Positions 1 to 64,000 of a DNA stretch of 64,000 nt are shown here, in pieces; the stretch's first letter is position 1, and every line of letters starts with the position of its first letter. This DNA comes from an uncultured Eubacteriales bacterium. Its GTDB lineage: Bacteria; Bacillota; Clostridia; Oscillospirales; Oscillospiraceae. Both the position numbers and the translations under genes were made by a program. The notes beneath the pieces are model-generated. The model worked only from the letters and a program-made list of their open reading frames with translations. It had not been told where the DNA came from and made no database searches. Location of the stretch: NCBI GenBank assembly GCA_900319695.1, contig ONPN01000012.1, positions 44,783 through 108,782 on the forward strand. The letters run 5' to 3'.

Positions 1-1390
1 CGGCCAGATTCAGAGCCTCCAGCCAGGTCATGCCATTGGCGCGCCGGATATCCTCGAGCGTGTTGATGATCACGCTTCTCACCCGCAGCCGCGCGTCGCT
101 GTCGGGCGTCAGCATGGAGCTGACGGTGCTGATGACATAGTGCCGGCCCTCCGCCGCGCCGAGATAGAGCATCTCATGGCCGTTAAAAAAGAGGATCGCA
201 CCGGCGGGCAGCGTATCAAGAAGTGCGGCCTTCTCAGCGGGATCGAACTCCGCGAGCGAAAGCTTTTCAACAGGCATGGCCGACTGCCAGGTGGTGTTGC
301 GCGGCAGCTCCAGCCCGAAGCACTTGTACACGTTTCGCACATAAAGCGAGCAATCCGGCACCCCGAGCATCCCGCCCCAGCCGTAGGCGTCGCCGAGCAT
401 GGTGAAGGCCACGTCCAGAAGATTGGCCTGGGTCAAAGGCAGATAGCCCTCGCTCACGCCGCAGTGCTGGGGGATGAGGGCGATGGTGGAGGCGTAGCTG
501 CCGTCAGCCTGGCGCACCGGGAGATACACGGCATAATTCTGATAGGCGGCGCGGTTCGTGACCGCGGGGTCGAAAGCCCCGTCCGGCACGCGGCGCAGGA
601 CCGTGCCCATTGTCAGCATGCGCCGGGAGGCGTCGGCGTTTACATTGGACTGATCCAGATAGAGCTTCCCCTCCGTCACGACCAGCAGCTCGTCGTCCGG
701 GATCTGCCAGGCGGCAAGCCACTGCTCCCGGTTAGCGCAGAGGGCGATATCCGCCGCGCGGACCCAGCCGGAGACGCAGCTTGTGTCGCAGTAGAACCAA
801 GCGCCGTCGACGGACTCGGCCCGGATGAGCACCGGCTCGTTGACTCGGACGTAGGACAGCTGCAGCATGTCAAAATCGTTGTCCCCCGCGGCGTCCGTGA
901 TGATGGCGTCAGTCGGGGCTGCGCGCACATTGGTCAGCGCAACGCAGATGCCATAGCGGACGAGCTGCTCAGCGGCGGGTTCAGCCGCGTCGATCGAATC
1001 CAGAACCGCAATCAGCTTCTCGTAGGGAACGCCCTGTCCCTCGCTGTCAAAGTAGCCGGCGTCCAGGTATGTTCCCAGCTCAGACATTGCGCCCGAGAGC
1101 AGCTTTCGCTGGAAAGCCGGGCCGTCAAGGGCGGGTAGCTCCGCCGAGAGATCGGTCATGCGGCAGTCCGCGCAGGCGAGCACCGCGGCGTTGACGGCGT
1201 CGATCGTCTCACGGTCGGCCTCAATCTCGTCGGCATGGTCCGTCTTCCAGTAATCGGCGCGCGTCATCTCCGCCGTGACAAAGGGCATGCTGTCCACTTC
1301 GGCCAGGGCCGCGGGCGCTGCCGCAGAAAACGCCGTGAGCAGCGCGAGCACGGCGGCAAGCGGGCGGGAGAAAGCTCTCTTGTGTGTCAT
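1..1390 (-). CDS. Secreted SH3 / NlpC-P60 cell-wall hydrolase (C-terminus outside window)
   Basis: Read leftward from the ATG at 1390, the frame stays open to the window edge (about 463 codons), so the end is missing. Residues 1-29 form a signal peptide ending in APAALA. An SH3-like strand pattern (CVSGWVRAADIAL) lies near residue 200. A NlpC/P60 fold follows: YGWGG, then DCSLYV with the probable nucleophile Cys near residue 347, and NGHEMLYLG with the probable catalytic His near residue 405. Family members cut peptidoglycan stem peptides outside the cell. GGAG sits 8 bases before the ATG and a good promoter lies upstream. The family call is firm; the substrate is inferred. Confidence 0.8.
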   Translation of the reverse strand, partial: MTHKRAFSRPLAAVLALLTAFSAAAPAALAEVDSMPFVTAEMTRADYWKTDHADEIEADRETIDAVNAAVLACADCRMTDLSAELPALDGPAFQRKLLSGAMSELGTYLDAGYFDSEGQGVPYEKLIAVLDSIDAAEPAAEQLVRYGICVALTNVRAAPTDAIITDAAGDNDFDMLQLSYVRVNEPVLIRAESVDGAWFYCDTSCVSGWVRAADIALCANREQWLAAWQIPDDELLVVTEGKLYLDQSNVNADASRRMLTMGTVLRRVPDGAFDPAVTNRAAYQNYAVYLPVRQADGSYASTIALIPQHCGVSEGYLPLTQANLLDVAFTMLGDAYGWGGMLGVPDCSLYVRNVYKCFGLELPRNTTWQSAMPVEKLSLAEFDPAEKAALLDTLPAGAILFFNGHEMLYLGAAEGRHYVISTVSSMLTPDSDARLRVRSVIINTLEDIRRANGMTWLEALNLA

Positions 1391-1428
1391 GTTCCCATCT
1401 CCGATCAGTGTTGTTTAATCTCGCAAAA

Positions 1429-1457
1429 ATTGTACCAGAAAGGGATATGGATTTCAA
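1429..1457 (-). promoter_or_regulatory. SigA-type promoter of the NlpC/P60 gene
   Basis: On the minus strand, TTGAAA (1457-1452), a 17-base spacer and TACAAT (1434-1429) lie about 40 bases before the ATG at 1390. Confidence 0.7.
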
Positions 1458-1520
1458 CCGAAAACAGTTGGACGCAGGGGAGCACGAATTTATGATTACC
1501 GGAAGAACACAAAAAATGAA

Positions 1521-1549
1521 TTGACAGCGCCCGGAACCTGCCGTATAAT
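1521..1549 (+). promoter_or_regulatory. Consensus SigA promoter of the first MATE gene
   Basis: TTGACA (1521-1526) and TATAAT (1544-1549) are both perfect consensus hexamers with a 17-base spacer, 42 bases before the ATG. This predicts strong constitutive transcription unless a repressor acts. Confidence 0.85.
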
Positions 1550-1590
1550 AACGCGCCAATACAGCAAAAAATGTAGTACAGGTGTGTAAT

Positions 1591-2970
1591 ATGTCAGATA
1601 ACAGAAAACCCGATTCCCGCCGTATGGGGGAAATGGACGAGGGAAAACTGCTTTTGAGTCTGGCCCTGCCGATCATGCTGTCCATGCTGGTGCAGGCGCT
1701 TTACAATATCGTGGACAGCATCTATGTCGCCCGCGTGTCGGAGGATTGCCTGTCGGCCCTGTCCCTGGCCTTCCCGGCCCAGAACATCATGATCGGCCTC
1801 GGCACCGGCACCGGCGTCGGCGTCAGTACGCTGATTTCCCGCGCCCTCGGTCGGCGGGATGCAAAGGCCGCGAGCCATGTGTCCGGCAACGCCGTCTTCC
1901 TTGCCGTCTGCTGCTGGGCGCTGATGGCCCTGTTCGGCCTCTTCGGCGCGGACGCCTTTATCCACTCGCAGACGGACATCGCCGAAATCCGAGGCCATGC
2001 CGACAGCTATCTGCGCATTGTGACCATCGGGTCGCTCTTCATGTACATGCAGATGACCATGGAGAAGCTGCTCCAGTCCACGGGTCTGACCAGACTCTCC
2101 ATGTGGACACAGATGTTCGGCGCGGTGACCAATATCATCCTCGACCCCTTCTTCATCTTCGGCTGGTGCGGCCTGCCCGCCATGGGCACCGCCGGCGCGG
2201 CGATCGCGACCGTGCTGGGCCAGGCGGCGGGCATGACACTCGGAATCATTCTGCACCGTCGCCGCAACCATGAGATCCGCATTGTGCGCGGCGACCTGCG
2301 GCCGGACTGGAAAATTATCAAGGCCGTGTACCGCATCGGCTTCCCCTCGGTGGTCATGATGGTTGTGGGCTCTGCCACAAACTACATGATGAACCGCATC
2401 CTCATCGGCTTCACGCCGACGGCCATCGCGGTCTACGGCAGCTATTTCCGTATTCAGAGCTTCTTTTTCATGCCGGTCTTCGGTCTCAACAGCGGCATGA
2501 TCCCCATTATCGGCTACAACTACGGCGCGTGCAAAAAGGAGCGCATTTACCGCACCTTCCGCTACGGCGTGCTGTATGCGAGCTTCTTTATGGTGCTGGG
2601 TTTCCTGCTGTTCCAGTTCATGCCGGGGGCGCTGCTCGGCATCTTCAGCCCCTCCGAGAACATGCTGGCCATCGGCGTCCCGGCCCTGCGGCGCATCAGC
2701 ATCAGCTTCCTCTTCGCGGGCTTCTGTATTGTCGCGGGCTCGGTCTGCCAGGCTCTGGACAAGAGCGCCGCGGCCCTCGCCGTGTCGGTGCTGCGGCAGC
2801 TCGTGGCCCTCGTCCCGGCAGCGTGGCTGCTGGCCAGGACGGGAGACGTCAACATGGTCTGGTGGTCCTTCCCCATTGCGGAGATCATCTCCCTCGCCGC
2901 CTCCGCCTTCTTCCTGCGCGCGGCCTTCCGGCACATGGAGCGCGTGCTCGGCGAGAGACAGGACATATAA
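1591..2970 (+). CDS. MATE family multidrug/Na+ antiporter
   Basis: 459 residues with about 12 hydrophobic segments in two homologous halves. The N-terminal half starts with LALPIMLSMLVQALYNIVDSI, a MATE helix 1, and MGTAGAAIATVLGQ marks the end of the first half. These inner-membrane antiporters export cationic drugs or metabolites in exchange for Na+ or H+. ATG 1591 is preferred over the in-frame GTG at 1582 because AGGTG lies 6 bases upstream of it. The gene stands alone between a consensus promoter and a strong hairpin terminator. Its substrate cannot be read from sequence. A second, distant MATE gene lies at 17128. Confidence 0.92.
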   Translation: MSDNRKPDSRRMGEMDEGKLLLSLALPIMLSMLVQALYNIVDSIYVARVSEDCLSALSLAFPAQNIMIGLGTGTGVGVSTLISRALGRRDAKAASHVSGNAVFLAVCCWALMALFGLFGADAFIHSQTDIAEIRGHADSYLRIVTIGSLFMYMQMTMEKLLQSTGLTRLSMWTQMFGAVTNIILDPFFIFGWCGLPAMGTAGAAIATVLGQAAGMTLGIILHRRRNHEIRIVRGDLRPDWKIIKAVYRIGFPSVVMMVVGSATNYMMNRILIGFTPTAIAVYGSYFRIQSFFFMPVFGLNSGMIPIIGYNYGACKKERIYRTFRYGVLYASFFMVLGFLLFQFMPGALLGIFSPSENMLAIGVPALRRISISFLFAGFCIVAGSVCQALDKSAAALAVSVLRQLVALVPAAWLLARTGDVNMVWWSFPIAEIISLAASAFFLRAAFRHMERVLGERQDI

Positions 2971-2975
2971 ATATG

Positions 2976-3018
2976 GCGGCCCTCACCGGTGTATTGTCCG
3001 GTGAGGGCCGCTTTTGTG
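2976..3018 (+). terminator. Rho-independent terminator after MATE gene
   Basis: A perfect 14-base-pair stem (2976-2989 with 2998-3011), an 8-base loop, then a short T run. Confidence 0.85.
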
Positions 3019-3023
3019 GTATT

Positions 3024-3188
3024 TAGGGCAACACCGCACAATCCGCCTTCGGCATCTTCCAGAAAATTTGCGCCCTGATTTTGTCACTTTTTCTTGAGGT
3101 ACACAAAGTACATCTGCGAAAAAGTGCCTTTATCAGAACTCGAATTTCCTCAGAATCTGCTCTTGCCGAATTGTGCGGTATTGCCTTA
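3024..3188. repeat. MITE-like imperfect inverted repeat
   Basis: The left end TAGGGCAACACCGCACAAT pairs with the complement of the right end (TAAGGCAATACCGCACAAT). The arms continue inward imperfectly for about 70 bases to a centre where CACTTTTTC pairs with GAAAAAGTG and GTAC with GTAC. It has no coding capacity and begins and ends with TA. The right end contributes the TAA stop codon of the neighbouring leftward L,D-transpeptidase gene. This is best read as a small non-autonomous mobile or hairpin element. Confidence 0.6.
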
Positions 3189-3872
3189 GGCTATCGCGGT
3201 CAGCGTGTCTTCACTCTCAATCACAATAATGCACCCTGCCTTGATGCTCTGCATAACAGCGATCATGTCTTCCTCCGGGATCGCCACGCAGCCCGCCGTG
3301 TAGCTCTTCTCGGGGTTGCGGCAATGCAGGAAGAGCGCGGCCCCGGCCTCCGGCACGCCCTCGGGGTTGTAGCCGATGTTCAGACAGTAGTGATAGCTGG
3401 GCTCCATGTCGATCAGATGCTCACAGGCGCCGACGTCGAGAGACGGGCAGTCGCGGATGTCGACCATCTCGTTGTAGCGGTTCCACTGATCGCCCGACCA
3501 GTAGTCATATTTGGTGACCTGATGATAGGCGAGCTTGCTGCCGGGGTCCTCCTTGATGCCAAACGCGAAGCCCAGCGTGTAGACCCCCTGCGGTGTCTTC
3601 ATGTCGCCGACCTTTGTCTTGCCGAGGCCGTTCTTGCCGATGATGGCCGGGGCGGAAACCAGAACGTGCCAGTTCCCGTCCTCGTCCTTTTCGTGCATGG
3701 TAAACTCCGCCTCGGAGCCCTCCTTCGCCGCGACAAGGACCACCTGCCGCGCGCCGGTCATATCGGCCACAGCCTGCGCCCAGGTGGGGGAGGGGACAGG
3801 CTCCTCGTTTTTCGCCGCGCAGGCGGTGGCGGCGAAAAGCAGGACAAGGATCATACAGATAATACGTTTCAT
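3186..3872 (-). CDS. L,D-transpeptidase (YkuD domain) lipoprotein-like
   Basis: 228 residues. The N-terminus is an export signal (hydrophobic residues 4-16) ending AATAC, a weak lipobox with Cys18. The YkuD catalytic block is FLHCRNPEKSYTAGCVAI: His183 and the nucleophile Cys195 fit the H-x(n)-S/T-x-G-C pattern. Such enzymes make 3-3 crosslinks in peptidoglycan or attach wall proteins outside the membrane. ATG 3872 overlaps the end of the upstream DUF5662 gene by four bases, so the two are translationally coupled. The stop codon is supplied by the inverted repeat at 3024-3188. Confidence 0.88.
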   Translation of the reverse strand: MKRIICMILVLLFAATACAAKNEEPVPSPTWAQAVADMTGARQVVLVAAKEGSEAEFTMHEKDEDGNWHVLVSAPAIIGKNGLGKTKVGDMKTPQGVYTLGFAFGIKEDPGSKLAYHQVTKYDYWSGDQWNRYNEMVDIRDCPSLDVGACEHLIDMEPSYHYCLNIGYNPEGVPEAGAALFLHCRNPEKSYTAGCVAIPEEDMIAVMQSIKAGCIIVIESEDTLTAIA

Positions 3873-4438
3873 TTTGATAGCTCCTTTCCGCGCCGGGCGT
3901 CTTTCTCTTCCCGCAGGCGCCTGCGCACATAGGCGAAGGCCGCGTCCTCCCCCTCGTCCCGCAGCACCAGGAGCATCTTTTCCAGCTCTGCGCCGGTCTC
4001 GGGGTGGATCATGATGACGCCCTTTGAGTTTGCATAATAATTATACGGTGAGGCGTCGGTGTAGCGCTCCCCCATATAGACCTTGCTCGCAGCGATGCGG
4101 TCGCAGAACATCTCGGCGACGAAGCGCAGGGGCATCTTGTTGCCGCCGAAGCCCACGCTGCCGTCCGGGTTGATGACGTAGTCGACCCAGTATTCCAGAT
4201 GGTGGCGGTTGCGCCCCTTGTGGTGCAGCCACGCGAGGGACACGCCGGTCGCCTTGCGCTCGGCGTCGTTCGGGCTGCGGGAGCCCTGGTAGTATTTCGC
4301 GCCGACCCAGAACTCACTGGGGGCATATTTGCTCAGATCGTGTTTCAGCCCCTGGGCGTACAGGCCGAGGCGGAAGCAGTATTGACACACCAGATGGCGG
4401 TGCCGCGTAATGGTCTTAAAGTGGGCGATGGGGTGCAT
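3869..4438 (-). CDS. DUF5662 family protein
   Basis: 189 residues of a soluble, His- and Tyr-rich protein. HFKTITRHRHLV, GLKHDLSKYAPSEF, WLHHKGRNRHHLEYW and FCDRIAASKVY are conserved in DUF5662, a clostridial family whose function is unknown and which is sometimes labelled catalase in databases. The spaced His and Asp residues would suit a metal site, but that is inference. It is the first gene of a two-gene leftward operon with the L,D-transpeptidase. Palindromic repeats lie just upstream. Confidence 0.85.
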   Translation of the reverse strand: MHPIAHFKTITRHRHLVCQYCFRLGLYAQGLKHDLSKYAPSEFWVGAKYYQGSRSPNDAERKATGVSLAWLHHKGRNRHHLEYWVDYVINPDGSVGFGGNKMPLRFVAEMFCDRIAASKVYMGERYTDASPYNYYANSKGVIMIHPETGAELEKMLLVLRDEGEDAAFAYVRRRLREEKDARRGKELSK

Positions 4439-4465
4439 GGCAGGCCTCCGGACAGTAGGATCATA

Positions 4466-4500
4466 TTATAGTAAACGAAAATGATTTTCGTTTACTATAA
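4466..4500. repeat. Perfect palindrome with TTATAGTAAACGAAAA arms
   Basis: 16-base perfect arms (4466-4481 and 4485-4500) around the loop TGA. The TATAGTAAA end also occurs in elements at 42106-42113 and 44534-44542. Confidence 0.8.
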
Positions 4501-4510
4501 TTTGATTTGA

Positions 4511-4591
4511 TGCCGTTTTTCTCGCCCCTGGCGGGGCAACCGAAAAACACGGCAATATCGTAAACGCAATTTTCAATTTCGTTTACGATAT
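4511..4591. repeat. Two further palindromes, nested hairpin plus GTAAACG hairpin
   Basis: The first (4511-4554) pairs TGCCGTTTTT with AAAAACACGGCA and holds an inner GCCCC/GGGGC hairpin. The second (4555-4566 with 4580-4591) has perfect 12-base arms ATATCGTAAACG. Together with 4466-4500 they fill most of the 244-base gap between genes. Confidence 0.7.
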
Positions 4592-4682
4592 ATTGTAGCA
4601 GAACCGGCCCGGTGTTTCAACGTTTTTGTTGCCTTGTCCGCACGGCTGTGGTATCGTAGAGAAAAGAAAGGAAGTGGCTCAA

Positions 4683-5177
4683 ATGGAAGAAATCATCGTC
4701 AGAGCTTACCGGGAGGAAGACCTGCCCGCCATGACTGCCATCTGGAACGAGGTAGTGGAGGACGGAATCGCCTTTCCACAGGAGGAGTGCCTGAGCCCGG
4801 AGGAGGCCCGCGCTTTCTTCGCCTCGCAGAGCCGCAGCGCCGTGGCCGTACGGGAGAGCGACGGGGCGGTGCTCGGCCTGTACATCCTGCATCCGAACAA
4901 CGTGGGCCGCTGCGGCCACCTCTGCAACGCAAGCTATGCCGTTTCCTCCGAAAGCAGGGGGCTCCACATCGGGGAAAAGCTGGTGCGGGACTGCATTGCT
5001 TCAGCGCCGTCCTTCGGCTTTCGCGTCCTGCAGTTCAACGCCGTCGTTGCCACCAATACCCGCGCCCGCAGGCTCTATGAGAAGCTGGGCTTTACCCAAC
5101 TCGGCGTCATCCCCGGCGGCTTTCGCATGAAGGACGGGCATTATGAAGATATTTGCCCGTACTATATCGAAGTTTAG
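4683..5177 (+). CDS. GNAT family N-acetyltransferase
   Basis: 164 residues starting MEEIIVRAYREEDLPAM. The acetyl-CoA loop SRGLHIGEKLV follows the R/Q-x-x-G-x-G/A pattern of motif A, followed by the motif B region NTRARRLYEKLGF typical of amino-acid and phosphinothricin-type acetyltransferases. These cytoplasmic enzymes move acetyl from acetyl-CoA to an amine. ATG 4683 is chosen because AAGGAAG lies 8 bases before it; a start further upstream would add an unconserved tail. The substrate is unknown. Confidence 0.88.
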   Translation: MEEIIVRAYREEDLPAMTAIWNEVVEDGIAFPQEECLSPEEARAFFASQSRSAVAVRESDGAVLGLYILHPNNVGRCGHLCNASYAVSSESRGLHIGEKLVRDCIASAPSFGFRVLQFNAVVATNTRARRLYEKLGFTQLGVIPGGFRMKDGHYEDICPYYIEV

Positions 5178-5301
5178 ACTTATGTTAAAGACGATATGTA
5201 TATAATATTACGTAAACTAAAAATATGTAATCTTAACGATTGAAACGATTTGCTGCAATCATGAACGCCGGTGAAGGATTATATTGTGAGGAGGTATCAC
5301 C

Positions 5302-5532
5302 ATGGGCTTGTTTAAGAAAAAGCAGGCGGAGCCGGAGACGACGCACTTTGACCCGGCAGCGTTTGAGCCGGTCATCCGCGCCAGCATCTGCACGGGCGAG
5401 AAGGTGGCCTGTATGCGCGAGCGCGCAACGGGTAAGCTCCACGAGCTCATGCTCATCCGCACGGACGGGGATCTCGCGCTCTTCCGCAGCCGCTACGGAA
5501 TCGGGGACGGGGAGATCAGAACAGTATATTAA
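5302..5532 (+). CDS. Small conserved-looking protein of unknown function
   Basis: 76 residues starting MGLFKKKQ, with no signal peptide or membrane segment. The middle, PVIRASICTGEKVACMRERATGKLHELMLI, has an alternating pattern suggesting a small beta fold. A strong AGGAGGT site lies 8 bases upstream, and the gene stands apart between AT-rich spacers, so it is probably real. I recall similar small clostridial proteins carrying odd names such as aspartate dehydrogenase, but nothing in this sequence supports an enzyme of that kind. Confidence 0.6.
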   Translation: MGLFKKKQAEPETTHFDPAAFEPVIRASICTGEKVACMRERATGKLHELMLIRTDGDLALFRSRYGIGDGEIRTVY

Positions 5533-5647
5533 AAGCAGACATAATTCAGTAAACATAATATGAGTAACGTAATATGAAAAACATAATCATAGTAGTTTTC
5601 ATAAGATAATAGACATAAAACTGTTAACATAAAAATAGGAGAGCGCC

Positions 5648-5899
5648 ATGGAACAGAACAACAGACCGCCGGTGCAGTACAGCGGCACGAAGGGGCTGAA
5701 CCTCGCTATCGTGATCGGCGCGGCCATCGGGACCGTGATCGGAAAGATGATGGACAACATGCAGACCGGCCTCATGATCGGCCTGGTGATCGCCGTCTGC
5801 GGCTGGACCCTGCTCATAAACCGCAGGGCCAAACGCGGGGAAACGGACGAAAGTCCGGACAGGGAACAGAACAGCACGGAAGAAAAAGAGCAAAAATAA
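5648..5899 (+). CDS. Small membrane protein of unknown function
   Basis: 83 residues. Two hydrophobic stretches (about residues 17-32 and 40-57) are joined by the turn KMMDNMQTG and rich in Gly, which suggests a membrane hairpin. The tail is charged and hydrophilic (RRAKRGETDESPDREQ). ATAGGAG precedes the ATG. The coding sequence is GC-rich, unlike its AT-rich upstream spacer, which supports it being real. No family was recognised. Confidence 0.6.
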   Translation: MEQNNRPPVQYSGTKGLNLAIVIGAAIGTVIGKMMDNMQTGLMIGLVIAVCGWTLLINRRAKRGETDESPDREQNSTEEKEQK

Positions 5900-5939
5900 A
5901 AACAAAGCCCTTGACGGAACCAAACCGCCAAGGGCTTTG
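5893..5939 (-). terminator. Terminator of the leftward O-acylation operon
   Basis: An 11-base-pair stem CAAAGCCCTTG (5903-5913 with 5929-5939). The T-rich run lies on the minus strand (5893-5902), so it serves the genes to the right. Confidence 0.8.
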
Positions 5940-5943
5940 CCGA

Positions 5944-7314
5944 TTAAAAGTTAAAATAGATAAACGGAGTAAACGAGGAGCTGATCGTAAACAGGACGCA
6001 GAGGACGAGGAGAGCGGCATAGAGAGCATTGACCGCGAGGGCGGCCGCCGCACTGTCTTCCCGCAGCGTCCATTTTTTCGGGAAGGGGAAGCAGAGAAGC
6101 AGAGCCGGGAGAATCATCAGCAGCTTGGAGCAGACCGAGGCGTCGAGAGCGAGCAGGGCGCGCCAGTCGCTCGGCGCAAAGACGAACATGCGGCGCAGCA
6201 CCGGGAGGAGGACCCGGCTGTCGCTGAGGTTGAACAGCACCCAGCCGAGCGTGACAAGTACAAAAGTGACCAGGCGGCGCAGCGCCGTGGGGACGCGCTC
6301 AAGGCGTTTGCCGATCACCAGCTTTTCCACCAGCAGCAGGACACCGTAGTAGAGACCCCAGAGCACAAAGTTCCAGGACGCGCCGTGCCACAGCCCCGTC
6401 AGCGCCCAGACCGTCAGCAGGTTCAGTATGAAGCGCCCCCGGCTGACCCGGTTGCCGCCGAGCGGGATGTACACATAGTCCCGAAACCACATCGACAGCG
6501 TGATGTGCCAGCGCCGCCAGAAGTCCGTGATCGAGAGCGCGGCATAGGGATGGTCGAAGTTCTCCGGCAGCTTAAAGCCGAAGAGCCGCCCGAGACCCAC
6601 CGCCATGTCGCTGTAGCCGGAGAAGTCAAAGTAGATTTGAAGCGTGTAGCACAGCGCCGCGAGCCACAGCGCCCCCGTCCCCGAGAGCGCGGGATGGGCG
6701 TAGATCGCCGCCGCGGCGACCGCGACCTGATCGGCCAGCAGCACCTTCTTGCCGAGGCCCAGCAGAAAGCGGCGCACGCCGTAAAGAACATCGTCCTTTG
6801 TGATCTCCCGCCTGCCGAGGAAGGGCGCCGTGTCGCTGTAGCGCAGGATCGGGCCCTGGAGAAGCTGGGGGAAAAAGGAGACATACAGCAGGAAACGCGC
6901 AAAGCTCCGCTCTGCCCTGATCCTGCCGCGGTGCAGGTCGATGCTGTAGGCCAGAAGCTGAAAGCTGTAGAAGCTGATCCCGGCGGGCAGCAGGAGCTTC
7001 GGCTGCCTGTCCGCCGCGCCGAAGATCGACGCGAAGAAGCCGAGATACTTAAAGAGCGCGAGACTGCCGAGCACAAACGCAAGGGCGAGAGGATGGCAGA
7101 GGCGCAGACCCTTTTCCTCCCCGAGACCGCAGAGCCAGACCAGCAGCGCCGTCCCGATCAGCAGCGGCAGGGCCTTCGGCGCGCCCCAGGCGTAGAAGAG
7201 CAGGGAGCAGACCAGCAGCACGCCGTTGCGCCAACGCGGATTGGGGGAGAGATAATAGAGGATAATGGTGAGCGGCAGGAAGCCGAACAGAAAGCTCAAG
7301 CCCGAAAACAGCAT
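5944..7314 (-). CDS. MBOAT family O-acyltransferase
   Basis: 456 residues with about ten membrane segments. The MBOAT signature is clear: YFDFSGYSDMAVGLGRLFG, then FWRRWHITLSMWFRDYVYIPLGG, then WHGASWNFVLWGLYYG, whose His is the proposed catalytic residue. Together with an AlgJ/DHHW partner, such proteins move acyl groups across the membrane onto wall polymers or exopolysaccharide. ATG 7314 is chosen over an in-frame codon at 7464 because AAGGAGG lies just upstream and the ATG overlaps the stop of the preceding gene (TGATG). It is the last gene of a three-gene operon. Confidence 0.92.
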   Translation of the reverse strand: MLFSGLSFLFGFLPLTIILYYLSPNPRWRNGVLLVCSLLFYAWGAPKALPLLIGTALLVWLCGLGEEKGLRLCHPLALAFVLGSLALFKYLGFFASIFGAADRQPKLLLPAGISFYSFQLLAYSIDLHRGRIRAERSFARFLLYVSFFPQLLQGPILRYSDTAPFLGRREITKDDVLYGVRRFLLGLGKKVLLADQVAVAAAAIYAHPALSGTGALWLAALCYTLQIYFDFSGYSDMAVGLGRLFGFKLPENFDHPYAALSITDFWRRWHITLSMWFRDYVYIPLGGNRVSRGRFILNLLTVWALTGLWHGASWNFVLWGLYYGVLLLVEKLVIGKRLERVPTALRRLVTFVLVTLGWVLFNLSDSRVLLPVLRRMFVFAPSDWRALLALDASVCSKLLMILPALLLCFPFPKKWTLREDSAAAALAVNALYAALLVLCVLFTISSSFTPFIYFNF

Positions 7315-8489
7315 CACAGACCTCCTTCCGTGCTCGGAAGCGTGCCGCCGAAGTAGTCGACGCCGCCGACGATGAGCACCAGGTCGATGTCTTTTTCGCG
7401 CAGATAGGATGCCATGTCGAAGCGCTGCCCGAGCTCGCCCGCGTAGGAGCGCAGATCGACGCACCAGGTTTTGGAGAAGGAGGCGGCCAGGGGCTTGACG
7501 ATCGCGTTGTCATAGGAGTCGCCCATCACAAGGAGGTTTTTCCCGGGCCTGCCGGTATCGAGCAGCAGCTCGCCGCAGTCCACGCCGAAGACGAGACCGT
7601 AGGATACGCTCTCGAGCTCGCCGCCGACAAAGAGCTCCTGCATCCCGTAGTCGGGCAGCTCCCCGGCGGGGATGGTGACGCTCATCGCGGGATAGTCAAA
7701 GAGATTGACCGCAAAGTCCTCGGCAGGCACGCCCTCGACCCCGGCGGCGCGGGTGCCGCGATAGCAGGCGGGGACGGTATAGCGCTCAGGAAGCGGCAGC
7801 GGCTCGATCCCGAGCAAGGCACAGATGTCCAGATAGCCCCGGTACGAGCCCTCGGCGTTCCAGTGGTGGTCGGTCTTGAGGAAGAGGCGGTGATAGTCGT
7901 CAAAGCCGTCGACGCGCAGCCGCCCGACATGGTCCTCCGGCAGCGTCAGCACTTCGGCCAGGCGGTCAAAGAAGCCGCTCTTTTCCCCGGTCTCGAGGTC
8001 CAGATCCCGGTCGGCTTCTATATAATAGACATAGAAATCCACGTCGGGGGCGGCCCCGGCCCAGGCGTTGATGATCTCCGCGCTGCGCGTGTAGGCGGGG
8101 CCCTTCTCGCTCAGCGTCAGGGGCCGGACCGTCAGCATGTCCTCAAAAAAGCAAATGTTCCGAAAGCCCACATAGCCGCCGTCTCTTCCAAGCGCATGGA
8201 CAGCCGGCAGGGCGAGGGCCGTGTCATAGATGTTGTAGAGCTTTTTCATGCGGATCGCCTCGGGAAGCTGATCGGCGAGCGCGTCCTCGAAGCCCGCCTG
8301 AAAGTCCCCGCTCAGAAAATCGGCTAGACTGAACGGGGGCATACGCTTTGCGGGCCGGTTTTCGTAGGCGATCTCCGTGTCGGGGGAGAGGATCGTACGC
8401 GCAAGCCCCGCCAGCAGAAAGAGCAGGCAGAGCCCGGCCGCCGCAAGCGAAATTGTCCTGGCTTTGATGCGATCACCTCCGACTTTCAT
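7314..8489 (-). CDS. DHHW / AlgJ-AlgX-like acetylation protein
   Basis: 391 residues: one N-terminal membrane anchor (about residues 12-32) and an extracellular SGNH-like domain. LKTDHHWNAEGS is the DHHW motif and VMGDSYDNAIV the Ser block; these supply the catalytic triad in AlgJ/AlgX relatives that pass acetyl from the MBOAT partner to a glycan. The start is uncertain: ATG 8489 has only a weak upstream site, while GGAGGTGATC falls inside its first codons. The gene overlaps GH25 by 17 bases and MBOAT by one, so all three are co-transcribed. Confidence 0.88.
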   Translation of the reverse strand: MKVGGDRIKARTISLAAAGLCLLFLLAGLARTILSPDTEIAYENRPAKRMPPFSLADFLSGDFQAGFEDALADQLPEAIRMKKLYNIYDTALALPAVHALGRDGGYVGFRNICFFEDMLTVRPLTLSEKGPAYTRSAEIINAWAGAAPDVDFYVYYIEADRDLDLETGEKSGFFDRLAEVLTLPEDHVGRLRVDGFDDYHRLFLKTDHHWNAEGSYRGYLDICALLGIEPLPLPERYTVPACYRGTRAAGVEGVPAEDFAVNLFDYPAMSVTIPAGELPDYGMQELFVGGELESVSYGLVFGVDCGELLLDTGRPGKNLLVMGDSYDNAIVKPLAASFSKTWCVDLRSYAGELGQRFDMASYLREKDIDLVLIVGGVDYFGGTLPSTEGGL

Positions 8490-9522
8490 AGACCGCGCTC
8501 AGATCGGCCACGCCCCGGATGCCCGCGACGACGGCGCGGTCGGTAAACTGCCACATGCCGTACTCGTAGGGGAAGTCCGGCAGACGGTTATAGCGCGTGT
8601 AGCTGGCAAGCCACACCGCGTAGGGCGTGAGCGTCTGGAAGGCCACATGGTTTTTGAGAAAGTTCTGTCCCGAGTAGACGCCCGCGCGGTAGCCGCCGTC
8701 TTCAATGGCGCGGCAGAAGCTCGTGATGATCTCATAGCGGCGCGTCTTGTCCAGGCGGTCGGCGCGGCCCCAGGGGTACTCGCCGGACTGCTCGGTGTCA
8801 AAGTAGACGGGCAGGTCGAGCGGGAAGCCGTTGAGGCGCCGGAGCACGAGTCCGGCTTCCTCTTCGGCCTCCACTACATTGACGGCGGTGGAGTAGAGGT
8901 AGACCCCGACCTTGAGACCTGCCGCCTTCGCCCCGCGCAGATTCTGGCGGAAGCAGTCGTCGTCGTGGAGAATGCCGGTCTCCCAACCGCGATAGCCCAG
9001 ACGGACGATGGCAAAGTCGACGCCCTGGGCGCGCACGGCCTCCCAGTCGATGCCCTTATTGTGGTAGGACACGTCCACCCCGACGGAGGCGGCGTGCTGT
9101 CCGTACTCGTTGAAGTAATGGAGTCCACCGTCCAGCAGGTGCAGGCCGGTCAGGGCATTGCCGTTATAGAGAACATAGTATTCGCTGCCCTCGTAGTTCT
9201 GCCAGCCGTAGGGGCTCCAGGTCGGCTCCGGCGTCGGCTCCGGTGTGGGGACAGGTGTCGGCGGCAGCGTCGGCAGCGGCGTGGGCTCCGGCGTCGGAAC
9301 AAAGTAGGGGTCCGCCGTCTCGCTGACTGCCTGTTCGTTGGCGGCCTGCTCCGTCCGGTACTCCCGCAAAATCAGCAGGGAGCGGACGATGGAGAAGGCG
9401 GAGATCAGCATGAGCGCGACACAAAAGCACAGCAGCGCGATGAGCACGCCCCTGCGGTCAAAGAATTTCCGGAGCTTGTCCGCAAACTCGTGATTGTTCC
9501 CTTTGCCCTTGTCCCCGCGCAT
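8473..9522 (-). CDS. Membrane-anchored GH25 muramidase
   Basis: 349 residues. A cytoplasmic N-terminus and one membrane helix (about residues 26-47) are followed by a Pro/Thr/Glu-rich wall-spanning linker of TPEP-like repeats (about 75-105). The GH25 domain starts GVDVSYHNKGIDWEAV and includes the strand DFAIVRLGYRGW and the acidic strand LPVYFDTEQSG. GH25 enzymes cut the MurNAc-GlcNAc bond. It leads an operon with the DHHW and MBOAT genes, which suggests that hydrolysis and O-acylation of the wall are linked. AGGAGG precedes the ATG, and a good promoter lies upstream. Confidence 0.92.
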   Translation of the reverse strand: MRGDKGKGNNHEFADKLRKFFDRRGVLIALLCFCVALMLISAFSIVRSLLILREYRTEQAANEQAVSETADPYFVPTPEPTPLPTLPPTPVPTPEPTPEPTWSPYGWQNYEGSEYYVLYNGNALTGLHLLDGGLHYFNEYGQHAASVGVDVSYHNKGIDWEAVRAQGVDFAIVRLGYRGWETGILHDDDCFRQNLRGAKAAGLKVGVYLYSTAVNVVEAEEEAGLVLRRLNGFPLDLPVYFDTEQSGEYPWGRADRLDKTRRYEIITSFCRAIEDGGYRAGVYSGQNFLKNHVAFQTLTPYAVWLASYTRYNRLPDFPYEYGMWQFTDRAVVAGIRGVADLSAVYESRR

Positions 9523-9550
9523 GGCTGTCCTCCTGAGATAAACTGTTTAC

Positions 9551-9579
9551 ATAATAATGTCCGAAAGAGAAAAAGTCAA
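9551..9579 (-). promoter_or_regulatory. SigA promoter of the GH25-DHHW-MBOAT operon
   Basis: On the minus strand, TTGACT (9579-9574), a 17-base spacer and TATTAT (9556-9551), 28 bases before the ATG. Confidence 0.8.
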
Positions 9580-9604
9580 TTCCCGATTTGTCCGCTTTCG
9601 CCGC

Positions 9605-9633
9605 TTGTACAGGGCGGGAGATTGTGGTACAAT
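9605..9633 (+). promoter_or_regulatory. SigA promoter of pcrA, predicting a near-leaderless mRNA
   Basis: TTGTAC (9605-9610), a 17-base spacer, TACAAT (9628-9633). The expected start of transcription is near 9640, only a few bases before the ATG codons at 9643 and 9646, and no Shine-Dalgarno sequence is visible. Confidence 0.7.
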
Positions 9634-9642
9634 ACCAATATT

Positions 9643-12009
9643 ATGATGACTGAATTTGAAAAACAATATATCGAGGCGCGCAGAGAACTCATCCGCGCCG
9701 ATTTCGCCGATCTCAACCCCATGCAGCAGGAGGCCGTCCTCGCCACCGAGGGGGCGCTGCTCATCCTCGCGGGCGCGGGCAGCGGCAAGACCACCGTGCT
9801 CATCAACCGCATCGCCAATTTGCTCAAATACGGCCGGGCCTCCGACTGTGACGAGATCCCCGACAACGCTGACGAGGCGCAGCTGGAGCTCCTGAGAAAG
9901 GGAGGAGCGGAGGCGCAGCGCATCGCCGCCTGGGGACAGGTGGAGCCCTGGCGCATCCTCGCCATTACGTTTACGAACAAGGCTGCGGGGGAGCTTAAAA
10001 ACCGCCTTGCCTCCATGCTGGGGGAGACGGCGGAGGACGTCTGGGCCTGTACCTTCCACTCGGCCTGCGTGCGCATCCTCAGAAGGGACGCCGAGCGCCT
10101 GGGCTATACCTCGAGCTTTACGATCTACGATACCTCCGACAGCCTGAGCCTGCTGAAGCACATCGTCAAGGACATGGATCTCGACGAGAAGACCTACGCC
10201 CCGCGGAGCATCCTGTCGGAGATGGGCAGGGCCAAGGACGAGGGTCTCACACCCTCAGCCTATCTGTCCCGCGCGGGTTCGGCCTCTGATCTGCGCATAC
10301 GCAAATACGGCGAGGTCTACGCCGAGTACGCGCGGCGCTGCTTCGCCGCCAACGCCATGGACTTTGACGATCTGATCGCGAACACCGTCAGGCTCCTGGA
10401 GGAAAACGCCGACGTGCTCGAGCACTGGCAGCGCCGCTTCCGCTATGTGCTCATCGACGAGTACCAGGACACCAACTGCCTGCAGTACCGCCTCTCGGCC
10501 CTTTTAGCGGGCGGCTGGGGCAATATCTGCGTCGTGGGCGACGACGACCAGAGCATCTATAAATTCCGCGGCGCGACCATCGAAAACATCCTTAGCTTTG
10601 AAAGCCAGTATAAAAACTGCCGGGTGATAAGACTCGAGCAGAACTACCGCAGCACCTCCCACATCCTGGACGCGGCCAACGCCGTCATCGCGAACAATCA
10701 GCACCGCAAGGGCAAAGAGCTCTGGACCAACAAGGACGGGGGCGAGAAGCTGACCCACTATTTTGCCGATGACGAGCGGGACGAGGCCCAGTATGTCGCC
10801 TCGCAGATTCTGGCAAACTACGGGCGCGGGGCCAACTGGCGCGACCACGCGGTGCTCTACCGCATGAACGCCCAGTCCAACCAGTTTGAGTACGCCTTCA
10901 AGCGCAGCGGCATTCCCTACCGCATCATCGGCGGTACGCGCTTCTTTGACCGGGCCGAGGTCAAGGACATCCTGGCCTATTTAAGTCTGATCGCCTCCCC
11001 GGCGGACGATCTGCGGCTGACGCGCATCATCAACAGCCCGCCGCGCGGCATCGGCGCGAGAACGGTGGAGCTCGTCGGGGAACATGCGGCGGCGCAGAAC
11101 GTCCCCATGTTTGAGATTCTGCAAAAATCCGAGCAAGTCCCGGAGCTCCAGCGCGCGGCGGTCAAGCTGCGGCTCTTTGCCAGTCTCATTCTGGAGCTCA
11201 GGGATTTCTCCGCCGCCCACCGCCCGGACGAGCTGCTGGACGAGCTGCTGGAGAAGACCGGCTATGTCAAAGCCCTCGAGGAGAAGAACACCACCGAGGA
11301 CACCGCCCGTGCCGAGAACGTGCGCGAGCTCAAGACCAGCATCCTCACCTACATGAAGGAGTCCGGGGACGAGACGCTGGAGGGGTATCTGGCAAACGTC
11401 GCCCTCTATACCGACATGGACAACTACGACGCGGACGCCGACGCCGCGGTCCTGATGACCATGCACAGCGCGAAGGGTTTGGAATTTCCGTCGGTCTTTC
11501 TCGTCGGCATGGAGGAGACCATCTTCCCCGGCACCCGCGCCATCGGCGAGCCGGAGGAGATGGAGGAGGAGCGCAGGCTCTGCTATGTGGCGATCACGCG
11601 CGCCAAGGAAAAGCTGACCCTCACCTCGGCAAGACAGCGTATGCTCTTCGGCCGCACGACGGCAAACCGGGTCTCGCGCTTCGTTGCGGAGATTCCGGAG
11701 GAACATATCGAGAAAAACATCCCGAGAGCCTACGGCTATCAGGACCGCAGAGAGCCTGTCGGCGCTTTCGCCTCACCGAGAAGGGAAGTGCAGAAGACGG
11801 CCTTCCCCGTCGCCGCGCCCTCAGCGCCCAAGGCCGCGCCGAGCGTGGACTATGCCGTTGGCGACCGGGTGCGCCACAAGGCATTCGGCCCGGGTGAGAT
11901 CGTCAAGATGACGCCCATGGGCGGGGACTTCCTGGTGGAGATCCGCTTCGGCGAGACGGTCAAAAAGCTCATGTTGCGCGCCGCCGCCCAGCACATGGAA
12001 AAGGACTGA
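9643..12009 (+). CDS. pcrA: UvrD/PcrA-family ATP-dependent 3'-5' DNA helicase
   Basis: 788 residues. Superfamily 1 motifs in order: the Q-motif LNPMQQEAV, Walker A AGAGSGKTT, ITFTNKAA (Ia), VLIDEYQDTN (II, Walker B), VVGDDDQSIYKFRGA (III), LEQNYRSTS (IV), MTMHSAKGLEFPSVFLVG (V) and YVAITRAKEKL (VI). The C-terminus has the PcrA-type small beta domain (VGDRVRHKAFGPGEIV). It unwinds DNA in repair and displaces RecA. An extra loop between Ia and Walker A (about residues 60-95) is slightly longer than usual. The start is at 9643 or 9646 with no ribosome site. The CYTH gene follows 4 bases later. Confidence 0.95.
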   Translation: MMTEFEKQYIEARRELIRADFADLNPMQQEAVLATEGALLILAGAGSGKTTVLINRIANLLKYGRASDCDEIPDNADEAQLELLRKGGAEAQRIAAWGQVEPWRILAITFTNKAAGELKNRLASMLGETAEDVWACTFHSACVRILRRDAERLGYTSSFTIYDTSDSLSLLKHIVKDMDLDEKTYAPRSILSEMGRAKDEGLTPSAYLSRAGSASDLRIRKYGEVYAEYARRCFAANAMDFDDLIANTVRLLEENADVLEHWQRRFRYVLIDEYQDTNCLQYRLSALLAGGWGNICVVGDDDQSIYKFRGATIENILSFESQYKNCRVIRLEQNYRSTSHILDAANAVIANNQHRKGKELWTNKDGGEKLTHYFADDERDEAQYVASQILANYGRGANWRDHAVLYRMNAQSNQFEYAFKRSGIPYRIIGGTRFFDRAEVKDILAYLSLIASPADDLRLTRIINSPPRGIGARTVELVGEHAAAQNVPMFEILQKSEQVPELQRAAVKLRLFASLILELRDFSAAHRPDELLDELLEKTGYVKALEEKNTTEDTARAENVRELKTSILTYMKESGDETLEGYLANVALYTDMDNYDADADAAVLMTMHSAKGLEFPSVFLVGMEETIFPGTRAIGEPEEMEEERRLCYVAITRAKEKLTLTSARQRMLFGRTTANRVSRFVAEIPEEHIEKNIPRAYGYQDRREPVGAFASPRREVQKTAFPVAAPSAPKAAPSVDYAVGDRVRHKAFGPGEIVKMTPMGGDFLVEIRFGETVKKLMLRAAAQHMEKD

Positions 12010-12013
12010 GACC

Positions 12014-12511
12014 ATGAACATCAACGGCTTTGAAATCGAACGCAAATACCTCATCGCCATGCCGGAGCCGGGCTTTCTCGAGAGCTGCGAGCGCTCCGAG
12101 ATCACGCAGACCTATCTGCTGGGCGAGGAGAACACCACCGAGCGCGTAAGAAAGCGCGTGCGCGGGGAGACCTGCGAATATACCCACACAATCAAGCGTA
12201 AACTGAACAACATGCGCCGCATCGAGGACGAGCATGTGATCGGCGCGGAGGAATACGAAGCCCTGCTCAAACGCGCCGACCCCGCGCGCATGACGATCCG
12301 GAAGACGCGGCACTGCTTTGAATATGAGGGCCGGGTCTGGGAGCTGGACGTCTTCCCGTTCTGGGACGACCGGGCCTTCCTCGAGATCGAGCTCACGGAC
12401 GAGAGCGAGCCTGCCGCCCTGCCGCCCGGCATCCGCCTCATCCGTGAGGTGACGGACGATCCGCGCTACACCAACGCCGCCCTCTCTCTCGAGATCCCGG
12501 CGGACGACTGA
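12014..12511 (+). CDS. CYTH domain protein (triphosphate tunnel metalloenzyme)
   Basis: 165 residues. The N-terminal EIERKYL motif matches the ExExK signature of CYTH proteins, followed by the alternating charged strands of the tunnel fold (ERVRKRVRG, TIKRKL, ELDVFPFWD, FLEIELTDE). Members bind a divalent metal and hydrolyse inorganic tripolyphosphate or related triphosphates in the cytoplasm. It lies 4 bases after pcrA and so probably shares its transcript. The exact substrate is not predictable. Confidence 0.88.
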   Translation: MNINGFEIERKYLIAMPEPGFLESCERSEITQTYLLGEENTTERVRKRVRGETCEYTHTIKRKLNNMRRIEDEHVIGAEEYEALLKRADPARMTIRKTRHCFEYEGRVWELDVFPFWDDRAFLEIELTDESEPAALPPGIRLIREVTDDPRYTNAALSLEIPADD

Positions 12512-12536
12512 ACCTTTTCGGGAAAGGATGATTACA

Positions 12537-13832
12537 ATGAAAAAAGGTATTGTCTTATTGCTGATCGCGGCCATGTGCCTGAGCTGCGCCGCCTGCAATC
12601 TGCCGACTCTGCCGTGGGCGGCCGAGACCCCGGCGCCGACCGAGGCGCCGACCCCGATCCCCACGCCGGCTCCCACGCCCGAACCGACGCCTGAGCCGAC
12701 ACCCGCTCCCACGCCTGCGCCTGCTCCGGAGTCCCGCGTCACCGTCAACATCAACCGCACGGAGCTGACGGCAATGGACCCCGAGACCGGCGAAATCTGC
12801 ATCCTGCGCTTTACCTATGACACGCCCGTGGTCGAGATCGAGGGCAACGCCGAGGCGGCCGATAAGATCAATGAAGTCCTCGCCCTGCTGGACGATGCCT
12901 TCTACACCGGCGAGGACTACGGCGACGGCTACGGCACGGGCTACAACAACATGCTGACTATGGCCGAGGACAACTATATTTTCCAGAAGGAGTCCGGGAC
13001 GGAGTACCCCGTTTATGAGCTGTCTGCCGACCGCAGCGCCGCCGTTGTGCGCAACGACGGGAAGGTGCTCAGCATCGTCTACAACGATTACCTGTATGCG
13101 GGCGGCGCGCACGGCGGCACCGTCACCCGCGCCTACTGCTTTGACGCCGAGACCGGCGAGCTGCTGAAGCTGGAGAATGTCGCGGCCGATCCCACTGCCT
13201 TCGCCGTCTTCCTGGCCGACTCCATGATCGAAGAGGTACAGAACAGCGAAGAGCTTCGGCAGCGCATCGACCTCGTGACCGACGGCCTGGACGCCGCCCT
13301 CTCGGCCCTGGTGAGAGACGGAAACTGGTACTTTGACTACAGCGGCGTCGTGCTCTTCTCCGACGACTATGAGATCAGCAGCCACGCCTCTGGCCCTGTG
13401 AGCTTCCTTGTCCCCTACGACAGGGCGGCGGCCTACCTTGCACCGCGCTATATCCCCGAGGCCCCGACACAGAGCGGCTACTTCAGCGTGCTGCCCGGCG
13501 AACAGATGGTCGAGGGCAATACCGAGATCGTGGATATGGTCAAGCTCGGCGAGGGCGGGTCCACCATGTACCTGATCGCAAACGGCGAGGTGCGTGATGT
13601 GCGCCTGACCAATGTGGAGTATGCCGGGGCTTTCTATGAGACGGCCCAGCTCTGGTCGTGCAGCCTGATGCGCGACTGCGCCCTCCAGCTTGAGACCGTG
13701 ATCCCCGAGGGAATGCCGAATCTCAAGCTCAGCTTCCGCACGAACGACGGCCTGACCAATCTCTACCTCACCGAGAGCGGGGAGGACGGCAGCCTCATCC
13801 TGGCCGACGACAGCATCCAGGCCGTGGGGTAA
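12537..13832 (+). CDS. DUF4163/DUF3298-type lipoprotein
   Basis: 431 residues. The signal peptide ends in a lipobox (LSCAAC). A Pro/Thr-rich linker of TPxPTP repeats (about residues 30-65) spans the wall. The globular part shows the DUF4163-DUF3298 pattern: the paired IN...L helices, then YLYAGGAHGG, typical of PdaC- and RsiV-like extracellular sensors. The C-terminal about 130 residues (SVLPGEQMVEG onward) match nothing I recognise. ATG 12537 is preferred to 12528 because GGAAAGG lies 9 bases upstream. The function is unknown, probably envelope sensing. Confidence 0.75.
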   Translation: MKKGIVLLLIAAMCLSCAACNLPTLPWAAETPAPTEAPTPIPTPAPTPEPTPEPTPAPTPAPAPESRVTVNINRTELTAMDPETGEICILRFTYDTPVVEIEGNAEAADKINEVLALLDDAFYTGEDYGDGYGTGYNNMLTMAEDNYIFQKESGTEYPVYELSADRSAAVVRNDGKVLSIVYNDYLYAGGAHGGTVTRAYCFDAETGELLKLENVAADPTAFAVFLADSMIEEVQNSEELRQRIDLVTDGLDAALSALVRDGNWYFDYSGVVLFSDDYEISSHASGPVSFLVPYDRAAAYLAPRYIPEAPTQSGYFSVLPGEQMVEGNTEIVDMVKLGEGGSTMYLIANGEVRDVRLTNVEYAGAFYETAQLWSCSLMRDCALQLETVIPEGMPNLKLSFRTNDGLTNLYLTESGEDGSLILADDSIQAVG

Positions 13833-13848
13833 AACCCGCGTCCCAGCT

Positions 13849-13927
13849 CGTAGGGGTCGATCCCCAGATCGACCCGAAACATATCGTCCCGCAAATCCGT
13901 GGGCCGATGAAGGCATCGGCCCCTACG
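13849..13927. repeat. REP-like double hairpin with CGTAGGGG ends
   Basis: The outer ends CGTAGGGG (13849-13856) and CCCCTACG (13920-13927) are complementary. Inside are two hairpins: GGTCGATC/GATCGACC (13855-13874) and GGGCCGATG/CATCGGCCC (13901-13922). The terminator at 16500-16541 uses a similar GGGGTCGATG stem, so this unit appears more than once. Confidence 0.7.
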
Positions 13928-13976
13928 GAAAAAACCATGGCTGGAAGCAAAAAACCAATAAAACACGAAATAATTC

Positions 13977-14005
13977 TTGACATTACGCCTTGTCCGTGTT
14001 ATTCT
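13977..14005 (+). promoter_or_regulatory. SigA promoter of rplU-rpmA-obgE, with an 85-base leader
   Basis: TTGACA (13977-13982), a 17-base spacer and TATTCT (14000-14005). The leader from about 14012 to 14090 contains GGTCCGCCCTCC and AGAGGGAGGAT, which can pair in part. It could be an L21 autoregulatory leader, but I cannot match a consensus by eye. Confidence 0.75.
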
Positions 14006-14090
14006 GTTCAAGCCGCATTGAAGGGGTAAACAAGAAGAGGTCCGCCCTCCACCCTGAGAGCGAGTCCTGTAAAGAGGGAGGATACACCAG

Positions 14091-14405
14091 ATGAAGCATG
14101 CGATCATCGTGACCGGCGGCAAGCAGTACCGCGTGGCCGAGGGCGACGTCATTTTCGTTGAGAAGCTCGACGCCGCGGCCGGCGAGGCTGTCAAGTTCGA
14201 CCAGGTCCTGGCCGTCATCGACGGGGACAACGCCGTGTTCGGCAAGCCCGCCATCGAAGGCGCGAGCGTTTCCGCGAACGTCGTCAAGAACGGCAAGGGC
14301 GCCAAGGTCCGCGTCTATAAGATGAAGCCCAAAAAGGGCTATCGCCGCACTCAGGGCCACAGACAGCCCTACACCAAGGTTCAGATCGAAGCGATCAACG
14401 CCTGA
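14091..14405 (+). CDS. rplU: 50S ribosomal protein L21
   Basis: 104 residues, normal length. The start [15 protein letters not shown] and the basic C-terminus [20 protein letters not shown] are diagnostic of L21, which binds 23S rRNA domain II. It is the first gene of rplU-rpmA-obgE, behind a good promoter and GGGAGGA. In most Firmicutes a prp (ysxB) protease gene lies between rplU and rpmA. Here the gap is only 41 bases and holds no gene. Confidence 0.98.
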
Positions 14406-14446
14406 TCCGTTCCGCAACTGATTTTGACTGAAGGAGGAGAAACCTG

Positions 14447-14710
14447 ATGGCACATAAAAAAGGTATGGGTTCCACCAAGAACGGCCGCGACAGCGAGTCC
14501 AAGCGTCTTGGCGCGAAGAGAGCCGACGGCCAGTTCGTTCTCGCCGGCAACATCCTTGTCAGACAGCGCGGAACGAAGATCCACCCCGGTACCAATGTCG
14601 GTAAGGGGAAGGACGACACGCTGTTCTCCCTCGTGGACGGCACCGTGAAGTTCGAGCGCCTGGGCAAGGACCGCAAAAAGGTCTCTGTTTACGAAGAGAT
14701 CGCCCAGTAA
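14447..14710 (+). CDS. rpmA: 50S ribosomal protein L27
   Basis: 87 residues starting [17 protein letters not shown]27 sits near the peptidyl-transferase centre, its N-terminus reaching the tRNA ends. Most Firmicutes L27 proteins carry a short N-terminal extension ending in FF-A that Prp removes; this protein begins directly at the mature end, which fits the missing prp gene. AGGAGGAGA precedes the ATG. A hairpin with a T run follows the stop, before obgE. Confidence 0.98.
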
Positions 14711-14721
14711 GTGACCAAAAG

Positions 14722-14752
14722 GCCGGACATAACATGTCCGGCTTTTCTTTTT
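14722..14752 (+). terminator. Terminator/attenuator between rpmA and obgE
   Basis: GCCGGACA (14722-14729) pairs with TGTCCGGC (14735-14742), followed by TTTTCTTTTT. It should lower obgE transcription relative to the ribosomal protein genes. Confidence 0.8.
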
Positions 14753-14767
14753 AAGGAGGGAAGCGCT

Positions 14768-16051
14768 ATGGCTTCATCTTTTGTGGATAAGGCCCGCATC
14801 ACCGTCCACGCCGGCAAGGGCGGCGACGGGGCGGTGGCCTTTCACCGTGAAAAATATGTCGCGGCGGGCGGCCCCGACGGGGGCGACGGCGGCCGCGGCG
14901 GCAGCGTGGTCTTCACCGTGGACGAGAACATGTCCACCCTGATGGATTTTCGCTACAAGCGCAAATACGTCGCCGAAAACGGCGCCAACGGCTCCGGCAA
15001 GCGCTGCTACGGCAAGGACGGCGAGACGCTCTACATCAAGGTCCCGCGCGGCACCATCGTGCGCGACACCGAGAGCGGCGCCATCATGCACGACATGTCC
15101 GACGGCGAGGACTGGACCGTTGCGAAGGGCGGCCGCGGCGGCTGGGGCAACATGCACTTTGCCACGCCCACCCGCCAGGTACCGCGCTTTGCAAAGCCCG
15201 GCCTGCCCGGCGAGAGCCACGACGTCACGCTTGAGCTCAAGCTGCTGGCGGACGTGGGCCTTGTCGGCTTTCCGAACGTGGGCAAGTCCACCCTGCTCTC
15301 GGTAGTGAGCAAGGCCCACCCCAAGATCGCAAACTACCACTTCACCACGCTCTTCCCAAACCTCGGTGTGGTGTATGTGGACGAGGGCGTGTCCTTTGTC
15401 ATGGCGGACATCCCCGGCATCATCGAGGGCGCGTCGGAGGGGGCCGGTCTCGGCCACGACTTCCTGCGCCACATCGACCGCTGCCGCCTGCTTGTCCATC
15501 TGGTGGACGTGTCCGGCAGCGAGGGGCGCGACCCCGTGGAGGACTTCGAGGCCATCAACAGTGAGCTGCGCGAGTACAGCCCCGAGCTTGCCGAGCGGCC
15601 GCAGATCGTCGTCGGCAACAAATGCGACCTGCTGGGCGAGGACAGGGAGAACATCGAAAAACTCCGCGCCCATGTCGAGAGTCTGGGCTATGAATTTTTC
15701 GAGCTCAGCGCCGTGTCCCACCAGGGAACAAAGGAGCTCGTCAAGGAGTGCGCACACCGTCTCCGCGACCTGCCGCCCATCCTGCGCTTTGAGGCGGACT
15801 ATGTCCCGCCCGAGCCGAAGGTCGACACCTCGGGTGAGCTCACCATTGAGCACTTTGACGACATGTGGCTGGTCGAGGGCCCGTGGCTGCAGCGCCTGGT
15901 GGCGACGGTCAACTTCTCCGATTACGAGAGCCGCATGTACTTTGACCGCATCCTGCGCGAGGCCGGCGTCTTTAAACGCATGGAAGAACTCGGCGTGCGT
16001 GACGGCGACACCGTCAGCATGTACGACCTGATGTTCGAGTATAAAGATTGA
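14768..16051 (+). CDS. obgE: Obg family GTPase
   Basis: 427 residues in the standard three-domain layout. The Gly-rich Obg fold is at residues 1-158 (FVDKARITVHAGKGGDGAVAF). The G domain has GFPNVGKSTLL (G1), DIPGIIEG (G3), GNKCDL (G4) and SAVSHQG (G5). The C-terminal OCT domain is at about 345-427 (VEGPWLQRLVATVNF). It acts in 50S assembly and the stringent response. ATG 14768 follows AAGGAGGG at 7 bases; an in-frame upstream codon at 14711 lies inside the terminator and is rejected. Its stop overlaps the vanZ-like start (TGATG). Confidence 0.97.
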   Translation: MASSFVDKARITVHAGKGGDGAVAFHREKYVAAGGPDGGDGGRGGSVVFTVDENMSTLMDFRYKRKYVAENGANGSGKRCYGKDGETLYIKVPRGTIVRDTESGAIMHDMSDGEDWTVAKGGRGGWGNMHFATPTRQVPRFAKPGLPGESHDVTLELKLLADVGLVGFPNVGKSTLLSVVSKAHPKIANYHFTTLFPNLGVVYVDEGVSFVMADIPGIIEGASEGAGLGHDFLRHIDRCRLLVHLVDVSGSEGRDPVEDFEAINSELREYSPELAERPQIVVGNKCDLLGEDRENIEKLRAHVESLGYEFFELSAVSHQGTKELVKECAHRLRDLPPILRFEADYVPPEPKVDTSGELTIEHFDDMWLVEGPWLQRLVATVNFSDYESRMYFDRILREAGVFKRMEELGVRDGDTVSMYDLMFEYKD

Positions 16052-16515
16052 TGGACGAGAGAAAACAAGCGAAGCTGCGCGTCTGGCTCCGCGTGCTGCT
16101 GATCGCGACACTGTGCCTGATCTGGGGCAACTCCCTGATTCCGGGCAAGGAATCCGGGCAGCTCAGCCATGGCCTGACCGCGTGGCTGCAGAGCATCGGC
16201 ATCCCGGTGGGCGAGCATTTTGTGCGCAAGGCGGCGCACTTCTGCGAGTTTGCCCTGCTGGGGACGGAGCTTGCGGCGCTGCTGCGGCTCAGTGACGTCT
16301 CAAAGCTCCAGGGCCTGTGCAGCGCCGCCTCCGCCGCGCTGGGCGCGGCGCTGGTCGACGAGAGCATACAGCTCTTCATTCCCAATCGGGGACCCCTGCT
16401 CGCGGATGTGCTGCTGGACTTCGCGGGGGCCCTGACCGGCATCGCCCTGTGCACACTGGCAATCCACTATTATTTGCGTCAAAAGACAGAAAAACGTGAC
16501 CACAGGGGTCGATGA
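16051..16515 (+). CDS. VanZ family membrane protein
   Basis: 154 residues with four hydrophobic segments. Motifs typical of VanZ are FVRKAAHFCEFALLG, with its K-x-x-H-F-x-E/F-x core, and DESIQLFIPNRGPLLADVLLDFAG, with the E-x-x-Q-x-x-x-P-x-R pattern and D-x-x-x-D-x-x-G. The biochemical role is unknown; in the vanA cluster it gives low teicoplanin resistance, but chromosomal copies like this are common and are not resistance genes. The ATG overlaps the obgE stop by one base. The stop codon lies inside the stem of the following terminator. Confidence 0.88.
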   Translation: MDERKQAKLRVWLRVLLIATLCLIWGNSLIPGKESGQLSHGLTAWLQSIGIPVGEHFVRKAAHFCEFALLGTELAALLRLSDVSKLQGLCSAASAALGAALVDESIQLFIPNRGPLLADVLLDFAGALTGIALCTLAIHYYLRQKTEKRDHRGR

Positions 16516-17014
16516 GAGCATCGACCCCTGTGGATTTTTTTATACTGTTTTTCGTTAAAACAGCTCGTTTTAACGAAAAGGCATCGCGCAAGGCGCGCTG
16601 CCAGTTTTGTGCCCTCGGGCACAAAACACGTCTCATAGGTTTCTTGTGCTGATGCACATGCTTTTTCGGCAGGGCGGTGCGCAGAGCCTCATGCTCGCGC
16701 CGGAGCTCGCGGCAGAGAGCGGCGGGGCTCCACAGCCTGTTCTGCACTGTGACTATGGCCTTGAGTGCCACCGGGACGCCCTCGGCGCGCAGGGCTTCGA
16801 GCAGGGGAGAGGACAGGGTCTCCATGACCAGCATCTCATCGTCGAAATCCGCGCCCTCCGCCGGGGCACATTTGACCCCGTCGAGCAAGGAGCCGAGCGG
16901 CCTATGAAAATCCTCCCGCGGCACGGCGAGCGTGTCCAGCCCCAGGCGGCAGGCGATCGCGCGGATCTTCGCAAGCTTTTCACCCTCAAGATTAAACAGC
17001 AGCAGCTTCGGCAT
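16376..17014 (-). CDS. DUF3783 family protein with a read-through C-terminus
   Basis: Residues 1-115 (MPKLLLFNLEGEKLAKIRAI to ELRREHEALRTAL) fit DUF3783, small soluble clostridial proteins of unknown function usually about 120 residues long. From about residue 127 (16636 leftward) the sequence is composed of the translated palindromes, the vanZ terminator and the antisense of vanZ, so it is not conserved protein. The original stop codon has probably been lost or moved by the repeat, extending the frame to 16376. GGAGG precedes the ATG at 17014. The functional part is 16636-17014. Confidence 0.65.
   Translation of the reverse strand: MPKLLLFNLEGEKLAKIRAIACRLGLDTLAVPREDFHRPLGSLLDGVKCAPAEGADFDDEMLVMETLSSPLLEALRAEGVPVALKAIVTVQNRLWSPAALCRELRREHEALRTALPKKHVHQHKKPMRRVLCPRAQNWQRALRDAFSLKRAVLTKNSIKKSTGVDALIDPCGHVFLSFDANNSGLPVCTGRCRSGPPRSPAAHPRAGVPDWE
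16500..16541 (+). terminator. Terminator of rplU-rpmA-obgE-vanZ
   Basis: A perfect 15-base-pair stem (16500-16514 with 16519-16533), loop AGAG, then ATTTTTTT. The GGGGTCGATG stem resembles the REP-like unit at 13849. Confidence 0.9.
16543..16627. repeat. Two palindromes, one shared with the 38443 repeat
   Basis: TTTTCGTTAAAAC (16549-16561) pairs with GTTTTAACGAAAA (16567-16579). GTTTTGTGCC (16604-16613) pairs with GGCACAAAAC (16618-16627) around CTCG. The stretch from TACTG at 16543 matches the complement of 38478-38498 almost base for base, which marks a dispersed repeat. Confidence 0.7.
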
Positions 17015-17066
17015 GACATCCTCCGTTGTGTTTGATTTTTGTTCAGAGTAGTATAAAACAAGCCGC

Positions 17067-17095
17067 TTGTCAAGCGCCTCAATTTGGGATATACT
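17067..17095 (+). promoter_or_regulatory. SigA promoter of the second MATE gene
   Basis: TTGTCA (17067-17072), a 17-base spacer, TATACT (17090-17095). On the other strand, TTGACA (17073-17068) probably serves the DUF3783 gene, so the two promoters overlap back to back. Confidence 0.7.
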
Positions 17096-17127
17096 GACGC
17101 GGTATTGCTGAGAGGGGAGGACTGTCC

Positions 17128-18507
17128 GTGCAAAAATACATAGGGAACCGGGCCTTTTATCGCAGGCTCTTTGCCGTCCTGATCCCCATTCTGGTTCAGA
17201 ACGTTATCACCAACTTTGTAAACCTCCTGGATAACGTCATGGTGGGCCAGGTGGGGACGGAGCCCATGTCCGGCGTCGCCATCGTCGGACAGCTTCTTTT
17301 CGTCTTCAACCTCTGCGTCTTCGGTGGTCTTGCCGGGGCAGGCATCCTCACCGCCCAGTTTTACGGCAGCGGCGACGTGAGAGGCCAGGCCGACACCTTC
17401 CGTGCCAAGCTCTATATCGCGTTCACCGCGGCGCTGGGCTTTATCGCGGTCTTCCTGCTTGGCGGCGAGACGCTGATCCGCCAGTTTATCCACGAGGGCG
17501 GCGAGGCCCTTGACATGGCGGCCACGCTTCAGCACGCGAAGGACTATCTCGCCATCATGCTCTTTCAGATCCCGCCCTTCGCCCTGCAGATGGCCTATGC
17601 CAGCACCCTGCGCGAGACGGGGGAGACCCTGCTGCCTATGAAAGCCGGGATCGCGGCGGTGATCGTCAATCTGATCCTGAACTATATCCTGATCTTCGGC
17701 AAGCTCGGCGCGCCGGCGCTCGGTGTGGAGGGCGCGGCCATCGCTACGGTGATCGCCCGCTATATCGAGTGCGGCATCGTCGTCATCTGGACCCACCGCC
17801 ACCCGGTGGAAAACGCTTTCCTGGCCGACGCCTTCACCACCTGGCGCATCCCGTCCGGGCTGCTGCGGCGCATTGCGCTGATGGGCCTGCCGCTGCTCGT
17901 CAACGAGCTTATGTGGTCCAGCGGCGTGGCGACGCTGAACCAGTGCTACTCCATGCGCGGACTGGAGGTGGTCTCGGCGGTGAACATCTCCTCCACGGTC
18001 TCAAATCTCTTTTTCTGCGCCTTCCTGTCCATGGGCAACGCCATCGCCATCATGGTCGGCCAGCTCCTTGGCGCGGGCGAGCTGGAGCGCGCCGTGGATG
18101 AGGACCGCAAGCTCATCGCCTTCTCAGTCACGCTCTGCGCGGCGGTGGGCGTCGTGATGCTTCTGATCGCGCCGCTGGTGCCGAAGCTGTACAACACCAC
18201 CGACGGCGTCCGGCACATCGCCGCGCAGCTCATCATGGTGGTGGCGCTCAGCATGCCGTTTCACGCCTTCACCAATTCCTGCTATTTTACGCTCCGCGCC
18301 GGGGGCCAGGCCATCATCACCTTCCTCTTCGACAGCGCCTATCAGTGGGCCCTCGTGGTGCCGACAGCCTTCGTGCTCTCCCGCTATACCGCTCTCCCCA
18401 TCCTGCCCATGTACATCGCCGTGCAGGTCGTGGAGTTCAGTAAGTGCGGTCTTGGGTACTACCTCGTAAAAAAACAGAAATGGGTCCGGGATCTGGTGTC
18501 CCGATAA
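17128..18507 (+). CDS. MATE family efflux transporter (second, divergent copy)
   Basis: 459 residues and 12 predicted membrane segments. The start LIPILVQNVITNFVNLLDNVMVGQVG is a MATE helix 1 of the group common in Firmicutes. GVEGAAIATVIARYIEC closes the first half, and the second half begins RRIALMGLPLLVNELMW. It starts with GTG at 17128 after GGGGAGG. It differs clearly from the MATE at 1591, so this is not a recent duplication. It is monocistronic and converges on a D,D-carboxypeptidase gene with a shared terminator. Confidence 0.92.
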   Translation: MQKYIGNRAFYRRLFAVLIPILVQNVITNFVNLLDNVMVGQVGTEPMSGVAIVGQLLFVFNLCVFGGLAGAGILTAQFYGSGDVRGQADTFRAKLYIAFTAALGFIAVFLLGGETLIRQFIHEGGEALDMAATLQHAKDYLAIMLFQIPPFALQMAYASTLRETGETLLPMKAGIAAVIVNLILNYILIFGKLGAPALGVEGAAIATVIARYIECGIVVIWTHRHPVENAFLADAFTTWRIPSGLLRRIALMGLPLLVNELMWSSGVATLNQCYSMRGLEVVSAVNISSTVSNLFFCAFLSMGNAIAIMVGQLLGAGELERAVDEDRKLIAFSVTLCAAVGVVMLLIAPLVPKLYNTTDGVRHIAAQLIMVVALSMPFHAFTNSCYFTLRAGGQAIITFLFDSAYQWALVVPTAFVLSRYTALPILPMYIAVQVVEFSKCGLGYYLVKKQKWVRDLVSR

Positions 18508-18553
18508 TATATTGATGTGCCAATTCATTCTTGAATTGGCGGAGCAATAAAAC

Positions 18554-18592
18554 ACCGCAGAGGCCGGTATTCCGTTCGGCCCCTGCGGTTTT
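18554..18592. terminator. Bidirectional terminator between MATE and D,D-carboxypeptidase
   Basis: ACCGCAG...CTGCGGT stem (18554-18560 with 18583-18589) with an imperfect GGCC core. T run on the plus strand and AAAA (T run on minus) on the other side. A second small hairpin, GCCAATTCA/TGAATTGGC, precedes it near 18520. Confidence 0.75.
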
Positions 18593-18597
18593 GCATG

Positions 18598-19725
18598 TTA
18601 TACCCCCACCAGACTCAGTGCGAGCTTGGCAAAAATCCCGCCGAAGCCTATCCGCGGCACATCCTCGGCAGCGCAGACCGGGACCTCCGCAACCGGCTCT
18701 CCGCCCACGGTAACGCGCAGCGTGCCGAGGGGCTGGCCCTTTTTGAGCGGGGCCGGGACCGAGGAGGGGAGGGAGAGGCTGTAGTCCGGCTCCCCGCCCT
18801 TGGGGGCGAGACGGTAAGCGGGGCCGTCCAGACAGAGCGGGACGGTTCTCTTCCTGCCGAGCTCCACAGGCAGCACGGGAAGGGGCCTGCCGTCCGAGAG
18901 CGGGATCAGGCGGTAATTGGCAAAGCCGTAGCTCAAAAGGGTCTCGGCGTCTTTGTTGCGCGACTCGGGCGTCTCCCCATGCATGACGACAGCGATGTAC
19001 TCCACGCCGTTTCTCTCCGCCGTGGCGGACAGACAGTAGCGCGCGGTGGAGGTATAGCCGGTTTTGAGCCCCGTGCAGCCGGGGTACCAGTAGACCAGTT
19101 TGTTGGTATTGGAGAGCTCAAATTCCCCGTCCCGTATGCTGTCCATCCAGATGGTGGTGTATGCCTTGATGGACTCGTGCCGGATGAGTTCACGCGACAT
19201 GATCGCCACGTCGCGGGCCGTGGTGTAGTGCTGCCCGTCGTCAAACAGGCCGCTGCAGTTGGAAAAGTGCGTGTGCGCAAGGCCCAGGGCTTTCGCTCGC
19301 TCGTTCATCTTTTTTACGAAGGCTTCCTCGCTGCCGCACATGTACTCCGCCATGGCCACCGCGCAGTCGTTGGCCGAGACCACCGCGATGCACTTGAGCA
19401 TGTCGCGCACGCTCATGCGCTCGCCCGCCTCGAGATAGACGCAGCTTCCGCCGAAGGAGGCGGCGCGCTCGCTGGCCACCACCACGTCGTCGGGCGTAAA
19501 GGCTCCGTTCTCCATGGCCTCGACAATGAGCAGCATGGTCATGATTTTGGTGACGCTTGCGGGAAAGCCCGGTTCGTCCGCGTTTTTCTCAAACAGGACC
19601 TCACCGGTCTCCTTCTCCATCAGGATCGCCGAGGGGGCCGCGACGCTCAGCGCAGGCCCCTCGGCCCGTGCGGCGGGGGCGGCAAGCAGGAACAGAACAA
19701 GAATCAGACTGACGATACGCTTCAT
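18598..19725 (-). CDS. D-alanyl-D-alanine carboxypeptidase (PBP5/DacF type)
   Basis: 375 residues. A signal peptide covers residues 1-21. The serine-enzyme motifs are intact: ASVTK with Ser57 and Lys60, VSAND (SxN, 117-119) and LKTGYT (221-223). A C-terminal beta domain (about 260-345) and a hydrophobic amphipathic tail ending KLALSLVGV anchor it on the outer face of the membrane. It trims the terminal D-Ala from peptidoglycan pentapeptides. ATG 19725 is chosen because GGAGGG lies 6 bases upstream; the ATG at 19737 has none. Confidence 0.93.
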   Translation of the reverse strand: MKRIVSLILVLFLLAAPAARAEGPALSVAAPSAILMEKETGEVLFEKNADEPGFPASVTKIMTMLLIVEAMENGAFTPDDVVVASERAASFGGSCVYLEAGERMSVRDMLKCIAVVSANDCAVAMAEYMCGSEEAFVKKMNERAKALGLAHTHFSNCSGLFDDGQHYTTARDVAIMSRELIRHESIKAYTTIWMDSIRDGEFELSNTNKLVYWYPGCTGLKTGYTSTARYCLSATAERNGVEYIAVVMHGETPESRNKDAETLLSYGFANYRLIPLSDGRPLPVLPVELGRKRTVPLCLDGPAYRLAPKGGEPDYSLSLPSSVPAPLKKGQPLGTLRVTVGGEPVAEVPVCAAEDVPRIGFGGIFAKLALSLVGV

Positions 19726-20092
19726 GGCTCCCTCCATAGCAGAAAGAATCGGGTCTGTCAGGAACCTATGAATGACAAAACGGTATTATGCAGCGGTTTA
19801 CTAAATTATGTATAAATCGACTATTTTCGACCGGACATTTATGAAGAGAGAATGAACGGGATTGAGGCGCCATGCGAGTTTTGAACACTTTCAACAGGGT
19901 TTTCAACAAGCAAACAATGCAAAAATATTACGAATAAACGTCATTTTGTTTACATAATGAAATGACAGAACAAGGTCAGGAAAAAGACTGAACGGAAAAA
20001 AACGGCGTTCGGCGCTTGACGCGGGGAGACGCGGCGGGTACAATACAGATATCCGCAGATCGGGGAGGGAAGCCCCGGGAGAGGAGTGGAGA
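19726..20092. other. 367-base spacer between divergent genes
   Basis: No gene seen. It is AT-rich on the left. It holds two direct TTTCAACA copies near 19888 and 19901 and a GTTTACATAAT motif near 19949 that also occurs at 9545. The right end carries the promoter of the AI-2E family gene. I see no clear promoter for the leftward carboxypeptidase gene. Confidence 0.5.
20016..20044 (+). promoter_or_regulatory. SigA promoter of the first AI-2E family gene
   Basis: TTGACG (20016-20021), a 17-base spacer, TACAAT (20039-20044), 48 bases before the ATG. Confidence 0.8.
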
Positions 20093-21361
20093 ATGAGACG
20101 GTATTTTCACTGGGATAAAAAATATTTGTACTGGGGGATTACAGCGTTCTGCGTGATCGCCTGTGCCATTCTGTTCTTTATGGCGCTCAACTATATCGGC
20201 CTGGTCAGCGACGCGCTGGGCACCCTGATCAAGATCCTCAGTCCTTTTATCTGGGGCCTTGTGATCGCCTATCTGCTCAACCCCCTGGTCGCGCTCCTGC
20301 AGCGGAGGGCGCTCGGCCCCGTCTGCGCCAGGATATTTGCGAAAAGGGCCTCAAAAGGGAGCGGGCTTGCAAGAGGACTGTCCGTTGTCCTGGCGGAAAT
20401 TTTCATGCTCGCCCTCATCACCGGCCTGTTTTTCCTCATTATCCCGCAGATGTACAGCAGCATTGAGACCATTGTCATCAACTCTCCGACCTACATTGAA
20501 TCGCTGACAACCTGGGCTACCCAGCTCCTGACGGACTATCCCGAGATCCGCAACTATGTCACCCAGACCATCGGCGACGTGAACACCGACATCGTGACCT
20601 GGCTTCAGTCGACGGTGCTGCCCACGCTGGGGAGCGTGCTGTCGAACGTGGGCACCGGCGTGCGCTATGTTGTGGTGGGGGTATACAATCTTGTCATCGG
20701 CATCATTGTCTCTATCTACATCCTGGGCAATATCGAGGGCTTCAGCGCCAGCGCCAAGCGCCTGCTCTACAGCGTGATGAGTGTGGAGGCTGCCAAGCGC
20801 TTTCTCGACGCCCTGCGCTTTACCGACCGCACCTTCATCGGCTTTCTCACCGGCAAGCTCCTGGATTCAGCCATCATCGGGTTGATCTGCTACATTACCT
20901 GCGCTCTGCTGGATATGCCCTACGCCCTGCTGGTGAGCGTCATCATCGGCGTGACCAACATCATCCCCTTCTTCGGCCCGCTTCTCGGCGCTATTCCGAG
21001 CGGCATCATCATCCTGATGGTTGATCCCCTCAAGTGCCTGATCTTTGTCATCTTCGTTGTCCTGCTTCAGCAGCTCGACGGCAACTTCATCGGCCCCAAG
21101 ATCCTGGGCAGCACCGTCGGCATCAACGGCTTCTGGGTCATGTTCTCCATCATCCTCGGGGCGGGGCTGTTCAGTTTCTGGGGGATGCTCCTGGGCGTGC
21201 CGGTCTTCGTCGTGATCTACACCTTCATCAAGGAGGGCGTGGACAAGCGTCTCAGGCGCAGCGAGCTTCCGGTTTCGCCGGAGGACTATATCGACCTTGA
21301 GTATATCGACCCCATCACCCTCCAGCCGGTCCGAAGCGAAAGGGAAGACGGGGCGGATTAG
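20093..21361 (+). CDS. AI-2E family transporter
   Basis: 422 residues with about eight membrane segments and the long extracytoplasmic amphipathic region (about 120-190) typical of PF01594. Diagnostic runs are LSPFIWGLVIAYLLNP near the N-terminus, GKLLDSAIIGLICYI, VTNIIPFFGPLLGAIPS and QQLDGNFIGPKILGSTVG. Members include permeases and Na+/H+ antiporters; few are proven AI-2 exporters. The C-terminal tail after residue 385 is acidic and cytoplasmic. A second copy lies at 42406 (383 residues). Confidence 0.92.
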   Translation: MRRYFHWDKKYLYWGITAFCVIACAILFFMALNYIGLVSDALGTLIKILSPFIWGLVIAYLLNPLVALLQRRALGPVCARIFAKRASKGSGLARGLSVVLAEIFMLALITGLFFLIIPQMYSSIETIVINSPTYIESLTTWATQLLTDYPEIRNYVTQTIGDVNTDIVTWLQSTVLPTLGSVLSNVGTGVRYVVVGVYNLVIGIIVSIYILGNIEGFSASAKRLLYSVMSVEAAKRFLDALRFTDRTFIGFLTGKLLDSAIIGLICYITCALLDMPYALLVSVIIGVTNIIPFFGPLLGAIPSGIIILMVDPLKCLIFVIFVVLLQQLDGNFIGPKILGSTVGINGFWVMFSIILGAGLFSFWGMLLGVPVFVVIYTFIKEGVDKRLRRSELPVSPEDYIDLEYIDPITLQPVRSEREDGAD

Positions 21362-21368
21362 AACATGC

Positions 21369-21405
21369 AAAACGTGCGGTTTTTTGCCGCACGTTTTGTT
21401 TTTTT
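21369..21405. terminator. Bidirectional terminator
   Basis: AAAACGTGCGG (21369-21379) pairs with CCGCACGTTTT (21387-21397), followed by GTTTTTTT. It serves the convergent AI-2E and malic enzyme genes. Confidence 0.85.
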
Positions 21406-22585
21406 AAATTCTTGCCACGCCGCTTTTTCTCGCCGCCTCGGCCGCCGCCTTCGCTACCGCGTCTTTTACGCGGGGGTCGAAGGCCTTGGGGAGAATACAG
21501 TCGGCGGAGAGCTCGTCTTTTCCGACCAGCCCCGCGATAGCCTCCGCCGCGGCGAGCTTCATCTCGTCGTTGATGTCGCTTGCGCGCACGTCCAGGGCTC
21601 CGCGGAAAATGCCGGGGAAGCAGAGCACGTTGTTGACCTGGTTGGGATAGTCGGAGCGGCCCGTGGACACCACCGCCGCGCCGCCCGCCTTCGCGTCCGC
21701 CGGAAAAATCTCGGGCGTGGGATTGGCGCAGGCGAAGACGACGGCGTCCCGGTTCATGGTCTTCACCATCTCCGTCGTCAGCGCGCCGGGGGCCGATACG
21801 CCGATGAACACGTCCGCGCCCCGCAGCACCTCGGCAAGGCTGCCCCGACGCTGAGCCGGGTTCGTGATCTCAGCAAGCTCCGCCTTGGCGGGGTTCATAT
21901 GCTCCGGCCGCCCCTTCCAGATCGCGCCGCCCCGGTCGCAGAGCGTGAGGTCGACGGCCCCCGCCGTGACCAGGAGCTTGGCGATCGCGGTGGCCGCCGC
22001 GCCCGCGCCGTTGATGACGATGCGCACCTCCGAAAGCGTCTTGCCCACGACCTTGAGGGCGTTTGTCAGCCCCGCCAGGGTGATGACGGCGGTGCCGTGC
22101 TGATCGTCGTGAAAGATCGGGATGTCGCAGCACTCCTTGAGCTGGCGCTCGATTTCAAAGCAGCGGGGCGCGGCGATGTCCTCCAGGTTGACCCCGCCGA
22201 AGCTGCCCGCGAGCAGACGCACGGTGTTCACGATCTCGTCCACATCGTGGCTGCGGATGCACAGCGGCACCGCGTCCACACCGCCGAAGGCTTTGAACAG
22301 GACGCACTTGCCCTCCATGACGGGCATGCCCGCCTCGGGGCCGATGTCGCCGAGGCCGAGCACGGCTGTGCCGTCGGTCACGACGGCAACGGTGTTCCAG
22401 CGCCGCGTCAGCTCGTAGCTCTTCGCGGGGTCCTTCTGAATCTCCAGACAGGGCGCGGCGACGCCGGGGGTATAGGCGAGACTCAGCGCCTCGGCAGAGT
22501 CCACGGCCGCGCGGGAGGCGACCTCGATCTTGCCGCGCCACTCGTAATGCTTTTGAAGGGATGCTTTCGCGTAATCCATGTTCAT
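21404..22585 (-). CDS. NAD(P)-dependent malic enzyme (short form)
   Basis: 393 residues, the length of bacterial short-form malic enzymes. YTPGVAAPCLEI, the malate-binding block DGTAVLGLGDIGPEAGMPVMEGK, the metal site FHDDQHGTA, and the Rossmann loop VINGAGAAATAIAKLL occur in order. It decarboxylates malate to pyruvate while reducing NAD(P)+. It starts 6 bases after the fumarase stop, so fumarase and malic enzyme form an operon taking fumarate to pyruvate. An alternative start is the ATG two codons in. Confidence 0.95.
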   Translation of the reverse strand: MNMDYAKASLQKHYEWRGKIEVASRAAVDSAEALSLAYTPGVAAPCLEIQKDPAKSYELTRRWNTVAVVTDGTAVLGLGDIGPEAGMPVMEGKCVLFKAFGGVDAVPLCIRSHDVDEIVNTVRLLAGSFGGVNLEDIAAPRCFEIERQLKECCDIPIFHDDQHGTAVITLAGLTNALKVVGKTLSEVRIVINGAGAAATAIAKLLVTAGAVDLTLCDRGGAIWKGRPEHMNPAKAELAEITNPAQRRGSLAEVLRGADVFIGVSAPGALTTEMVKTMNRDAVVFACANPTPEIFPADAKAGGAAVVSTGRSDYPNQVNNVLCFPGIFRGALDVRASDINDEMKLAAAEAIAGLVGKDELSADCILPKAFDPRVKDAVAKAAAEAARKSGVARI

Positions 22586-22591
22586 TCTCCT

Positions 22592-23968
22592 TTATACCAT
22601 CTGTTCGGGATGAAAGACCTCGTCGAAGCGCTCGGGTGTCAGAAAGCCCAGGCGGACGCAGGCCTCTCTTAGACTGATGTTTTCCTCAAAGGCGAGCTTT
22701 GCGGTTTTCGCCGCATTTTCGTAGCCGATATACGGGTTCAGGGCTGTGACCAGCATGAGGGAGTTGTGCAGGTTCCGCCGCATTTTCTCCCGGTCTGCGC
22801 GTATGCCGACGGCGCAGCGCTCCGTGAAGGCAGTGATAGACTCCGACAGCAGGCGGGCCGACTGCAGGAAATTGTAGGCCAGCACGGGCAGAAAGACGTT
22901 CAGCTCAAAATTCCCCTGCGAAGCGGCGAAGCCCACAGCGGCGTCGTTGCCCATGACCTGAACCGCCACCATCGTGACCTGCTCGCACTGGGTAGGGTTT
23001 ACCTTTCCGGGCATGATGGAGCTGCCCGGCTCGTTAGCGGGGATGCTGATCTCCCCGAGGCCGCAGCGGGGGCCGGAGGCGAGCCAGCGCACATCGTTTG
23101 CGAGCTTCATCATGTCCGCCGCGAGAGCCTTGAGCGCCCCATGGGCAAAGACCAGCTCGTCGCGTGACGTGAGAGCGTGAAACTTGTTTTCGGCGCTGAC
23201 GAAGGGCTTTCCCGTGAGCGCGGCGAGCTCTTGGGCGGCCCTCTCCGCAAAGCCCGCGGGGGCGTTCAATCCCGTGCCGACCGCCGTGCCGCCGAGGGCC
23301 AGCTCGTACAGGGGGCCGAGCGCCAGGCGGATGAGCTCGCAGTCGCGCTCCAGAGAGGCGCGCCAGCCGCTGATCTCCTGGGAGAAGGCGATGGGCACCG
23401 CGTCCTGCAGGTGGGTGCGCCCGCTCTTGACCACGCCCGCGTTCTCAGACTCCAGACGGCGCAGCACCGCGATCAGGGCTGTGACCGCCGGCAGGACGCG
23501 CTCCTCAAGGCTCAGCGCCGCCGCGATGTGCAGGGCGGAGGGAAAGGTGTCGTTTGAGGACTGGGACATGTTCACGTCGTCGTTCGGGTGGCAGAGCTTT
23601 TTCCCGGCGAGCTCATTGGCGCGGTTGGCGATGACCTCGTTTGCGTTCATGTTGGACTGGGTGCCGGAGCCTGTCTGCCAGACCACCAGGGGAAACTCGG
23701 CGTCGAGCGTCCCGTCCGCGGTCTCCCGGGCGGCTTTCTCGATGACGCTGAGCTTTTCCGCCGTCATTATCTCCGGTCTCAGGGCATGATTGGCCCGCGC
23801 GGCGGCCAGCTTGAGCAGGCCGAAGGCGCGGGTAATCTCACGCGGCATGGTCTCGATCCCGACGCCGATGGGGAAGTTTTGGCGGCTGCGCTCGGTCTGC
23901 GCGCCCCAACAGCGGTCGGCGGGGACCCTGACTTCGCCCATGGAGTCGTGTTCAATGCGGTATTCCAT
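22592..23968 (-). CDS. fumC: Class II fumarate hydratase
   Basis: 458 residues, the usual length. The fumarase superfamily signature GSSIMPGKVNP is intact, with QTGSGTQSNMNANEV and SGRTHLQDAVP forming other parts of the active site and NDDVNMSQSSNDTFPS in between. Unlike class I enzymes it needs no iron-sulfur cluster, so it is oxygen-stable. It interconverts fumarate and malate. AAGGAGA precedes the ATG. It is first in an operon with malic enzyme; a possible minus-strand promoter (TTGGAC...TAGAAT) lies near 24010-24040 with a long spacer. Confidence 0.96.
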   Translation of the reverse strand: MEYRIEHDSMGEVRVPADRCWGAQTERSRQNFPIGVGIETMPREITRAFGLLKLAAARANHALRPEIMTAEKLSVIEKAARETADGTLDAEFPLVVWQTGSGTQSNMNANEVIANRANELAGKKLCHPNDDVNMSQSSNDTFPSALHIAAALSLEERVLPAVTALIAVLRRLESENAGVVKSGRTHLQDAVPIAFSQEISGWRASLERDCELIRLALGPLYELALGGTAVGTGLNAPAGFAERAAQELAALTGKPFVSAENKFHALTSRDELVFAHGALKALAADMMKLANDVRWLASGPRCGLGEISIPANEPGSSIMPGKVNPTQCEQVTMVAVQVMGNDAAVGFAASQGNFELNVFLPVLAYNFLQSARLLSESITAFTERCAVGIRADREKMRRNLHNSLMLVTALNPYIGYENAAKTAKLAFEENISLREACVRLGFLTPERFDEVFHPEQMV

Positions 23969-24074
23969 AGCGTTCTCCTTTTACGTTTTGGCCCATTCTA
24001 ACACGGCGGGGCGGCGTTTGTCCAACCCTGTTGTCCGCTTTTTGCGAAAAGTGTCAGTGTACAAAGAAAAGCAC

Positions 24075-24103
24075 TTGAACTGTCATGCGTTTTTCATTAT
24101 GAT
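24075..24103 (+). promoter_or_regulatory. SigA promoter of the GGDEF-EAL gene
   Basis: TTGAAC (24075-24080), a 17-base spacer, TATGAT (24098-24103), 73 bases before the ATG. Confidence 0.75.
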
Positions 24104-24176
24104 AACATCATATCGTTTTTTCTTGAATCATATCGACCGCGCGTACTACGATTCCTGCTGCAAGAGTGAGGCTGCC

Positions 24177-27155
24177 ATGGAGAGATATCGGTTCACAAGC
24201 GAACAGCAAAAGCTGCTGGAGGGCCTGCGCCAGCCCTTTGCCGTCTATCAGTTTATCGACAGAAAGGTTGTCACCATTGTCCTCTCGGACGGCCTGTGCA
24301 AGCTCTTCGGTTATGAGGATCGCGCGAAGGCCTGTTATGAAATGGATCACGACATGTACAAGGATGTCCATCCGGACGACACCGCGCGCATCGCCAACGC
24401 CGCCATGAAGTTTGCGACCGAGGGCGGCACTTACGAGGTTGTCTATCGCATTCGGCGGAAGAACTGCGCCGACTATACCGTCGTGCATGCGACGGGTGAG
24501 CATGTCTGGACCGAGGAAGGCGTGCGCCTGGCCCAGGTCTGGTATACGAACGAGGGGAGTTACCGCGAGGGCGGCATCCACGTTGGATCGGAGCTCAATC
24601 AGGCGTTCTGCAACGCCCTGCATGAGGAGAGCCTGCTCAAGGCCAGCCACTATGATTATCTCACCGGCCTGCCGAGCATGAGCTATTTCTTTGAACTGAC
24701 CGAGCTTGGCCGCGAGGCGATGCTGAAAGAGGGCGGCAAGCCTGTGCTCTTGTACATCGACCTGAGCGGTATGAAATACTATAACTACAAGCATGGCTTC
24801 GCCGAGGGCGATAAGCTGCTGCGCTCCTTTGCAAAGCTGCTCAGCAGCACCTTCCACAACGAGAACTGCTGCCACATCGGCGGGGATCACTTTGCTGTCT
24901 TTACGGACGAGAAAGAACTGAACAACAGGCTCAGAGACTTTTTTGAGCAGTGGAGTGAGCTGCACGGCAGCGCGCTCCCTGTCCGCGTCGGCGTCTATCC
25001 CGACCGCATGGGCTCTGTGCCTGTCAGCTCTGCCTGTGACTTTGCGAAGATCGCGTGCGACGACCTCAAGGGCAGCTACTCCTCGGCCTTCAACTACTAC
25101 CGCACGGAGCTGAGCGAGGAGGCGGTGCGCCATCAGTACATCCTCGAAAATCTGAACAGGGCCCTCAGCGAGCGCTGGATTCAGGTCTACTATCAGCCCA
25201 TCATCCGCGCCGCCAACGGCCGTGTCTGCGACGAGGAGGCCCTCGCCCGCTGGATGGACCCGGACAGGGGCCTGCTGCCCCCGTGCGAGTTCATCCCGCC
25301 GCTTGAGGAGGCGGGGCTCATCTACAAGCTGGATCTCTACGTCCTCGACCGGGTGCTGGAGAAGATGAAGATTGAACAGTCCTACGGCCTCACGGTGGTG
25401 CCTCACTCGATCAACCTCTCGCGCTCGGACTTCGACAACTGCAATATCGTTGAGGAGATCTGCGTGCGCGTGGACGCCGCCGGGATCGGACGCGAGAAGA
25501 TCACCATTGAGATCACCGAGAGCACCCTTGCCAGCGACTTTGACTTTATGAAGGAGCAGGTCGAACGCTTCCAGAGTCTGGGCTTCCCCGTGTGGATGGA
25601 TGACTTCGGCAGCGGCTATTCCTCCCTCGATCTGCTGCAGAGCATACGCTTTGACCTGCTCAAGTTCGATATGAGCTTTATGAAGAAGCTCGACGAGAGC
25701 GACAACAGCCGCATCGTGCTGACGGAGCTGGTGAAGCTGGCGAGCTCCCTCGGAATGGACACTGTCTGTGAGGGCGTGGAGACGGAGGAGCAGGCCCGCT
25801 TTCTGCAGGAGATCGGCTGTTCCAAACTTCAGGGTTATTACTACTGCAGACCCATCCCGCTTGAGCGCATTGTGGAGCGCTACAAGACGGGCACGCAGAT
25901 CGGCTTTGAGAATCCGGATGAGTCCGCCTACTACGACGCGATCGGCCGCGTCAACCTCTATGACCTCGCTGTCATCGCAAGCGGAGACGACACCGTTCTC
26001 CATAACTTCTTCAATACGCTGCCCATGGGCATCCTGGAGCTTCAGGACGACCAGGTGCGTTTTGTCCGCAGCAATCCGTCCTACCGGGATTTCATGGTGC
26101 GCTTCTTCGACCTCGACATCGCCTTGACAAAGGGGGGCTTCGCCAAGCTGCCCGTCGACCCGAACGAGGGCTCCGGCTTTATGAACAAGGTGAAAAGCTG
26201 CTGTAAAACCGGCGGCCGCGCCTTCTTTGATGAGCAGATGCCGGACGGTTCCGTCGTCCACTCCTTCACTCGCAAAATCAGCGAGAACCCGGTCACGGGG
26301 GCAGTCTCGGCGGTGGTGGCGGTGCTGTCGGTCACGGAGGCGGGCGAGGGGACAAGCTACGCGAACATCGCCCGGGCCTTGGCCGCCGACTACCGCAACC
26401 TCTACTACGTCGATCTGGAGACGGACGATTATATCGAATACAGCTCCGTCGCCGGCGACGAGGAGCTTGACCTGGAGCGGCACGGCAAGGACTTCTTCAA
26501 CGCCGTCAAGCGCGACACCATGACGCGCGTCTACGAGGAGGACAGGCCCCTCTTACTGGCCGCTTTTACCAAGGACAACGTCCTGCGGGAGCTCGACCGC
26601 CAGGGCGTGTTTACTATGACCTATCGTCTGGTCGATACGGGCAAACCGATCTACGCAAATCTCAAGATCATGCGCATGCGGCAGGACGACAGTCACCTCA
26701 TCATCGGCGTGAGCATCATCGACTCCCAGATGAAGCAAAAGGAGCAGATGGAGAGCGCACGGAAGGAGCGGGACGCGCTGGCGCGTATCATGGCGCTGAC
26801 CGAAAGCTACATCAGCCTCTACTCCGTCGACCCCGACACGGGGCGCTATATCGAATACACGTCGACCGAGGAATACGAGAGCCTCGGCCTTGCCAAGGAG
26901 GGCGAGGACTTCTTCCGCCGCGCGGTGGAGGATGCGCAGCTCGCCGTCTGCCCGGACGATCTGCCGGACTTTCTGGAGACGTTTACCATGGAAAAAATTC
27001 TTGCCGAGATCCGGACGGCGGGCCTCTTCAAGCTCCACTACCGTCTCGTCATCGGCGGGAAGCCGCAGCCCGTCACACTCAAAATCGCACCCTTCCTGGA
27101 GGGACGGGAGCGCCGCCTGCTGGTCGGCGTGAGAACCTGGAAGGACAGAAAATAG
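24177..27155 (+). CDS. PAS-GGDEF-EAL cyclic-di-GMP phosphodiesterase
   Basis: 992 residues. A PAS domain (about 10-125) comes first, then a GGDEF domain (about 155-310) whose active-site motif is GGDHF at 235-239, so cyclase activity is doubtful. The EAL domain (about 325-570) keeps EALARW (354-356), SINLSR, IEITES, DDFGSGYSS and CEGVETEEQ, all expected of an active phosphodiesterase. The last 400 residues hold about three more PAS-like repeats (for example YRNLYYVDLETDDYIEYSS and ESYISLYSVDPDTGRYIEY). No membrane segment is seen, so it is cytoplasmic. ATG 24177 is chosen; open sequence continues upstream through the promoter. Confidence 0.9.
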   Translation: MERYRFTSEQQKLLEGLRQPFAVYQFIDRKVVTIVLSDGLCKLFGYEDRAKACYEMDHDMYKDVHPDDTARIANAAMKFATEGGTYEVVYRIRRKNCADYTVVHATGEHVWTEEGVRLAQVWYTNEGSYREGGIHVGSELNQAFCNALHEESLLKASHYDYLTGLPSMSYFFELTELGREAMLKEGGKPVLLYIDLSGMKYYNYKHGFAEGDKLLRSFAKLLSSTFHNENCCHIGGDHFAVFTDEKELNNRLRDFFEQWSELHGSALPVRVGVYPDRMGSVPVSSACDFAKIACDDLKGSYSSAFNYYRTELSEEAVRHQYILENLNRALSERWIQVYYQPIIRAANGRVCDEEALARWMDPDRGLLPPCEFIPPLEEAGLIYKLDLYVLDRVLEKMKIEQSYGLTVVPHSINLSRSDFDNCNIVEEICVRVDAAGIGREKITIEITESTLASDFDFMKEQVERFQSLGFPVWMDDFGSGYSSLDLLQSIRFDLLKFDMSFMKKLDESDNSRIVLTELVKLASSLGMDTVCEGVETEEQARFLQEIGCSKLQGYYYCRPIPLERIVERYKTGTQIGFENPDESAYYDAIGRVNLYDLAVIASGDDTVLHNFFNTLPMGILELQDDQVRFVRSNPSYRDFMVRFFDLDIALTKGGFAKLPVDPNEGSGFMNKVKSCCKTGGRAFFDEQMPDGSVVHSFTRKISENPVTGAVSAVVAVLSVTEAGEGTSYANIARALAADYRNLYYVDLETDDYIEYSSVAGDEELDLERHGKDFFNAVKRDTMTRVYEEDRPLLLAAFTKDNVLRELDRQGVFTMTYRLVDTGKPIYANLKIMRMRQDDSHLIIGVSIIDSQMKQKEQMESARKERDALARIMALTESYISLYSVDPDTGRYIEYTSTEEYESLGLAKEGEDFFRRAVEDAQLAVCPDDLPDFLETFTMEKILAEIRTAGLFKLHYRLVIGGKPQPVTLKIAPFLEGRERRLLVGVRTWKDRK

Positions 27156-27160
27156 TAATA

Positions 27161-27303
27161 ATAGAAACCCGACAGCCCTTCCTGCAAAATTTGCGTCATA
27201 CTGCGTTGAAGCCCTTGACCGTATATTTCCATTGTGCTCTGCGCTCTTCGCCTTGCCTGACACAAATTTTGCCCGGAATTTCTTGCCTGCTTTCTATCAG
27301 GGA
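27161..27303. repeat. Imperfect inverted repeat after the EAL gene
   Basis: The left arm starts ATAGAAA and ends GCAAAATTTGCGTCA (to 27198). The right arm, from TGACACAAATTTTGC (27258) to TTTCTAT, is its imperfect complement. About 60 bases lie between. It has the size and shape of a small non-coding repeat. Confidence 0.5.
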
Positions 27304-27318
27304 ATAGTATAAATCAAT

Positions 27319-27360
27319 AAGAAAGACGCCGCATGCCTTAAGATATGCGGCGTCTTTCTT
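27319..27360. terminator. Strong bidirectional terminator
   Basis: Perfect 16-base-pair stem (27319-27334 with 27345-27360) containing GACGCCGCAT, between the convergent EAL and histidine kinase genes. Confidence 0.9.
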
Positions 27361-27365
27361 GTTGA

Positions 27366-30221
27366 TCAGGTGCTCGCCTCGGCCTCAAAGATCAGCTCCT
27401 CCAGCGTCTGGTAGAGCAGGTCCGGTTCGACGGGCTTTGACAGGTGGGCGTTCATGCCCGCCTGGAGAGAGCGCTGCACGTCCTCGTCGAAGGCGTTGGC
27501 GGTCAGGGCGATGATGGGCACGCGCTTTGCGTCGGGTCTGTCAAGGGCGCGGATGGCGGAGGCTGCCTCAAGCCCGTCCATCTCCGGCATGCGCACGTCC
27601 ATCAGCACCGCGTCATAGCCCCAAATCTCACTGTCGCGGAACATCTCCAGCGCGATGCGTCCGTTCTCGGCGTGTTCGACCTTCGCGTCCTTCATGTCGA
27701 GGATGTCCATCATGATCTCGGCGTTGATCTCAATGTCCTCGGCGAGGAGGATGCGCTTTCCCGCGAGATCGGCGCGCTTTTTTTCCTCAAAAAGAGTCAG
27801 GTGATTGCGCCGCGCGACCCGCTCAAACTCCGCGACCACGTTGGAGGCGAAGAGGGGCTTGGCGATAAAGCTGTCGATGCCGGCGCTGAGCGCCTCCTCC
27901 AGAATATCGTCCCAGGTGTAGGCCGTGAGGATGATGACGGTGCTGTCGCTGCCAAAATGTTCGCGTATGCGGCGGGTGGTCTCGAGCCCGTCCATGCCGG
28001 GCATGGTCCTGTCCATGAGCACAAGATTGTAGGGCTCCTGTTTGCCGAGCCGGAGCTCCATCATGCGCAGGGCTTCCTCGCCGCACAGGCAGACGTCGGC
28101 GCGGATGCCGACCTCGTCCAGCACCGTGCGGGCATGCTCGGCGGAGATCTCCTCGTCGTCCACGACCAGCACGCGCAGCTTCGCGGGGTCGACGGAGTCG
28201 TCCCTGGCCGGACCCTCGTGCGCGCTGTTTCGCAGCGTGACGACGACGGTGAACTCTGACCCGACGCCCTTCTCAGAGTCGACCGTGATGGTGCCGTTCA
28301 TCATCTCCACGATGTTCTTCGTGATCGCCATGCCGAGACCCGTGCTGCCGTACTTGTTTTTGCGGCTGCTGTCCTCCTGGGAGAAGGCGTCGAAAATCCT
28401 GGGGATGAACTCCTTGTCCATGCCGACGCCCGTGTCCTTCACACGGAACCTGAGCGTGGACTGATCCTCAAACACGGCGGTGCGCTCCACGCTCAGCGTG
28501 ACGCTGCCGGGCGCGTCGGTGAACTTGATGGCGTTGGAGAGAATGTTGATGAGCACCTCCTTGAGCTTGGTGTCGTCACCGATGTAATAGTCGTCGACGC
28601 GGCTCAAAATGCGGCACTCGTAATGCAGACCCTTGTCCTCGCACTGGGACATGACCATGGTGTTGATCTGCTCGAGCATGGCGCTGAAGGAGAACTCCTC
28701 CTTGCGCAGCACGATGCGGCCGGACTCAATGCGGCTCATATCCAGAATGTCGTTGATCAGCTCCAGCAGATGGCGGGCGCTGCCGCCGATCTTTTCCAGA
28801 TAATCCCTGGTCTGGGGGGAGAGGCTGTCGTCGTGCAGGGCGAGATTGTCAAGGCCGATGATGGCGTTCATGGGCGTGCGGATCTCATGGCTCATGCTCG
28901 ACAGAAAGGCGGTCTTCGCCTTGTTCGCGTCCTCGGCGACGACCAGCGCCTCGGCCAGAGCCTCGTTCCTGGCCATGGCCTCGCGCATCTCCTCGTCGAT
29001 GACCGTCAGGCCGAGGCCGACCGCGTGGACCATGTTGTCGTCCCGGTCCTCGGCGCGGCGCACACCGGCGGCGCGGATCATCTCATAGTACTCGCGCCCC
29101 TGGCGTCTGGCCAGATAGCGATAGGCGATGATGGGCTCGGTCAAAAGGCGGCGGCGGATGTTGTCGGGGTCGACAAACTTCAAAAAGCCCTCCCGGTACA
29201 TCTCGGTCACGCAGTTTTCCGCATACCAGGTGAGGCGCTCCGTATAGGGGAAGTGCACACCCACCGGCGTCTGATCGGGGTCGCTGGGGTCGTCGCGGCA
29301 GCAGATGCCCACGTCCTCATCGAGGTTTACATAATAAACACTGCGGTAGTCCGAGGCCATGGCGGTGATCATGCTGTTGGCCTGGGTGTTGGCGTGGGTG
29401 ATGTGCGTGCGCAGATCGTCGCGCAGGTTGGAGATGCGGTCCTCAAGCCCCTGGATGCTGCCGTCCCATTCCACGCCCATGGCGGGCTCGGCCGGACTTC
29501 CCTCCGTCTGGGAGGCGGAGTCGGTCGTCAGGGAGAGAAGGTCGTCCGCCAGCTCGTTGAGATCCTTTTGGATCGTGGTCATGCTGCGGGAGTACTGGCG
29601 GGTCAGAAAGAGGATGATCCCGATGCCGATGATCACGAACAGCGCGCAGCCCAGCATGATGATCCGCGCGTTTTCGTTGAGCTCCGCCTCATACCAGGCG
29701 GCGGAGAAGTCGGCGGTGACGATCGCGATCACCTTGCCGTCGGAATTGAACACCGGGCTGAAAGCACCGTAGAAGCGGCCCCAGGAGTCCTCATAGGGCT
29801 CCTCGTCCACGGCGGGCGTGCCCTGGCTGGCTTTATACAGCGCGTCGGTATACACGACGGGGGAGCCGAACTCGCTTGGCGTGACCGTGTCGGGGTCGAT
29901 GCCGAAGCTGAAGGTCCCATCCGCCTCGGGCCGGACATAGTAGATATAGTCCAGCTTGATGTTGTCCCGGAAGCAGACGAGGATATCCGTCACGGCCTGA
30001 TACTCCGGCGTGCCCTTGTCCTCGGCACGCAGCCTGTCCAGCACGTCGCCGTCCAGCATGGCTGCGGCGGTGTTGACAATGTCCAGCATGCGCTCGTTGA
30101 TCAGGGTTTTCATGGCGTCGCGCGACTGCTGCATCAGCGTCGCGCCGAGCGCGATGTTTGTCACCAGCATGAAGACGGAGGCCATCAGAATGATTTTTCC
30201 GCGTATACCCAGCTTTTTCAT
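27366..30221 (-). CDS. Membrane hybrid histidine kinase with two receiver domains
   Basis: 951 residues. Membrane helices at about 8-29 and 187-207 flank an extracellular Cache-like sensor domain. A PAS-like region follows (about 285-410, [14 protein letters not shown]), then HisKA with [14 protein letters not shown] and phospho-acceptor His445. The HATPase has NAIKF, DTGVGM and GSTGLGMAI. Two REC domains follow, with phospho-acceptors in LVLMDRTMP and AVLMDVRMP. No HPt domain is present, so an outside phosphotransfer partner may exist. ATG 30221 follows GGAAAGG; the frame upstream overlaps the divergent promoter. No response regulator gene is adjacent. Confidence 0.93.
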
Positions 30222-30419
30222 AGGCGTTCCCTTTCCAGAGGACCGGGGAAGGTCCATGTAATCTGTCCTGTGCGTGCCGATCAAAGCAGACGGCGGCAGC
30301 GCTGTAACGATCAGTTCAAGAGGCAAAAAAGTGTATATACATTCTTACTTTAACAGAAAAAGAAAGCATTGTAAAGGCACATGCAAGTAAAAAATGTAAA
30401 GGCATGGTGAGCATCAGGC

Positions 30420-30448
30420 TTGACTGGGGCGGGGCTGTTTCCTATACT
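30420..30448 (+). promoter_or_regulatory. SigA promoter of the oxidoreductase operon
   Basis: TTGACT (30420-30425), a 17-base spacer, TATACT (30443-30448), about 70 bases before the ATG. Confidence 0.75.
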
Positions 30449-30518
30449 TATATGTGCACAGTCAGAACATACAGTGATGAAACAGAAAGACGGTCTCTTT
30501 TGACCGGGGGTGACGGGG

Positions 30519-33500
30519 ATGGATGACATTACGAACAGAGAGCGTTTGCTCCGCGGACGGGATTTCCTGTACGCGCTCTTTTATAAAGCCTTTGCCCGCG
30601 AGCCGGACGCGGCCTTCCTGGAAGCGCTGTCCGATCCGGGCACGGCGGCATGCTTTGCCGCCTTTACGGGCGAGGCGCCCGCCCGGCTTGCCGAGCTTCG
30701 AGCGCCGGAGAACGGAGAGACGTTTATACGTGCCTTGCGTAAGGAATACATGCGCCTCTTTGTCGGCTCGCCGGTCCCTGAGGCGCCGCCCTGGGAGTCG
30801 GTCTATACCGGCGTGGAGGGGCTGCTGTTCCAGGAGGCGACGCTGGAGGTCCGCGCTTGCTGTCGGCGCTTCGGCCTGCTGCCGGAGAAGTATCCCCATG
30901 CTGCGGACGACAGTCTCGCGCTGGAGCTGGGCTTTCTGTCCGTGCTCTCACACCGCGCCGTGTCCGCGCATGAGGCGGGGAGGGAAGAAGAGCTGCGCCG
31001 CCTGCTTGACGGCTCGCACACGTTTATCAAAGAGCACCTCGCGCGCTGGCTTCCGCGTTTGATGCGGAGGATGGGCGCGGCTGTCCTGCTCTATCGCCGG
31101 CTTGCGCGGATGCTGGACGCTTTCCTGAAAGCGGACGGGAGAGTCCTGGAGAAACTGCATGAGGGGCGAGTTCCGGAGATCGCGGAAGTTCCGGAAGGCT
31201 TTGAAAACCTGTTTGCCGCCCTCGACGCGCTTACCGTACCGGACGCGGAAAACCGCCTGCGCGTCTGCGAGGCGGCTGACGAAGAAGGAGAGGGCAAGTG
31301 GGTCGCCGCGCCCTGCTGGCACAACTGCGGCGGCAAGTGCCTGGTGCGCGCTTTTGTCAAGGACGGCGTCGTCCTCCGCCAGGGCACGGACAATTCCAGC
31401 ACCGACGACGAGATCAACCGCCAGCAGCGCGCCTGCCTGCGCGGCTACGCCCAGCAATTCCAGGCGCGGGGCCTGGACCGCCTGCGCTTTCCCATGAGGC
31501 GAAAGCACTGGATCCCCGGCGATCCCCACGGCGAGCTCCGGGGCCGGGACGAGTGGGAGCGCATCACCTGGGACGAGGCGGCGCAGATCATCCGCGACGA
31601 GCTTTCGCGCATCCGGGAAAGCTACGGCGACAACGCCGTCCTCGCCCTCGGCAGCCAGAGCGAGAGCCTTTTGAACAAGCTGAACATCAACTATCTCACC
31701 GCCTGGACCACCTCCTCCTGGGGGACCTGGTACGCCCCCGGCGTGCTGGGCTGGGCCGACGGCTGCAATTTTTACGACTGCAACCTTGACCGGCTGGACA
31801 TGATGAACTGTGACTATGTCGTGGCTTTCGGCTATAACCCCGCCTGGTCGGCCCTGGGAAACGCGACCAACTATGCGCTCTCCTGGAAAAACGCGGGTGT
31901 GAAGTTCATTCTCTTCGACCCCATCTACACCGACACCGCGTCCATCCTCGGCGCGCGCTGGGTTCCTATCCGCCCCGGCACCGACATGGCCGCCATGATG
32001 GCGATGTCGTATGTGCTTTTGGAAGAGGACAGGGACGGCTCTCTCATCGACTGGGACTTTCTGGAGCGCTGCTGCCTCGGCTGGGACAGAGACCACATGC
32101 CCGCCGACGCCAAAACCGACGAGAACTACTTCGACTATCTGCGCGGCGCATACGACGGCGTACCCAAGACGCCGGAGTGGGCGGAAAAGATCAGCGGCGT
32201 TCCCGCCGACACGCTGCGCGAGGTCGCGCGCGTGCTCGGCAGGAAAAACAACGTGGCGCTGCTCTGCTCCTACGCCTGCGCGAGGACCTACGATACCGAG
32301 CAGCTGCCCCAGACCGCGATCTGTCTGGCGGCCATGGGCGGCCACATCGGCAAAAGCGGCAACTGTGTCGGGCCCACCGCCTGGAACCACACCAACAACT
32401 TCGGGCCCCGCCTCATCAAGGCGGGCTCGCCGGGGCCTGACGGGGCGGTATACGGCACTGGCCGGGCCACCGCCGTCTGCGAGACCCAGCTCTGGGGCGC
32501 GGTGCTGGGCGAGCCCTTTAATCCCACGACGGTCTTCACCAAAATCAACGAGGCCGGGCCCGACGGCTGGAAGAATGCGATCGCGGGCTGTGATCTGACG
32601 GAGCGCGTCGAGAGCATGACGGCCACGGTCAAGATGATCTGGACCGCGGGCAAGGCCAAGCTCACCACCTGCGAGGGGGCGAAGAAGGGGATTGAGGCCT
32701 TCCGCTCCGTCGAGTTCGTGGTCGGCCAGGGCCACTTTCTGACTGCAACGAACAAGTATGCCGACATCGTCCTGCCCATCACTACCAACTGGGAGCGGGA
32801 GGGCAGCTACCTCTGGGAGGGCTACTATAACCGCGACATCCTGCTTGTGAGCCGCCGGGTTCTCCCGAGCTTCTATGAGGCCAAAAGCGACCTCGAGGCT
32901 GTGATCGCCGTGGGGGAAAAGTTTGGCCTGAGCGCCGACATGTGGGGCACAGTCTCGGCAAAGCAGCGGCTTTTTAACTCCGTAATATCCAGCACCGTTA
33001 TCAAAGAGGACGGCGTGAATTGGGAAAAGCTCGTCTCCGTCACCGAGGACGACTTGCGCGAATGGGGCGTCGAGGGCAGACCGCAGGAGGGCCGCATCCC
33101 CCTCAGAACATATATGGCCGACGGCCTGTACCGCGTCGAACGCCACGTCGGCGACAAGTTCGGCTACATCGACAAGAAAGACTTCCGGGATGATCCCGAG
33201 GGTCATCCCATCGCCACCGTCTCCGGAAAGATCGAGTTTGCCTGTCAGACCTGGGCCGACATCCTCAACAGCCAGGGCTTCTCTGAAAGCGTCTACAGCG
33301 CCATCCCAAAGTATCGAGCTCCGACCCAGGGCTACGAGGCCACGTTCAGAGTCGGCCGACCCGGCGGCGGGAAGGGAAAATACCCGCTGCAGTGCATCAA
33401 CCCCCACTACCAGCGGCGCGCGCACTCCGTTTTCGACAATGTCCCCTGGCTGCGCGAGGCCATGCCGAACCCGGTGTTCCTGTCCAAAACGGACGCCGAG

Positions 33501-33788
33501 GCGCGCGGCATCCGGGAAGGCGACACGGTCAAAATCGCCTCCCCCTACGGCGAGACCCTGCGCAAAGCCTGCGTCACCGCGCGCATGACCCCGGGCGTCG
33601 TCGGCCTGCCGCACGGGCCCTGGCTGCGCGTGGACGAGAAGACCGGCATCGACCGCTCCGGCAGTGAAAATTACATCACCGGCCAGGTCGCCACCGGCAT
33701 GGGCTGCAGCGGGTACAACACCCTCTGCGTCGAGGTGAGCCTCTTTGACGGCGAGCCCATCCCGGACGATCAGGAGGCGCGGAGATGA
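30519..33788 (+). CDS. TorD-type chaperone fused to Mo-bis-MGD oxidoreductase (DmsA-like)
   Basis: 1089 residues in one unbroken frame. Residues about 10-185 are a TorD/DmsD-like chaperone: the EYMRLFVGSPVPEAPPWESVY block and the later HTFIKEHLARWLP helix. A linker (about 190-255) joins it to a complete DMSO-reductase family subunit: a [4Fe-4S] site Cys266-x3-Cys270-x3-Cys274 with Cys306, then ERITWDEAAQIIRDEL, TSSWGTWY near the expected Mo ligand Ser, and the C-terminal MGD-binding domain (PLQCINPHYQRRAHSVFDN). There is no twin-arginine signal. It starts with ATG 30519 or GTG 30510. The ferredoxin partner overlaps by 4 bases. The substrate (sulfoxide, N-oxide or other) is unknown. Confidence 0.9.
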   Translation: MDDITNRERLLRGRDFLYALFYKAFAREPDAAFLEALSDPGTAACFAAFTGEAPARLAELRAPENGETFIRALRKEYMRLFVGSPVPEAPPWESVYTGVEGLLFQEATLEVRACCRRFGLLPEKYPHAADDSLALELGFLSVLSHRAVSAHEAGREEELRRLLDGSHTFIKEHLARWLPRLMRRMGAAVLLYRRLARMLDAFLKADGRVLEKLHEGRVPEIAEVPEGFENLFAALDALTVPDAENRLRVCEAADEEGEGKWVAAPCWHNCGGKCLVRAFVKDGVVLRQGTDNSSTDDEINRQQRACLRGYAQQFQARGLDRLRFPMRRKHWIPGDPHGELRGRDEWERITWDEAAQIIRDELSRIRESYGDNAVLALGSQSESLLNKLNINYLTAWTTSSWGTWYAPGVLGWADGCNFYDCNLDRLDMMNCDYVVAFGYNPAWSALGNATNYALSWKNAGVKFILFDPIYTDTASILGARWVPIRPGTDMAAMMAMSYVLLEEDRDGSLIDWDFLERCCLGWDRDHMPADAKTDENYFDYLRGAYDGVPKTPEWAEKISGVPADTLREVARVLGRKNNVALLCSYACARTYDTEQLPQTAICLAAMGGHIGKSGNCVGPTAWNHTNNFGPRLIKAGSPGPDGAVYGTGRATAVCETQLWGAVLGEPFNPTTVFTKINEAGPDGWKNAIAGCDLTERVESMTATVKMIWTAGKAKLTTCEGAKKGIEAFRSVEFVVGQGHFLTATNKYADIVLPITTNWEREGSYLWEGYYNRDILLVSRRVLPSFYEAKSDLEAVIAVGEKFGLSADMWGTVSAKQRLFNSVISSTVIKEDGVNWEKLVSVTEDDLREWGVEGRPQEGRIPLRTYMADGLYRVERHVGDKFGYIDKKDFRDDPEGHPIATVSGKIEFACQTWADILNSQGFSESVYSAIPKYRAPTQGYEATFRVGRPGGGKGKYPLQCINPHYQRRAHSVFDNVPWLREAMPNPVFLSKTDAEARGIREGDTVKIASPYGETLRKACVTARMTPGVVGLPHGPWLRVDEKTGIDRSGSENYITGQVATGMGCSGYNTLCVEVSLFDGEPIPDDQEARR

Positions 33789-34372
33789 AGCAATACGGAT
33801 TTTATCTGGACGTGACCCGCTGCGCGGGCTGCCGCGCCTGTCAGATTGCGTGCAAGGACACAAACCGCCTCAACGTCGGCACGTTTTTCCGCCGCGTCCG
33901 CAGCTTCGAGACCGGCGAGTTTCCACATCCCGGCGTCTGGCATCTGTCGGAGAGCTGCCATCACTGCGATCATCCTGCCTGTGCGGCGGCGTGTCCCGTC
34001 GGGCGCATCGTCAAGGACGGGGAGACCGGCCTTGTCGTTTTCGACGCGGAGGTCAAATGCCTCGGGGAGCACTGTCAGCGCTGCGTGAGAGCCTGCCCCT
34101 ATAGGCATCCCGTCTATATCCCGGCGCGCGGAGAGGTCGGCAAGTGCGGCGGCTGTCCGGACAGTCTCCGCGAGGGGCGCTCACCCGCCTGTGTCGAGAG
34201 CTGCATGATGCGCGCGCTGAAATTCGGCCCCGTCGACGAGTTGAGGGAGAAATACGGCCCGGATGCCGTGACCGCCCTGCCCTGCTTCCCGGACGGCGGC
34301 ACGGGCTCCAACTTCCTCATCAGGCCGAACAGCGCCGCCCGGGAGTCTGTATTTGAGGAAAAACACTATTGA
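33785..34372 (+). CDS. DmsB-like four-cluster ferredoxin subunit
   Basis: 195 residues. Four Cys clusters are visible: CAGCRACQIAC, CHHCDHPACAAACP, CQRCVRACP plus CLGEHC, and CGGCPDSL...CVESC, as in DmsB/NrfC-type electron-transfer subunits that carry four [4Fe-4S] clusters. It passes electrons to the catalytic subunit. The ATG overlaps the upstream stop by 4 bases and AGGAGG precedes it. No DmsC/NrfD-type membrane anchor gene follows; the next features are a terminator and a tRNA. The complex is therefore probably soluble and cytoplasmic. Confidence 0.93.
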   Translation: MKQYGFYLDVTRCAGCRACQIACKDTNRLNVGTFFRRVRSFETGEFPHPGVWHLSESCHHCDHPACAAACPVGRIVKDGETGLVVFDAEVKCLGEHCQRCVRACPYRHPVYIPARGEVGKCGGCPDSLREGRSPACVESCMMRALKFGPVDELREKYGPDAVTALPCFPDGGTGSNFLIRPNSAARESVFEEKHY

Positions 34373-34395
34373 TTTTCAACATGCGGATAACAGGG

Positions 34396-34434
34396 AAACG
34401 CGCCGCCGGTCAACACGGACCGGCGGCGCGTTTT
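34396..34434 (+). terminator. Terminator of the oxidoreductase operon
   Basis: A 15-base-pair GC-rich stem (34396-34410 with 34419-34433) followed by TTTT. Confidence 0.85.
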
Positions 34435-34491
34435 GCCTGTGCCGTATCCTGATACTGTCCAATGAAAATGATAAAGTACGTATAAAAAATC

Positions 34492-34520
34492 TTGACTTTG
34501 CCCTGCCTATGTGCTAATAT
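34492..34520 (+). promoter_or_regulatory. SigA promoter of the tRNA-Thr gene
   Basis: TTGACT (34492-34497), a 17-base spacer, TAATAT (34515-34520), 21 bases before the mature tRNA 5' end. Confidence 0.8.
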
Positions 34521-34541
34521 AAATAAGCTGTCAAGCAATAA

Positions 34542-34617
34542 GCTGGTATAGCTCAGTTGGTAGAGCAGCTGATTCGTAATCAGCAGGTCGTGTGTTCGAG
34601 TCACATTACCAGCTCCA
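34542..34617 (+). tRNA. tRNA-Thr (anticodon CGT)
   Basis: A full cloverleaf of 76 bases. The acceptor GCTGGTA pairs with TACCAGC, then discriminator T and an encoded CCA. The anticodon arm GCTGA-TTCGTAA-TCAGC gives anticodon CGT, which reads ACG. The D arm has AGCTCAGTTGGTAGAGC, and the T arm TTCGAGT closes with a GTGTG/CACAT stem. It is a single tRNA with its own promoter and terminator. Confidence 0.97.
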
Positions 34618-34620
34618 AAA

Positions 34621-34655
34621 CCCCGCGGTCTTCGGATCGCGGGGCTTTGTTTTTC
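34621..34655 (+). terminator. Terminator of the tRNA gene
   Basis: CCCCGCG (34621-34627) pairs with CGCGGGG (34638-34644), then CTTTGTTTTT. Confidence 0.8.
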
Positions 34656-34668
34656 TCAAAGACGGGGC

Positions 34669-34697
34669 TTGTCAGCGCGAAGACATTGTGATAAAAT
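34669..34697 (+). promoter_or_regulatory. SigA promoter of yebC
   Basis: TTGTCA (34669-34674), a 17-base spacer, TAAAAT (34692-34697). Confidence 0.75.
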
Positions 34698-34741
34698 ACC
34701 TCCTGTTGAGTTTATACTTTCAGTAGAAGGAGAGAATATAT

Positions 34742-35482
34742 ATGTCCGGACATTCCAAGTGGCATAATATACAGAAGACCAAGGGCGCGGCCGACGCCAA
34801 GCGTGCGCAGGCCTTTACCAAGATCGCGCGTGAGATGATCGTCGCGGTCAAGGAGGGCGGCGGCGGAGATCCGCGCAGCAACTCCAAGCTCGCCACCGTC
34901 ATCGCCAAGGCCAAGGCCGCCAACATGCCCAACGACAATATCAAGCGCACCATCGACAAGGCGCTCGGCGCGGGCAACACCGAGAACTATGAGAAGATCA
35001 CCTACGAAGGCTACGGCCCCCAGGGCGTCGCGGTCATCGTCGAGACCATGACCGACAACCGCAACCGCACCGCCGGTGAGATGCGCCACTACTTCGACAA
35101 GTACGGCGGAAACATGGGCGCTGCCAACTGCGTATCCTGGTCCTTCGACCGCAAGGGCGTCATCGTCATCGACAACGAGGACGAGGAACTGGATGAGGAT
35201 ACCGTGACCATGGACGCGCTGGACGCGGGCGCCGCCGACTTCGAGAACGAGGGCGAGACCATGAGCGTCTATACCACCGAGGACGATCTTGCCACTGTAG
35301 CCGACGCTCTGACCGCGAAGGGCTACACGCTGCTCTCCGCTCAGGTTGAAATGCTGCCCCAGAACGGCTACATCAAGCTCACCAATGAGGACGACATCAA
35401 AAACATGCAGAAGATGCTCGACATGTTCGAGGATAACGACGATGTGCAGAACGTCTGGCACAACTGGGAAGACGCCGAATAA
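34742..35482 (+). CDS. yebC: YebC/PmpR family protein (TACO1 homologue)
   Basis: 246 residues, normal length. The start MSGHSKWHNIQKTKGAADAK and the core YEGYGPQGVAVIVE...DNRNRTAGEMRH are family hallmarks. YebC proteins were long annotated as transcription regulators; recent work on the family supports a role in translation of proline-rich stretches, as for YebC/YeeI and mitochondrial TACO1. It is cytoplasmic. AAGGAGAG precedes the ATG, and it has its own promoter and terminator. Confidence 0.97.
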   Translation: MSGHSKWHNIQKTKGAADAKRAQAFTKIAREMIVAVKEGGGGDPRSNSKLATVIAKAKAANMPNDNIKRTIDKALGAGNTENYEKITYEGYGPQGVAVIVETMTDNRNRTAGEMRHYFDKYGGNMGAANCVSWSFDRKGVIVIDNEDEELDEDTVTMDALDAGAADFENEGETMSVYTTEDDLATVADALTAKGYTLLSAQVEMLPQNGYIKLTNEDDIKNMQKMLDMFEDNDDVQNVWHNWEDAE

Positions 35483-35487
35483 ACGAA

Positions 35488-35526
35488 AAGATACTGCCTC
35501 AATGAACCTGGGGCAGTATTTTTTCG
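35488..35526 (+). terminator. Terminator after yebC
   Basis: ATACTGCC pairs with GGCAGTAT, followed by TTTTTT. Confidence 0.8.
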
Positions 35527-35656
35527 TTTGTTTGACATGTTTTCCTGATAAATCGCGCAGCTTTTCCTTTACAAAAGATGGTATCATGCGGTATACTGTA
35601 AGGCAGAAAAAGACTATGGCAGGAACTATAAACGCTTGATGAAAGGAAAGACAAAC

Positions 35657-36235
35657 ATGACGCTGAAAGAATTGCGCAAAAAACGCAGCCTCACGCAGAT
35701 CGCGCTCGCCAAGGAGCTGGGCGTGAGCGGCAAGACCGTCTCCCTGATCGAGGTGGGCAAGCTGAAGCTCAGCAAGAAGCTCTCCGATCGCATCCAGGAG
35801 GTCTATGGTGAGCTGGTTGAGCCTGCCGCCGCTGTCGCGGCCGAGGCCGTGCTGGAGACCGAGAAGAAGGTTCAGAAGAGAGGCCGCAAGGCAAAGGCCA
35901 AGGCACAGGCCGATAAGCCCGCCGTGGAGGCCGCCGCCGAAGCCGTGGCCGAGACGGCTGTCGAGATCGAAGAAAAGGTCGTCAAGAAGGCGAGAAGAGG
36001 CAGACCGCCCAAGGCCGCTGCGGAGAAGAAGCCCGCCGCCGAGAAGAAGCCGAGAAAGGCTGCCGAAAAGAAGAGCGCCCCGACGATTGTGATCCAGTCT
36101 CCCTTCGGCGGAGAGATCACGCCCGAGGAGATCTGCGCGAAGGTCGGCGAGGCCGACATGGTCTATGTCCGCGTCGATGAGAACAAGGCCTATTGGGTCA
36201 AGGGCGAGGAGACCGGCGCGGTCGATCTCTGGTAA
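35657..36235 (+). CDS. HTH (XRE-like) DNA-binding protein with basic linker and DUF6465 tail
   Basis: 192 residues in three parts. An XRE-type helix-turn-helix is at about 1-50 (LKELRKKRSLTQIALAKELGVSGKTVSLIE). A long Ala/Lys/Glu/Pro-rich linker follows (about 55-140) with the AT-hook-like core ARRGRPPK and several KKPAAEKK repeats, like histone H1 tails. A folded C-terminus (IVIQSPFGGEITPEEIC to ETGAVDLW) matches DUF6465. It is probably a chromosome-associated or regulatory DNA-binding protein. ATG 35657 follows AAAGGAAAG by 7 bases. A promoter (TTTACA, 18 bases, TATACT) lies at 35568-35597. Confidence 0.8.
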   Translation: MTLKELRKKRSLTQIALAKELGVSGKTVSLIEVGKLKLSKKLSDRIQEVYGELVEPAAAVAAEAVLETEKKVQKRGRKAKAKAQADKPAVEAAAEAVAETAVEIEEKVVKKARRGRPPKAAAEKKPAAEKKPRKAAEKKSAPTIVIQSPFGGEITPEEICAKVGEADMVYVRVDENKAYWVKGEETGAVDLW

Positions 36236-36254
36236 AGCTCCACAAAAAGATACC

Positions 36255-36306
36255 GGCTCTCTGCCGTGCTCTCCGCGAGGAGAAACGGCGGGGAGCCGAT
36301 TTTTTG
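36255..36306 (+). terminator. Terminator after the HTH/DUF6465 gene
   Basis: CGGCTC...GGAGCCG imperfect stem with an inner CTCC/GGAG hairpin, followed by ATTTTTT. Confidence 0.75.
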
Positions 36307-36330
36307 CCGCAGCGCTTTTGAAAAAAGCGC

Positions 36331-36359
36331 TTGATGATAAAGAGACAATTCGCTATAAT
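36331..36359 (+). promoter_or_regulatory. SigA promoter of the secreted protein-diguanylate cyclase pair
   Basis: TTGATG (36331-36336), a 17-base spacer and a perfect TATAAT (36354-36359). Confidence 0.8.
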
Positions 36360-36401
36360 GATACATAGAATCATTATATGTTGAACAGGAGGGAACAGGA
36401 C

Positions 36402-37100
36402 ATGAGACGCATCGTTTCGCTGCTGCTCATGCTGAGTCTGGCGTTCAGCTTCTGCGCCGGGGCACAGGCCGAGGGGCCGAGGAAAAACAGCGTGTCGGAG
36501 CTCTACAGCGCGGAGGGCGTGTATACCGACGACCTGGGCAATGTCGAAAACTACAGCTACCATGTGCCGCAGCTGTGCGCGGACACCCCGGCGGCCGCGG
36601 AGATCAACCGTGAGATCGCCGACCGCTTCGGGGAAAAGGTCGAGGCACTCCTGAAAAATATGGAGGGGGGCTTTTCCCTCTGGATGTGGGAGTGCGCCTG
36701 GCACGCCTACTGGCAGGGCAGCCGCCTGTTCCTCATGGTTTCCTCCAACTTTATAGACGGCTCTATCGACTACGCCGCCTGGGGCTATGACTTTGAGACG
36801 GGCGGCCGCGTGGATAACGCCATGATCCTGGAGTCCCTCGGCATCTCCGAGGAGGAGTATCTCGAAAACCTGCGCGAGAAGGTCGGACTCATGTTCGAGA
36901 GCATGAACAGCTCTCTGACCGATGAGCAGTGGAAACGTTTCGGCTGCGACAAAATGCTGGAGGACACGCTCTCCTGGCTGGATATGGAGCAGCCCATGTA
37001 TATCGACGGCAGCGGCCAGATTGTGACCATCGTCAGGATCGCCTCCGTTGCGGGGGCCGGGTGGTATTATCATCTCGCCACCCCCTTTGCCTACGGCTGA
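36402..37100 (+). CDS. Secreted protein, DUF4163-like, function unknown
   Basis: 232 residues. A signal peptide at residues 1-23 ends AGAQA. The N-terminal part (NYSYHVPQLCADTPAAAEIN) resembles the start of DUF4163 modules found in extracellular sensors and deacetylases, but no catalytic block is visible. Trp and Tyr are frequent (WMWECAWHAYW). AGGAGGG lies 9 bases before ATG 36402. The diguanylate cyclase gene starts 27 bases after the stop and is probably co-transcribed; a sensory link is possible but unproven. Confidence 0.65.
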   Translation: MRRIVSLLLMLSLAFSFCAGAQAEGPRKNSVSELYSAEGVYTDDLGNVENYSYHVPQLCADTPAAAEINREIADRFGEKVEALLKNMEGGFSLWMWECAWHAYWQGSRLFLMVSSNFIDGSIDYAAWGYDFETGGRVDNAMILESLGISEEEYLENLREKVGLMFESMNSSLTDEQWKRFGCDKMLEDTLSWLDMEQPMYIDGSGQIVTIVRIASVAGAGWYYHLATPFAYG

Positions 37101-37127
37101 GCGGGAAGCGGGAGAGGAGGCTTACAG

Positions 37128-38387
37128 ATGACGAAGAGCCTGCTGCTTGTCATGCCGGACGGCACGGAGCGCGAGCATTTGATCGGAAAGCTGGACGGGG
37201 CGTATTCGCTTTTGTGCGTTGACAGCCCGGAAGACTGCCCGGCGATCCTGCGCGAGAAGAGCTTTTCCCTGTCGGCTGTGCTTGTGGACCTGCGGCTGAC
37301 AGGGAACACGGGCTATTGCTTCAGCGAGGCGCTGCCGGATAACGGCCCCTTTTCGCGCCTGCCGCTGATCGGCGTCGCGCCCGATGTGACGGATGAGCTT
37401 GCCGGCTGGGCGCTCGAACGCGGTTTTTCTGAGATTATCGAGCCAACGCTGCCGCAGACGCTGCTGCTGCGGCGCATTCAAAACGTGATCCGGGCAACAG
37501 ATTCCATGAGCTTTCCCGAGCTTGAAAGACTGCTGCGGGCGCTGCCGTCCAACATCTTCCTCAAGGACGCGCAGGGCCGCTATGTTTTCTCCACCCAGCA
37601 CTGGCACCATCTCTATCACGCGGAGGACCCAAACTGGTCGATTCGCGGCCTGACCGATCTGGAGATCCGCAAGGACAAGGACAACGCCCTCAAGGCCATG
37701 GAGGCCGACCGGGAGATCGTGCGCAGCGGCGAGGGAGTCAACTACATCCTTCAGGAAAAAGCGGATGGCCTGGTGGAATATCTGGAGCTTATCAAGCGCC
37801 CGGTTCGGGACGAGCGTGGAGCGGTCACGGGCATTGTCGCCCTCATCAACAACGTGACCGAGCAGCAGCTTCTCAAGATGGAGCTTGAAAAGCGCGCGCA
37901 GGTGGACATGCTGACAGAACTTCTCAACAAGGTGACGACTCAGGAGCTCATCGACATGCGCATTGACGGCTGCCGCAGAAAGAAGACCATGGGGACGCTG
38001 ATGATGATCGACGTGGATAACTTCAAAAGCGTCAATGACACCTACGGACATGTGATCGGCGACCGGGTGCTGGCGGAGCTGGGCCGCGTTTTCCGCACCA
38101 GCTTTCGCGGGACGGACGTGGCCGGGCGCGTCGGCGGGGACGAGTTTATGCTGTTCATCCCGGAGCTTGCAACCAGAGAAGCGGCAGAGGCCCTGGCGCG
38201 GCGCATCAAGGATCAGGTCACGAAGGCTTTCGCGGGCAGCCCGGTGGAGGGAAAAATCACCATCTCCATCGGCGCCGCCCTCTTCCCGGAGCACGGCCAG
38301 AGCTTCGAGGAACTATATCGCGCAGCGGATAAGGCCCTGTATACCGTGAAGCGAAACGGCAAGGCGGACTTCCACTTTTATTCATAA
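37128..38387 (+). CDS. Receiver-like - PAS - GGDEF diguanylate cyclase
   Basis: 419 residues, soluble. Residues 1-115 resemble a receiver domain (LLVMPDGTEREHLIG, AVLVDLRLTG), but the acidic pocket is not clearly conserved. A PAS domain follows (about 125-250: NIFLKDAQGRYVFSTQHW to NNVTEQQLLK). The GGDEF domain (about 260-415) is intact: LMMIDVDNFKSVNDTYGH and RVGGDEFML. RGTD lies exactly five residues before GGDEF, which is the inhibitory I-site, so the product should feed back. It makes c-di-GMP from GTP. GGAGG precedes the ATG. Confidence 0.93.
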   Translation: MTKSLLLVMPDGTEREHLIGKLDGAYSLLCVDSPEDCPAILREKSFSLSAVLVDLRLTGNTGYCFSEALPDNGPFSRLPLIGVAPDVTDELAGWALERGFSEIIEPTLPQTLLLRRIQNVIRATDSMSFPELERLLRALPSNIFLKDAQGRYVFSTQHWHHLYHAEDPNWSIRGLTDLEIRKDKDNALKAMEADREIVRSGEGVNYILQEKADGLVEYLELIKRPVRDERGAVTGIVALINNVTEQQLLKMELEKRAQVDMLTELLNKVTTQELIDMRIDGCRRKKTMGTLMMIDVDNFKSVNDTYGHVIGDRVLAELGRVFRTSFRGTDVAGRVGGDEFMLFIPELATREAAEALARRIKDQVTKAFAGSPVEGKITISIGAALFPEHGQSFEELYRAADKALYTVKRNGKADFHFYS

Positions 38388-38393
38388 TAGCAA

Positions 38394-38437
38394 TATACGG
38401 CGAAATCGTAGTACTTTACGAAATCGCCGTATATTTT
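38394..38437 (+). terminator. Palindromic terminator after the diguanylate cyclase gene
   Basis: ATATACGGCGAAATCGTA pairs almost fully with TACGAAATCGCCGTATAT, followed by TTTTTG. It also has the look of the nearby repeat family. Confidence 0.7.
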
Positions 38438-38442
38438 TGCGT

Positions 38443-38501
38443 TAATACTGCTGGTCTCTCATAAAACGGCTTAAAGCCGTTTTAACGAAAAAACAGTATT
38501 A
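38443..38501. repeat. Nested palindrome TAATACTG...CAGTATTA
   Basis: Outer arms TAATACTG (38443-38450) and CAGTATTA (38494-38501). Inner arms AAAACGGCTT (38463-38472) and AAGCCGTTTT (38474-38483). The right half matches the repeat at 16543. The last three bases supply the TAA stop of the leftward ABC ATPase gene. Confidence 0.7.
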
Positions 38502-39755
38502 TTCCGCCTTAAGCTCCGGCAGGCGCAGGAAGCCATGAGCGTCGGTGTTCCAGACGGGTGCGCCGCTGATCTCAAATTTAAAGGCGCGGCTGAGGTGGTC
38601 GAGGGGGAACATGCGCCCGATCTCATCGCTGCGATAGACGCCGATGCTGGCGTAGAAGCAGCCCTTTGCAAGAGTGTCCGTCGGCAGAGTGAGGCGCACG
38701 GTCCTGTCGCCCGTCCCCTCAATGCTGAACGGCTTCGACCAGGCGGTGGCGAGGCCGACGTCTGCCTCCGTGCGCAGGGTCAGACGGAAGTGAAGCGGCG
38801 GGGCGGGCTTTGTGAGCGTAAGGGACAGGCGCATGCACAACGGCTCGCCCGACGCATATACGGCGTTCACCCTGCCCTCAAGACAGAGCCTCGTCATGCG
38901 CAGGCCCGTCTCCGCGCCGGTATTCTGATGGGACTTTTCGCGCAGATCCATGTCGACCTCGTTTTCGCCGAGGCTCAGATCCAGATAGGACGCAATGGCC
39001 CGCTCCGTGTCCCCGTCAAAGATGACACGGCCGTGGTCGAGCACGACGCAGCGGTCACAGAGCTGACGGATGGTGGACATGTTATGGCTGACATAGAGGA
39101 CGGTGCGCCCCTCCTCGTCCGCAGCCCGACGCATGCGCTCAAGACATTTCTGCTGGAAAGCCATGTCGCCGACGGCCAGCACTTCGTCCATGATCATGAT
39201 CTCACTGCTGAGATGGGCGGCCACGGAAAAGGCAAGCTTGACGAACATGCCGGAGGAGTAACGCTTGACCGGCGTGTCGATAAACGCCCGCAGCTCGGAA
39301 AAGTCGATGATCTCCTCCAGCCGACTGTCGATCTCGTCCCGGCTCATGCCGAGGATCGAACCATTCATATAGATATTCTCCCGCCCGGTCATCTCGCGGT
39401 GAAAACCGGTGCCGACCTCCAGCATGGAGGAGACGCGGCCCCAGATGTCGATCTCCCCCGCAGTGGGGGCGGTGATGCGGCAGATGAGTTTGAGCAGGGT
39501 GGATTTCCCGGCCCCGTTCGCCCCGATGATGCCAACCCGCTCGCCCCGGCGAATATCGAGATCGATCCCGTCGAGAGCCCAGAAGCTCCGGTTGACGGGC
39601 TCCGCCGACCCGATGCGGCGGTTGGGATCCTCCCGCCCGCGCCAGAGCGCCCAGCGGGACTGAAGCTCAGCCTGCAGGGTGCGGCGGTCGATCACACCGA
39701 GACGGTATTGTTTTCTGACGCCCCGAATCCGAAGCGCAAGTTCCTGTTCGTCCAT
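38499..39755 (-). CDS. ABC exporter ATPase, Wzt/TagH type with C-terminal cargo domain
   Basis: 418 residues. The ATPase half (about 1-245) has Walker A GANGAGKST, the signature RYSSGMFVKLAF and Walker B IMIMDEVLAVGD, the variant seen in polysaccharide and teichoic acid exporters. The C-terminal half (about 265-418) is beta-rich, like the Wzt domain that recognises the end of the glycan. With the permease before it (7-base gap) it exports a lipid-linked polymer. ATG 39755 follows GAGGTG. The stop codon lies in a palindromic repeat. No glycosyltransferase genes are near. Confidence 0.92.
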   Translation of the reverse strand: MDEQELALRIRGVRKQYRLGVIDRRTLQAELQSRWALWRGREDPNRRIGSAEPVNRSFWALDGIDLDIRRGERVGIIGANGAGKSTLLKLICRITAPTAGEIDIWGRVSSMLEVGTGFHREMTGRENIYMNGSILGMSRDEIDSRLEEIIDFSELRAFIDTPVKRYSSGMFVKLAFSVAAHLSSEIMIMDEVLAVGDMAFQQKCLERMRRAADEEGRTVLYVSHNMSTIRQLCDRCVVLDHGRVIFDGDTERAIASYLDLSLGENEVDMDLREKSHQNTGAETGLRMTRLCLEGRVNAVYASGEPLCMRLSLTLTKPAPPLHFRLTLRTEADVGLATAWSKPFSIEGTGDRTVRLTLPTDTLAKGCFYASIGVYRSDEIGRMFPLDHLSRAFKFEISGAPVWNTDAHGFLRLPELKAE

Positions 39756-39762
39756 AGGCACC

Positions 39763-40596
39763 TCAGACCGTATCAATAAAGGTTCTCTCAATGCGGTTGA
39801 AAATCAGTATCCCAGCCAGCGCCACGGCCAGAGTGAAGACCCAGGACCAGATCAGCGGCGCGGGTTCGAGCTGCCCGACGCCAAGCAGAATATGGCGGTA
39901 GAGCTCAATCAGGGCGGTGACGGGATTGATGAGCAGCAGACGGCGCAGACCGACATCCGCGGCGCTGAGCGGATAGACCACGGGCGTGGCATACAACCAG
40001 AGCGTCATGCCGAAGTCGACCAGGATGCTCAGATCCCGGTACTTTGTGGTGAGGCTGGAGACGATGACGCCGACGCCCATCCCCATGACGCCGAGCTGCA
40101 CCAGCACGAGCGGCAGCAGAGGCCATGCCCCCCAGGCCGGCGTGACCATGCCGTGCAGGGCGTACCAGAACAGCAGCGCCAGCACCAGCAGCATCTGGAT
40201 GCCGTAGCGAATGAGATCGCTCAGCACATAGGAGACGGGCATCACAAGGCGCGGAAAATAGACCCGGCCGAAGAGGTAGGCGTTACTGGTAAAGGTCGCG
40301 GCGTTCTTGCTCACGCAGGAGGAGAAGAAGCTCCAAATGGCGTGGCCGCTGAAATAAAAGAGCAGCTGCGGCACCCCGTCGGTGCCGAGCTTGGCAATAT
40401 TGCCGAAGAGGACGACGTAGGCGAGACTTGTCAGCAGGGGATTGATGATCAGCCAGAGCGGGCCGAGGATCGTCTGCATATAGCTGACCTTGAAGGAGCG
40501 GCGGGTAAAGAGCCAGACGAGACTGCGGTACTGCCAGAGCTCCCCAAGGCACAGATCAAAGGGGCGCTGTTTTGCGCTGATATGGATATGCTGCAT
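39763..40596 (-). CDS. ABC-2 type permease of a polysaccharide/teichoic acid exporter
   Basis: 277 residues with six membrane segments. LVWLFTRRSFKVSYMQTILGPLWLIINPLL and the later LINPVTALIELYRHILLG are characteristic of Wzm/TagG-like permeases. It forms a dimeric channel that pairs with the ATPase encoded next. It sits third in a four-gene leftward operon, 29 bases after the peptidase gene. The polymer carried is unknown. Confidence 0.93.
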   Translation of the reverse strand: MQHIHISAKQRPFDLCLGELWQYRSLVWLFTRRSFKVSYMQTILGPLWLIINPLLTSLAYVVLFGNIAKLGTDGVPQLLFYFSGHAIWSFFSSCVSKNAATFTSNAYLFGRVYFPRLVMPVSYVLSDLIRYGIQMLLVLALLFWYALHGMVTPAWGAWPLLPLVLVQLGVMGMGVGVIVSSLTTKYRDLSILVDFGMTLWLYATPVVYPLSAADVGLRRLLLINPVTALIELYRHILLGVGQLEPAPLIWSWVFTLAVALAGILIFNRIERTFIDTV

Positions 40597-40625
40597 GGCC
40601 GGGCTCCTTTTGCAAGACTTTCAAA

Positions 40626-41087
40626 TCAGGTCCGCAGACCCAATCTTTGCAGGCGGCGGATAAGATTATGCGCACGCCTCAGAAGGTAACGGAGGGGATA
40701 AAAGAAGTACCAGAGCTTTACATAAATGCGGTAGGATAGTTGAGTGACCGGTATGGTTTTCCCATCCCGTATCACAGCGCTGAGAACACCGATAATCTGT
40801 TTCTCCTGCACGGTTTCACCGCAGAAGCTGTTGTCCCCGACAATCCAGTAGCTGCCGTCGGGATTGAGTTTCTCAATACGGTGCAGTACATAGGCGTCAG
40901 GAGCGTTTTTGACGGGGCGCTTAAAAAGAACCACATCATGTTTTTGAAGAGATTTTCCCGACTTCCTCTGCACAATCATCAGATCGCGCTCTTCCCGCAG
41001 CAGGGGCAGCATACTGACGCCTTTGGGAGGATAGACGAGTTGGCCGAAGCGGTCCAGAATGTCTTCAAAGCTGGAAATCTCGTTCAC
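40626..41087 (-). CDS. S24/S26-like signal peptidase (SipW-like Ser-His type)
   Basis: 153 residues. PPKGVSMLPLLREERDLMIV carries the nucleophile Ser in the SM-x-P box. VLHRIEKLNPDGSYWIVGDNSFCGE follows the VTHRI...GDN pattern of SipW/ER-type signal peptidases, where His replaces the general-base Lys. The C-terminal KLWYFFYPLRYLLRRAHNLI is hydrophobic and basic, a probable membrane attachment. The ATG overlaps the upstream kinase-like gene by 4 bases. It may cut a leader from an exported peptide or protein; no substrate gene is recognised nearby. Confidence 0.75.
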   Translation of the reverse strand: MNEISSFEDILDRFGQLVYPPKGVSMLPLLREERDLMIVQRKSGKSLQKHDVVLFKRPVKNAPDAYVLHRIEKLNPDGSYWIVGDNSFCGETVQEKQIIGVLSAVIRDGKTIPVTQLSYRIYVKLWYFFYPLRYLLRRAHNLIRRLQRLGLRT

Positions 41088-41812
41088 GGCGTCTTACCTC
41101 CAAACAGGGCGTGATAGCTGATATGCGCCGCCTCGGGCTCCATATTGCAGCCGAGACGGTAGAGCCTTGCCATACCGCCGACACGGCCGATCAGCTCCAG
41201 CGTGTGCATAACAGCCTGCGGCTCGGTCGGCCGGTTGGTCTGCGCAATCAGGGACGGCAGCGCGTCACGCAGAGAGACAGCTTCGATATGGTTGACCTCG
41301 TCCCGCTCAAGAAAGCAGATGGCCTCGAGGGGCAGCATCTCGTTGCGTCCGAGCTGCTCTTTGCCCCGCCAGGGCGTGCCGCAGGCGAGAACGCGGTCCG
41401 TCTCCACGCGCAGCAGCGGCTTGTCCCCGTTGAGCACATGCGTCCCGGGAAACTCGGACAGCCACAGACGGCAGTGGGTGGTCTTCCCCGTGCCGGAGGG
41501 GGCGGTGAAGAGACAGGCCCGCCCGCCGCAAGCCATGACGGCGCCGTGCATGAGCAGAATATCCCGCTCCAGAAGGGCGGCGGCAATTTTGCGATAGACG
41601 GCGAGGGTCTCCAGATAGGCGTCGGAATACCGGCAGACCCCGTATTCCGACGCGCTTTTTTCCTGTTCAAAACCAATGTCGGCCTGGGTGACCCTGACGC
41701 AAAGCGCGGGGGCCTCGTCCGTGAGATAGTCTTTGCAGTACCGGGCCGTACTCTCAAAGAGCGCTTCGACACGGATGGGGACGCCCGCAAGGGAGAGCGT
41801 GAAAGCGGTCAT
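41084..41812 (-). CDS. HPr-kinase/PEPCK-like P-loop protein
   Basis: 242 residues, no membrane segment. The P-loop TAPSGTGKTTHCRLW is followed by THVLNGDKPLLR and CGTPWRGKEQLGRNE, a pattern of HprK-like and PEP-carboxykinase-like kinases found beside PqqD proteins and small peptidases in Firmicutes. The regulatory HPr-binding part of true HprK is missing. It is the first gene of an operon with the SipW-like peptidase and the ABC exporter. A phosphotransfer role on a peptide or protein is inferred; no PqqD-like gene is seen here. Confidence 0.7.
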   Translation of the reverse strand: MTAFTLSLAGVPIRVEALFESTARYCKDYLTDEAPALCVRVTQADIGFEQEKSASEYGVCRYSDAYLETLAVYRKIAAALLERDILLMHGAVMACGGRACLFTAPSGTGKTTHCRLWLSEFPGTHVLNGDKPLLRVETDRVLACGTPWRGKEQLGRNEMLPLEAICFLERDEVNHIEAVSLRDALPSLIAQTNRPTEPQAVMHTLELIGRVGGMARLYRLGCNMEPEAAHISYHALFGGKTP

Positions 41813-41845
41813 AGTGTTTCCTTCTCAGTTGAAAAATAATAATAT

Positions 41846-41874
41846 ATTATAGCGCAGCAAGGCCTGACTGACAA
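41846..41874 (-). promoter_or_regulatory. SigA promoter of the kinase-peptidase-ABC operon
   Basis: On the minus strand, TTGTCA (41874-41869), a 17-base spacer and a perfect TATAAT (41851-41846), 33 bases before the ATG. Confidence 0.85.
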
Positions 41875-41942
41875 GTATTTATCGAAAAACAGGCGCGGGC
41901 ATGGGGCAATCTCCCGCTTGCTTTTATCCGAAAACGAGAATA

Positions 41943-42310
41943 TACTATAAAGGCTGATGTCTTTATAGTTTTTTTGAGTGTGCGAAATCCTCGCCGCTCA
42001 CGCGGCAACCGGATTTCATGCACATGTAAATCCCCATGAATCAGCTTTTATTCATTGTGGCGAGGCCTGCCGATGGGGATTTACGATATAGGCTGACGCC
42101 TTTATAGTAATTATTGAGTGTGCGAAATCCCCATGAATCAGCTTTTGTTCATTGTGGCGAGGCTTGCCGCATGGGGATTTACGATATAAGCTGGCGCCTT
42201 TATAGTATATTGAGTGTGCGAAATCCTCGCCGCTCACGCGGCAACCGGATTTCATGCACATGTAAATCCCCATGAATCAGCTTTTATTCATTGTGGCGAG
42301 GCCTGCCGAT
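41943..42310. repeat. Three tandem composite palindromic units
   Basis: The spacer between the kinase-like and AI-2E genes. TGAGTGTGCGAAATCC recurs at 41975, 42115 and 42211. Bases 41975-42074 and 42211-42310 are identical over 100 bases; the middle unit is a shorter relative lacking about 43 bases. Each unit starts with GCTG-x-x-x-CTTTATAGT and contains hairpins, for example AAATCCCCATG (42125-42135) with CATGGGGATTT (42170-42180), and GCCGCTCACGCGGC. Stop codons break all frames. This is not a CRISPR, since spacers are absent. Confidence 0.85.
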
Positions 42311-42405
42311 TCTGAAAAGCGCTCTGATGCTGGCTGTTTTTTGCAGGGAAGACGGAAAAACCTATCAAGAGACAGGATGAATGTCATAAACGGGAGAAAA
42401 CAAAC

Positions 42406-43557
42406 ATGAAGTCAAAAAAACTGTCGGAAAAGCCCTGGTTTAACGGCGCGGTGATCGCCTGCATCGGCGTGATCTGCTATGTGCTGCTGTCGAATATCGG
42501 CACGGTGCTCTCCTCCGTGAGCCATTTCCTCGGAAATTTCTACTCCATCCTGCTGGGCGCAATCTTTGCCTACATTCTCAATCCGCTGGCAAATTTCTTT
42601 GACCGCAGGGTTTTCCGCAAAATGAAGAAGGGGAACACGCGCTGGTATCTTTCCGTGACGCTGGGCATCGTGACGGCGCTCCTGGCCGTGCTTCTGCTGA
42701 TCGGGTCGCTGATCCCCCAACTGGTGCAGAGTATCTCTCTCTTTGCGGAAAACTATGACAGCTACGCGGACTCTCTGATCAAGGTGCTCGAGGGAAGTCC
42801 GCTGGAGTCGGTGATTAACGCCGATAAGCTCCAGATCCTTTCGCAGAATGCCCTGACCTCCATCGCCGATTTTGTGCGCGACAATGCCGGCAAAATCCTG
42901 ACGGCTGCGGCAAACTCCGGCAAGGGCATCCTCTCCACAGCCATCTCGCTCATTGTGGCGGTCTACCTGCTTATCGACAAACAGGGCGTGATGAACGGCT
43001 GGTGGCGTCTGATGAAGGTCATCTTCCGCAAAGAGACAGCCGACGGCATTATGACTTTTATGCAGCGCTGCGACAGCATCCTGATGAGCTATCTCGGACA
43101 GAGCCTGATGGAGTCCGTGATCGTCGGCGCGGTCAACGCCGTGTTCATGTTCGCATGCCGGATGCAGTATGTGGGCCTCGTTTCGGTGATCGTCGCCGTG
43201 ACGAACCTGGTGCCGAACTTCGGTCCCATCATCGGCGGCGTGATCGGCGCGTTTGTACTGCTACTGGTCAATCCCCTCCACGCGCTGCTGTTTATCGCCT
43301 TCTGCATCGTGCTGCAGTTTGTGGACGGCTACATCCTCAAGCCGAAGCTCTTCTCCGGCTCCCTCGGTGTGTCGGGCCTTCTGATCCTGGTCGCCGGCAT
43401 TGTGCTCGGCAATCTCTTCGGCGTGCTGGGCATGCTGCTGTCGATCCCCGCCGCCGCGATTTTGAGCTTTATCTATCAGGACTATTTCCTGTCCAGGCAG
43501 GAAAAGCGCCGCATGCGGTCGGCGGACGAAGAGTATAAGAAGGAGCAAATGCGATGA
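42406..43557 (+). CDS. AI-2E family transporter (second copy)
   Basis: 383 residues with about eight membrane segments and a long amphipathic region (about 100-180). Family runs are SILLGAIFAYILNPLANFFDRR, QSLMESVIVGAVNAVFMF, VTNLVPNFGPIIGGVIGAFV and QFVDGYILKPKLFSGSLGVSG. It is shorter than and only distantly related to the copy at 20093. GGGAGA precedes the ATG. The DUF218 gene overlaps its stop by 4 bases. The transported substrate is unknown. Confidence 0.9.
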   Translation: MKSKKLSEKPWFNGAVIACIGVICYVLLSNIGTVLSSVSHFLGNFYSILLGAIFAYILNPLANFFDRRVFRKMKKGNTRWYLSVTLGIVTALLAVLLLIGSLIPQLVQSISLFAENYDSYADSLIKVLEGSPLESVINADKLQILSQNALTSIADFVRDNAGKILTAAANSGKGILSTAISLIVAVYLLIDKQGVMNGWWRLMKVIFRKETADGIMTFMQRCDSILMSYLGQSLMESVIVGAVNAVFMFACRMQYVGLVSVIVAVTNLVPNFGPIIGGVIGAFVLLLVNPLHALLFIAFCIVLQFVDGYILKPKLFSGSLGVSGLLILVAGIVLGNLFGVLGMLLSIPAAAILSFIYQDYFLSRQEKRRMRSADEEYKKEQMR

Positions 43558-44411
43558 AACGAATGACAGCCCTGATCCTGACGTTCCTGCTGCTTGTGTG
43601 CGCGGCCGTACCGGCCTGCGCCGGGCAGGCTGTTTCCGAAGAGGATATATGGGAGAGTGTCGAGCAGATCCTCGTCCTCTACGGCAGCCGCGGAGAAGAA
43701 GCCGCCGGGGAGATCGAGGAGCGGCTCAAGGAGCTGGAGGCAAAGGACCCCGCTGCCGCGGAAAAATGGCGGGAGATCCTGGAGCTGTGGCGCGGTGAGG
43801 AGCTGCGCGTGCATGAAAACGTCCTCCCCGACGGTCTGCCGGAGACGGACGAGCTCTGCCTTGTCGGGCTGGGGTTCCAGCTCAACCCGGACGGCAGCAT
43901 GCGAGAGGAGCTGATCGAGCGGCTGAAGGTGCTCAAGAGCTGCGCGGAGAAATATCCGAACGCCTTGATCGTCTGCACCGGCGGGGGAACCGCAAAGGAC
44001 AGGCCCGAGGCGACCGAGGCGGGTGAGATGGCCAAATGGCTCAGGGAAAACGGCGTCGACTCCGCCCGTATTCTGGTGGAGGACCGCTCCCAGACCACGG
44101 CGCAGAACGCGATCTTCACGCTGGATCTTTTGGCGAAGCAGGCTCCCCAGGTCACAAAGCTCGCCATTGTGTCCAGTGACTACCACATCGCCACGGGGAC
44201 GCTGCTCTTCGGGGCGGAGGCGATCCTGCGCGGCGACGCGGGGATCGGGGTGATCTCCAACGCCGCCTGGAAGGCCCCGTCCGGCTCGCTTCCGCCCATG
44301 TTCCAGGCTGGGGCTCTGATCGAGCTTCTGGGCGATACGAAGACCGCCTACGACATCTATTTTGACACCTACGATATCCACGAGCTCCTGCCCCCGCGTT
44401 CCGAACAATAG
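43554..44411 (+). CDS. Secreted DUF218 (YdcF/SanA/ElyC-like) protein
   Basis: 285 residues. A signal peptide at residues 1-23 ends VPACAG. A helical region (about 25-75) precedes the DUF218 domain: LCLVGLGFQLNPDGS, ALIVCTGGGTAKDRPEATEAGEMAKWL, ILVEDRSQTTAQNA and LAIVSSDYHIATG. Members are linked to envelope integrity, with nucleotide- or polyprenyl-phosphate roles proposed. Most are membrane-tethered; this one seems secreted. The ATG overlaps the AI-2E stop (ATGA), so the two are co-translated. Confidence 0.88.
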   Translation: MKRMTALILTFLLLVCAAVPACAGQAVSEEDIWESVEQILVLYGSRGEEAAGEIEERLKELEAKDPAAAEKWREILELWRGEELRVHENVLPDGLPETDELCLVGLGFQLNPDGSMREELIERLKVLKSCAEKYPNALIVCTGGGTAKDRPEATEAGEMAKWLRENGVDSARILVEDRSQTTAQNAIFTLDLLAKQAPQVTKLAIVSSDYHIATGTLLFGAEAILRGDAGIGVISNAAWKAPSGSLPPMFQAGALIELLGDTKTAYDIYFDTYDIHELLPPRSEQ

Positions 44412-44418
44412 GAAAACC

Positions 44419-44460
44419 GGCAGCAGGCTTTGACTTCGCGTCAAAGCCTGCTGCCTTTAT
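44419..44460 (+). terminator. Terminator of the AI-2E/DUF218 operon
   Basis: A perfect 16-base-pair stem (44419-44434 with 44440-44455), loop TTCGC, followed by TTTAT. Confidence 0.85.
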
Positions 44461-44483
44461 CGTGCGCAAAGCGGCGGTTCCCG

Positions 44484-44512
44484 TTGCTTTCCGCACCGCG
44501 GCATGCTATACT
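44484..44512 (+). promoter_or_regulatory. SigA promoter of the hydrolase-HD-acyltransferase-ligase operon
   Basis: TTGCTT (44484-44489), a 17-base spacer, TATACT (44507-44512). The gene starts 136 bases later, so the palindromic repeat at 44521 lies in the transcribed leader. Confidence 0.65.
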
Positions 44513-44520
44513 TTTTACCA

Positions 44521-44605
44521 TAGCTGACGCTTATTATAGTAAATCCCCGCGGCTCAGTTTTTCATTGCGGCGCAGGTTTGCCGCATGGGGGTTTGCCATA
44601 TAGTA
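44521..44605. repeat. Single palindromic unit related to the 41943 array, in the 5' leader
   Basis: GCTGACGCTTATTATAGTAAATCCCC at its left shares the order of the array units. Inside, GCGGC and GCCGC pairs flank CATTGCGGCGCAGGTTTGCC, and GGGGGTTTGCCATATAGTA closes it as an imperfect complement. Confidence 0.65.
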
Positions 44606-44647
44606 CCGGGGCGGAGACGCCCGCCCGGGAGAGGAGACGAAAAGGAA

Positions 44648-45505
44648 TTGAGAAAAAGAACCGCCGTGTTTGGGCTGCTCGCCCTGCTGCTTCTGGCGGC
44701 CCTGTTCCCGATCGGCGCGTTTGCCGAAAGCGCCGTGACAGAGGACGTTTTTTATCTGGAGCGGGACGGACAGCGGCTGTTCGGAAAACTGTATCTGCCG
44801 TCGCAGGAGACGCAGCCGCTCCCGCTGGTCATCCTGTCGCACGGCCTCGGCAGCGACCACCGGATCATGGAGCCCTACGCGCAGTACTTCGCGGACAGCG
44901 GGATCGCGGCCTGTGTGTTCGACTATATCGGCGGCTCGGAGGAGAGTCTGAGCGACGGCAGCATGACGGAGATGTCCGTGCTCACCGAGGCGGCGGATCT
45001 GAACTGCGTGATGGATCACTTCCTTGGCGACAGCCGCTTTTCGGAGGACGAGATCTTCCTCTTCGGCGGGAGCCAGGGCGGTTTTATCTCCGCCTATGTC
45101 GCGGGGCAGAGGCCGGAGGACGTGGCGGGGCTTACCCTGCTGTACCCGGCGTTCAATCTGCAGGAGACAGCGCTTGCACTCGTCCGGGAGGACGGCAAAA
45201 TCCCGGACACGGCCGTGATCGGAAAGCACACGGTGGGCAGCGTCTACATCAGGGATATGATGGACTTCGACATCTATGAGATGCTGAGCCGCTATACCGG
45301 GCCCGCGCTGCTGTTTCACGGGACGGACGACAAGTACGTGCCGATGGCGTATGTGCAGAGAGCGGCGAAGGAGCTTGACGCGGAGCTGATCGTCGTGGAG
45401 GGCGCGGGCCACGGCTTTACCGGGGAGGACAGAGACACTGTCGCGCAGACCGCGGTGGATTTTGTCCGGAACGCCCAGGCGCGGTCCGGCATCCAGGCGG
45501 CCTGA
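44648..45505 (+). CDS. Secreted alpha/beta hydrolase
   Basis: 285 residues. TTG 44648 is the likely start: it follows GAGGAGACG and opens a signal peptide (MRKRTAVFGLLALLLLAALF ending GAFA); an earlier ATG at 44585 lies inside the repeat. The triad is visible: nucleophile in GGSQGG, Asp in HGTDDKYVP, His in GAGHGF, with the oxyanion block LSHGLGSDHR. It is a serine esterase or acyl hydrolase of the BAAT/DLH type. The HD gene follows 23 bases later. Its place before acyltransferase and acyl-ligase genes suggests it may remove an acyl group outside the cell. Confidence 0.85.
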   Translation: MRKRTAVFGLLALLLLAALFPIGAFAESAVTEDVFYLERDGQRLFGKLYLPSQETQPLPLVILSHGLGSDHRIMEPYAQYFADSGIAACVFDYIGGSEESLSDGSMTEMSVLTEAADLNCVMDHFLGDSRFSEDEIFLFGGSQGGFISAYVAGQRPEDVAGLTLLYPAFNLQETALALVREDGKIPDTAVIGKHTVGSVYIRDMMDFDIYEMLSRYTGPALLFHGTDDKYVPMAYVQRAAKELDAELIVVEGAGHGFTGEDRDTVAQTAVDFVRNAQARSGIQAA

Positions 45506-45528
45506 ACAAGAGACGGAGGGAAAGAGAA

Positions 45529-46329
45529 ATGAGCTTTGACAAGGAACGGGCAAGGAATGTTTTCCTCCGCTACGCGGAGGGCTACGATACGCAGAACATC
45601 CTGATCCGCCATAAGATCGAACACACCCTTCGGGTGGCGGAGCTGTCGGAGCGCTTTGCCAAGGCACTCGGCATGGAGGGGGAGGACGCGGATTTCGCGT
45701 GGTTTCTCGGCCTGCTGCACGACATCGGGCGCTTTGAGCAGGTTCGGCGCTTCGGCACCTTTGTGGACTCCCAGTCGGTGGACCACGCGGAGCTGAGCGG
45801 GGACATTTTATTTAAGGACGGACTGATTGAACGTTTCTCGGACGAGGGGCTGCCGACAGACTGGCGGTCGATCGCGGAGACGGCGGTGCGTCAGCACAAC
45901 AAGCTCAAGCTGCCGGAGAGCCTGGACGACAGGACAAGGCGCTTTGCCGAGCTTCTGCGCGACGCGGACAAGACGGACATCTTCCGGGTGATCGCCGGCA
46001 TCCCCTTCGAGCAGCGGGTCGGCAGCAGCCGGGCGAGCTTTCAGGACACGGGGGAGGCCAGCCCCGAGGTGATGGCCTGTGTGACGGAGCACCGCTGCGT
46101 GCCCGCCAGGCTGCGCCGCTCCCACTTTGAAGGGCGCGTCTCCCACTGCTGCATGGCTTTCGAGCTGGTGTTTGAGATCAGCCGCCGCACCGTCAGGGAG
46201 GAGGGCTGGCTTCTGGCCCTGCTCGCGGAGACGGACGAAGACGGAAAGCAGATCTGGACAGACCGGGAGACGGAGCAGCTGCGCATACTGAAAAGAGAGA
46301 TCGAAAAAGCCTGGGGCACAACGCTTTAA
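45529..46329 (+). CDS. HD domain phosphohydrolase
   Basis: 266 residues, soluble. The HD metal motif is complete: RHKIEHTLRVAELS gives the first His, LLHDIGRFEQ the HD pair, and LRDADKTDIFR the later Asp. The family removes phosphates from nucleotides or second messengers in the cytoplasm. A ribosome site GGAGGGAAAG precedes the ATG. It lies between the hydrolase and the acyltransferase-ACP gene (27-base gap), probably in one transcript. The substrate is unknown. Confidence 0.85.
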   Translation: MSFDKERARNVFLRYAEGYDTQNILIRHKIEHTLRVAELSERFAKALGMEGEDADFAWFLGLLHDIGRFEQVRRFGTFVDSQSVDHAELSGDILFKDGLIERFSDEGLPTDWRSIAETAVRQHNKLKLPESLDDRTRRFAELLRDADKTDIFRVIAGIPFEQRVGSSRASFQDTGEASPEVMACVTEHRCVPARLRRSHFEGRVSHCCMAFELVFEISRRTVREEGWLLALLAETDEDGKQIWTDRETEQLRILKREIEKAWGTTL

Positions 46330-46356
46330 ATACAGTGGAACAGAGGAGGAGACGGA

Positions 46357-47319
46357 ATGATTCTCGCGTTTTACGGGGCTGGCGCGATGGGCCGTGAATT
46401 CAAATACGTCGCGGATGAGACCGGACAGTGGCCGGAGATGGTGTTCATCGACGACCGCGCCGCGGCGGAGAGCCTGCTGGGCTGCCCCGTCGTCAGCTTT
46501 CAGGCGTTTCGCAAAACATACAGCCCGGACGAGACGCAGTTTGTGATCACAATAGGCGAGCCGAAATTCCGCAAGGAGGCCTTCGACCGGATGAAGGAGG
46601 CGGGGTATCGGGGGGCGCGTCTGGTACACCCCTCGGCCTGTATCACCCCCGACGCCGAGGTAGGCGAGGGCGCGGTCATTGGGCCCGGCGTCTTCATCGG
46701 TTCACTTGCAAAGGTCGGCAGCAACTTCTATGCCGCCAAGGGCGCGGCCGTCGGCCATGACGCGGTCGTCGGGGACCATACGCGCGTGGGGGCCAACGCC
46801 TTCGTCGGCGGGCACACGGTCATCGGAGAAAACGCCTTTATCGGCAGCGGCGCAATGCTGAAGGACCGCATCCGCATCGGCGATTTCAGCGTCGTGGGGA
46901 TAGGCAGCGCCGTGTTTGAGGACGTGGCGTCCAACACCACCGTCATGGGTAACCCCGCCAGGATCACAAACGAGGGCGCGCAGGGCCTGCTCTACGCGCC
47001 GAGCCGCGAGATGGCGCAGACGGCGGAGACCGCGCCGGAGAAGAAGCCGGAGAGCGCGGAGGAGCTCACGCCCGACCGCGTCGCGGAGCTCTACTGGGAG
47101 GCATTTTCCTCCTGCTTCGAGGGCATGGACTTTAACCCGGTCACCTTCCGCTTCCACGACGAGGGCTGGGATTCCATCACGCAGATGAGTCTGATCTGCC
47201 GCCTGGAGGAGAGCTTCCATATCTCCTTCAAGGGCAGGGAGACAATGAAGATCAACTCCTACCGCGCGGGCCTTGAGCTTGTGCGGAAAAAGCTCGCGGA
47301 CGCGAAGAAGGAGGGGTAA
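46357..47319 (+). CDS. NeuD/PglD-type sugar acyltransferase fused to an acyl carrier domain
   Basis: 320 residues. Residues 1-90 are the PglD nucleotide-sugar-binding N-domain (ILAFYGAGAMGREF, VITIGEPKFRK). Residues 92-205 are a left-handed beta helix of hexapeptide repeats with the catalytic His in VGHDAVVGDH (about 134). After a linker, residues 240-310 form an acyl carrier domain with DEGWDSITQMSLICRLEESF; Ser273 is the expected phosphopantetheine site. Free-standing NeuD proteins use acetyl-CoA, so a fused ACP suggests another acyl donor. The acyl-AMP ligase gene begins 5 bases later. AGGAGGAGA precedes the ATG. Confidence 0.85.
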   Translation: MILAFYGAGAMGREFKYVADETGQWPEMVFIDDRAAAESLLGCPVVSFQAFRKTYSPDETQFVITIGEPKFRKEAFDRMKEAGYRGARLVHPSACITPDAEVGEGAVIGPGVFIGSLAKVGSNFYAAKGAAVGHDAVVGDHTRVGANAFVGGHTVIGENAFIGSGAMLKDRIRIGDFSVVGIGSAVFEDVASNTTVMGNPARITNEGAQGLLYAPSREMAQTAETAPEKKPESAEELTPDRVAELYWEAFSSCFEGMDFNPVTFRFHDEGWDSITQMSLICRLEESFHISFKGRETMKINSYRAGLELVRKKLADAKKEG

Positions 47320-47324
47320 ACGAC

Positions 47325-48767
47325 ATGGGAAAACTCTGGGATTTTGAACGCTTTGCCGCCGCCCCGGCGCTGATCGCCGACACCGGCGTCACGCTGACTT
47401 ACGGCAATCTGGCCGCTCTCTCCGATGAGATGGAGAGCGCGATCGGAAGCTGCGCCGACTGGGACGCATCGACAAAGCCGCTGACCATGTTTGTCTGCCG
47501 CAACACCACAGGGGCGCTCGCGGGTTACGCCGCGATGATGAACAGGGGATATCCCATGCTCCCCGTCTCGGGCGAGCTTCCGGCCGACAGGCGCAGGGAG
47601 CTGATGAAGGCCTACCGGCCCGCGCTCCTCCTCCTGCCCGAACAGCTGCGCGGCGAATATCCCGCCATGCGGGAGGTCTGCGCCGTGCGGGATTACGTCC
47701 TGCTCAGGAGCAACTACACGGAGCGCTTTCCCGTGCATCCGGAGCTCGGCCTGCTGATTACGACCTCGGGCTCCACGGGCTCGGCCAAGTTCGTGAGGCA
47801 GAGCTGGGAGAACCTGCGCTTCAACGCGAAGACCATTGCCGACATCCTTGACATCGGCGCTTCGGATAAAACCGTCACCGCCCTGCCCCTGCAATACACC
47901 TACGGGCTGTCCGTCCTGCACGCCAATCTCCTGCGCGGGGCCGCCATGGTCGTGACCAGAAGCGGCGTCATGGACCCGGAATTCTGGGATCTTGTCGAGG
48001 CGGAGAACGTGACGTGCTTCCACGGCGTGCCCAATACCTATGACATGCTGCGGCGCATCGAACTGTTTGAGGACGATTTTCCCAGCCTGCGGACGCTGAG
48101 CCAGGCGGGGGGAAAGCTCAGCCGGGAGCTGCAGGAATATTACGCCCGCTATGCCGCCGACAGCGGAAAGCGCTTTGTCATCATGTACGGACAGAGCGAA
48201 GCGACGGCAGCCATCAGCTGGCTGCCGCCGGAGGACGCGCTTCATAAATTGGGCTCTGTCGGCCGCGTTGTCGACGGGGGAGAGATAAGCCTCATCGACG
48301 ACGCGGGCAATTCTTTCACGGGCGCTCACAAGCGGGGCGAGCTTGTCTATCGCGGCCCCAATGTGGCGATGGGCTACGCACTGCGAGGCGAGGATTTGAG
48401 CAGGGGCGACGAGTGGAACGGCATTCTGCGCACCGGCGATCTCGCGGAGTATGACGAGGACGGATATCTCTCCATCACCGGCAGGCTCAAGCGCTTTATC
48501 AAGCTGGTCGGCCACCGCGTCAGTCTGGACGAGGTCGACGGTATGATCATGGACGAGCTCAACATCCTCAGCGTGAGCGTCGGCACCGACGATCACCTGA
48601 CCGTGTTTGTGACAGGCGACAAGGAAAAGGAGCTGGTCACGGCCTTTCTCTCCAAAACGCTCACCACCGTCCGCACCGGGATACGGGTTCTGACGGTCCC
48701 GGCCTTTCCCAAGAACGAGGGCGGAAAAATCCTTTACGCCGAGCTCCAGAAAATCGCGGACTCATAA
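47325..48767 (+). CDS. Acyl/aminoacyl-AMP ligase (ANL superfamily)
   Basis: 480 residues. Core motifs in order: LITTSGSTGSAKFV (A3), YTYGLS (A4 region), MYGQSEATAAI (A5), RTGDLAEYDEDGYLSITGRLKRFIKLVGHRV (A7-A8) and the C-terminal Lys in NEGGKILY (A10). It activates a carboxylic or amino acid as the AMP ester and passes it to a carrier thiol. The neighbouring acyl carrier domain, 5 bases upstream, is the obvious acceptor. No condensation or thioesterase domain is present. Its stop overlaps the convergent SLC13 gene by 6 bases. Confidence 0.9.
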   Translation: MGKLWDFERFAAAPALIADTGVTLTYGNLAALSDEMESAIGSCADWDASTKPLTMFVCRNTTGALAGYAAMMNRGYPMLPVSGELPADRRRELMKAYRPALLLLPEQLRGEYPAMREVCAVRDYVLLRSNYTERFPVHPELGLLITTSGSTGSAKFVRQSWENLRFNAKTIADILDIGASDKTVTALPLQYTYGLSVLHANLLRGAAMVVTRSGVMDPEFWDLVEAENVTCFHGVPNTYDMLRRIELFEDDFPSLRTLSQAGGKLSRELQEYYARYAADSGKRFVIMYGQSEATAAISWLPPEDALHKLGSVGRVVDGGEISLIDDAGNSFTGAHKRGELVYRGPNVAMGYALRGEDLSRGDEWNGILRTGDLAEYDEDGYLSITGRLKRFIKLVGHRVSLDEVDGMIMDELNILSVSVGTDDHLTVFVTGDKEKELVTAFLSKTLTTVRTGIRVLTVPAFPKNEGGKILYAELQKIADS

Positions 48768-50081
48768 CACCGGCATGACGCTCATGGTCCAGCCGACCGA
48801 GACCGCGCAGGCGATGAGGGCATAGAGCCAGCCGCCCCGGAGCAGTTCTTTCTGGCCGTAGCCGCCGAAGTCCATCATATAGGGGACGGCGGCAGTGGGC
48901 ATCGGGGTCATGAACGCGGTGAGCGCGCCAGCCTCGATCAGAATGACGGGGCCGCGCGGGTCGCCGCCGAGCTGATGACAGGCCGCGCAGGCGATGGGGA
49001 AGAAGATAAGCATCGCGCCCCGGTTGGACATGAACTGGGCGAGCAGGAAGGGAAAGAAGAAAAACAGGAAGCCGACGACGTAGTTGTTGTTGACCTTCAC
49101 CGCGAGACGCGCGATGAGTCCGCCGAGCAGGTCGCCCGCGCCGGTTTTGGAGAGCGCACCCGCCATGGCGAGCGTGCCGATCACGAGCAGCAGCATGCTC
49201 AGCGGAACAGCCTGCCCCCCCTCTCTGGGCGCGAGCACGCCGCAGACCACCATGAGCACGGCCCCCACCAGGCAAATCTGCCAGACCGCGAGGAAGCTGA
49301 GCACGCTTGCCTGGAGCATCAGCGCGAGGGCGGTTCCAAAGAAGATCACGATGCCGGCAGCTTCGGAAAAGGCGGGCAGGGGCGGCTTTGCCTCCGCCCT
49401 TTGAAGGCCGCCCGCGGCACTTTCGGCAGCGGAGCGGTCGGGACAGAAGCGGGGCATCACGAAGGCGCAGTAGAGCACCGTGAAAATCAGCATGGGCAGC
49501 CGCGCCTTCATGGGGTCGAGAAAGCCGACGACCGGCACGGCGCCGGCGAAGCCCTCCAGCTTGTCGTAGTAGGCGTGGATATAGCCGTTGAGCTCGGCCG
49601 CTTGGGTCGCGCCGTTGCCGATGGGCAGGGTGCAGCAGGTGGAAATGGAGACGACGCCGAGGGACATCGCCGCTTTGGAGCGGGCAATCCCCCTGGTATC
49701 GGTGAAGGCCAGGCACAGGGGGGCCACGATGCCGAAGACGACGACGGGGCTCTGCACCATCTGGCTCAGAAGCATGGCGAGCACACAGTAGAGCAGCAGC
49801 ACCGCGGAAAGACTGCCCTTCGCGGCGCGTGAGATGGCGTCCGCAAGCCGCGTGCAGAAGCGGGTACGGCTGAAACCGGCGGCGACCACGCTCATGGCCC
49901 CGATCATGACGACAGCGCCGTTTGAAAAGCAGGCGAGGGCCTCCGATGCGCTGAGGCAGCCGGTGAGAGAGAGGGCCGCGACCGAACACATGGACACGGT
50001 CGCCAGACTCCATATGCCGGACATATACCCGGCACAGGTCAGCGCGAAGATAACAAGACAGACAATGAGCTGTACGGACAT
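48762..50081 (-). CDS. SLC13/DASS family permease
   Basis: 439 residues with about 11-12 membrane segments. GAMSVVAAGFSRTRFCTRLA, SMVQ-like AMLLSQMVQSPVVVFGIVAPLCLAF and the second half AGALTAFMTPMPTAAVPYM match SLC13/CitT-type carriers with re-entrant hairpins. It probably takes up dicarboxylates, citrate or sulfate with Na+ or by exchange. AGGAGGG precedes the ATG. A weak promoter (TTGGAC with a long spacer to TATACT) lies near 50115-50145 on the minus strand. It is convergent with the ligase gene and overlaps it by 6 bases. Confidence 0.85.
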   Translation of the reverse strand: MSVQLIVCLVIFALTCAGYMSGIWSLATVSMCSVAALSLTGCLSASEALACFSNGAVVMIGAMSVVAAGFSRTRFCTRLADAISRAAKGSLSAVLLLYCVLAMLLSQMVQSPVVVFGIVAPLCLAFTDTRGIARSKAAMSLGVVSISTCCTLPIGNGATQAAELNGYIHAYYDKLEGFAGAVPVVGFLDPMKARLPMLIFTVLYCAFVMPRFCPDRSAAESAAGGLQRAEAKPPLPAFSEAAGIVIFFGTALALMLQASVLSFLAVWQICLVGAVLMVVCGVLAPREGGQAVPLSMLLLVIGTLAMAGALSKTGAGDLLGGLIARLAVKVNNNYVVGFLFFFFPFLLAQFMSNRGAMLIFFPIACAACHQLGGDPRGPVILIEAGALTAFMTPMPTAAVPYMMDFGGYGQKELLRGGWLYALIACAVSVGWTMSVMPVL

Positions 50082-50191
50082 GGGCGTCCCTCCTTGGCGG
50101 CACTTGGATAAAACCAGTATAGCACGCGGACGGAGATCTTGTCCAACCTCAGTTTGAAAAACAGAAAGAATCAGAAAAGGAGCGCTAAACC

Positions 50192-51268
50192 ATGAAACGT
50201 GCGATCGCCATGCTGCTCACAGCCCTGCTGTTTGTCGGCGCGGCTCTGCCGGCGTATGCCGGAGAATGGACCGTCCCGGAAAACACGGAGCTGACGGAAG
50301 CGGCTCGCGCGGCCTTTGACAGGGCGACGAGGCGGCTGGTCGGTGTGAACTATGTCCCCGCGGCGCTGCTGGCCGAAAAGGACGGCGTCTACTGCATACT
50401 CTGCCGCGCGACTGCCGTCTACCCGGGCGCAAAGCCCTCCTACGCGCTGGTGTATGTCGGCGAGGACGGGGTCGAGAATATCTGGGACATCTGGATCGAC
50501 AAGCACAGCCGCCCCAAAGAGGAGGCCGCCGGAACATCACCGGAGGCGATCCGGGCGCGGGGCGTGCTGCGCGTCGGCACGGCGGGGGACTATCAGCCGA
50601 TGTCCTATCGTGACCCCGATACCGGTGAATATGTGGGCTTTGACGCGGAACTTGCCCGTGATCTGGCGAAGGCGCTCGGCGTGGAGATCGAGTTTGTAGA
50701 GACCTCCTGGCCCACGCTGATGGAGGACACCCTCGCGGGAAACTTCGATCTGGCGATCTGCGGCATCACCGTCACGGATGCTCGGAAGGAACAGGCCCTG
50801 ATGAGCGATGGCTACCTCGAAAACGGCAAGACCGTCCTGTGCCGCACGGAGGACGCAGACCGATATACGAGCCTGGACGCGATCAACCGCCCGGAGGTCC
50901 GCGTGATGGAGAATCCCGGCGGACTGAACGAGAAGTTCGCGAGGGAAAATCTCCCGAATGCGGAGCTCTTCATCCATGACGTTAATCAGGAGATCCCCGG
51001 TCTCGTCGCTGCCGGAGAGGCGGACGTGATGATCACCGAGATCCTTGAGGCAGGCTACTATGTCGGGCAGGACGAGCGCCTCGCCGCCCCTCTCCTGCAC
51101 GAACCTTTCACCCACGGCGAACTCGGCGTGCTGATGGCGAAGGGAAGCGAGGCACTGCTGAATTATGTAAACTCCTTCCTCGCCGATGAAAAGGCATCCG
51201 GGCGCATCGACGAGCTCGCGAAGACCTTTATCTATCTCAGCACGGACAGTCTCCCGGATGCCGCATGA
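50192..51268 (+). CDS. Solute-binding-fold protein, cyclohexadienyl dehydratase (PheC)-like
   Basis: 358 residues. A signal peptide covers residues 1-23 (ALPAYA). Residues 24-110 are a small extra N-terminal domain. From about 118 the family 3 binding-protein fold starts (GVLRVGTAGDYQPMSYRDP). INRPEVRVMENPGGLNEKFA and the preceding FDLAICGITVTDARKEQALM resemble periplasmic cyclohexadienyl dehydratase PheC more than transporter proteins, as I recall that family. No ABC permease genes are nearby, which fits an enzyme or a sensor input. Whether it is catalytic is unproven. Confidence 0.75.
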   Translation: MKRAIAMLLTALLFVGAALPAYAGEWTVPENTELTEAARAAFDRATRRLVGVNYVPAALLAEKDGVYCILCRATAVYPGAKPSYALVYVGEDGVENIWDIWIDKHSRPKEEAAGTSPEAIRARGVLRVGTAGDYQPMSYRDPDTGEYVGFDAELARDLAKALGVEIEFVETSWPTLMEDTLAGNFDLAICGITVTDARKEQALMSDGYLENGKTVLCRTEDADRYTSLDAINRPEVRVMENPGGLNEKFARENLPNAELFIHDVNQEIPGLVAAGEADVMITEILEAGYYVGQDERLAAPLLHEPFTHGELGVLMAKGSEALLNYVNSFLADEKASGRIDELAKTFIYLSTDSLPDAA

Positions 51269-51341
51269 CATGCGTGTGGAAAGAAAAACGGAAAGAAGCG
51301 GCGCGTGGAACACATCCACAGCACTGCCGCTGGTTGTTTGA

Positions 51342-53063
51342 ATGAAAAACAGGTTTTTTTCGATCAACGGAAAACTCAAGCTCCTGATCGTCGGCGTCGT
51401 GCTGCTGGTGGCCGGGGGGCTGCTCGCCATCTTCTACCACGTCTTCTGCGGGGAGGTGGACGCGCGCAACTATGAGCGCCTGTGGAGGGCCTGCTACAAC
51501 GTGGAGGAGGTCCTGTCCGACTACCTGCTGTGGGACATGCGGGAGACGTTTCTGTCCGAAGAGTACCAGGCGCTGCGCACGCAGACCCTGGAGACCGGCG
51601 ACGACACGCCCATCCGGGAGTGGATGGATCAGCATGCCGGCGCGGGGCTGGCTGGGGAATTGGAAAACAGCGCGGAGGAGCTTCGGGAGATGGGGTATAC
51701 CCTCAAATGGGAATACGAAAATGTATACCAGTGGCTTGACTTGATCCGTGACAGTTTTGATCTCAACAGCCTCAGCCTTCAGTACGATCTTGACGGTGTG
51801 ACCTATAATCTGGTCGACCCGAACGAGGATCTGTTCTGGCCGGGCTCCGTCGAGGAGCCGCTTCCGGAATTCGAGGAGCTTGGGGACAACGCGATGATTC
51901 CGCCGACCTATTCCAAATCGAAATACGGGTGGCTCTGCACGGTCTGCTATCCCATCACGGACTCGGAGAGCGGCGAGGTGATCTGCTTTGTCGGCGCGGA
52001 TATCGATATGAACGATATCGTCCGGGACCGCAACGCCTTCTTCATGCAAAGCGGCGTTCTGGTCCTGCTGCTGATCGGCGTGGCTGTCGCCCTGAGCACG
52101 ATCTTTGCCGGGCGGGTGGCAAAGCCCATCACCCAGCTGACCCGGGCGGCGAAGAGCTTTTCCGGCGACGACTCCGGTCTGACAAAGGACAAGGTGATCT
52201 CCCTGGACATCCGCTCCCGGGATGAGATCGGGGAGCTTTATCACGAGATCCGCTCCATGGAGGAGCGCATCGTGAACTATACGGACCACCTGACGCGCAT
52301 CACCGCGGAGAAGGAGCGCACCGAGACCGAGCTGCGCACCGCCGCGGGGATACAGACGTCCATGCTGCCGGAGATCGACGCATCCATCACGGAGCGCACG
52401 GAATTTGAGCTTGCCGCCAGCATGACCCCGGCCAAGGAGGTCGGCGGCGACTTTTACGACTTCTTCCTGATCGACTCCGATCACCTCGCACTGGTGATAG
52501 CCGATGTGTCTGACAAGGGCGTACCGGCGGCCTTGTTTATGATGTCCTCCAAGATCCTGCTCAACTATCGCGCCCGCCTCGGCGGAAGCCCGGCGGAGAT
52601 CCTCAGCGACGTGAACGAGGAGCTCTGCCGCCATAATCCCTCGAGCATGTTTGTAACGGTCTGGCTCGGTATCCTCGAGCTCTCCACCGGGCGGCTTTCC
52701 TGCAGCAGCGCGGGGCATGAGTATCCCTTCCTGCGGCAGAACGGGCGTTTTGCGCTGTATAAGGACAGACACGGACTCATGGTCGGCGCGCGCACGGGCG
52801 TCCGCTACAGGGATTACGAGATTCAGCTCATGCCCGGCGACGCGGTCTTCGTCTACACCGACGGCGTGCCAGAGGCACAAAACGCGCAGGATGAATTTTT
52901 CGGTCTGGAGCGCACGGAGGAGACGCTGAACGCGGCCCCGCAGCAGAGCGCCGAGTCGATCCTCGACGCCGTGAAGCAGACGACAGACAGCTTCAAGGGC
53001 GACGCGCGCCAGTTTGACGATCTCACCATGCTGTGTATGATTTATAGAGGCAGCTCCCGATAA
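51342..53063 (+). CDS. Membrane PP2C (SpoIIE-type) phosphatase with extracellular sensor and HAMP
   Basis: 573 residues. Membrane helices at about 13-33 and 230-250 flank an extracellular sensor domain. HAMP follows (VAKPITQLTRAAKSF), then a short coiled coil (EKERTETELRTAAGIQTSML). The PPM/SpoIIE catalytic domain (about 335-570) has the metal ligands in EVGGDFYD, ADVSDKG and QFDDLTML. Such RsbU/RsbP-like proteins dephosphorylate anti-sigma-factor antagonists. No STAS or anti-sigma gene is adjacent. It follows the PheC-like gene by 73 bases; that protein may supply its signal. Confidence 0.9.
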   Translation: MKNRFFSINGKLKLLIVGVVLLVAGGLLAIFYHVFCGEVDARNYERLWRACYNVEEVLSDYLLWDMRETFLSEEYQALRTQTLETGDDTPIREWMDQHAGAGLAGELENSAEELREMGYTLKWEYENVYQWLDLIRDSFDLNSLSLQYDLDGVTYNLVDPNEDLFWPGSVEEPLPEFEELGDNAMIPPTYSKSKYGWLCTVCYPITDSESGEVICFVGADIDMNDIVRDRNAFFMQSGVLVLLLIGVAVALSTIFAGRVAKPITQLTRAAKSFSGDDSGLTKDKVISLDIRSRDEIGELYHEIRSMEERIVNYTDHLTRITAEKERTETELRTAAGIQTSMLPEIDASITERTEFELAASMTPAKEVGGDFYDFFLIDSDHLALVIADVSDKGVPAALFMMSSKILLNYRARLGGSPAEILSDVNEELCRHNPSSMFVTVWLGILELSTGRLSCSSAGHEYPFLRQNGRFALYKDRHGLMVGARTGVRYRDYEIQLMPGDAVFVYTDGVPEAQNAQDEFFGLERTEETLNAAPQQSAESILDAVKQTTDSFKGDARQFDDLTMLCMIYRGSSR

Positions 53064-53069
53064 CAGAAA

Positions 53070-53115
53070 AATCCCGTGGTTTGACCGCAAAAGCCAAACC
53101 GCGGGATTTTTTTGA
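53070..53115 (+). terminator. Terminator after the SpoIIE-type phosphatase gene
   Basis: AAATCCCG-x-GGTTTG pairs with CAAACC-x-CGGGATTT, then a T run to 53114. Confidence 0.85.
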
Positions 53116-53134
53116 AAACGCCGGAAAAGGAGCG

Positions 53135-53332
53135 TCACGGTTTCGTTTCCTCAAAAGACAGCGCCCGCCGGCCGATGATCAAAATGGATTCAGGGACTGG
53201 ATTTCGTCTTTGACAGCAGGCCTTGTTGACCGCGTCCTGCTGATCCTGACGAAAGAGCTTCCCGGTAACATGTCCGATCAGACCACCTGCCACAATGGCC
53301 GCACTGTTGACGATGGTTCCGAGTCCTATCAT
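53135..53332 (-). pseudogene. Truncated DUF554 membrane protein gene (5' remnant)
   Basis: From ATG 53332 the first 39 residues (MIGLGTIVNSAAIVAGGLIG to DAVNKAC) match the start of DUF554, a family of about 230 residues with seven membrane segments. After Cys39 the similarity stops and an unrelated tail of about 26 residues runs to a stop. The ribosome site AGGAGTGACACC is still present. The remainder was lost by deletion or rearrangement near 53215. The remnant marks the edge of the ordinary chromosome before the conjugative element. Confidence 0.7.
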
Positions 53333-53741
53333 ATGGTGTCACTCCTGAAATCGCGATTTGCCTGTTTGCCGATCAGGCGGAGATGGAGAGATTCGAAAAA
53401 CCACGAGCCAGTATTGCACACTGTTAAAGTGCGTTAAAACGAACTTTAATAGAACAAAACGCGCACTTTTGAATGGCAAAAATACACAAAGATATCCGAG
53501 CACTCTCAGACACTAAAGGAAAAAAATAAGGGAAAAACTGAAAAAACAATCACAGGGCGTATCCAAAAAAATTCAAAAGAATACTCTCCAGCCTGCTCTT
53601 TGAAGGGAGCAGGCTGGTTTATCATAATGTACAGATTCGATTCCGTCAACAATTTTTGAATAGAAGCGCCGTTCTGCGGTTCCGTTTGTCACGGGACTAC
53701 AGGACGGCGCTTTTTGTATTTTTTGCAGGAAGGAGCTCACT
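53333..53741. other. 409-base AT-rich junction region with hairpins
   Basis: No gene seen. AT-rich with poly-A runs near 53510-53580, unlike either flank. It holds the hairpin AGCCTGCTC/GAGCAGGCT (53590-53615) and a terminator-like stem AAGCGCCGTTCT/AGGACGGCGCTT (53664-53675 with 53701-53712) with a T run. The left edge of the conjugative element probably lies here; I could not define an attachment repeat because the other end is outside the window. Confidence 0.5.
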
Positions 53742-54014
53742 ATGCCCAAAAGAAACAGAAAAGAAGAAATCGCACCACTCCCGCCGCCGCGTGTGAACTA
53801 CAAGGCGCTCATGCGGCATGAGTCAATGGGACGGGCGCGGGAGCCGCCCGAGAAGCCGGTCTGTACCGAGCAGCCGGTATGCAAAGGCTGTCCCTACCCC
53901 GCCCACGGCTTTGTGTGCTGGCCGGGCGACTGCATCAGAAAACGAATGGAGAAAATCCAGAGAGGAGGCAACCAGGACGAGAGTCAAAATCTATCAGATC
54001 AACCTGGATCGTGA
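53742..54014 (+). CDS. Small Cys-rich protein of the conjugative element
   Basis: 90 residues, no signal peptide. The central Cys pattern CTEQPVCKGCPYPAHGFVCWPGDC (five Cys) could bind Zn. The N-terminus is basic and Pro-rich. AAGGAG precedes the ATG at a good distance. Its 3' end overlaps the next gene. I recognise no characterised family. Position at the start of the element's gene block suggests a small regulatory or accessory protein. Confidence 0.55.
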   Translation: MPKRNRKEEIAPLPPPRVNYKALMRHESMGRAREPPEKPVCTEQPVCKGCPYPAHGFVCWPGDCIRKRMEKIQRGGNQDESQNLSDQPGS

Positions 54015-54831
54015 TCAGGAGCATGCCGCCTTCCTGTCGCGCGACGCGATGCAGAAGTTTCTCGACAGAACCGAGGTCGATCCGTCCGTTTATGACGAGG
54101 TCTTCAACGCGGATCTTGACCCCACAAGTCTGGAGGAGCTGTTTGTACAGTTCAACTCAGACTTTCATCCTTTGTTCCGCGGACGATCCATGTCCGTCTC
54201 AGACGTGGTGGTGATTGAGCCGGAGGGCATTCCCGTGCTGGTCGGAGAGATCCACGGCAGACTGCCGGCCGGGGGGAAGTTTTCACAGCAGTTCACCGAT
54301 CTCATAGCGTACAATCTCAAAATTGAGGAGCTGCGGGAAAGGAATATAGACTTTGAGGCGCACGACATGGTTGGGCTGAACATCCCCGCCGTGGAATCGG
54401 GCGCCTTTTTCTGTGATGACGTCGGTTTTGAGAAGATCGACTTTGATGAAAGCCTGACCCAGAAGCCCGACAGCCTGATGCGCGTGGTCTATGTGGAGCC
54501 AAACCGCGAGCCGTTTGAAGCGGAGATTCTGCCGGATCTGGAGCATTTGCAAAAAGCCGTGGACGGGTATATTGAGGCCGTTTACCTCGATGACGGCACA
54601 ATTGTCGTTGCAAACGAAGAGTCAAAGCTAAGGGGTATGGAGGGCAACCGCCGCATTGGGCAGACGATTATTGCCGGTCCCTTCTTCGTCTGCGGCGAAG
54701 GCGGCGACGATTTCTGCTCTCTGACGGATGAGGAGGCTGCCCGCGCCATGGCACGCTTTGCCGAGCCGGAGCAGATCAGTCAGGCTGAAGTACAGGCGGA
54801 CATGGGCTTCACCATTATTACTTTGGGCTAG
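53977..54831 (+). CDS. YodL / DUF3846 protein of the conjugative element
   Basis: About 284 residues from VKIYQINLDRD. The first part, with RGRSMSVSDVVVI and AFFCDDVGFEKIDFDES, is the YodL domain, here split by an insert carrying GRLPAGGKFSQQFTDLIAYN. The second part (about 165-270, MRVVYVEPNREPFEAEI, YLDDGTIVVANEESK) is DUF3846. Both families are typical of conjugative elements and have no known activity. The start is unclear: AGGAGG (53963-53968) points at an ACG codon at 53977, and the nearest in-frame standard start is TTG 53914, inside the preceding gene. Confidence 0.8.
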   Translation, partial: TRVKIYQINLDRDQEHAAFLSRDAMQKFLDRTEVDPSVYDEVFNADLDPTSLEELFVQFNSDFHPLFRGRSMSVSDVVVIEPEGIPVLVGEIHGRLPAGGKFSQQFTDLIAYNLKIEELRERNIDFEAHDMVGLNIPAVESGAFFCDDVGFEKIDFDESLTQKPDSLMRVVYVEPNREPFEAEILPDLEHLQKAVDGYIEAVYLDDGTIVVANEESKLRGMEGNRRIGQTIIAGPFFVCGEGGDDFCSLTDEEAARAMARFAEPEQISQAEVQADMGFTIITLG

Positions 54832-54843
54832 GGGTGATGAGAT

Positions 54844-56001
54844 TTGAAGGTTAAACTGAGCAACGGCAGATTCCCGGAGGACGGGAGCGTCGTTGTAACG
54901 CTTCCTATTGAAACCGAAGAATACGATCAGGTGATCCGGCAACTCGACAGATTGGGTGTTGGCAGCGCCTGTCTGCGGGACTGCGGCTTTGAGGCTCTGC
55001 TGGAAGGCCCGGATGTGATGAACCGCCTTGCGGGCGGCAAGGTCAACATTGAGGAGCTGGACTATCTTGCCAAAAGGCTGGACAGCTTTACAGCGTCCGA
55101 GCTTGCCACTTACTCCGCCCTTGCGCTGAAGCATGACCTGACCGATATGACCGATCTCATCAATCTCTGCGACTGCTGCCAGGAGGCACTGATCGTCACG
55201 GATTTCTCGGACATGTCGCGTATCGGTCGGTCATATACGCTGGCGCAGAACGGCGGGTCTATGGCGGTGGACGATCTCGAAAAGATCAACCTGGTCGCTG
55301 TGGCGAGAAACCTGTTAAGTGGGAACACCGGAACAGTTACGCCATATGGTGTCCTCTACGACGAGGAATTCAGTCTGGAGCACATCTATGATGAGGGGAT
55401 GATTCCGTCGTTCTATTATCGTCAGGGGCTGATGGACGTCCAGGTCATCACAGAGAAGAATCCGGATAACTGCCCGGAGTTTACCATCCCCATGCCGAAC
55501 CAGCAGATTCTCCGGCACTTGGAGCGCATCGGCTACCAGGAGGGCGATTCTTATACGATTGATGTACTTGGTTCAGAGCTGCCAAGTGATCTGGCAGAAG
55601 CCCTGAAGGTCAAGGCTGAGGATGTGTTCAGCCTAAACGATACGGTGTCCGCAGTTGCGGCACTGGATACCTCCGAGTATGAAAAGCTGGCTGCCGTGAT
55701 GCGCTATACAAGCGCGGGAACACTTTCAAGGATTCGGCAGGTGGCGGAAAAGCTGGACATGTTCGAGTATATTCCCGGTGCTCAGGACCCTGACGATGTA
55801 GGCCGTGAAATCATCCTGAATTCGGGACATTTTGAGGTAGATCCCAATCTGGAGGAGTATATCGACTACGAATCCTATGGGCTTGATCGCCTGCGCTTCG
55901 GTGAAGGAGAATTCAGCCCGTTCGGCTATGTCGGCTATACAGGCGATGAGCGTCTGTTTTTTGAGCAGGAGCACCAGCAGCAGATGGGAGGCATGTCATG
56001 A
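54844..56001 (+). CDS. ArdA-like antirestriction protein 1
   Basis: 385 acidic residues, soluble. Two ArdA-like modules can be seen. The first (about 1-160) ends near the NGGSMAVDDL stretch; the second (about 215-380) ends DPNLEEYIDYESYGLDRLRF, like the YIDYQAYG motif of Tn916 ArdA. ArdA proteins mimic DNA and block type I restriction enzymes, helping newly transferred elements survive. TTG 54844 is the start, following GGGGTGATGAG. The stop overlaps the next gene by 4 bases. Confidence 0.75.
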   Translation: MKVKLSNGRFPEDGSVVVTLPIETEEYDQVIRQLDRLGVGSACLRDCGFEALLEGPDVMNRLAGGKVNIEELDYLAKRLDSFTASELATYSALALKHDLTDMTDLINLCDCCQEALIVTDFSDMSRIGRSYTLAQNGGSMAVDDLEKINLVAVARNLLSGNTGTVTPYGVLYDEEFSLEHIYDEGMIPSFYYRQGLMDVQVITEKNPDNCPEFTIPMPNQQILRHLERIGYQEGDSYTIDVLGSELPSDLAEALKVKAEDVFSLNDTVSAVAALDTSEYEKLAAVMRYTSAGTLSRIRQVAEKLDMFEYIPGAQDPDDVGREIILNSGHFEVDPNLEEYIDYESYGLDRLRFGEGEFSPFGYVGYTGDERLFFEQEHQQQMGGMS

Positions 56002-57032
56002 GGTACGGCCCGGACGATCCCAAGGTGCAGGAAACCCTGACCATTATCCGGCAGCTCAACGCCAATCCCTCCCTGCCGAACATGAAGAGCTATCTTCAGA
56101 ATGTGGATGTGCTGGACTCTGATGCGCATGACAGCCTGCGGCAGATATTTGAGGATGTGTCCACCATGACCGAGGAGGAAATGGACACGCTCGCGGCGGC
56201 ACTGGATGCGGAATCCATCAACGGTCTGGATGATATGCTACTGATCGAGCAAAGCCTTGACGCCTATACCTTCTGGCCTGATGTGACCACGGACAGGGAA
56301 CTTGGCGTCTACCTTGTGGAGAGCAACTATGTATGGGCTTCACCGGATATAGCGTCCTATGTGGATTATGCGATGCTGGGCGCGAGTTACTATGCAGCGC
56401 ATGGCGGCGCGTATGGACCGAAGGGTTATGCGCAGAGGACCAGCAGCATTGATCCTGTCTTCAAAGCCGTGATCCGAAGCAATGATACCGAAGAACCCGC
56501 AATCGCATTTCTTCCTCTCCATGCCAAGCAGGTGGGAAAGATCACCGGCCAGTTATCTGTCCGGGAAGTCTCGGAAACATATGTTGAAGAACTCCACTGC
56601 GCAAAGCCTGAGCGTCAGGAGCTGGAGCAGATGCCGTATATGGAAGGCCCCAGTCTTCAGGAGGCGAACAGCCTCGCGCACAAGCTCAACGCCATGCGGA
56701 AGACAGACGGCGAATACCTCAAGTTCCTTGCGGCGCTGGAGGCAGAGCAGATCAGCACCTTCGCCGGCGCGCTCGCGGTTGCCGATGATCTCGACAGTTA
56801 TACCCGTTTTACGGGTGATCTGGAGGATTACGGCAGAGATGTGCTCATTCGGATGGGCACCCCGCAGCAGGCCATTGACAGCATCGAGGGGTATATGGAT
56901 TTGGAAGACTTCGGACGGGTCATGATGGCAGAGGACGATGTGCGGAAAACGCAGTACGGCCTGATCCGCAAGGATTGGGGAGAGGATTTTCCCAGGCAGA
57001 GACAAGCCTTGGAGATTGGAGGTATAACATGA
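55998..57032 (+). CDS. ArdA-like antirestriction protein 2
   Basis: 344 acidic residues. Both halves carry the ArdA-like ending: DIASYVDYAMLGASYYAAHGGAYGPKGYAQR in the first half and DLEDYGRDVLIRMGTPQQAI...YMDLEDFGRVMM...TQYGLIR in the second. A region about 150-205 in between (DPVFKAVIRSNDTEEPAIAFLPL) is unrelated to the other copies. It starts at the ATG overlapping the previous stop; GGGAGG is just upstream. It is part of a run of three ArdA-like genes. Confidence 0.72.
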   Translation: MRYGPDDPKVQETLTIIRQLNANPSLPNMKSYLQNVDVLDSDAHDSLRQIFEDVSTMTEEEMDTLAAALDAESINGLDDMLLIEQSLDAYTFWPDVTTDRELGVYLVESNYVWASPDIASYVDYAMLGASYYAAHGGAYGPKGYAQRTSSIDPVFKAVIRSNDTEEPAIAFLPLHAKQVGKITGQLSVREVSETYVEELHCAKPERQELEQMPYMEGPSLQEANSLAHKLNAMRKTDGEYLKFLAALEAEQISTFAGALAVADDLDSYTRFTGDLEDYGRDVLIRMGTPQQAIDSIEGYMDLEDFGRVMMAEDDVRKTQYGLIRKDWGEDFPRQRQALEIGGIT

Positions 57033-57760
57033 ACACGCCAAACAGAGAATGGATCAAGTTTATGCGGGAACAGTACCCGGTCGGCTCCCGCATCCGGCTG
57101 ACAGAAATGAACGATCCGTACAGCAAGCTCACACCGGGCAGTGAAGGAACATTGATGCATATTGATGACATCGGCACCTTCCATGTGAATTGGGATTGCG
57201 GCAGTACGCTTGGCCTGGTGATCGGTGAGGATCGTTTTTCGGTTTTGCCGCCGCAGACGCGGGAGCTGAAGCTGTACATGCCCCTGACCGCGGATCTCTA
57301 TGAGCGCAATGAGTGGGGAGATATGGATGATGAACCCATAGAACTGAGAGGCGAAGACCTTCGTGGCTATGAGGATCAGATCACAGCGGCGCTGCTGCGG
57401 GAGCGGATGCCGGAGGAAAAGGAACGCGGTCTCATGCACTGGTATGACGACAAGGACAGTGTGGAACAAAAGGTGCGCTCCGCTGTCTTTACCGTGGAGG
57501 ATCGCGACCGAAAGCTCTGGGGAGTAGCGGAATGTCAGGTGGTCGGAGAACTCACGTTGGGAGAGATGATCACCCTGAAGGAGTATATCTCCGGTCAGGC
57601 GTCGGATGGTTGGGGCGAGGGCTTCGAGCAGCGGGAGATCAAGGTCGGTGACGGCGCGGAGCTGTATGTGCATCTTTGGAGCTTCGACAACTGGCAGATC
57701 CAGACCGAAGCGGAGTGCTTCGGACAAGCACATAATCAGGGAGGGATGACGCTTGGGTAA
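57029..57760 (+). CDS. DUF4314 protein with DUF6329-like C-terminus
   Basis: 243 residues. The N-terminal domain (about 4-80) is DUF4314: EWIKFMREQYPVGSRIRLTEM and HVNWDCGSTLGLVIGEDRFSVLP, an SH3-like small barrel. The C-terminal half, with LTLGEMITLKEYISGQASDGWGEGFEQREI, resembles DUF6329 as I recall it. Both are typical of conjugative elements and uncharacterised. ATG 57029 follows GGAGG and overlaps the ArdA-like stop (ATGA). Confidence 0.8.
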   Translation: MNTPNREWIKFMREQYPVGSRIRLTEMNDPYSKLTPGSEGTLMHIDDIGTFHVNWDCGSTLGLVIGEDRFSVLPPQTRELKLYMPLTADLYERNEWGDMDDEPIELRGEDLRGYEDQITAALLRERMPEEKERGLMHWYDDKDSVEQKVRSAVFTVEDRDRKLWGVAECQVVGELTLGEMITLKEYISGQASDGWGEGFEQREIKVGDGAELYVHLWSFDNWQIQTEAECFGQAHNQGGMTLG

Positions 57761-58919
57761 GGTCATGCGCGTCTATCTCTGTGGGCAGGACTGGACAAAC
57801 AGCCATGAGGAAATGTACCTCGACCTGCCTGCCGCGCCCTGGGAGTTGGTGGACGCGATGGAAAAGCTGAATCTCACCGAGGAAGCCGATCTCTATGTGC
57901 AGGCGGAGGAATACTACGATTTCGACTACATCCAGGGCTTCATTCCGGAGAGCATGTCTCTCTCCCAGTTGAACGAGCTTTGCGCCACGCTGAACAGCAT
58001 GGATGAGATGAATCGCATCGGCTTCCGTGGTCTCCTCCAGAGCAGCGCCTTCTATGACCGCTTCAGTCTCGGCATCGACAAGCTCATGGACATTGCCCAG
58101 GCGAAGGGGTACTATCATATTGCGGAGGATATCTCCAACGATACCCAACTCGGTCGTTTCCTCTGTTTCAACGGATTTGTTGATGGCGTAGGCGAGTTGC
58201 CGGAAAAGGTCTATGAGCTGCTGAACTTTGAGAAGATCGGCAAGGATTACCGCATGGCCGAGCATGGGAGCTTCGCGGACGGCTGCTATGTTGCGCCGGA
58301 CGGAGAGGTCCCACATAGGGAAACGCATTATGAAATATGTCCTCCCGAATACGTCGTCATGCTGGATGTGGTAAACAAGGCGGACATGAAAAGTCACTGG
58401 CCCCTCGCCCTGCCTGCCGTCCCGGAGGAGATGGACAGCACGCTCAGGCACATAGGCGCGGCGAGCTGGGACGAAGCCGTCTGCATCTGCACCGACTGCC
58501 AGATACCGCAGCTCATGGAAACCGTCACGCAGACCGGCAATATTGCCACCATCAACCGCTTCGCCGGCATCCTCGAAGGAGTCCCCGCTGAGGATATTAC
58601 CAAGCTCAAGGCTGTGCTGGAAGTCATGCACTGCGACGATCTTATCACAGCCTCCCTCATCGCCGGAGAGCTGGACAATTACATGCTCTCTGAAAATATC
58701 CGAAACCCGGAAGACATGGGCCGCTGGCAGCTTGACTACATGCTGGCCAAAGAGGATCAGAGTCTGGTTCTCAAACATATAAACCTTTACGCATACGGTA
58801 AGGAAGTGCTGGAGCAGGCCGAAAGCTCCGCCATGAGCGCTTACGGCTTGGTAGACAGGAGAGACAACCAGCCCATTCTCACCGCAACGCAAAGCAGTTC
58901 CCAAATGACCATGCAGTAA
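57753..58919 (+). CDS. ArdA-like antirestriction protein 3
   Basis: 388 acidic residues. The N-terminal beta start MRVYLCGQDWTNSHEEMYLDLPAAPWELVDAME matches the opening of ArdA-like modules. The first module ends DTQLGRFLCFNGFVDG, the second ELDNYMLSENIRNPEDMGRWQLDYM with INLYAYGKEVLE. It begins with TTG 57753 after GGGAGGG, or with ATG 57765. A hairpin terminator follows the gene. Confidence 0.72.
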   Translation: MGKVMRVYLCGQDWTNSHEEMYLDLPAAPWELVDAMEKLNLTEEADLYVQAEEYYDFDYIQGFIPESMSLSQLNELCATLNSMDEMNRIGFRGLLQSSAFYDRFSLGIDKLMDIAQAKGYYHIAEDISNDTQLGRFLCFNGFVDGVGELPEKVYELLNFEKIGKDYRMAEHGSFADGCYVAPDGEVPHRETHYEICPPEYVVMLDVVNKADMKSHWPLALPAVPEEMDSTLRHIGAASWDEAVCICTDCQIPQLMETVTQTGNIATINRFAGILEGVPAEDITKLKAVLEVMHCDDLITASLIAGELDNYMLSENIRNPEDMGRWQLDYMLAKEDQSLVLKHINLYAYGKEVLEQAESSAMSAYGLVDRRDNQPILTATQSSSQMTMQ

Positions 58920-58938
58920 AACTGAATACGAATATTAC

Positions 58939-58978
58939 AAGGGCCGTTTTCCCGTAACAAGGAATACGGCCCTTTTTT
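58939..58978 (+). terminator. Terminator after the ArdA-like block
   Basis: AAGGGCCGT (58939-58947) pairs with ACGGCCCTT (58966-58974), followed by TTTT. Confidence 0.85.
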
Positions 58979-59013
58979 CGTTTCTACGGGAGAACTGCCC
59001 GGAAAGGAAAAGC

Positions 59014-59313
59014 ATGAACAAGCAAAATGTATATGCCTATCTGGAGGGCAACTGCCGCGGGCGAAGACGTTCCATTACTTCTCAGCGTCTGGAGCAGAAG
59101 CTGAATCTGAGCGGCAACGAAATCCGCAAGCAGGTCAATGCCCTGCGTCGGGAGGGCTTGCCCATCGCGTCCAGCGGCGACGGGTACTTCTACGCCGAGA
59201 ATGCCGCCGAGGTCTATGCCACGATCCGCAGCCTCAAAAAGATGCGCCGGGGTCTCGACGCCGCCATCGAGGGGCTGGAAATAGCGCTTGCGAGATTTGG
59301 TGAGGGATCTTGA
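59014..59313 (+). CDS. Small winged-helix DNA-binding protein
   Basis: 99 residues. The N-terminal 65 residues fit an HTH/winged-helix fold: RSITSQRLEQKLNLSGNEIRKQVNALRREGLPIASSGDGYFYAE, the last part being the wing. A C-terminal helix (about 70-95) may dimerise. It is probably the local regulator of the methylase and transfer genes that follow. AAAGGAAAAG precedes the ATG. Its stop overlaps the TTG start of the adenine methylase gene (TTGA). Confidence 0.8.
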   Translation: MNKQNVYAYLEGNCRGRRRSITSQRLEQKLNLSGNEIRKQVNALRREGLPIASSGDGYFYAENAAEVYATIRSLKKMRRGLDAAIEGLEIALARFGEGS

Positions 59314-60266
59314 AGGCGCCGTTTCCCTGGGTCGGTGGCAAGGGCAAGCTGCTGTGGATCATCGACGAGCTGGCACCCTACAACTACGATTGCTTTGTGG
59401 ACGTGTTCGGCGGCAGCGGAACCGTGTTGCTCAACCGCCCGCTGAAACCGGGCCGCCCGGAGATCTACAACGACCGGGACAGCAATCTCACCAACTTTAT
59501 GCGGACGCTCCGGCACAGGCCGCTGGCACTGCTGTCGGAGCTGGGCTTCCTGCCCATCCACTCCCGCGAAGACTTCATTCTTCTCTGCAAGTTTCTCGAT
59601 CACAAGGAAGACTATGAGACCTTTGAGGACGAGGAGCTGGCCCTGGCGGATCTTTTCTTCCCGCCGATTGCCGCTAGGATCATCAAGCGCCTGATCCTGA
59701 GACACAGCACTCAGACCAGCGTCTACCGTGCCGCCGCCTTCTATAAGCGTCAGCGCTGGAGCTTCAACGGCATAGGAGATACCGTCGCCGCCGAGCCGAT
59801 CAATCTGAAAAACTTCTTTGGCCAAATCCGCATCTGCGCCCGCAGATTTCAGGATGTATTCATCGAGAACATGGACTTTGAGCCCCTGATCCGCAGCCGG
59901 GACAGAAAGGGCGTTTTCTTCTACTGTGACCCGCCCTATTACGAGGCGGAGAAGTATTACGCCGGCAGCTTCACCGAGGACGATCACCGCCGTTTGCATG
60001 ATGTACTGTGCAAGGCAAAAGGCTTCGTCATGGTCTCCTACAACGACTGCCCCTTCATTCGGGAGCTGTACCGGGACTTTTACATCTTCTCCTTTGAGCG
60101 TCAGGATTCCCTGTCCCAAAAGAAGGGCAAGAAATACGGCGAACTCATTATGACCAACTATGATCCTCGCGTCCATGGAACCCAGATCGTGCTGGCAGAG
60201 CAGACCAATCGCTACAAAACCGAAAACATTCCAAATCTATCTATTATTACGGAGGAAAGAACATGA
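59310..60266 (+). CDS. Dam-type (D12 class) adenine-N6 DNA methyltransferase
   Basis: 318 residues. FPWVGGKGKLLWII is the AdoMet motif X of D12 methylases, FVDVFGGSGTVLLN is motif I, and YCDPPYY is the catalytic DPPY. The recognition site cannot be read from the sequence; many in this group methylate GATC or variants. No restriction enzyme gene is near, so it probably protects the element or marks its DNA. It starts with TTG 59310, overlapping the regulator's stop by 4 bases. The next gene again overlaps by 4 bases. Confidence 0.92.
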   Translation: MKAPFPWVGGKGKLLWIIDELAPYNYDCFVDVFGGSGTVLLNRPLKPGRPEIYNDRDSNLTNFMRTLRHRPLALLSELGFLPIHSREDFILLCKFLDHKEDYETFEDEELALADLFFPPIAARIIKRLILRHSTQTSVYRAAAFYKRQRWSFNGIGDTVAAEPINLKNFFGQIRICARRFQDVFIENMDFEPLIRSRDRKGVFFYCDPPYYEAEKYYAGSFTEDDHRRLHDVLCKAKGFVMVSYNDCPFIRELYRDFYIFSFERQDSLSQKKGKKYGELIMTNYDPRVHGTQIVLAEQTNRYKTENIPNLSIITEERT

Positions 60267-60739
60267 AAACTGAAATGAAACCCAACTCTATGAAAAAGGG
60301 GCTCGAGCTTCCGTCCGAACTGCTGGAAAAGACCACGCTGAAGGATGCGAAGCGGATCACCGTCTACGGAAACGAATGCGGTGTCGTCATGATGAACGAG
60401 GCCATGACCGCCATGCAGATTATCCGCGCCGTGGACATGCTCAACACCGTGACCCTGGGGCTGATCATGCGCCTGGAAAACGCGGCGAGACTCCATGAGG
60501 ATCGCTGCCGCAAGATCGCCGTACCGGAGGAACTGCTGGATCTGGCGGGTATTCCCAGAAAAGCTCCACTGCGCATCTGCGCCGACGAGGGCGAAATCTA
60601 CATCACGGTCGCAGATGAGGACGACGACGATCCGGTGGACGCGCTGCCCTCCTTCCTCCGGGATCTGCTTGACGACTGCGAGCTGGACTTCGGCGTTTTG
60701 CGCTGCCTTCTGGAAAGTGAGGAACTGATCCATGAATGA
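60263..60739 (+). CDS. Unknown element protein with two AbrB-like half repeats
   Basis: 158 residues. LELPSELLEKTTLKDAKRITVYGNECGVVMM near the start and IAVPEELLDLAGIPRKAPLRICADEGEIYITV later follow the same x-P-x-E-L-L pattern, followed by a strand-turn-strand. This resembles the swapped-hairpin half of AbrB/SpoVT proteins, here duplicated. The rest is an acidic helical tail. A DNA-binding or toxin-antidote role is possible but not shown. AGGAGG precedes the ATG, and it overlaps the methylase gene by 4 bases. Confidence 0.6.
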   Translation: MKTEMKPNSMKKGLELPSELLEKTTLKDAKRITVYGNECGVVMMNEAMTAMQIIRAVDMLNTVTLGLIMRLENAARLHEDRCRKIAVPEELLDLAGIPRKAPLRICADEGEIYITVADEDDDDPVDALPSFLRDLLDDCELDFGVLRCLLESEELIHE

Positions 60740-61154
60740 AACGCCGCTGTACACCGGCACGCGGGAGCAGGCGCGGAAAGACGGCCTTGTAAAGCTGTGG
60801 CGGGAGAGCTTCAAGGCCAATGTGGAATGCAAGATTGCCATTGAAAGCGCGATCCGCCGCAGCTTCGATAGTATGCATCTGGCACACGGCTGCGCCTCCG
60901 GCGTACTCGATGAGTTCGGCGCAGAACGGGTGAGGTATGTCCTCTCCGCCACTTTGCAGGACAAGGATTACGACGGGCGGTTCAGCCGTGCCAATAAAGC
61001 CTGGGGAAAGGAAACAGAGGTCGCACATGACATCTCAAATTATGAGTTCGTCGTGAACTCGCACCCGGCTGTCCTGGACGGATTTATAGACCAGTTCCGT
61101 CAGGAATGTCACCAGCGGGAAATGGATCACAGCTTCGCGCCTGTGATGATGTGA
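60732..61154 (+). CDS. DUF3849 family protein
   Basis: 140 residues. PLYTGTREQARKDGLVKLWRESFKANVECKIAIESAI and the later GAERVRYVLSATLQDKDYDGRFSRANKAWG are the marks of DUF3849, found in conjugative elements of Firmicutes next to methylase and transfer genes. No activity is known. It overlaps the previous gene by 8 bases. A 63-base gap then precedes the first membrane gene of the transfer apparatus. Confidence 0.85.
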   Translation: MNETPLYTGTREQARKDGLVKLWRESFKANVECKIAIESAIRRSFDSMHLAHGCASGVLDEFGAERVRYVLSATLQDKDYDGRFSRANKAWGKETEVAHDISNYEFVVNSHPAVLDGFIDQFRQECHQREMDHSFAPVMM

Positions 61155-61217
61155 AGGGAGTGGTGCCTATGTGCTGAGAATCTGTAATCCACAAAACCAT
61201 ATGAAACGGAGGTAACA

Positions 61218-61553
61218 ATGTATAAGAAAACAAAACGTCTTGTAAGTTTGATCTTCACGTTGGCGTTGTGCCTGATCTTTACGGTCCCGGCCTATGCCAG
61301 CGGGGATGTGGCCAGCGCCGTTCAGAGCACCTGGACCGCCGCGTCCGAGCAGATCAAGAGCGTCGTCAACAACGTGGTCTTCCCCGCGCTGGACATGATC
61401 CTCGTGATCTTTTTCTTCGTGAAATTAGGCTCCGCTTACTTTGATTATCGCCAGGGAAATCGCTTCGATTGGGCGCCCCCCGCGATCCTGTTTGTCTGTC
61501 TGGTCTTCACCCTGACCGCGCCCACCTACATCTGGACCATCATCGGCGCATAA
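61218..61553 (+). CDS. DUF3852 small membrane protein of the type IV transfer system
   Basis: 111 residues. A signal peptide ends VPAYA (residue 26). A short helix precedes membrane segment 2 (about 52-72) and 3 (about 85-108), a layout like VirB2-type pilins. The family is known from conjugative elements, next to a VirB6-like gene as here. A pilin-like role is inferred. GGAGG precedes the ATG. Confidence 0.8.
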   Translation: MYKKTKRLVSLIFTLALCLIFTVPAYASGDVASAVQSTWTAASEQIKSVVNNVVFPALDMILVIFFFVKLGSAYFDYRQGNRFDWAPPAILFVCLVFTLTAPTYIWTIIGA

Positions 61554-61608
61554 GCTGAGGGCCGCCTGCTTCCCCATATAGGCGGGCTGCCGGACGGGAG
61601 GTGATCCT

Positions 61609-62508
61609 TTGTTTATATGGGACTTTGTTGCCAAGACCGTGCTGGATGAGATCATGGATTGGATCTACGGACAGATCATCGGCTTTCTTGGCAACTTTTT
61701 TGCTGAAATGGGCGGGATGGGCGTGGAACTGTTTGAAATGCCCTGGGTACAGAATATTGTGAGCTTCTTCTCCAATCTGGCCTGGGCGCTGTACGGGACC
61801 GGTCTGATCGTCGCCTGCTTTGAGTGCGGGATTCAGGCATCCAGCGGCAAGGCGGACGTCAAGGGTACCGCCCTCAACGCGATCAAGGGCTTCATGGCGG
61901 CGGGACTTTTCAACATTGTTCCGCTTCGGCTGTACGAGCTCGCAATCTCCCTGCAAGGTTCCTTGACCCGTGAGATCACAGGCTACGGCAAGCCCATCGG
62001 GGAGGTCGCAAACGAGATTCTGGAGAATTTCTCAAAGGTGGAGAAAGTGTCCGACCTGATTTCCACCGGCTATTCCGGCTTTGGGACGATCACCAGCGCC
62101 ATCATGGTCATCTTCTGCATTATCCTCATGGCCTATGCCGTGATCAAGGTGTTCTTCGCCAATCTCAAGCGCGGCGGCATCCTGCTGATCCAGATCGCCG
62201 TGGGGAGCCTCTACATGTTCAGCGTCCCCCGCGGCTACCTCGACGGCTTTACTCAGTGGTGCAAACAGGTCGTGGGGCTGTGCCTGACCGCGTTCCTGCA
62301 GGCAACGATCTTGGTAGCAGGACTGATGGTGTTTCGGGAAAAGGCGCTGCTGGGTCTGGGACTCATGCTCTCCGCCGGAGAGATCCCGCGCATCGCCGGT
62401 GCTTTTGGCATGGACACCAGCACGAAAGCCAATCTCATGAGCGCCGTGTACACCGCACAGGCTGCGGTCAACACCACCCGAACCGTCGTGCAGGCGGTGA
62501 CCAAGTGA
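61609..62508 (+). CDS. VirB6/TrbL-like conjugative transfer membrane protein
   Basis: 299 residues with about six membrane segments. Starting TTG TTT ATA TGG (61609) after GGGAGGTG. The C-terminal half, RGGILLIQIAVGSLYMFSVPRGYLDGFTQWCKQVV and the following amphipathic helix, is typical of the VirB6-like proteins of Gram-positive elements. It would form the inner-membrane channel of the type IV secretion system. The next gene starts with GTG overlapping its stop. Confidence 0.82.
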   Translation: MFIWDFVAKTVLDEIMDWIYGQIIGFLGNFFAEMGGMGVELFEMPWVQNIVSFFSNLAWALYGTGLIVACFECGIQASSGKADVKGTALNAIKGFMAAGLFNIVPLRLYELAISLQGSLTREITGYGKPIGEVANEILENFSKVEKVSDLISTGYSGFGTITSAIMVIFCIILMAYAVIKVFFANLKRGGILLIQIAVGSLYMFSVPRGYLDGFTQWCKQVVGLCLTAFLQATILVAGLMVFREKALLGLGLMLSAGEIPRIAGAFGMDTSTKANLMSAVYTAQAAVNTTRTVVQAVTK

Positions 62509-63245
62509 AAACGATCACCATGGGAAGCCTTTTCGACGGTATTGGCGGTTTCCCGCTGGCAGCAACCCATGCGGGCATCGAACCTGTATGGGCCAGCGAG
62601 ATCGAGCCTTTCCCCATCGAAGTGACCAAGCACCATTTTCCAAACATGCTCCATGCAGGCGACATCACGAAGCTCGACGGAGCGATGCTCCCGCCTGTGG
62701 ACATCATCTGCGGTGGCAGTCCGTGCCAGGATCTCAGTGTGGCGGGCGCAAGGGCTGGGTTTTCCGGCGAGCGTTCAGGGCTTTTCATGGAGCAAATACG
62801 GATTATAAAGGAGATGAGAAATGCGGATAAATCTCGTGGTCGGGCAGGTATCGCTGTTCGACCACGATTCTGTGTGTGGGAAAACGTCCCCGGAGCCTTC
62901 TCCTGCGCAGAGGGAAAGGACTTCCAGGCGGTGCTTCGGGAATTCGTCCAGATTGAGGAACCACAGATGGATGTTGTTAGACCTCCGGCCGGGCGCTGGG
63001 AATATGCTGGGGCCGTACTGGGAGTACGATCCTGTGTGGCTTGGGTCACCTGGGACGCTCAATACTTCGGAGTGCCCCAGCGCCGTAAAAGAATCTTCCT
63101 TGTCACGGATTTTGCAGGCTACAGCCCCATACAGATATTATTTGACCAGGATCGCCTGCTTGGGAATCCTGCGGCGTGCAGAGGAACGCGGCAAGGCACT
63201 GCCGAAGATGTTAGAAACGGCCTTGATGATTCAGGCGGGCTTTAA
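62505..63245 (+). CDS. Cytosine-C5 DNA methyltransferase, catalytic part (motifs I-VIII)
   Basis: 246 residues. Motif I SLFDGIGGFPLAA, motif IV GGSPCQDLSVAG with the catalytic Cys, motif VI WENVPGAFS and motif VIII QRRKRIFLV are all intact. The frame then stops, before the target recognition domain and motifs IX-X. Those are found downstream, in another frame up to 63558 and then in this frame again to the window end. From 62821 a second ribosome site and ATG open an overlapping frame. It starts with GTG 62505 or ATG 62520. The recognition sequence is unknown. Confidence 0.85.
   Translation: MKTITMGSLFDGIGGFPLAATHAGIEPVWASEIEPFPIEVTKHHFPNMLHAGDITKLDGAMLPPVDIICGGSPCQDLSVAGARAGFSGERSGLFMEQIRIIKEMRNADKSRGRAGIAVRPRFCVWENVPGAFSCAEGKDFQAVLREFVQIEEPQMDVVRPPAGRWEYAGAVLGVRSCVAWVTWDAQYFGVPQRRKRIFLVTDFAGYSPIQILFDQDRLLGNPAACRGTRQGTAEDVRNGLDDSGGL
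62808..62823 (+). promoter_or_regulatory. Strong internal ribosome binding site for the overlapping frame
   Basis: AAGGAG (62808-62813) sits 7 bases before the ATG at 62821, inside the methyltransferase gene but serving the +1 frame. Confidence 0.75.
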
Positions 63246-63633
63246 AAAGCTATACCATTACAATAAAAGGTTTGCTCAGCAAGCGGCAGGCTTTCTGGCG
63301 GAATCGTCCGCCACCGCGCATACCGTGGGTTTTGAGGAAGGGCTTGCGCCGACGATGAAAGCTGGAGGCAAAAGCGGCGCGGTCATGCTGCCGACGTATT
63401 GCCTGACCGACCAGGGTGGGCAGCGCATGGGCTTTGCGGAAGCTCAAAGCGGCACGCTCCGTGCGCAAAGTCACGGACATGAACCGCTGGTGTTTGAAAA
63501 CCACGGGATCGACGCCCGTTATACCGGGCCGCATGAAGTCTCGCCCACCATGTCCGCCGTTACGGCACAGGCGGCAACAATACGCCGCTTGTGGCGAGGG
63601 AAACAGCATGGTGCATCACCGGTAACGCTATAG
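62821..63633 (+). CDS. Overlapping second-frame protein carrying the methyltransferase recognition region
   Basis: 270 residues in the frame after that of the methyltransferase. The first half overlaps it for 425 bases yet reads like a family I recall from clostridial phages and elements: SVCGKTSPEPSPAQRERTS, LDLRPGAGNMLGPYW, NTSECPSAVKESSLSRIL and YYLTRIACLGILRRAEERGKALP. The second half (HTVGFEEGLAPTMKAGGKSG, FENHGIDARYTGPHEVSPTMSA) is target-recognition-like sequence of C5 methylases. A one-base loss near 63558 then ends the frame at 63633, while the rest continues in the other frame. Confidence 0.65.
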   Translation: MRINLVVGQVSLFDHDSVCGKTSPEPSPAQRERTSRRCFGNSSRLRNHRWMLLDLRPGAGNMLGPYWEYDPVWLGSPGTLNTSECPSAVKESSLSRILQATAPYRYYLTRIACLGILRRAEERGKALPKMLETALMIQAGFKKLYHYNKRFAQQAAGFLAESSATAHTVGFEEGLAPTMKAGGKSGAVMLPTYCLTDQGGQRMGFAEAQSGTLRAQSHGHEPLVFENHGIDARYTGPHEVSPTMSAVTAQAATIRRLWRGKQHGASPVTL

Positions 63634-64000
63634 ACAGGGAGCCGCAGAACGGCGGAAACGGCCTCGGGATCGACGAGAATATCGCGTTTACTCTGACCGC
63701 AACCGATCACCACGCCGTGTTCAGCCGTCAGCGGACAGATCTGTTCAAGCCTGATGAGATAGCAAGTACAGAAAGCGCTCGCCAATATAAGGACGCGACA
63801 GATCTGGTACTGGAGGCAGGAGAATCACTGGAGGCTCTGTTGATCCGCCGACTGATGCCGGTCGAGTGCGAACGGCTTCAGGGCTACCCGGACGGATGGA
63901 CGGACCTGTCCGGCGCGTCGGATTCCGCCCGCTACAAAGCGCTCGGCAACAGCGTGGCTATTCCCTGCGTGGATCGTCTTATGTTGGGAATTGCTGCGGC
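63558..64000 (+). pseudogene. C-terminal C5 methyltransferase part, shifted out of frame, runs off the window
   Basis: RYGTGGNNTPLVARETAWC directly continues SPTMSA of the frame before it, one base off, so a C has probably been lost from a CCC run. It contains the expected end of the enzyme: LMPVECERLQGYPDGWTD and motif X SARYKALGNSVAIPCVDRL. No start codon or ribosome site serves it. It is open to base 64000. It is either a real frameshift mutation or a sequencing or assembly error. Confidence 0.7.

Follow-up and report, generated by a model that had tools for sequence, protein, structure and literature searches.

The C5-cytosine methyltransferase of a mobile element from Clostridia is probably made of two polypeptides, alpha and beta, which are encoded by overlapping genes and assemble into the enzyme. 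Alpha, read in frame 0, would supply motifs I–VIII, and beta would start at its own ATG within alpha in the +1 frame and consist of a domain of about 100 residues coded over alpha motifs VI–VIII, followed by the recognition domain and motifs IX–X; together, the two chains would form the active enzyme. The +1 domain appears to be a nested gene of long standing in phage methyltransferases: the phage +1 ORF stops short of the recognition domain, and its product would be a small partner protein; in elements like the one described here, the +1 domain would have become fused to the C-terminal half of the enzyme. Dual coding, recurrent splitting and natural separation of the two readings are well supported by comparison of homologous loci, from which we also infer the assembly and joint activity of alpha and beta. 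Long, conserved same-strand dual coding over the catalytic core of an enzyme is unusual, and the occurrence of nested, split and separated stages in one family amounts to a natural experiment on the constraint and separation of overlapping genes.

Two overlapping genes in a conjugative element

The locus is located at the end of the window, that is, the whole stretch of 64,000 nucleotides analysed (Table 1). The first-pass annotation had described two overlapping plus-strand frames, the first with C5-methyltransferase motifs VI and VIII and the second with its own AAGGAG site and ATG, and all of this is confirmed by the ORF coordinates and profile matches. The PF00145 match of alpha in the Pfam search spans 62505–63242; the alpha GTG start overlaps the stop codon of TrbL, and an in-frame ATG is also present at 62520. 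Seven nucleotides separate AAGGAG from the ATG of the +1 ORF, and the same motif and spacing are found in many split relatives. When the two frames were searched separately, as had been suggested, frame 0 was assigned to PF00145, whereas the window +1 ORF had no Pfam or NCBIfam match at E values up to 10. The tail of this ORF (residues 201–246) matches phrog_38038 (5.9e-11), a family without assigned function.

Table 1 Features of the methyltransferase locus and its surroundings in the window
Feature	Position	Strand	Evidence or remark
D12-class adenine-N6 DNA methyltransferase, same gene run (context)	59310..60266	+	PF02086, E 4.5e-23
TrbL conjugal transfer protein (element context)	61609..62508	+	PF19511, E 1.1e-144
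Alpha, frame 0, C5-methyltransferase motifs I–VIII	62505..63245	+	PF00145, E 1.9e-35; TIGR00675, E 8e-32
AAGGAG, candidate ribosome-binding site of the +1 ORF	62808..62813	+	within alpha codons for K-E
Beta as present in the window copy: +1-frame domain and recognition-domain part	62821..63633	+	shortened by a frameshift near 63557
Dual-coding stretch, 425 nt	62821..63245	+	frame-0 and +1 ORFs both open
Conserved +1-frame domain	62863..63243	+	profile of nested ORFs, 155 bits
Remainder of beta, motifs IX–X, now in frame 0	63591..63998	+	PF00145, E 2.8e-8

Upstream of alpha, besides TrbL and the D12-class methyltransferase, are genes for a DUF3852 protein and DUF3849, as well as three proteins with ArdA (antirestriction) domains (window positions 54844–58919), which together place the locus within a conjugative element. 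The contig appears to stop at the end of the window (the locus stopping there is L007), so that the last codons of beta fall outside the assembly.

Four close relatives, L008, L009, L010 and L011, are 93%, 92%, 78% and 77% identical to the window at the DNA level. In all of them, frame 0 stops shortly past the overlap, and the +1 frame stays open over 400–453 aa, encompassing the +1 domain, the recognition part and motifs IX–X; the open beta frame measures 400 aa in L008, 407 aa in L009 and 414 aa in L010. Compared with three copies that are 98.8–99.4% identical over 160 nt (L008, L009 and L108; in a fourth, L107, the anchor could not be located), the window carries a frameshift near 63557, because of which its +1 frame stops at 63633, and motifs IX–X no longer share the frame of the beta sequence before them. 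Neither these downstream motifs nor the frameshift figured in the first-pass annotation. Thus, this lineage has a split enzyme, of which the window beta is additionally broken. The frameshift could be either a mutation or an assembly error and, unless it is the latter, the window copy with its frameshifted beta is probably inactive.

The nested +1 ORF is widespread in phages

A tblastn search with the window +1 reading (62821–63242) retrieved 105 phage records, and one with the Sinorhizobium phage version of this reading retrieved 136, although some of the weak matches may reflect frame-0 similarity alone. In the first six records opened (L001–L006), a full-length methyltransferase gene contains the match in its +1 frame, and the +1 ORF ends soon after the motif GIL[RK]R. 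In eight of nine further records, the match is read at +1 relative to an open frame that bears methyltransferase motifs; these eight are dmt of phage P1 and five others with the motif, Caulobacter phage CcrSC without it, and Mycobacterium phage Thibault. Since the model phage P1 carries the arrangement, it is directly testable. The ninth record, Faecalibacterium phage Lelie (L272, 1127–2555), has a frameshift in the middle of the overlap that breaks both readings, and in its C-terminal ORF motif I comes last, after motif X. The records opened include phages P1 and P7 and phages of Ruminococcus, Streptococcus, Terrisporobacter, Cronobacter, Enterobacter, Vibrio, Sinorhizobium, Akkermansia and Pseudanabaena; the nested +1 ORF hence recurs in phages of several bacterial phyla. 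Scanning viral contigs with the window frame 0 alone yielded no relative.

In nested phage homologues, frame 0 alone contains motifs I, IV, VI, VIII and X in one chain. This goes halfway towards a first frame holding the whole enzyme, which the first-pass annotation had regarded as incompatible with its proposal; it does not refute dual coding, because the +1 frame is strongly conserved in these homologues too. More distant C5-methyltransferases (L293, L294, L296–L298 and L300) also carry an overlapping ORF, of 155–170 aa, with a segment like ILE..V.EKYFLS, and the nested gene may therefore be older than the subfamily studied here. In Mycobacterium phage Thibault (L265, 381–1892), the methylase gene is interrupted and its parts bear separate annotations: gp103 (872–1489), annotated as an HNH gene, is situated between methylase motif VIII and the +1 segment, and gp104 (1459–1704) corresponds to the C-terminal part of the +1 ORF as a small gene of its own.

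Nested, split and separated architectures

Profile scans, in which all loci were picked by the +1-frame pattern, provided the best 80 of 598 viral loci and the best 80 of 570 genome loci. The latter 80 comprise 40 split loci, 39 nested loci and 1 other. In the split form, alpha contains motifs I–VIII, and beta consists of the +1 domain, the recognition part and motifs IX–X; with 40 of these best 80 genome loci being split, sequencing error is ruled out as the cause of the split for the family. In a 140-row tree, drawn up without nine unclear rows, the distribution of nested and split forms requires 7 changes, at least 4 of which are forced by starred branches, implying several splits, or splits together with reversals.

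The +1 reading had initially been taken for a free-standing family. The family is real, but it is mostly not free-standing: in 134 of the 143 classified entries, repeats included, the +1 domain overlies the methyltransferase core in the +1 frame. The other nine entries represent seven distinct loci (L187, L383 and L415–L419, with L408 and L420 as repeats), in which the +1 domain adjoins the core, i.e., the catalytic ORF ends and a beta with the +1 domain starts next to it. Over the catalytic part of these separated loci, the frame-0 profile scores 121–128 bits and the +1 reading of the same DNA at most 34 bits; the +1 profile scores 90–97 bits in DNA without a frame-0 match, compared with 68–192 bits in the 54 overlapped loci among L383–L444. 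In two separated loci, the +1 profile match starts only at column 29 or 37, so that the first ~30 residues of the +1 domain have not been retained. Once separated, the +1 domain evolves like an ordinary gene, with differences of 0.25, 0.19 and 0.53 at the three codon positions and 70% amino acid identity. The excess of wobble identity over the catalytic region is absent from the separated loci (0.47 versus 0.56 upstream), whereas 50 overlapped split loci display it (0.67 versus 0.40 upstream). The set is small (seven loci), and it provides strong evidence from nature for independent selection on the two readings. Duplication as the origin of the separated form is only an inference, given that blastn of the catalytic region of L187 against the adjoining +1 domain found no significant trace of it.

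One split locus, L290, is circularly permuted: its alpha contains motifs IV to VIII and lacks motif I, which is found at the end of beta, after motif X. This is the sole intact example. L030, L036, L096, L284 and L442 are also circularly permuted, with motif IV near the N-terminus and their only motif I in C-terminal position, after motif X.

Selection on both reading frames

Since the loci of the profile scans had been found by their +1-frame pattern, 80 viral loci were picked solely by the region upstream of the overlap as a control for bias. Seven of these, in which frame 0 stops short of motif VIII, were dropped. Of the 73 left, 64 carry a +1 ORF with the motif G[IVL][LIVM].[RK]A; by eye, the other nine include six variants (L188, L189, L198, L210, L220 and L255), the separated locus L187, L250, which is cut by the contig end, and L251, which is frameshifted. 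The first +1 stop occurs at codon 104 or later in 62 of 64 loci tested, and synonymous shuffles place 124 stops before codon 104 in all, about 2 per locus; the shuffle p values of individual loci are modest (median 0.05, below 0.05 in 32 of 64). In the viral loci L198 and L220, a +1 stop already occurs 18 codons into the tested stretch, at codon 18; their +1 ORF has lost the first part and keeps the C-terminal segment.

Identity at fourfold-degenerate wobble positions was compared among 149 distinct loci (of 183). In nested pairs with 50–65% upstream identity, it rises from 0.30 upstream to 0.45 in the early and 0.79 in the late overlap, and in split pairs with 65–80% upstream identity the corresponding values are 0.35, 0.55 and 0.77. 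When the test was repeated on 54 distinct upstream-picked loci, the same profile was obtained (0.29–0.37 upstream and 0.92 at the peak; 1411 pairs). Because the loci are related, the pairs counted in these comparisons are not independent. Protein identities of nested pairs are 0.65, 0.28 and 0.26 for frames 0, +1 and +2, respectively, upstream of the overlap, and 0.44, 0.66 and 0.43 in its late part. Taken together, wobble and protein identities show that both frames are constrained early in the overlap and that the +1 frame dominates its last ~45 codons. Comparison of codon positions across homologues, a check put forward in the first-pass annotation, likewise revealed strong +1-frame constraint: in the late overlap, the usual pattern is reversed and the first positions of frame 0 are the most variable. 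As judged from these substitution patterns, the +1 reading is a genuine selected protein and both frames are under selection.

Putative internal start of beta

The best start candidate is an ATG in 142 of 149 loci and is preceded by a Shine-Dalgarno match of at least 4 in 129 of 149, although the choice of the best candidate in each locus favours good sites. An unconditional test was made on 83 phage-type loci, which are defined by an upstream +1 stop and were chosen regardless of their start. In 82 of these, the frame-0 codon under the start has as its third base the T that the start demands (AAT in 58, GAT in 12, CAT in 8 and GGT in 4), even though a C there would leave the frame-0 residue unchanged; the start of the one exception, L204, is at another place. 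Upstream, codons for N, D and H end in T in 334 of 576 cases. Translation of the +1 ORF would thus begin at the internal start.

Possible nature of the +1 domain

A profile of the C-terminal 59 columns of the +1 domain matches ordinary C5-methyltransferases in frame, just past motif VIII (L299, 29.2 bits, E about 1e-8; L333, 12.5 bits, E 0.0024). Matches with E below 0.01 were obtained for 2 of 26 ordinary frame-0 proteins, compared with none of 103 nested and none of 37 split ones. Profile–profile comparison points to the same place for three references (L299, L301 and the first gene of L333; P 0.0003–0.0013), with HHalign probabilities of only 18–40%; for a fourth, the second gene of L333, the best match is elsewhere (P 0.009; reversed control, 0.5). 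Two solved structures, 3LX6 and 3ME5, contain the in-frame segment of L301 (E about 8e-19). Five of nine members of set A1 match phrog_16143, 'DNA methyltransferase', weakly (best 8.9e-5). Homology of the +1 domain to the in-frame segment that follows motif VIII in ordinary C5-methyltransferases is likely but unproven; if true, the nested enzymes receive this segment in trans.

Searches of the PDB by sequence with the +1 profiles gave no methyltransferase match; a match at 4.8e-6 was to dTor_6x35L, a helical repeat and no methyltransferase, and was rejected. By fold, there were 29 PDB matches, none at E 0.001 or better. In the AlphaFold model of the +1 protein, only a C-terminal helical hairpin (approximately residues 100–131) is confident, and the model of beta alone is poor (mean pLDDT 38.5), with the hairpin at 110–138. 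Neither HNH nor any other known domain was detected in the +1 frame with Pfam (window ORF) or NCBIfam (window ORF and nine members of set A1).

Subunit, independent protein or frameshift product

Recurrent splitting, the separated loci and the presence of motif I in the beta chain of L290 indicate that beta is most likely a true subunit, as in M.AquI, albeit with a far longer overlap. An alternative that we regard as unlikely is that the +1 ORF encodes a small protein with a role of its own, for instance in anti-restriction or regulation, and is merely nested in the methyltransferase gene, the C-terminal half of the split form borrowing only its start. The one-chain frame 0 of the nested loci, the three ArdA-domain proteins borne by the same element and the failure of the +1 proteins tested to match any Pfam or NCBIfam family would fit such a role. 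However, the +1 domain accompanies this methyltransferase in every classified locus (the loci having been found with the methyltransferase as query), remains under constraint both in fusions with the recognition part and in the beta chains of separated loci, and weakly resembles a methyltransferase segment.

Somewhat less probable still is a programmed +1 ribosomal frameshift just past motif VIII, which would yield one full-length enzyme and render the upstream part of the +1 frame incidental. A single +1 shift in split loci would indeed join motif VIII to the +1 segment, the recognition part and motifs IX–X, but the nested form would require two shifts. Ahead of any such site, the +1 frame is already free of stops and conserved, and its ATG and Shine-Dalgarno match recur at particular places; in the separated loci, the catalytic ORF ends beside a distinct beta (in L187, a GTG that may start beta forms the sequence GTGA with the stop codon of alpha). 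Finally, a passive open frame, sequencing errors or pseudogene debris are scarcely credible: although the window copy is frameshifted and +1 similarity can ride on frame 0, as seen in the ghost matches of 20–34 bits in separated loci and the CcrSC match without the motif, the wobble, codon-position and separated-copy tests rule out a passive frame, given the scores of the overlapped loci, the reversed codon-position pattern and retention of the +1 domain where frame 0 is absent, so that this explanation is excluded for the family and could apply only to the single frameshift of the window.

More tentatively, and with somewhat less than even confidence, the two-polypeptide interpretation may be extended to a whole subfamily of phage and element C5-methyltransferases, including P1 Dmt, whose main chain would have lost the stretch that links motif VIII to the recognition domain and would be supplied with it in trans by the fully nested +1 gene; the nested gene would then have repeatedly allowed the main gene to split with its function kept. 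If so, these are obligate two-polypeptide enzymes that resemble single-gene enzymes in annotation.

Relation to known two-polypeptide methyltransferases

In two-polypeptide C5-methyltransferases of the M.AquI type, the chains are encoded by adjacent genes with little overlap, and the separated relatives described here share this adjacent-chain layout. Chains of the M.AquI type (motifs I–VIII in one, the recognition part and motifs IX–X in the other) are matched in L008–L011; the second chain of the window is frameshifted. Unlike in M.AquI, the overlap in the window extends over 425 nt in two frames, little overlap being nearly attained in L187 and L383, and beta has an extra N-terminal domain coded over motifs VI–VIII. 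That both chains would be needed for activity is hinted at indirectly by L290, with its motif I in beta instead of alpha. The initial proposal of two subunits from nested genes, like those of M.AquI but with more overlap, is accordingly upheld by comparative evidence as far as coding and split are concerned; its biochemical part stays a prediction, and the window beta is frameshifted.

The genes of M.EcoHK31I overlap in different frames, and those of M.EaeI are alike. Beta differs from the small M.EcoHK31I subunit, which has motif IX only, in containing the recognition part and the motif IX–X region, and PF00145 does not match the overlapping +1 ORF. Two polypeptides make up the natural C5-methyltransferase M.EcoHK31I (PMC3404938; PMC3439449), which is described as having a small subunit that provides motif IX and a large one with motifs I–VIII and X and the recognition domain (PMC3404938).

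Mobile out-of-frame insertions of the ShiLan type, which are reported to encode HNH endonucleases in phage methylases and to have a disjunct distribution (PMC11855218), similarly place a second protein out of frame within a phage DNA methylase gene. In contrast to these, the second frame described here overlies the conserved core of the enzyme itself and matches no Pfam or NCBIfam family. Among openly licensed papers, we found no prior description of the nested +1 ORF in phage methyltransferases.

The artificially split M.SssI, M.HhaI, M.BspRI and M.BsuRI are engineered and use one reading frame, unlike the loci analysed here. For M.SssI, the best C-terminal fragments are reported to start between motif VIII and the recognition domain (PMC3404938). 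Split enzymes could serve as tools for targeted methylation, and in the natural beta chains the +1 domain joins the recognition part at the site where split M.SssI works best.
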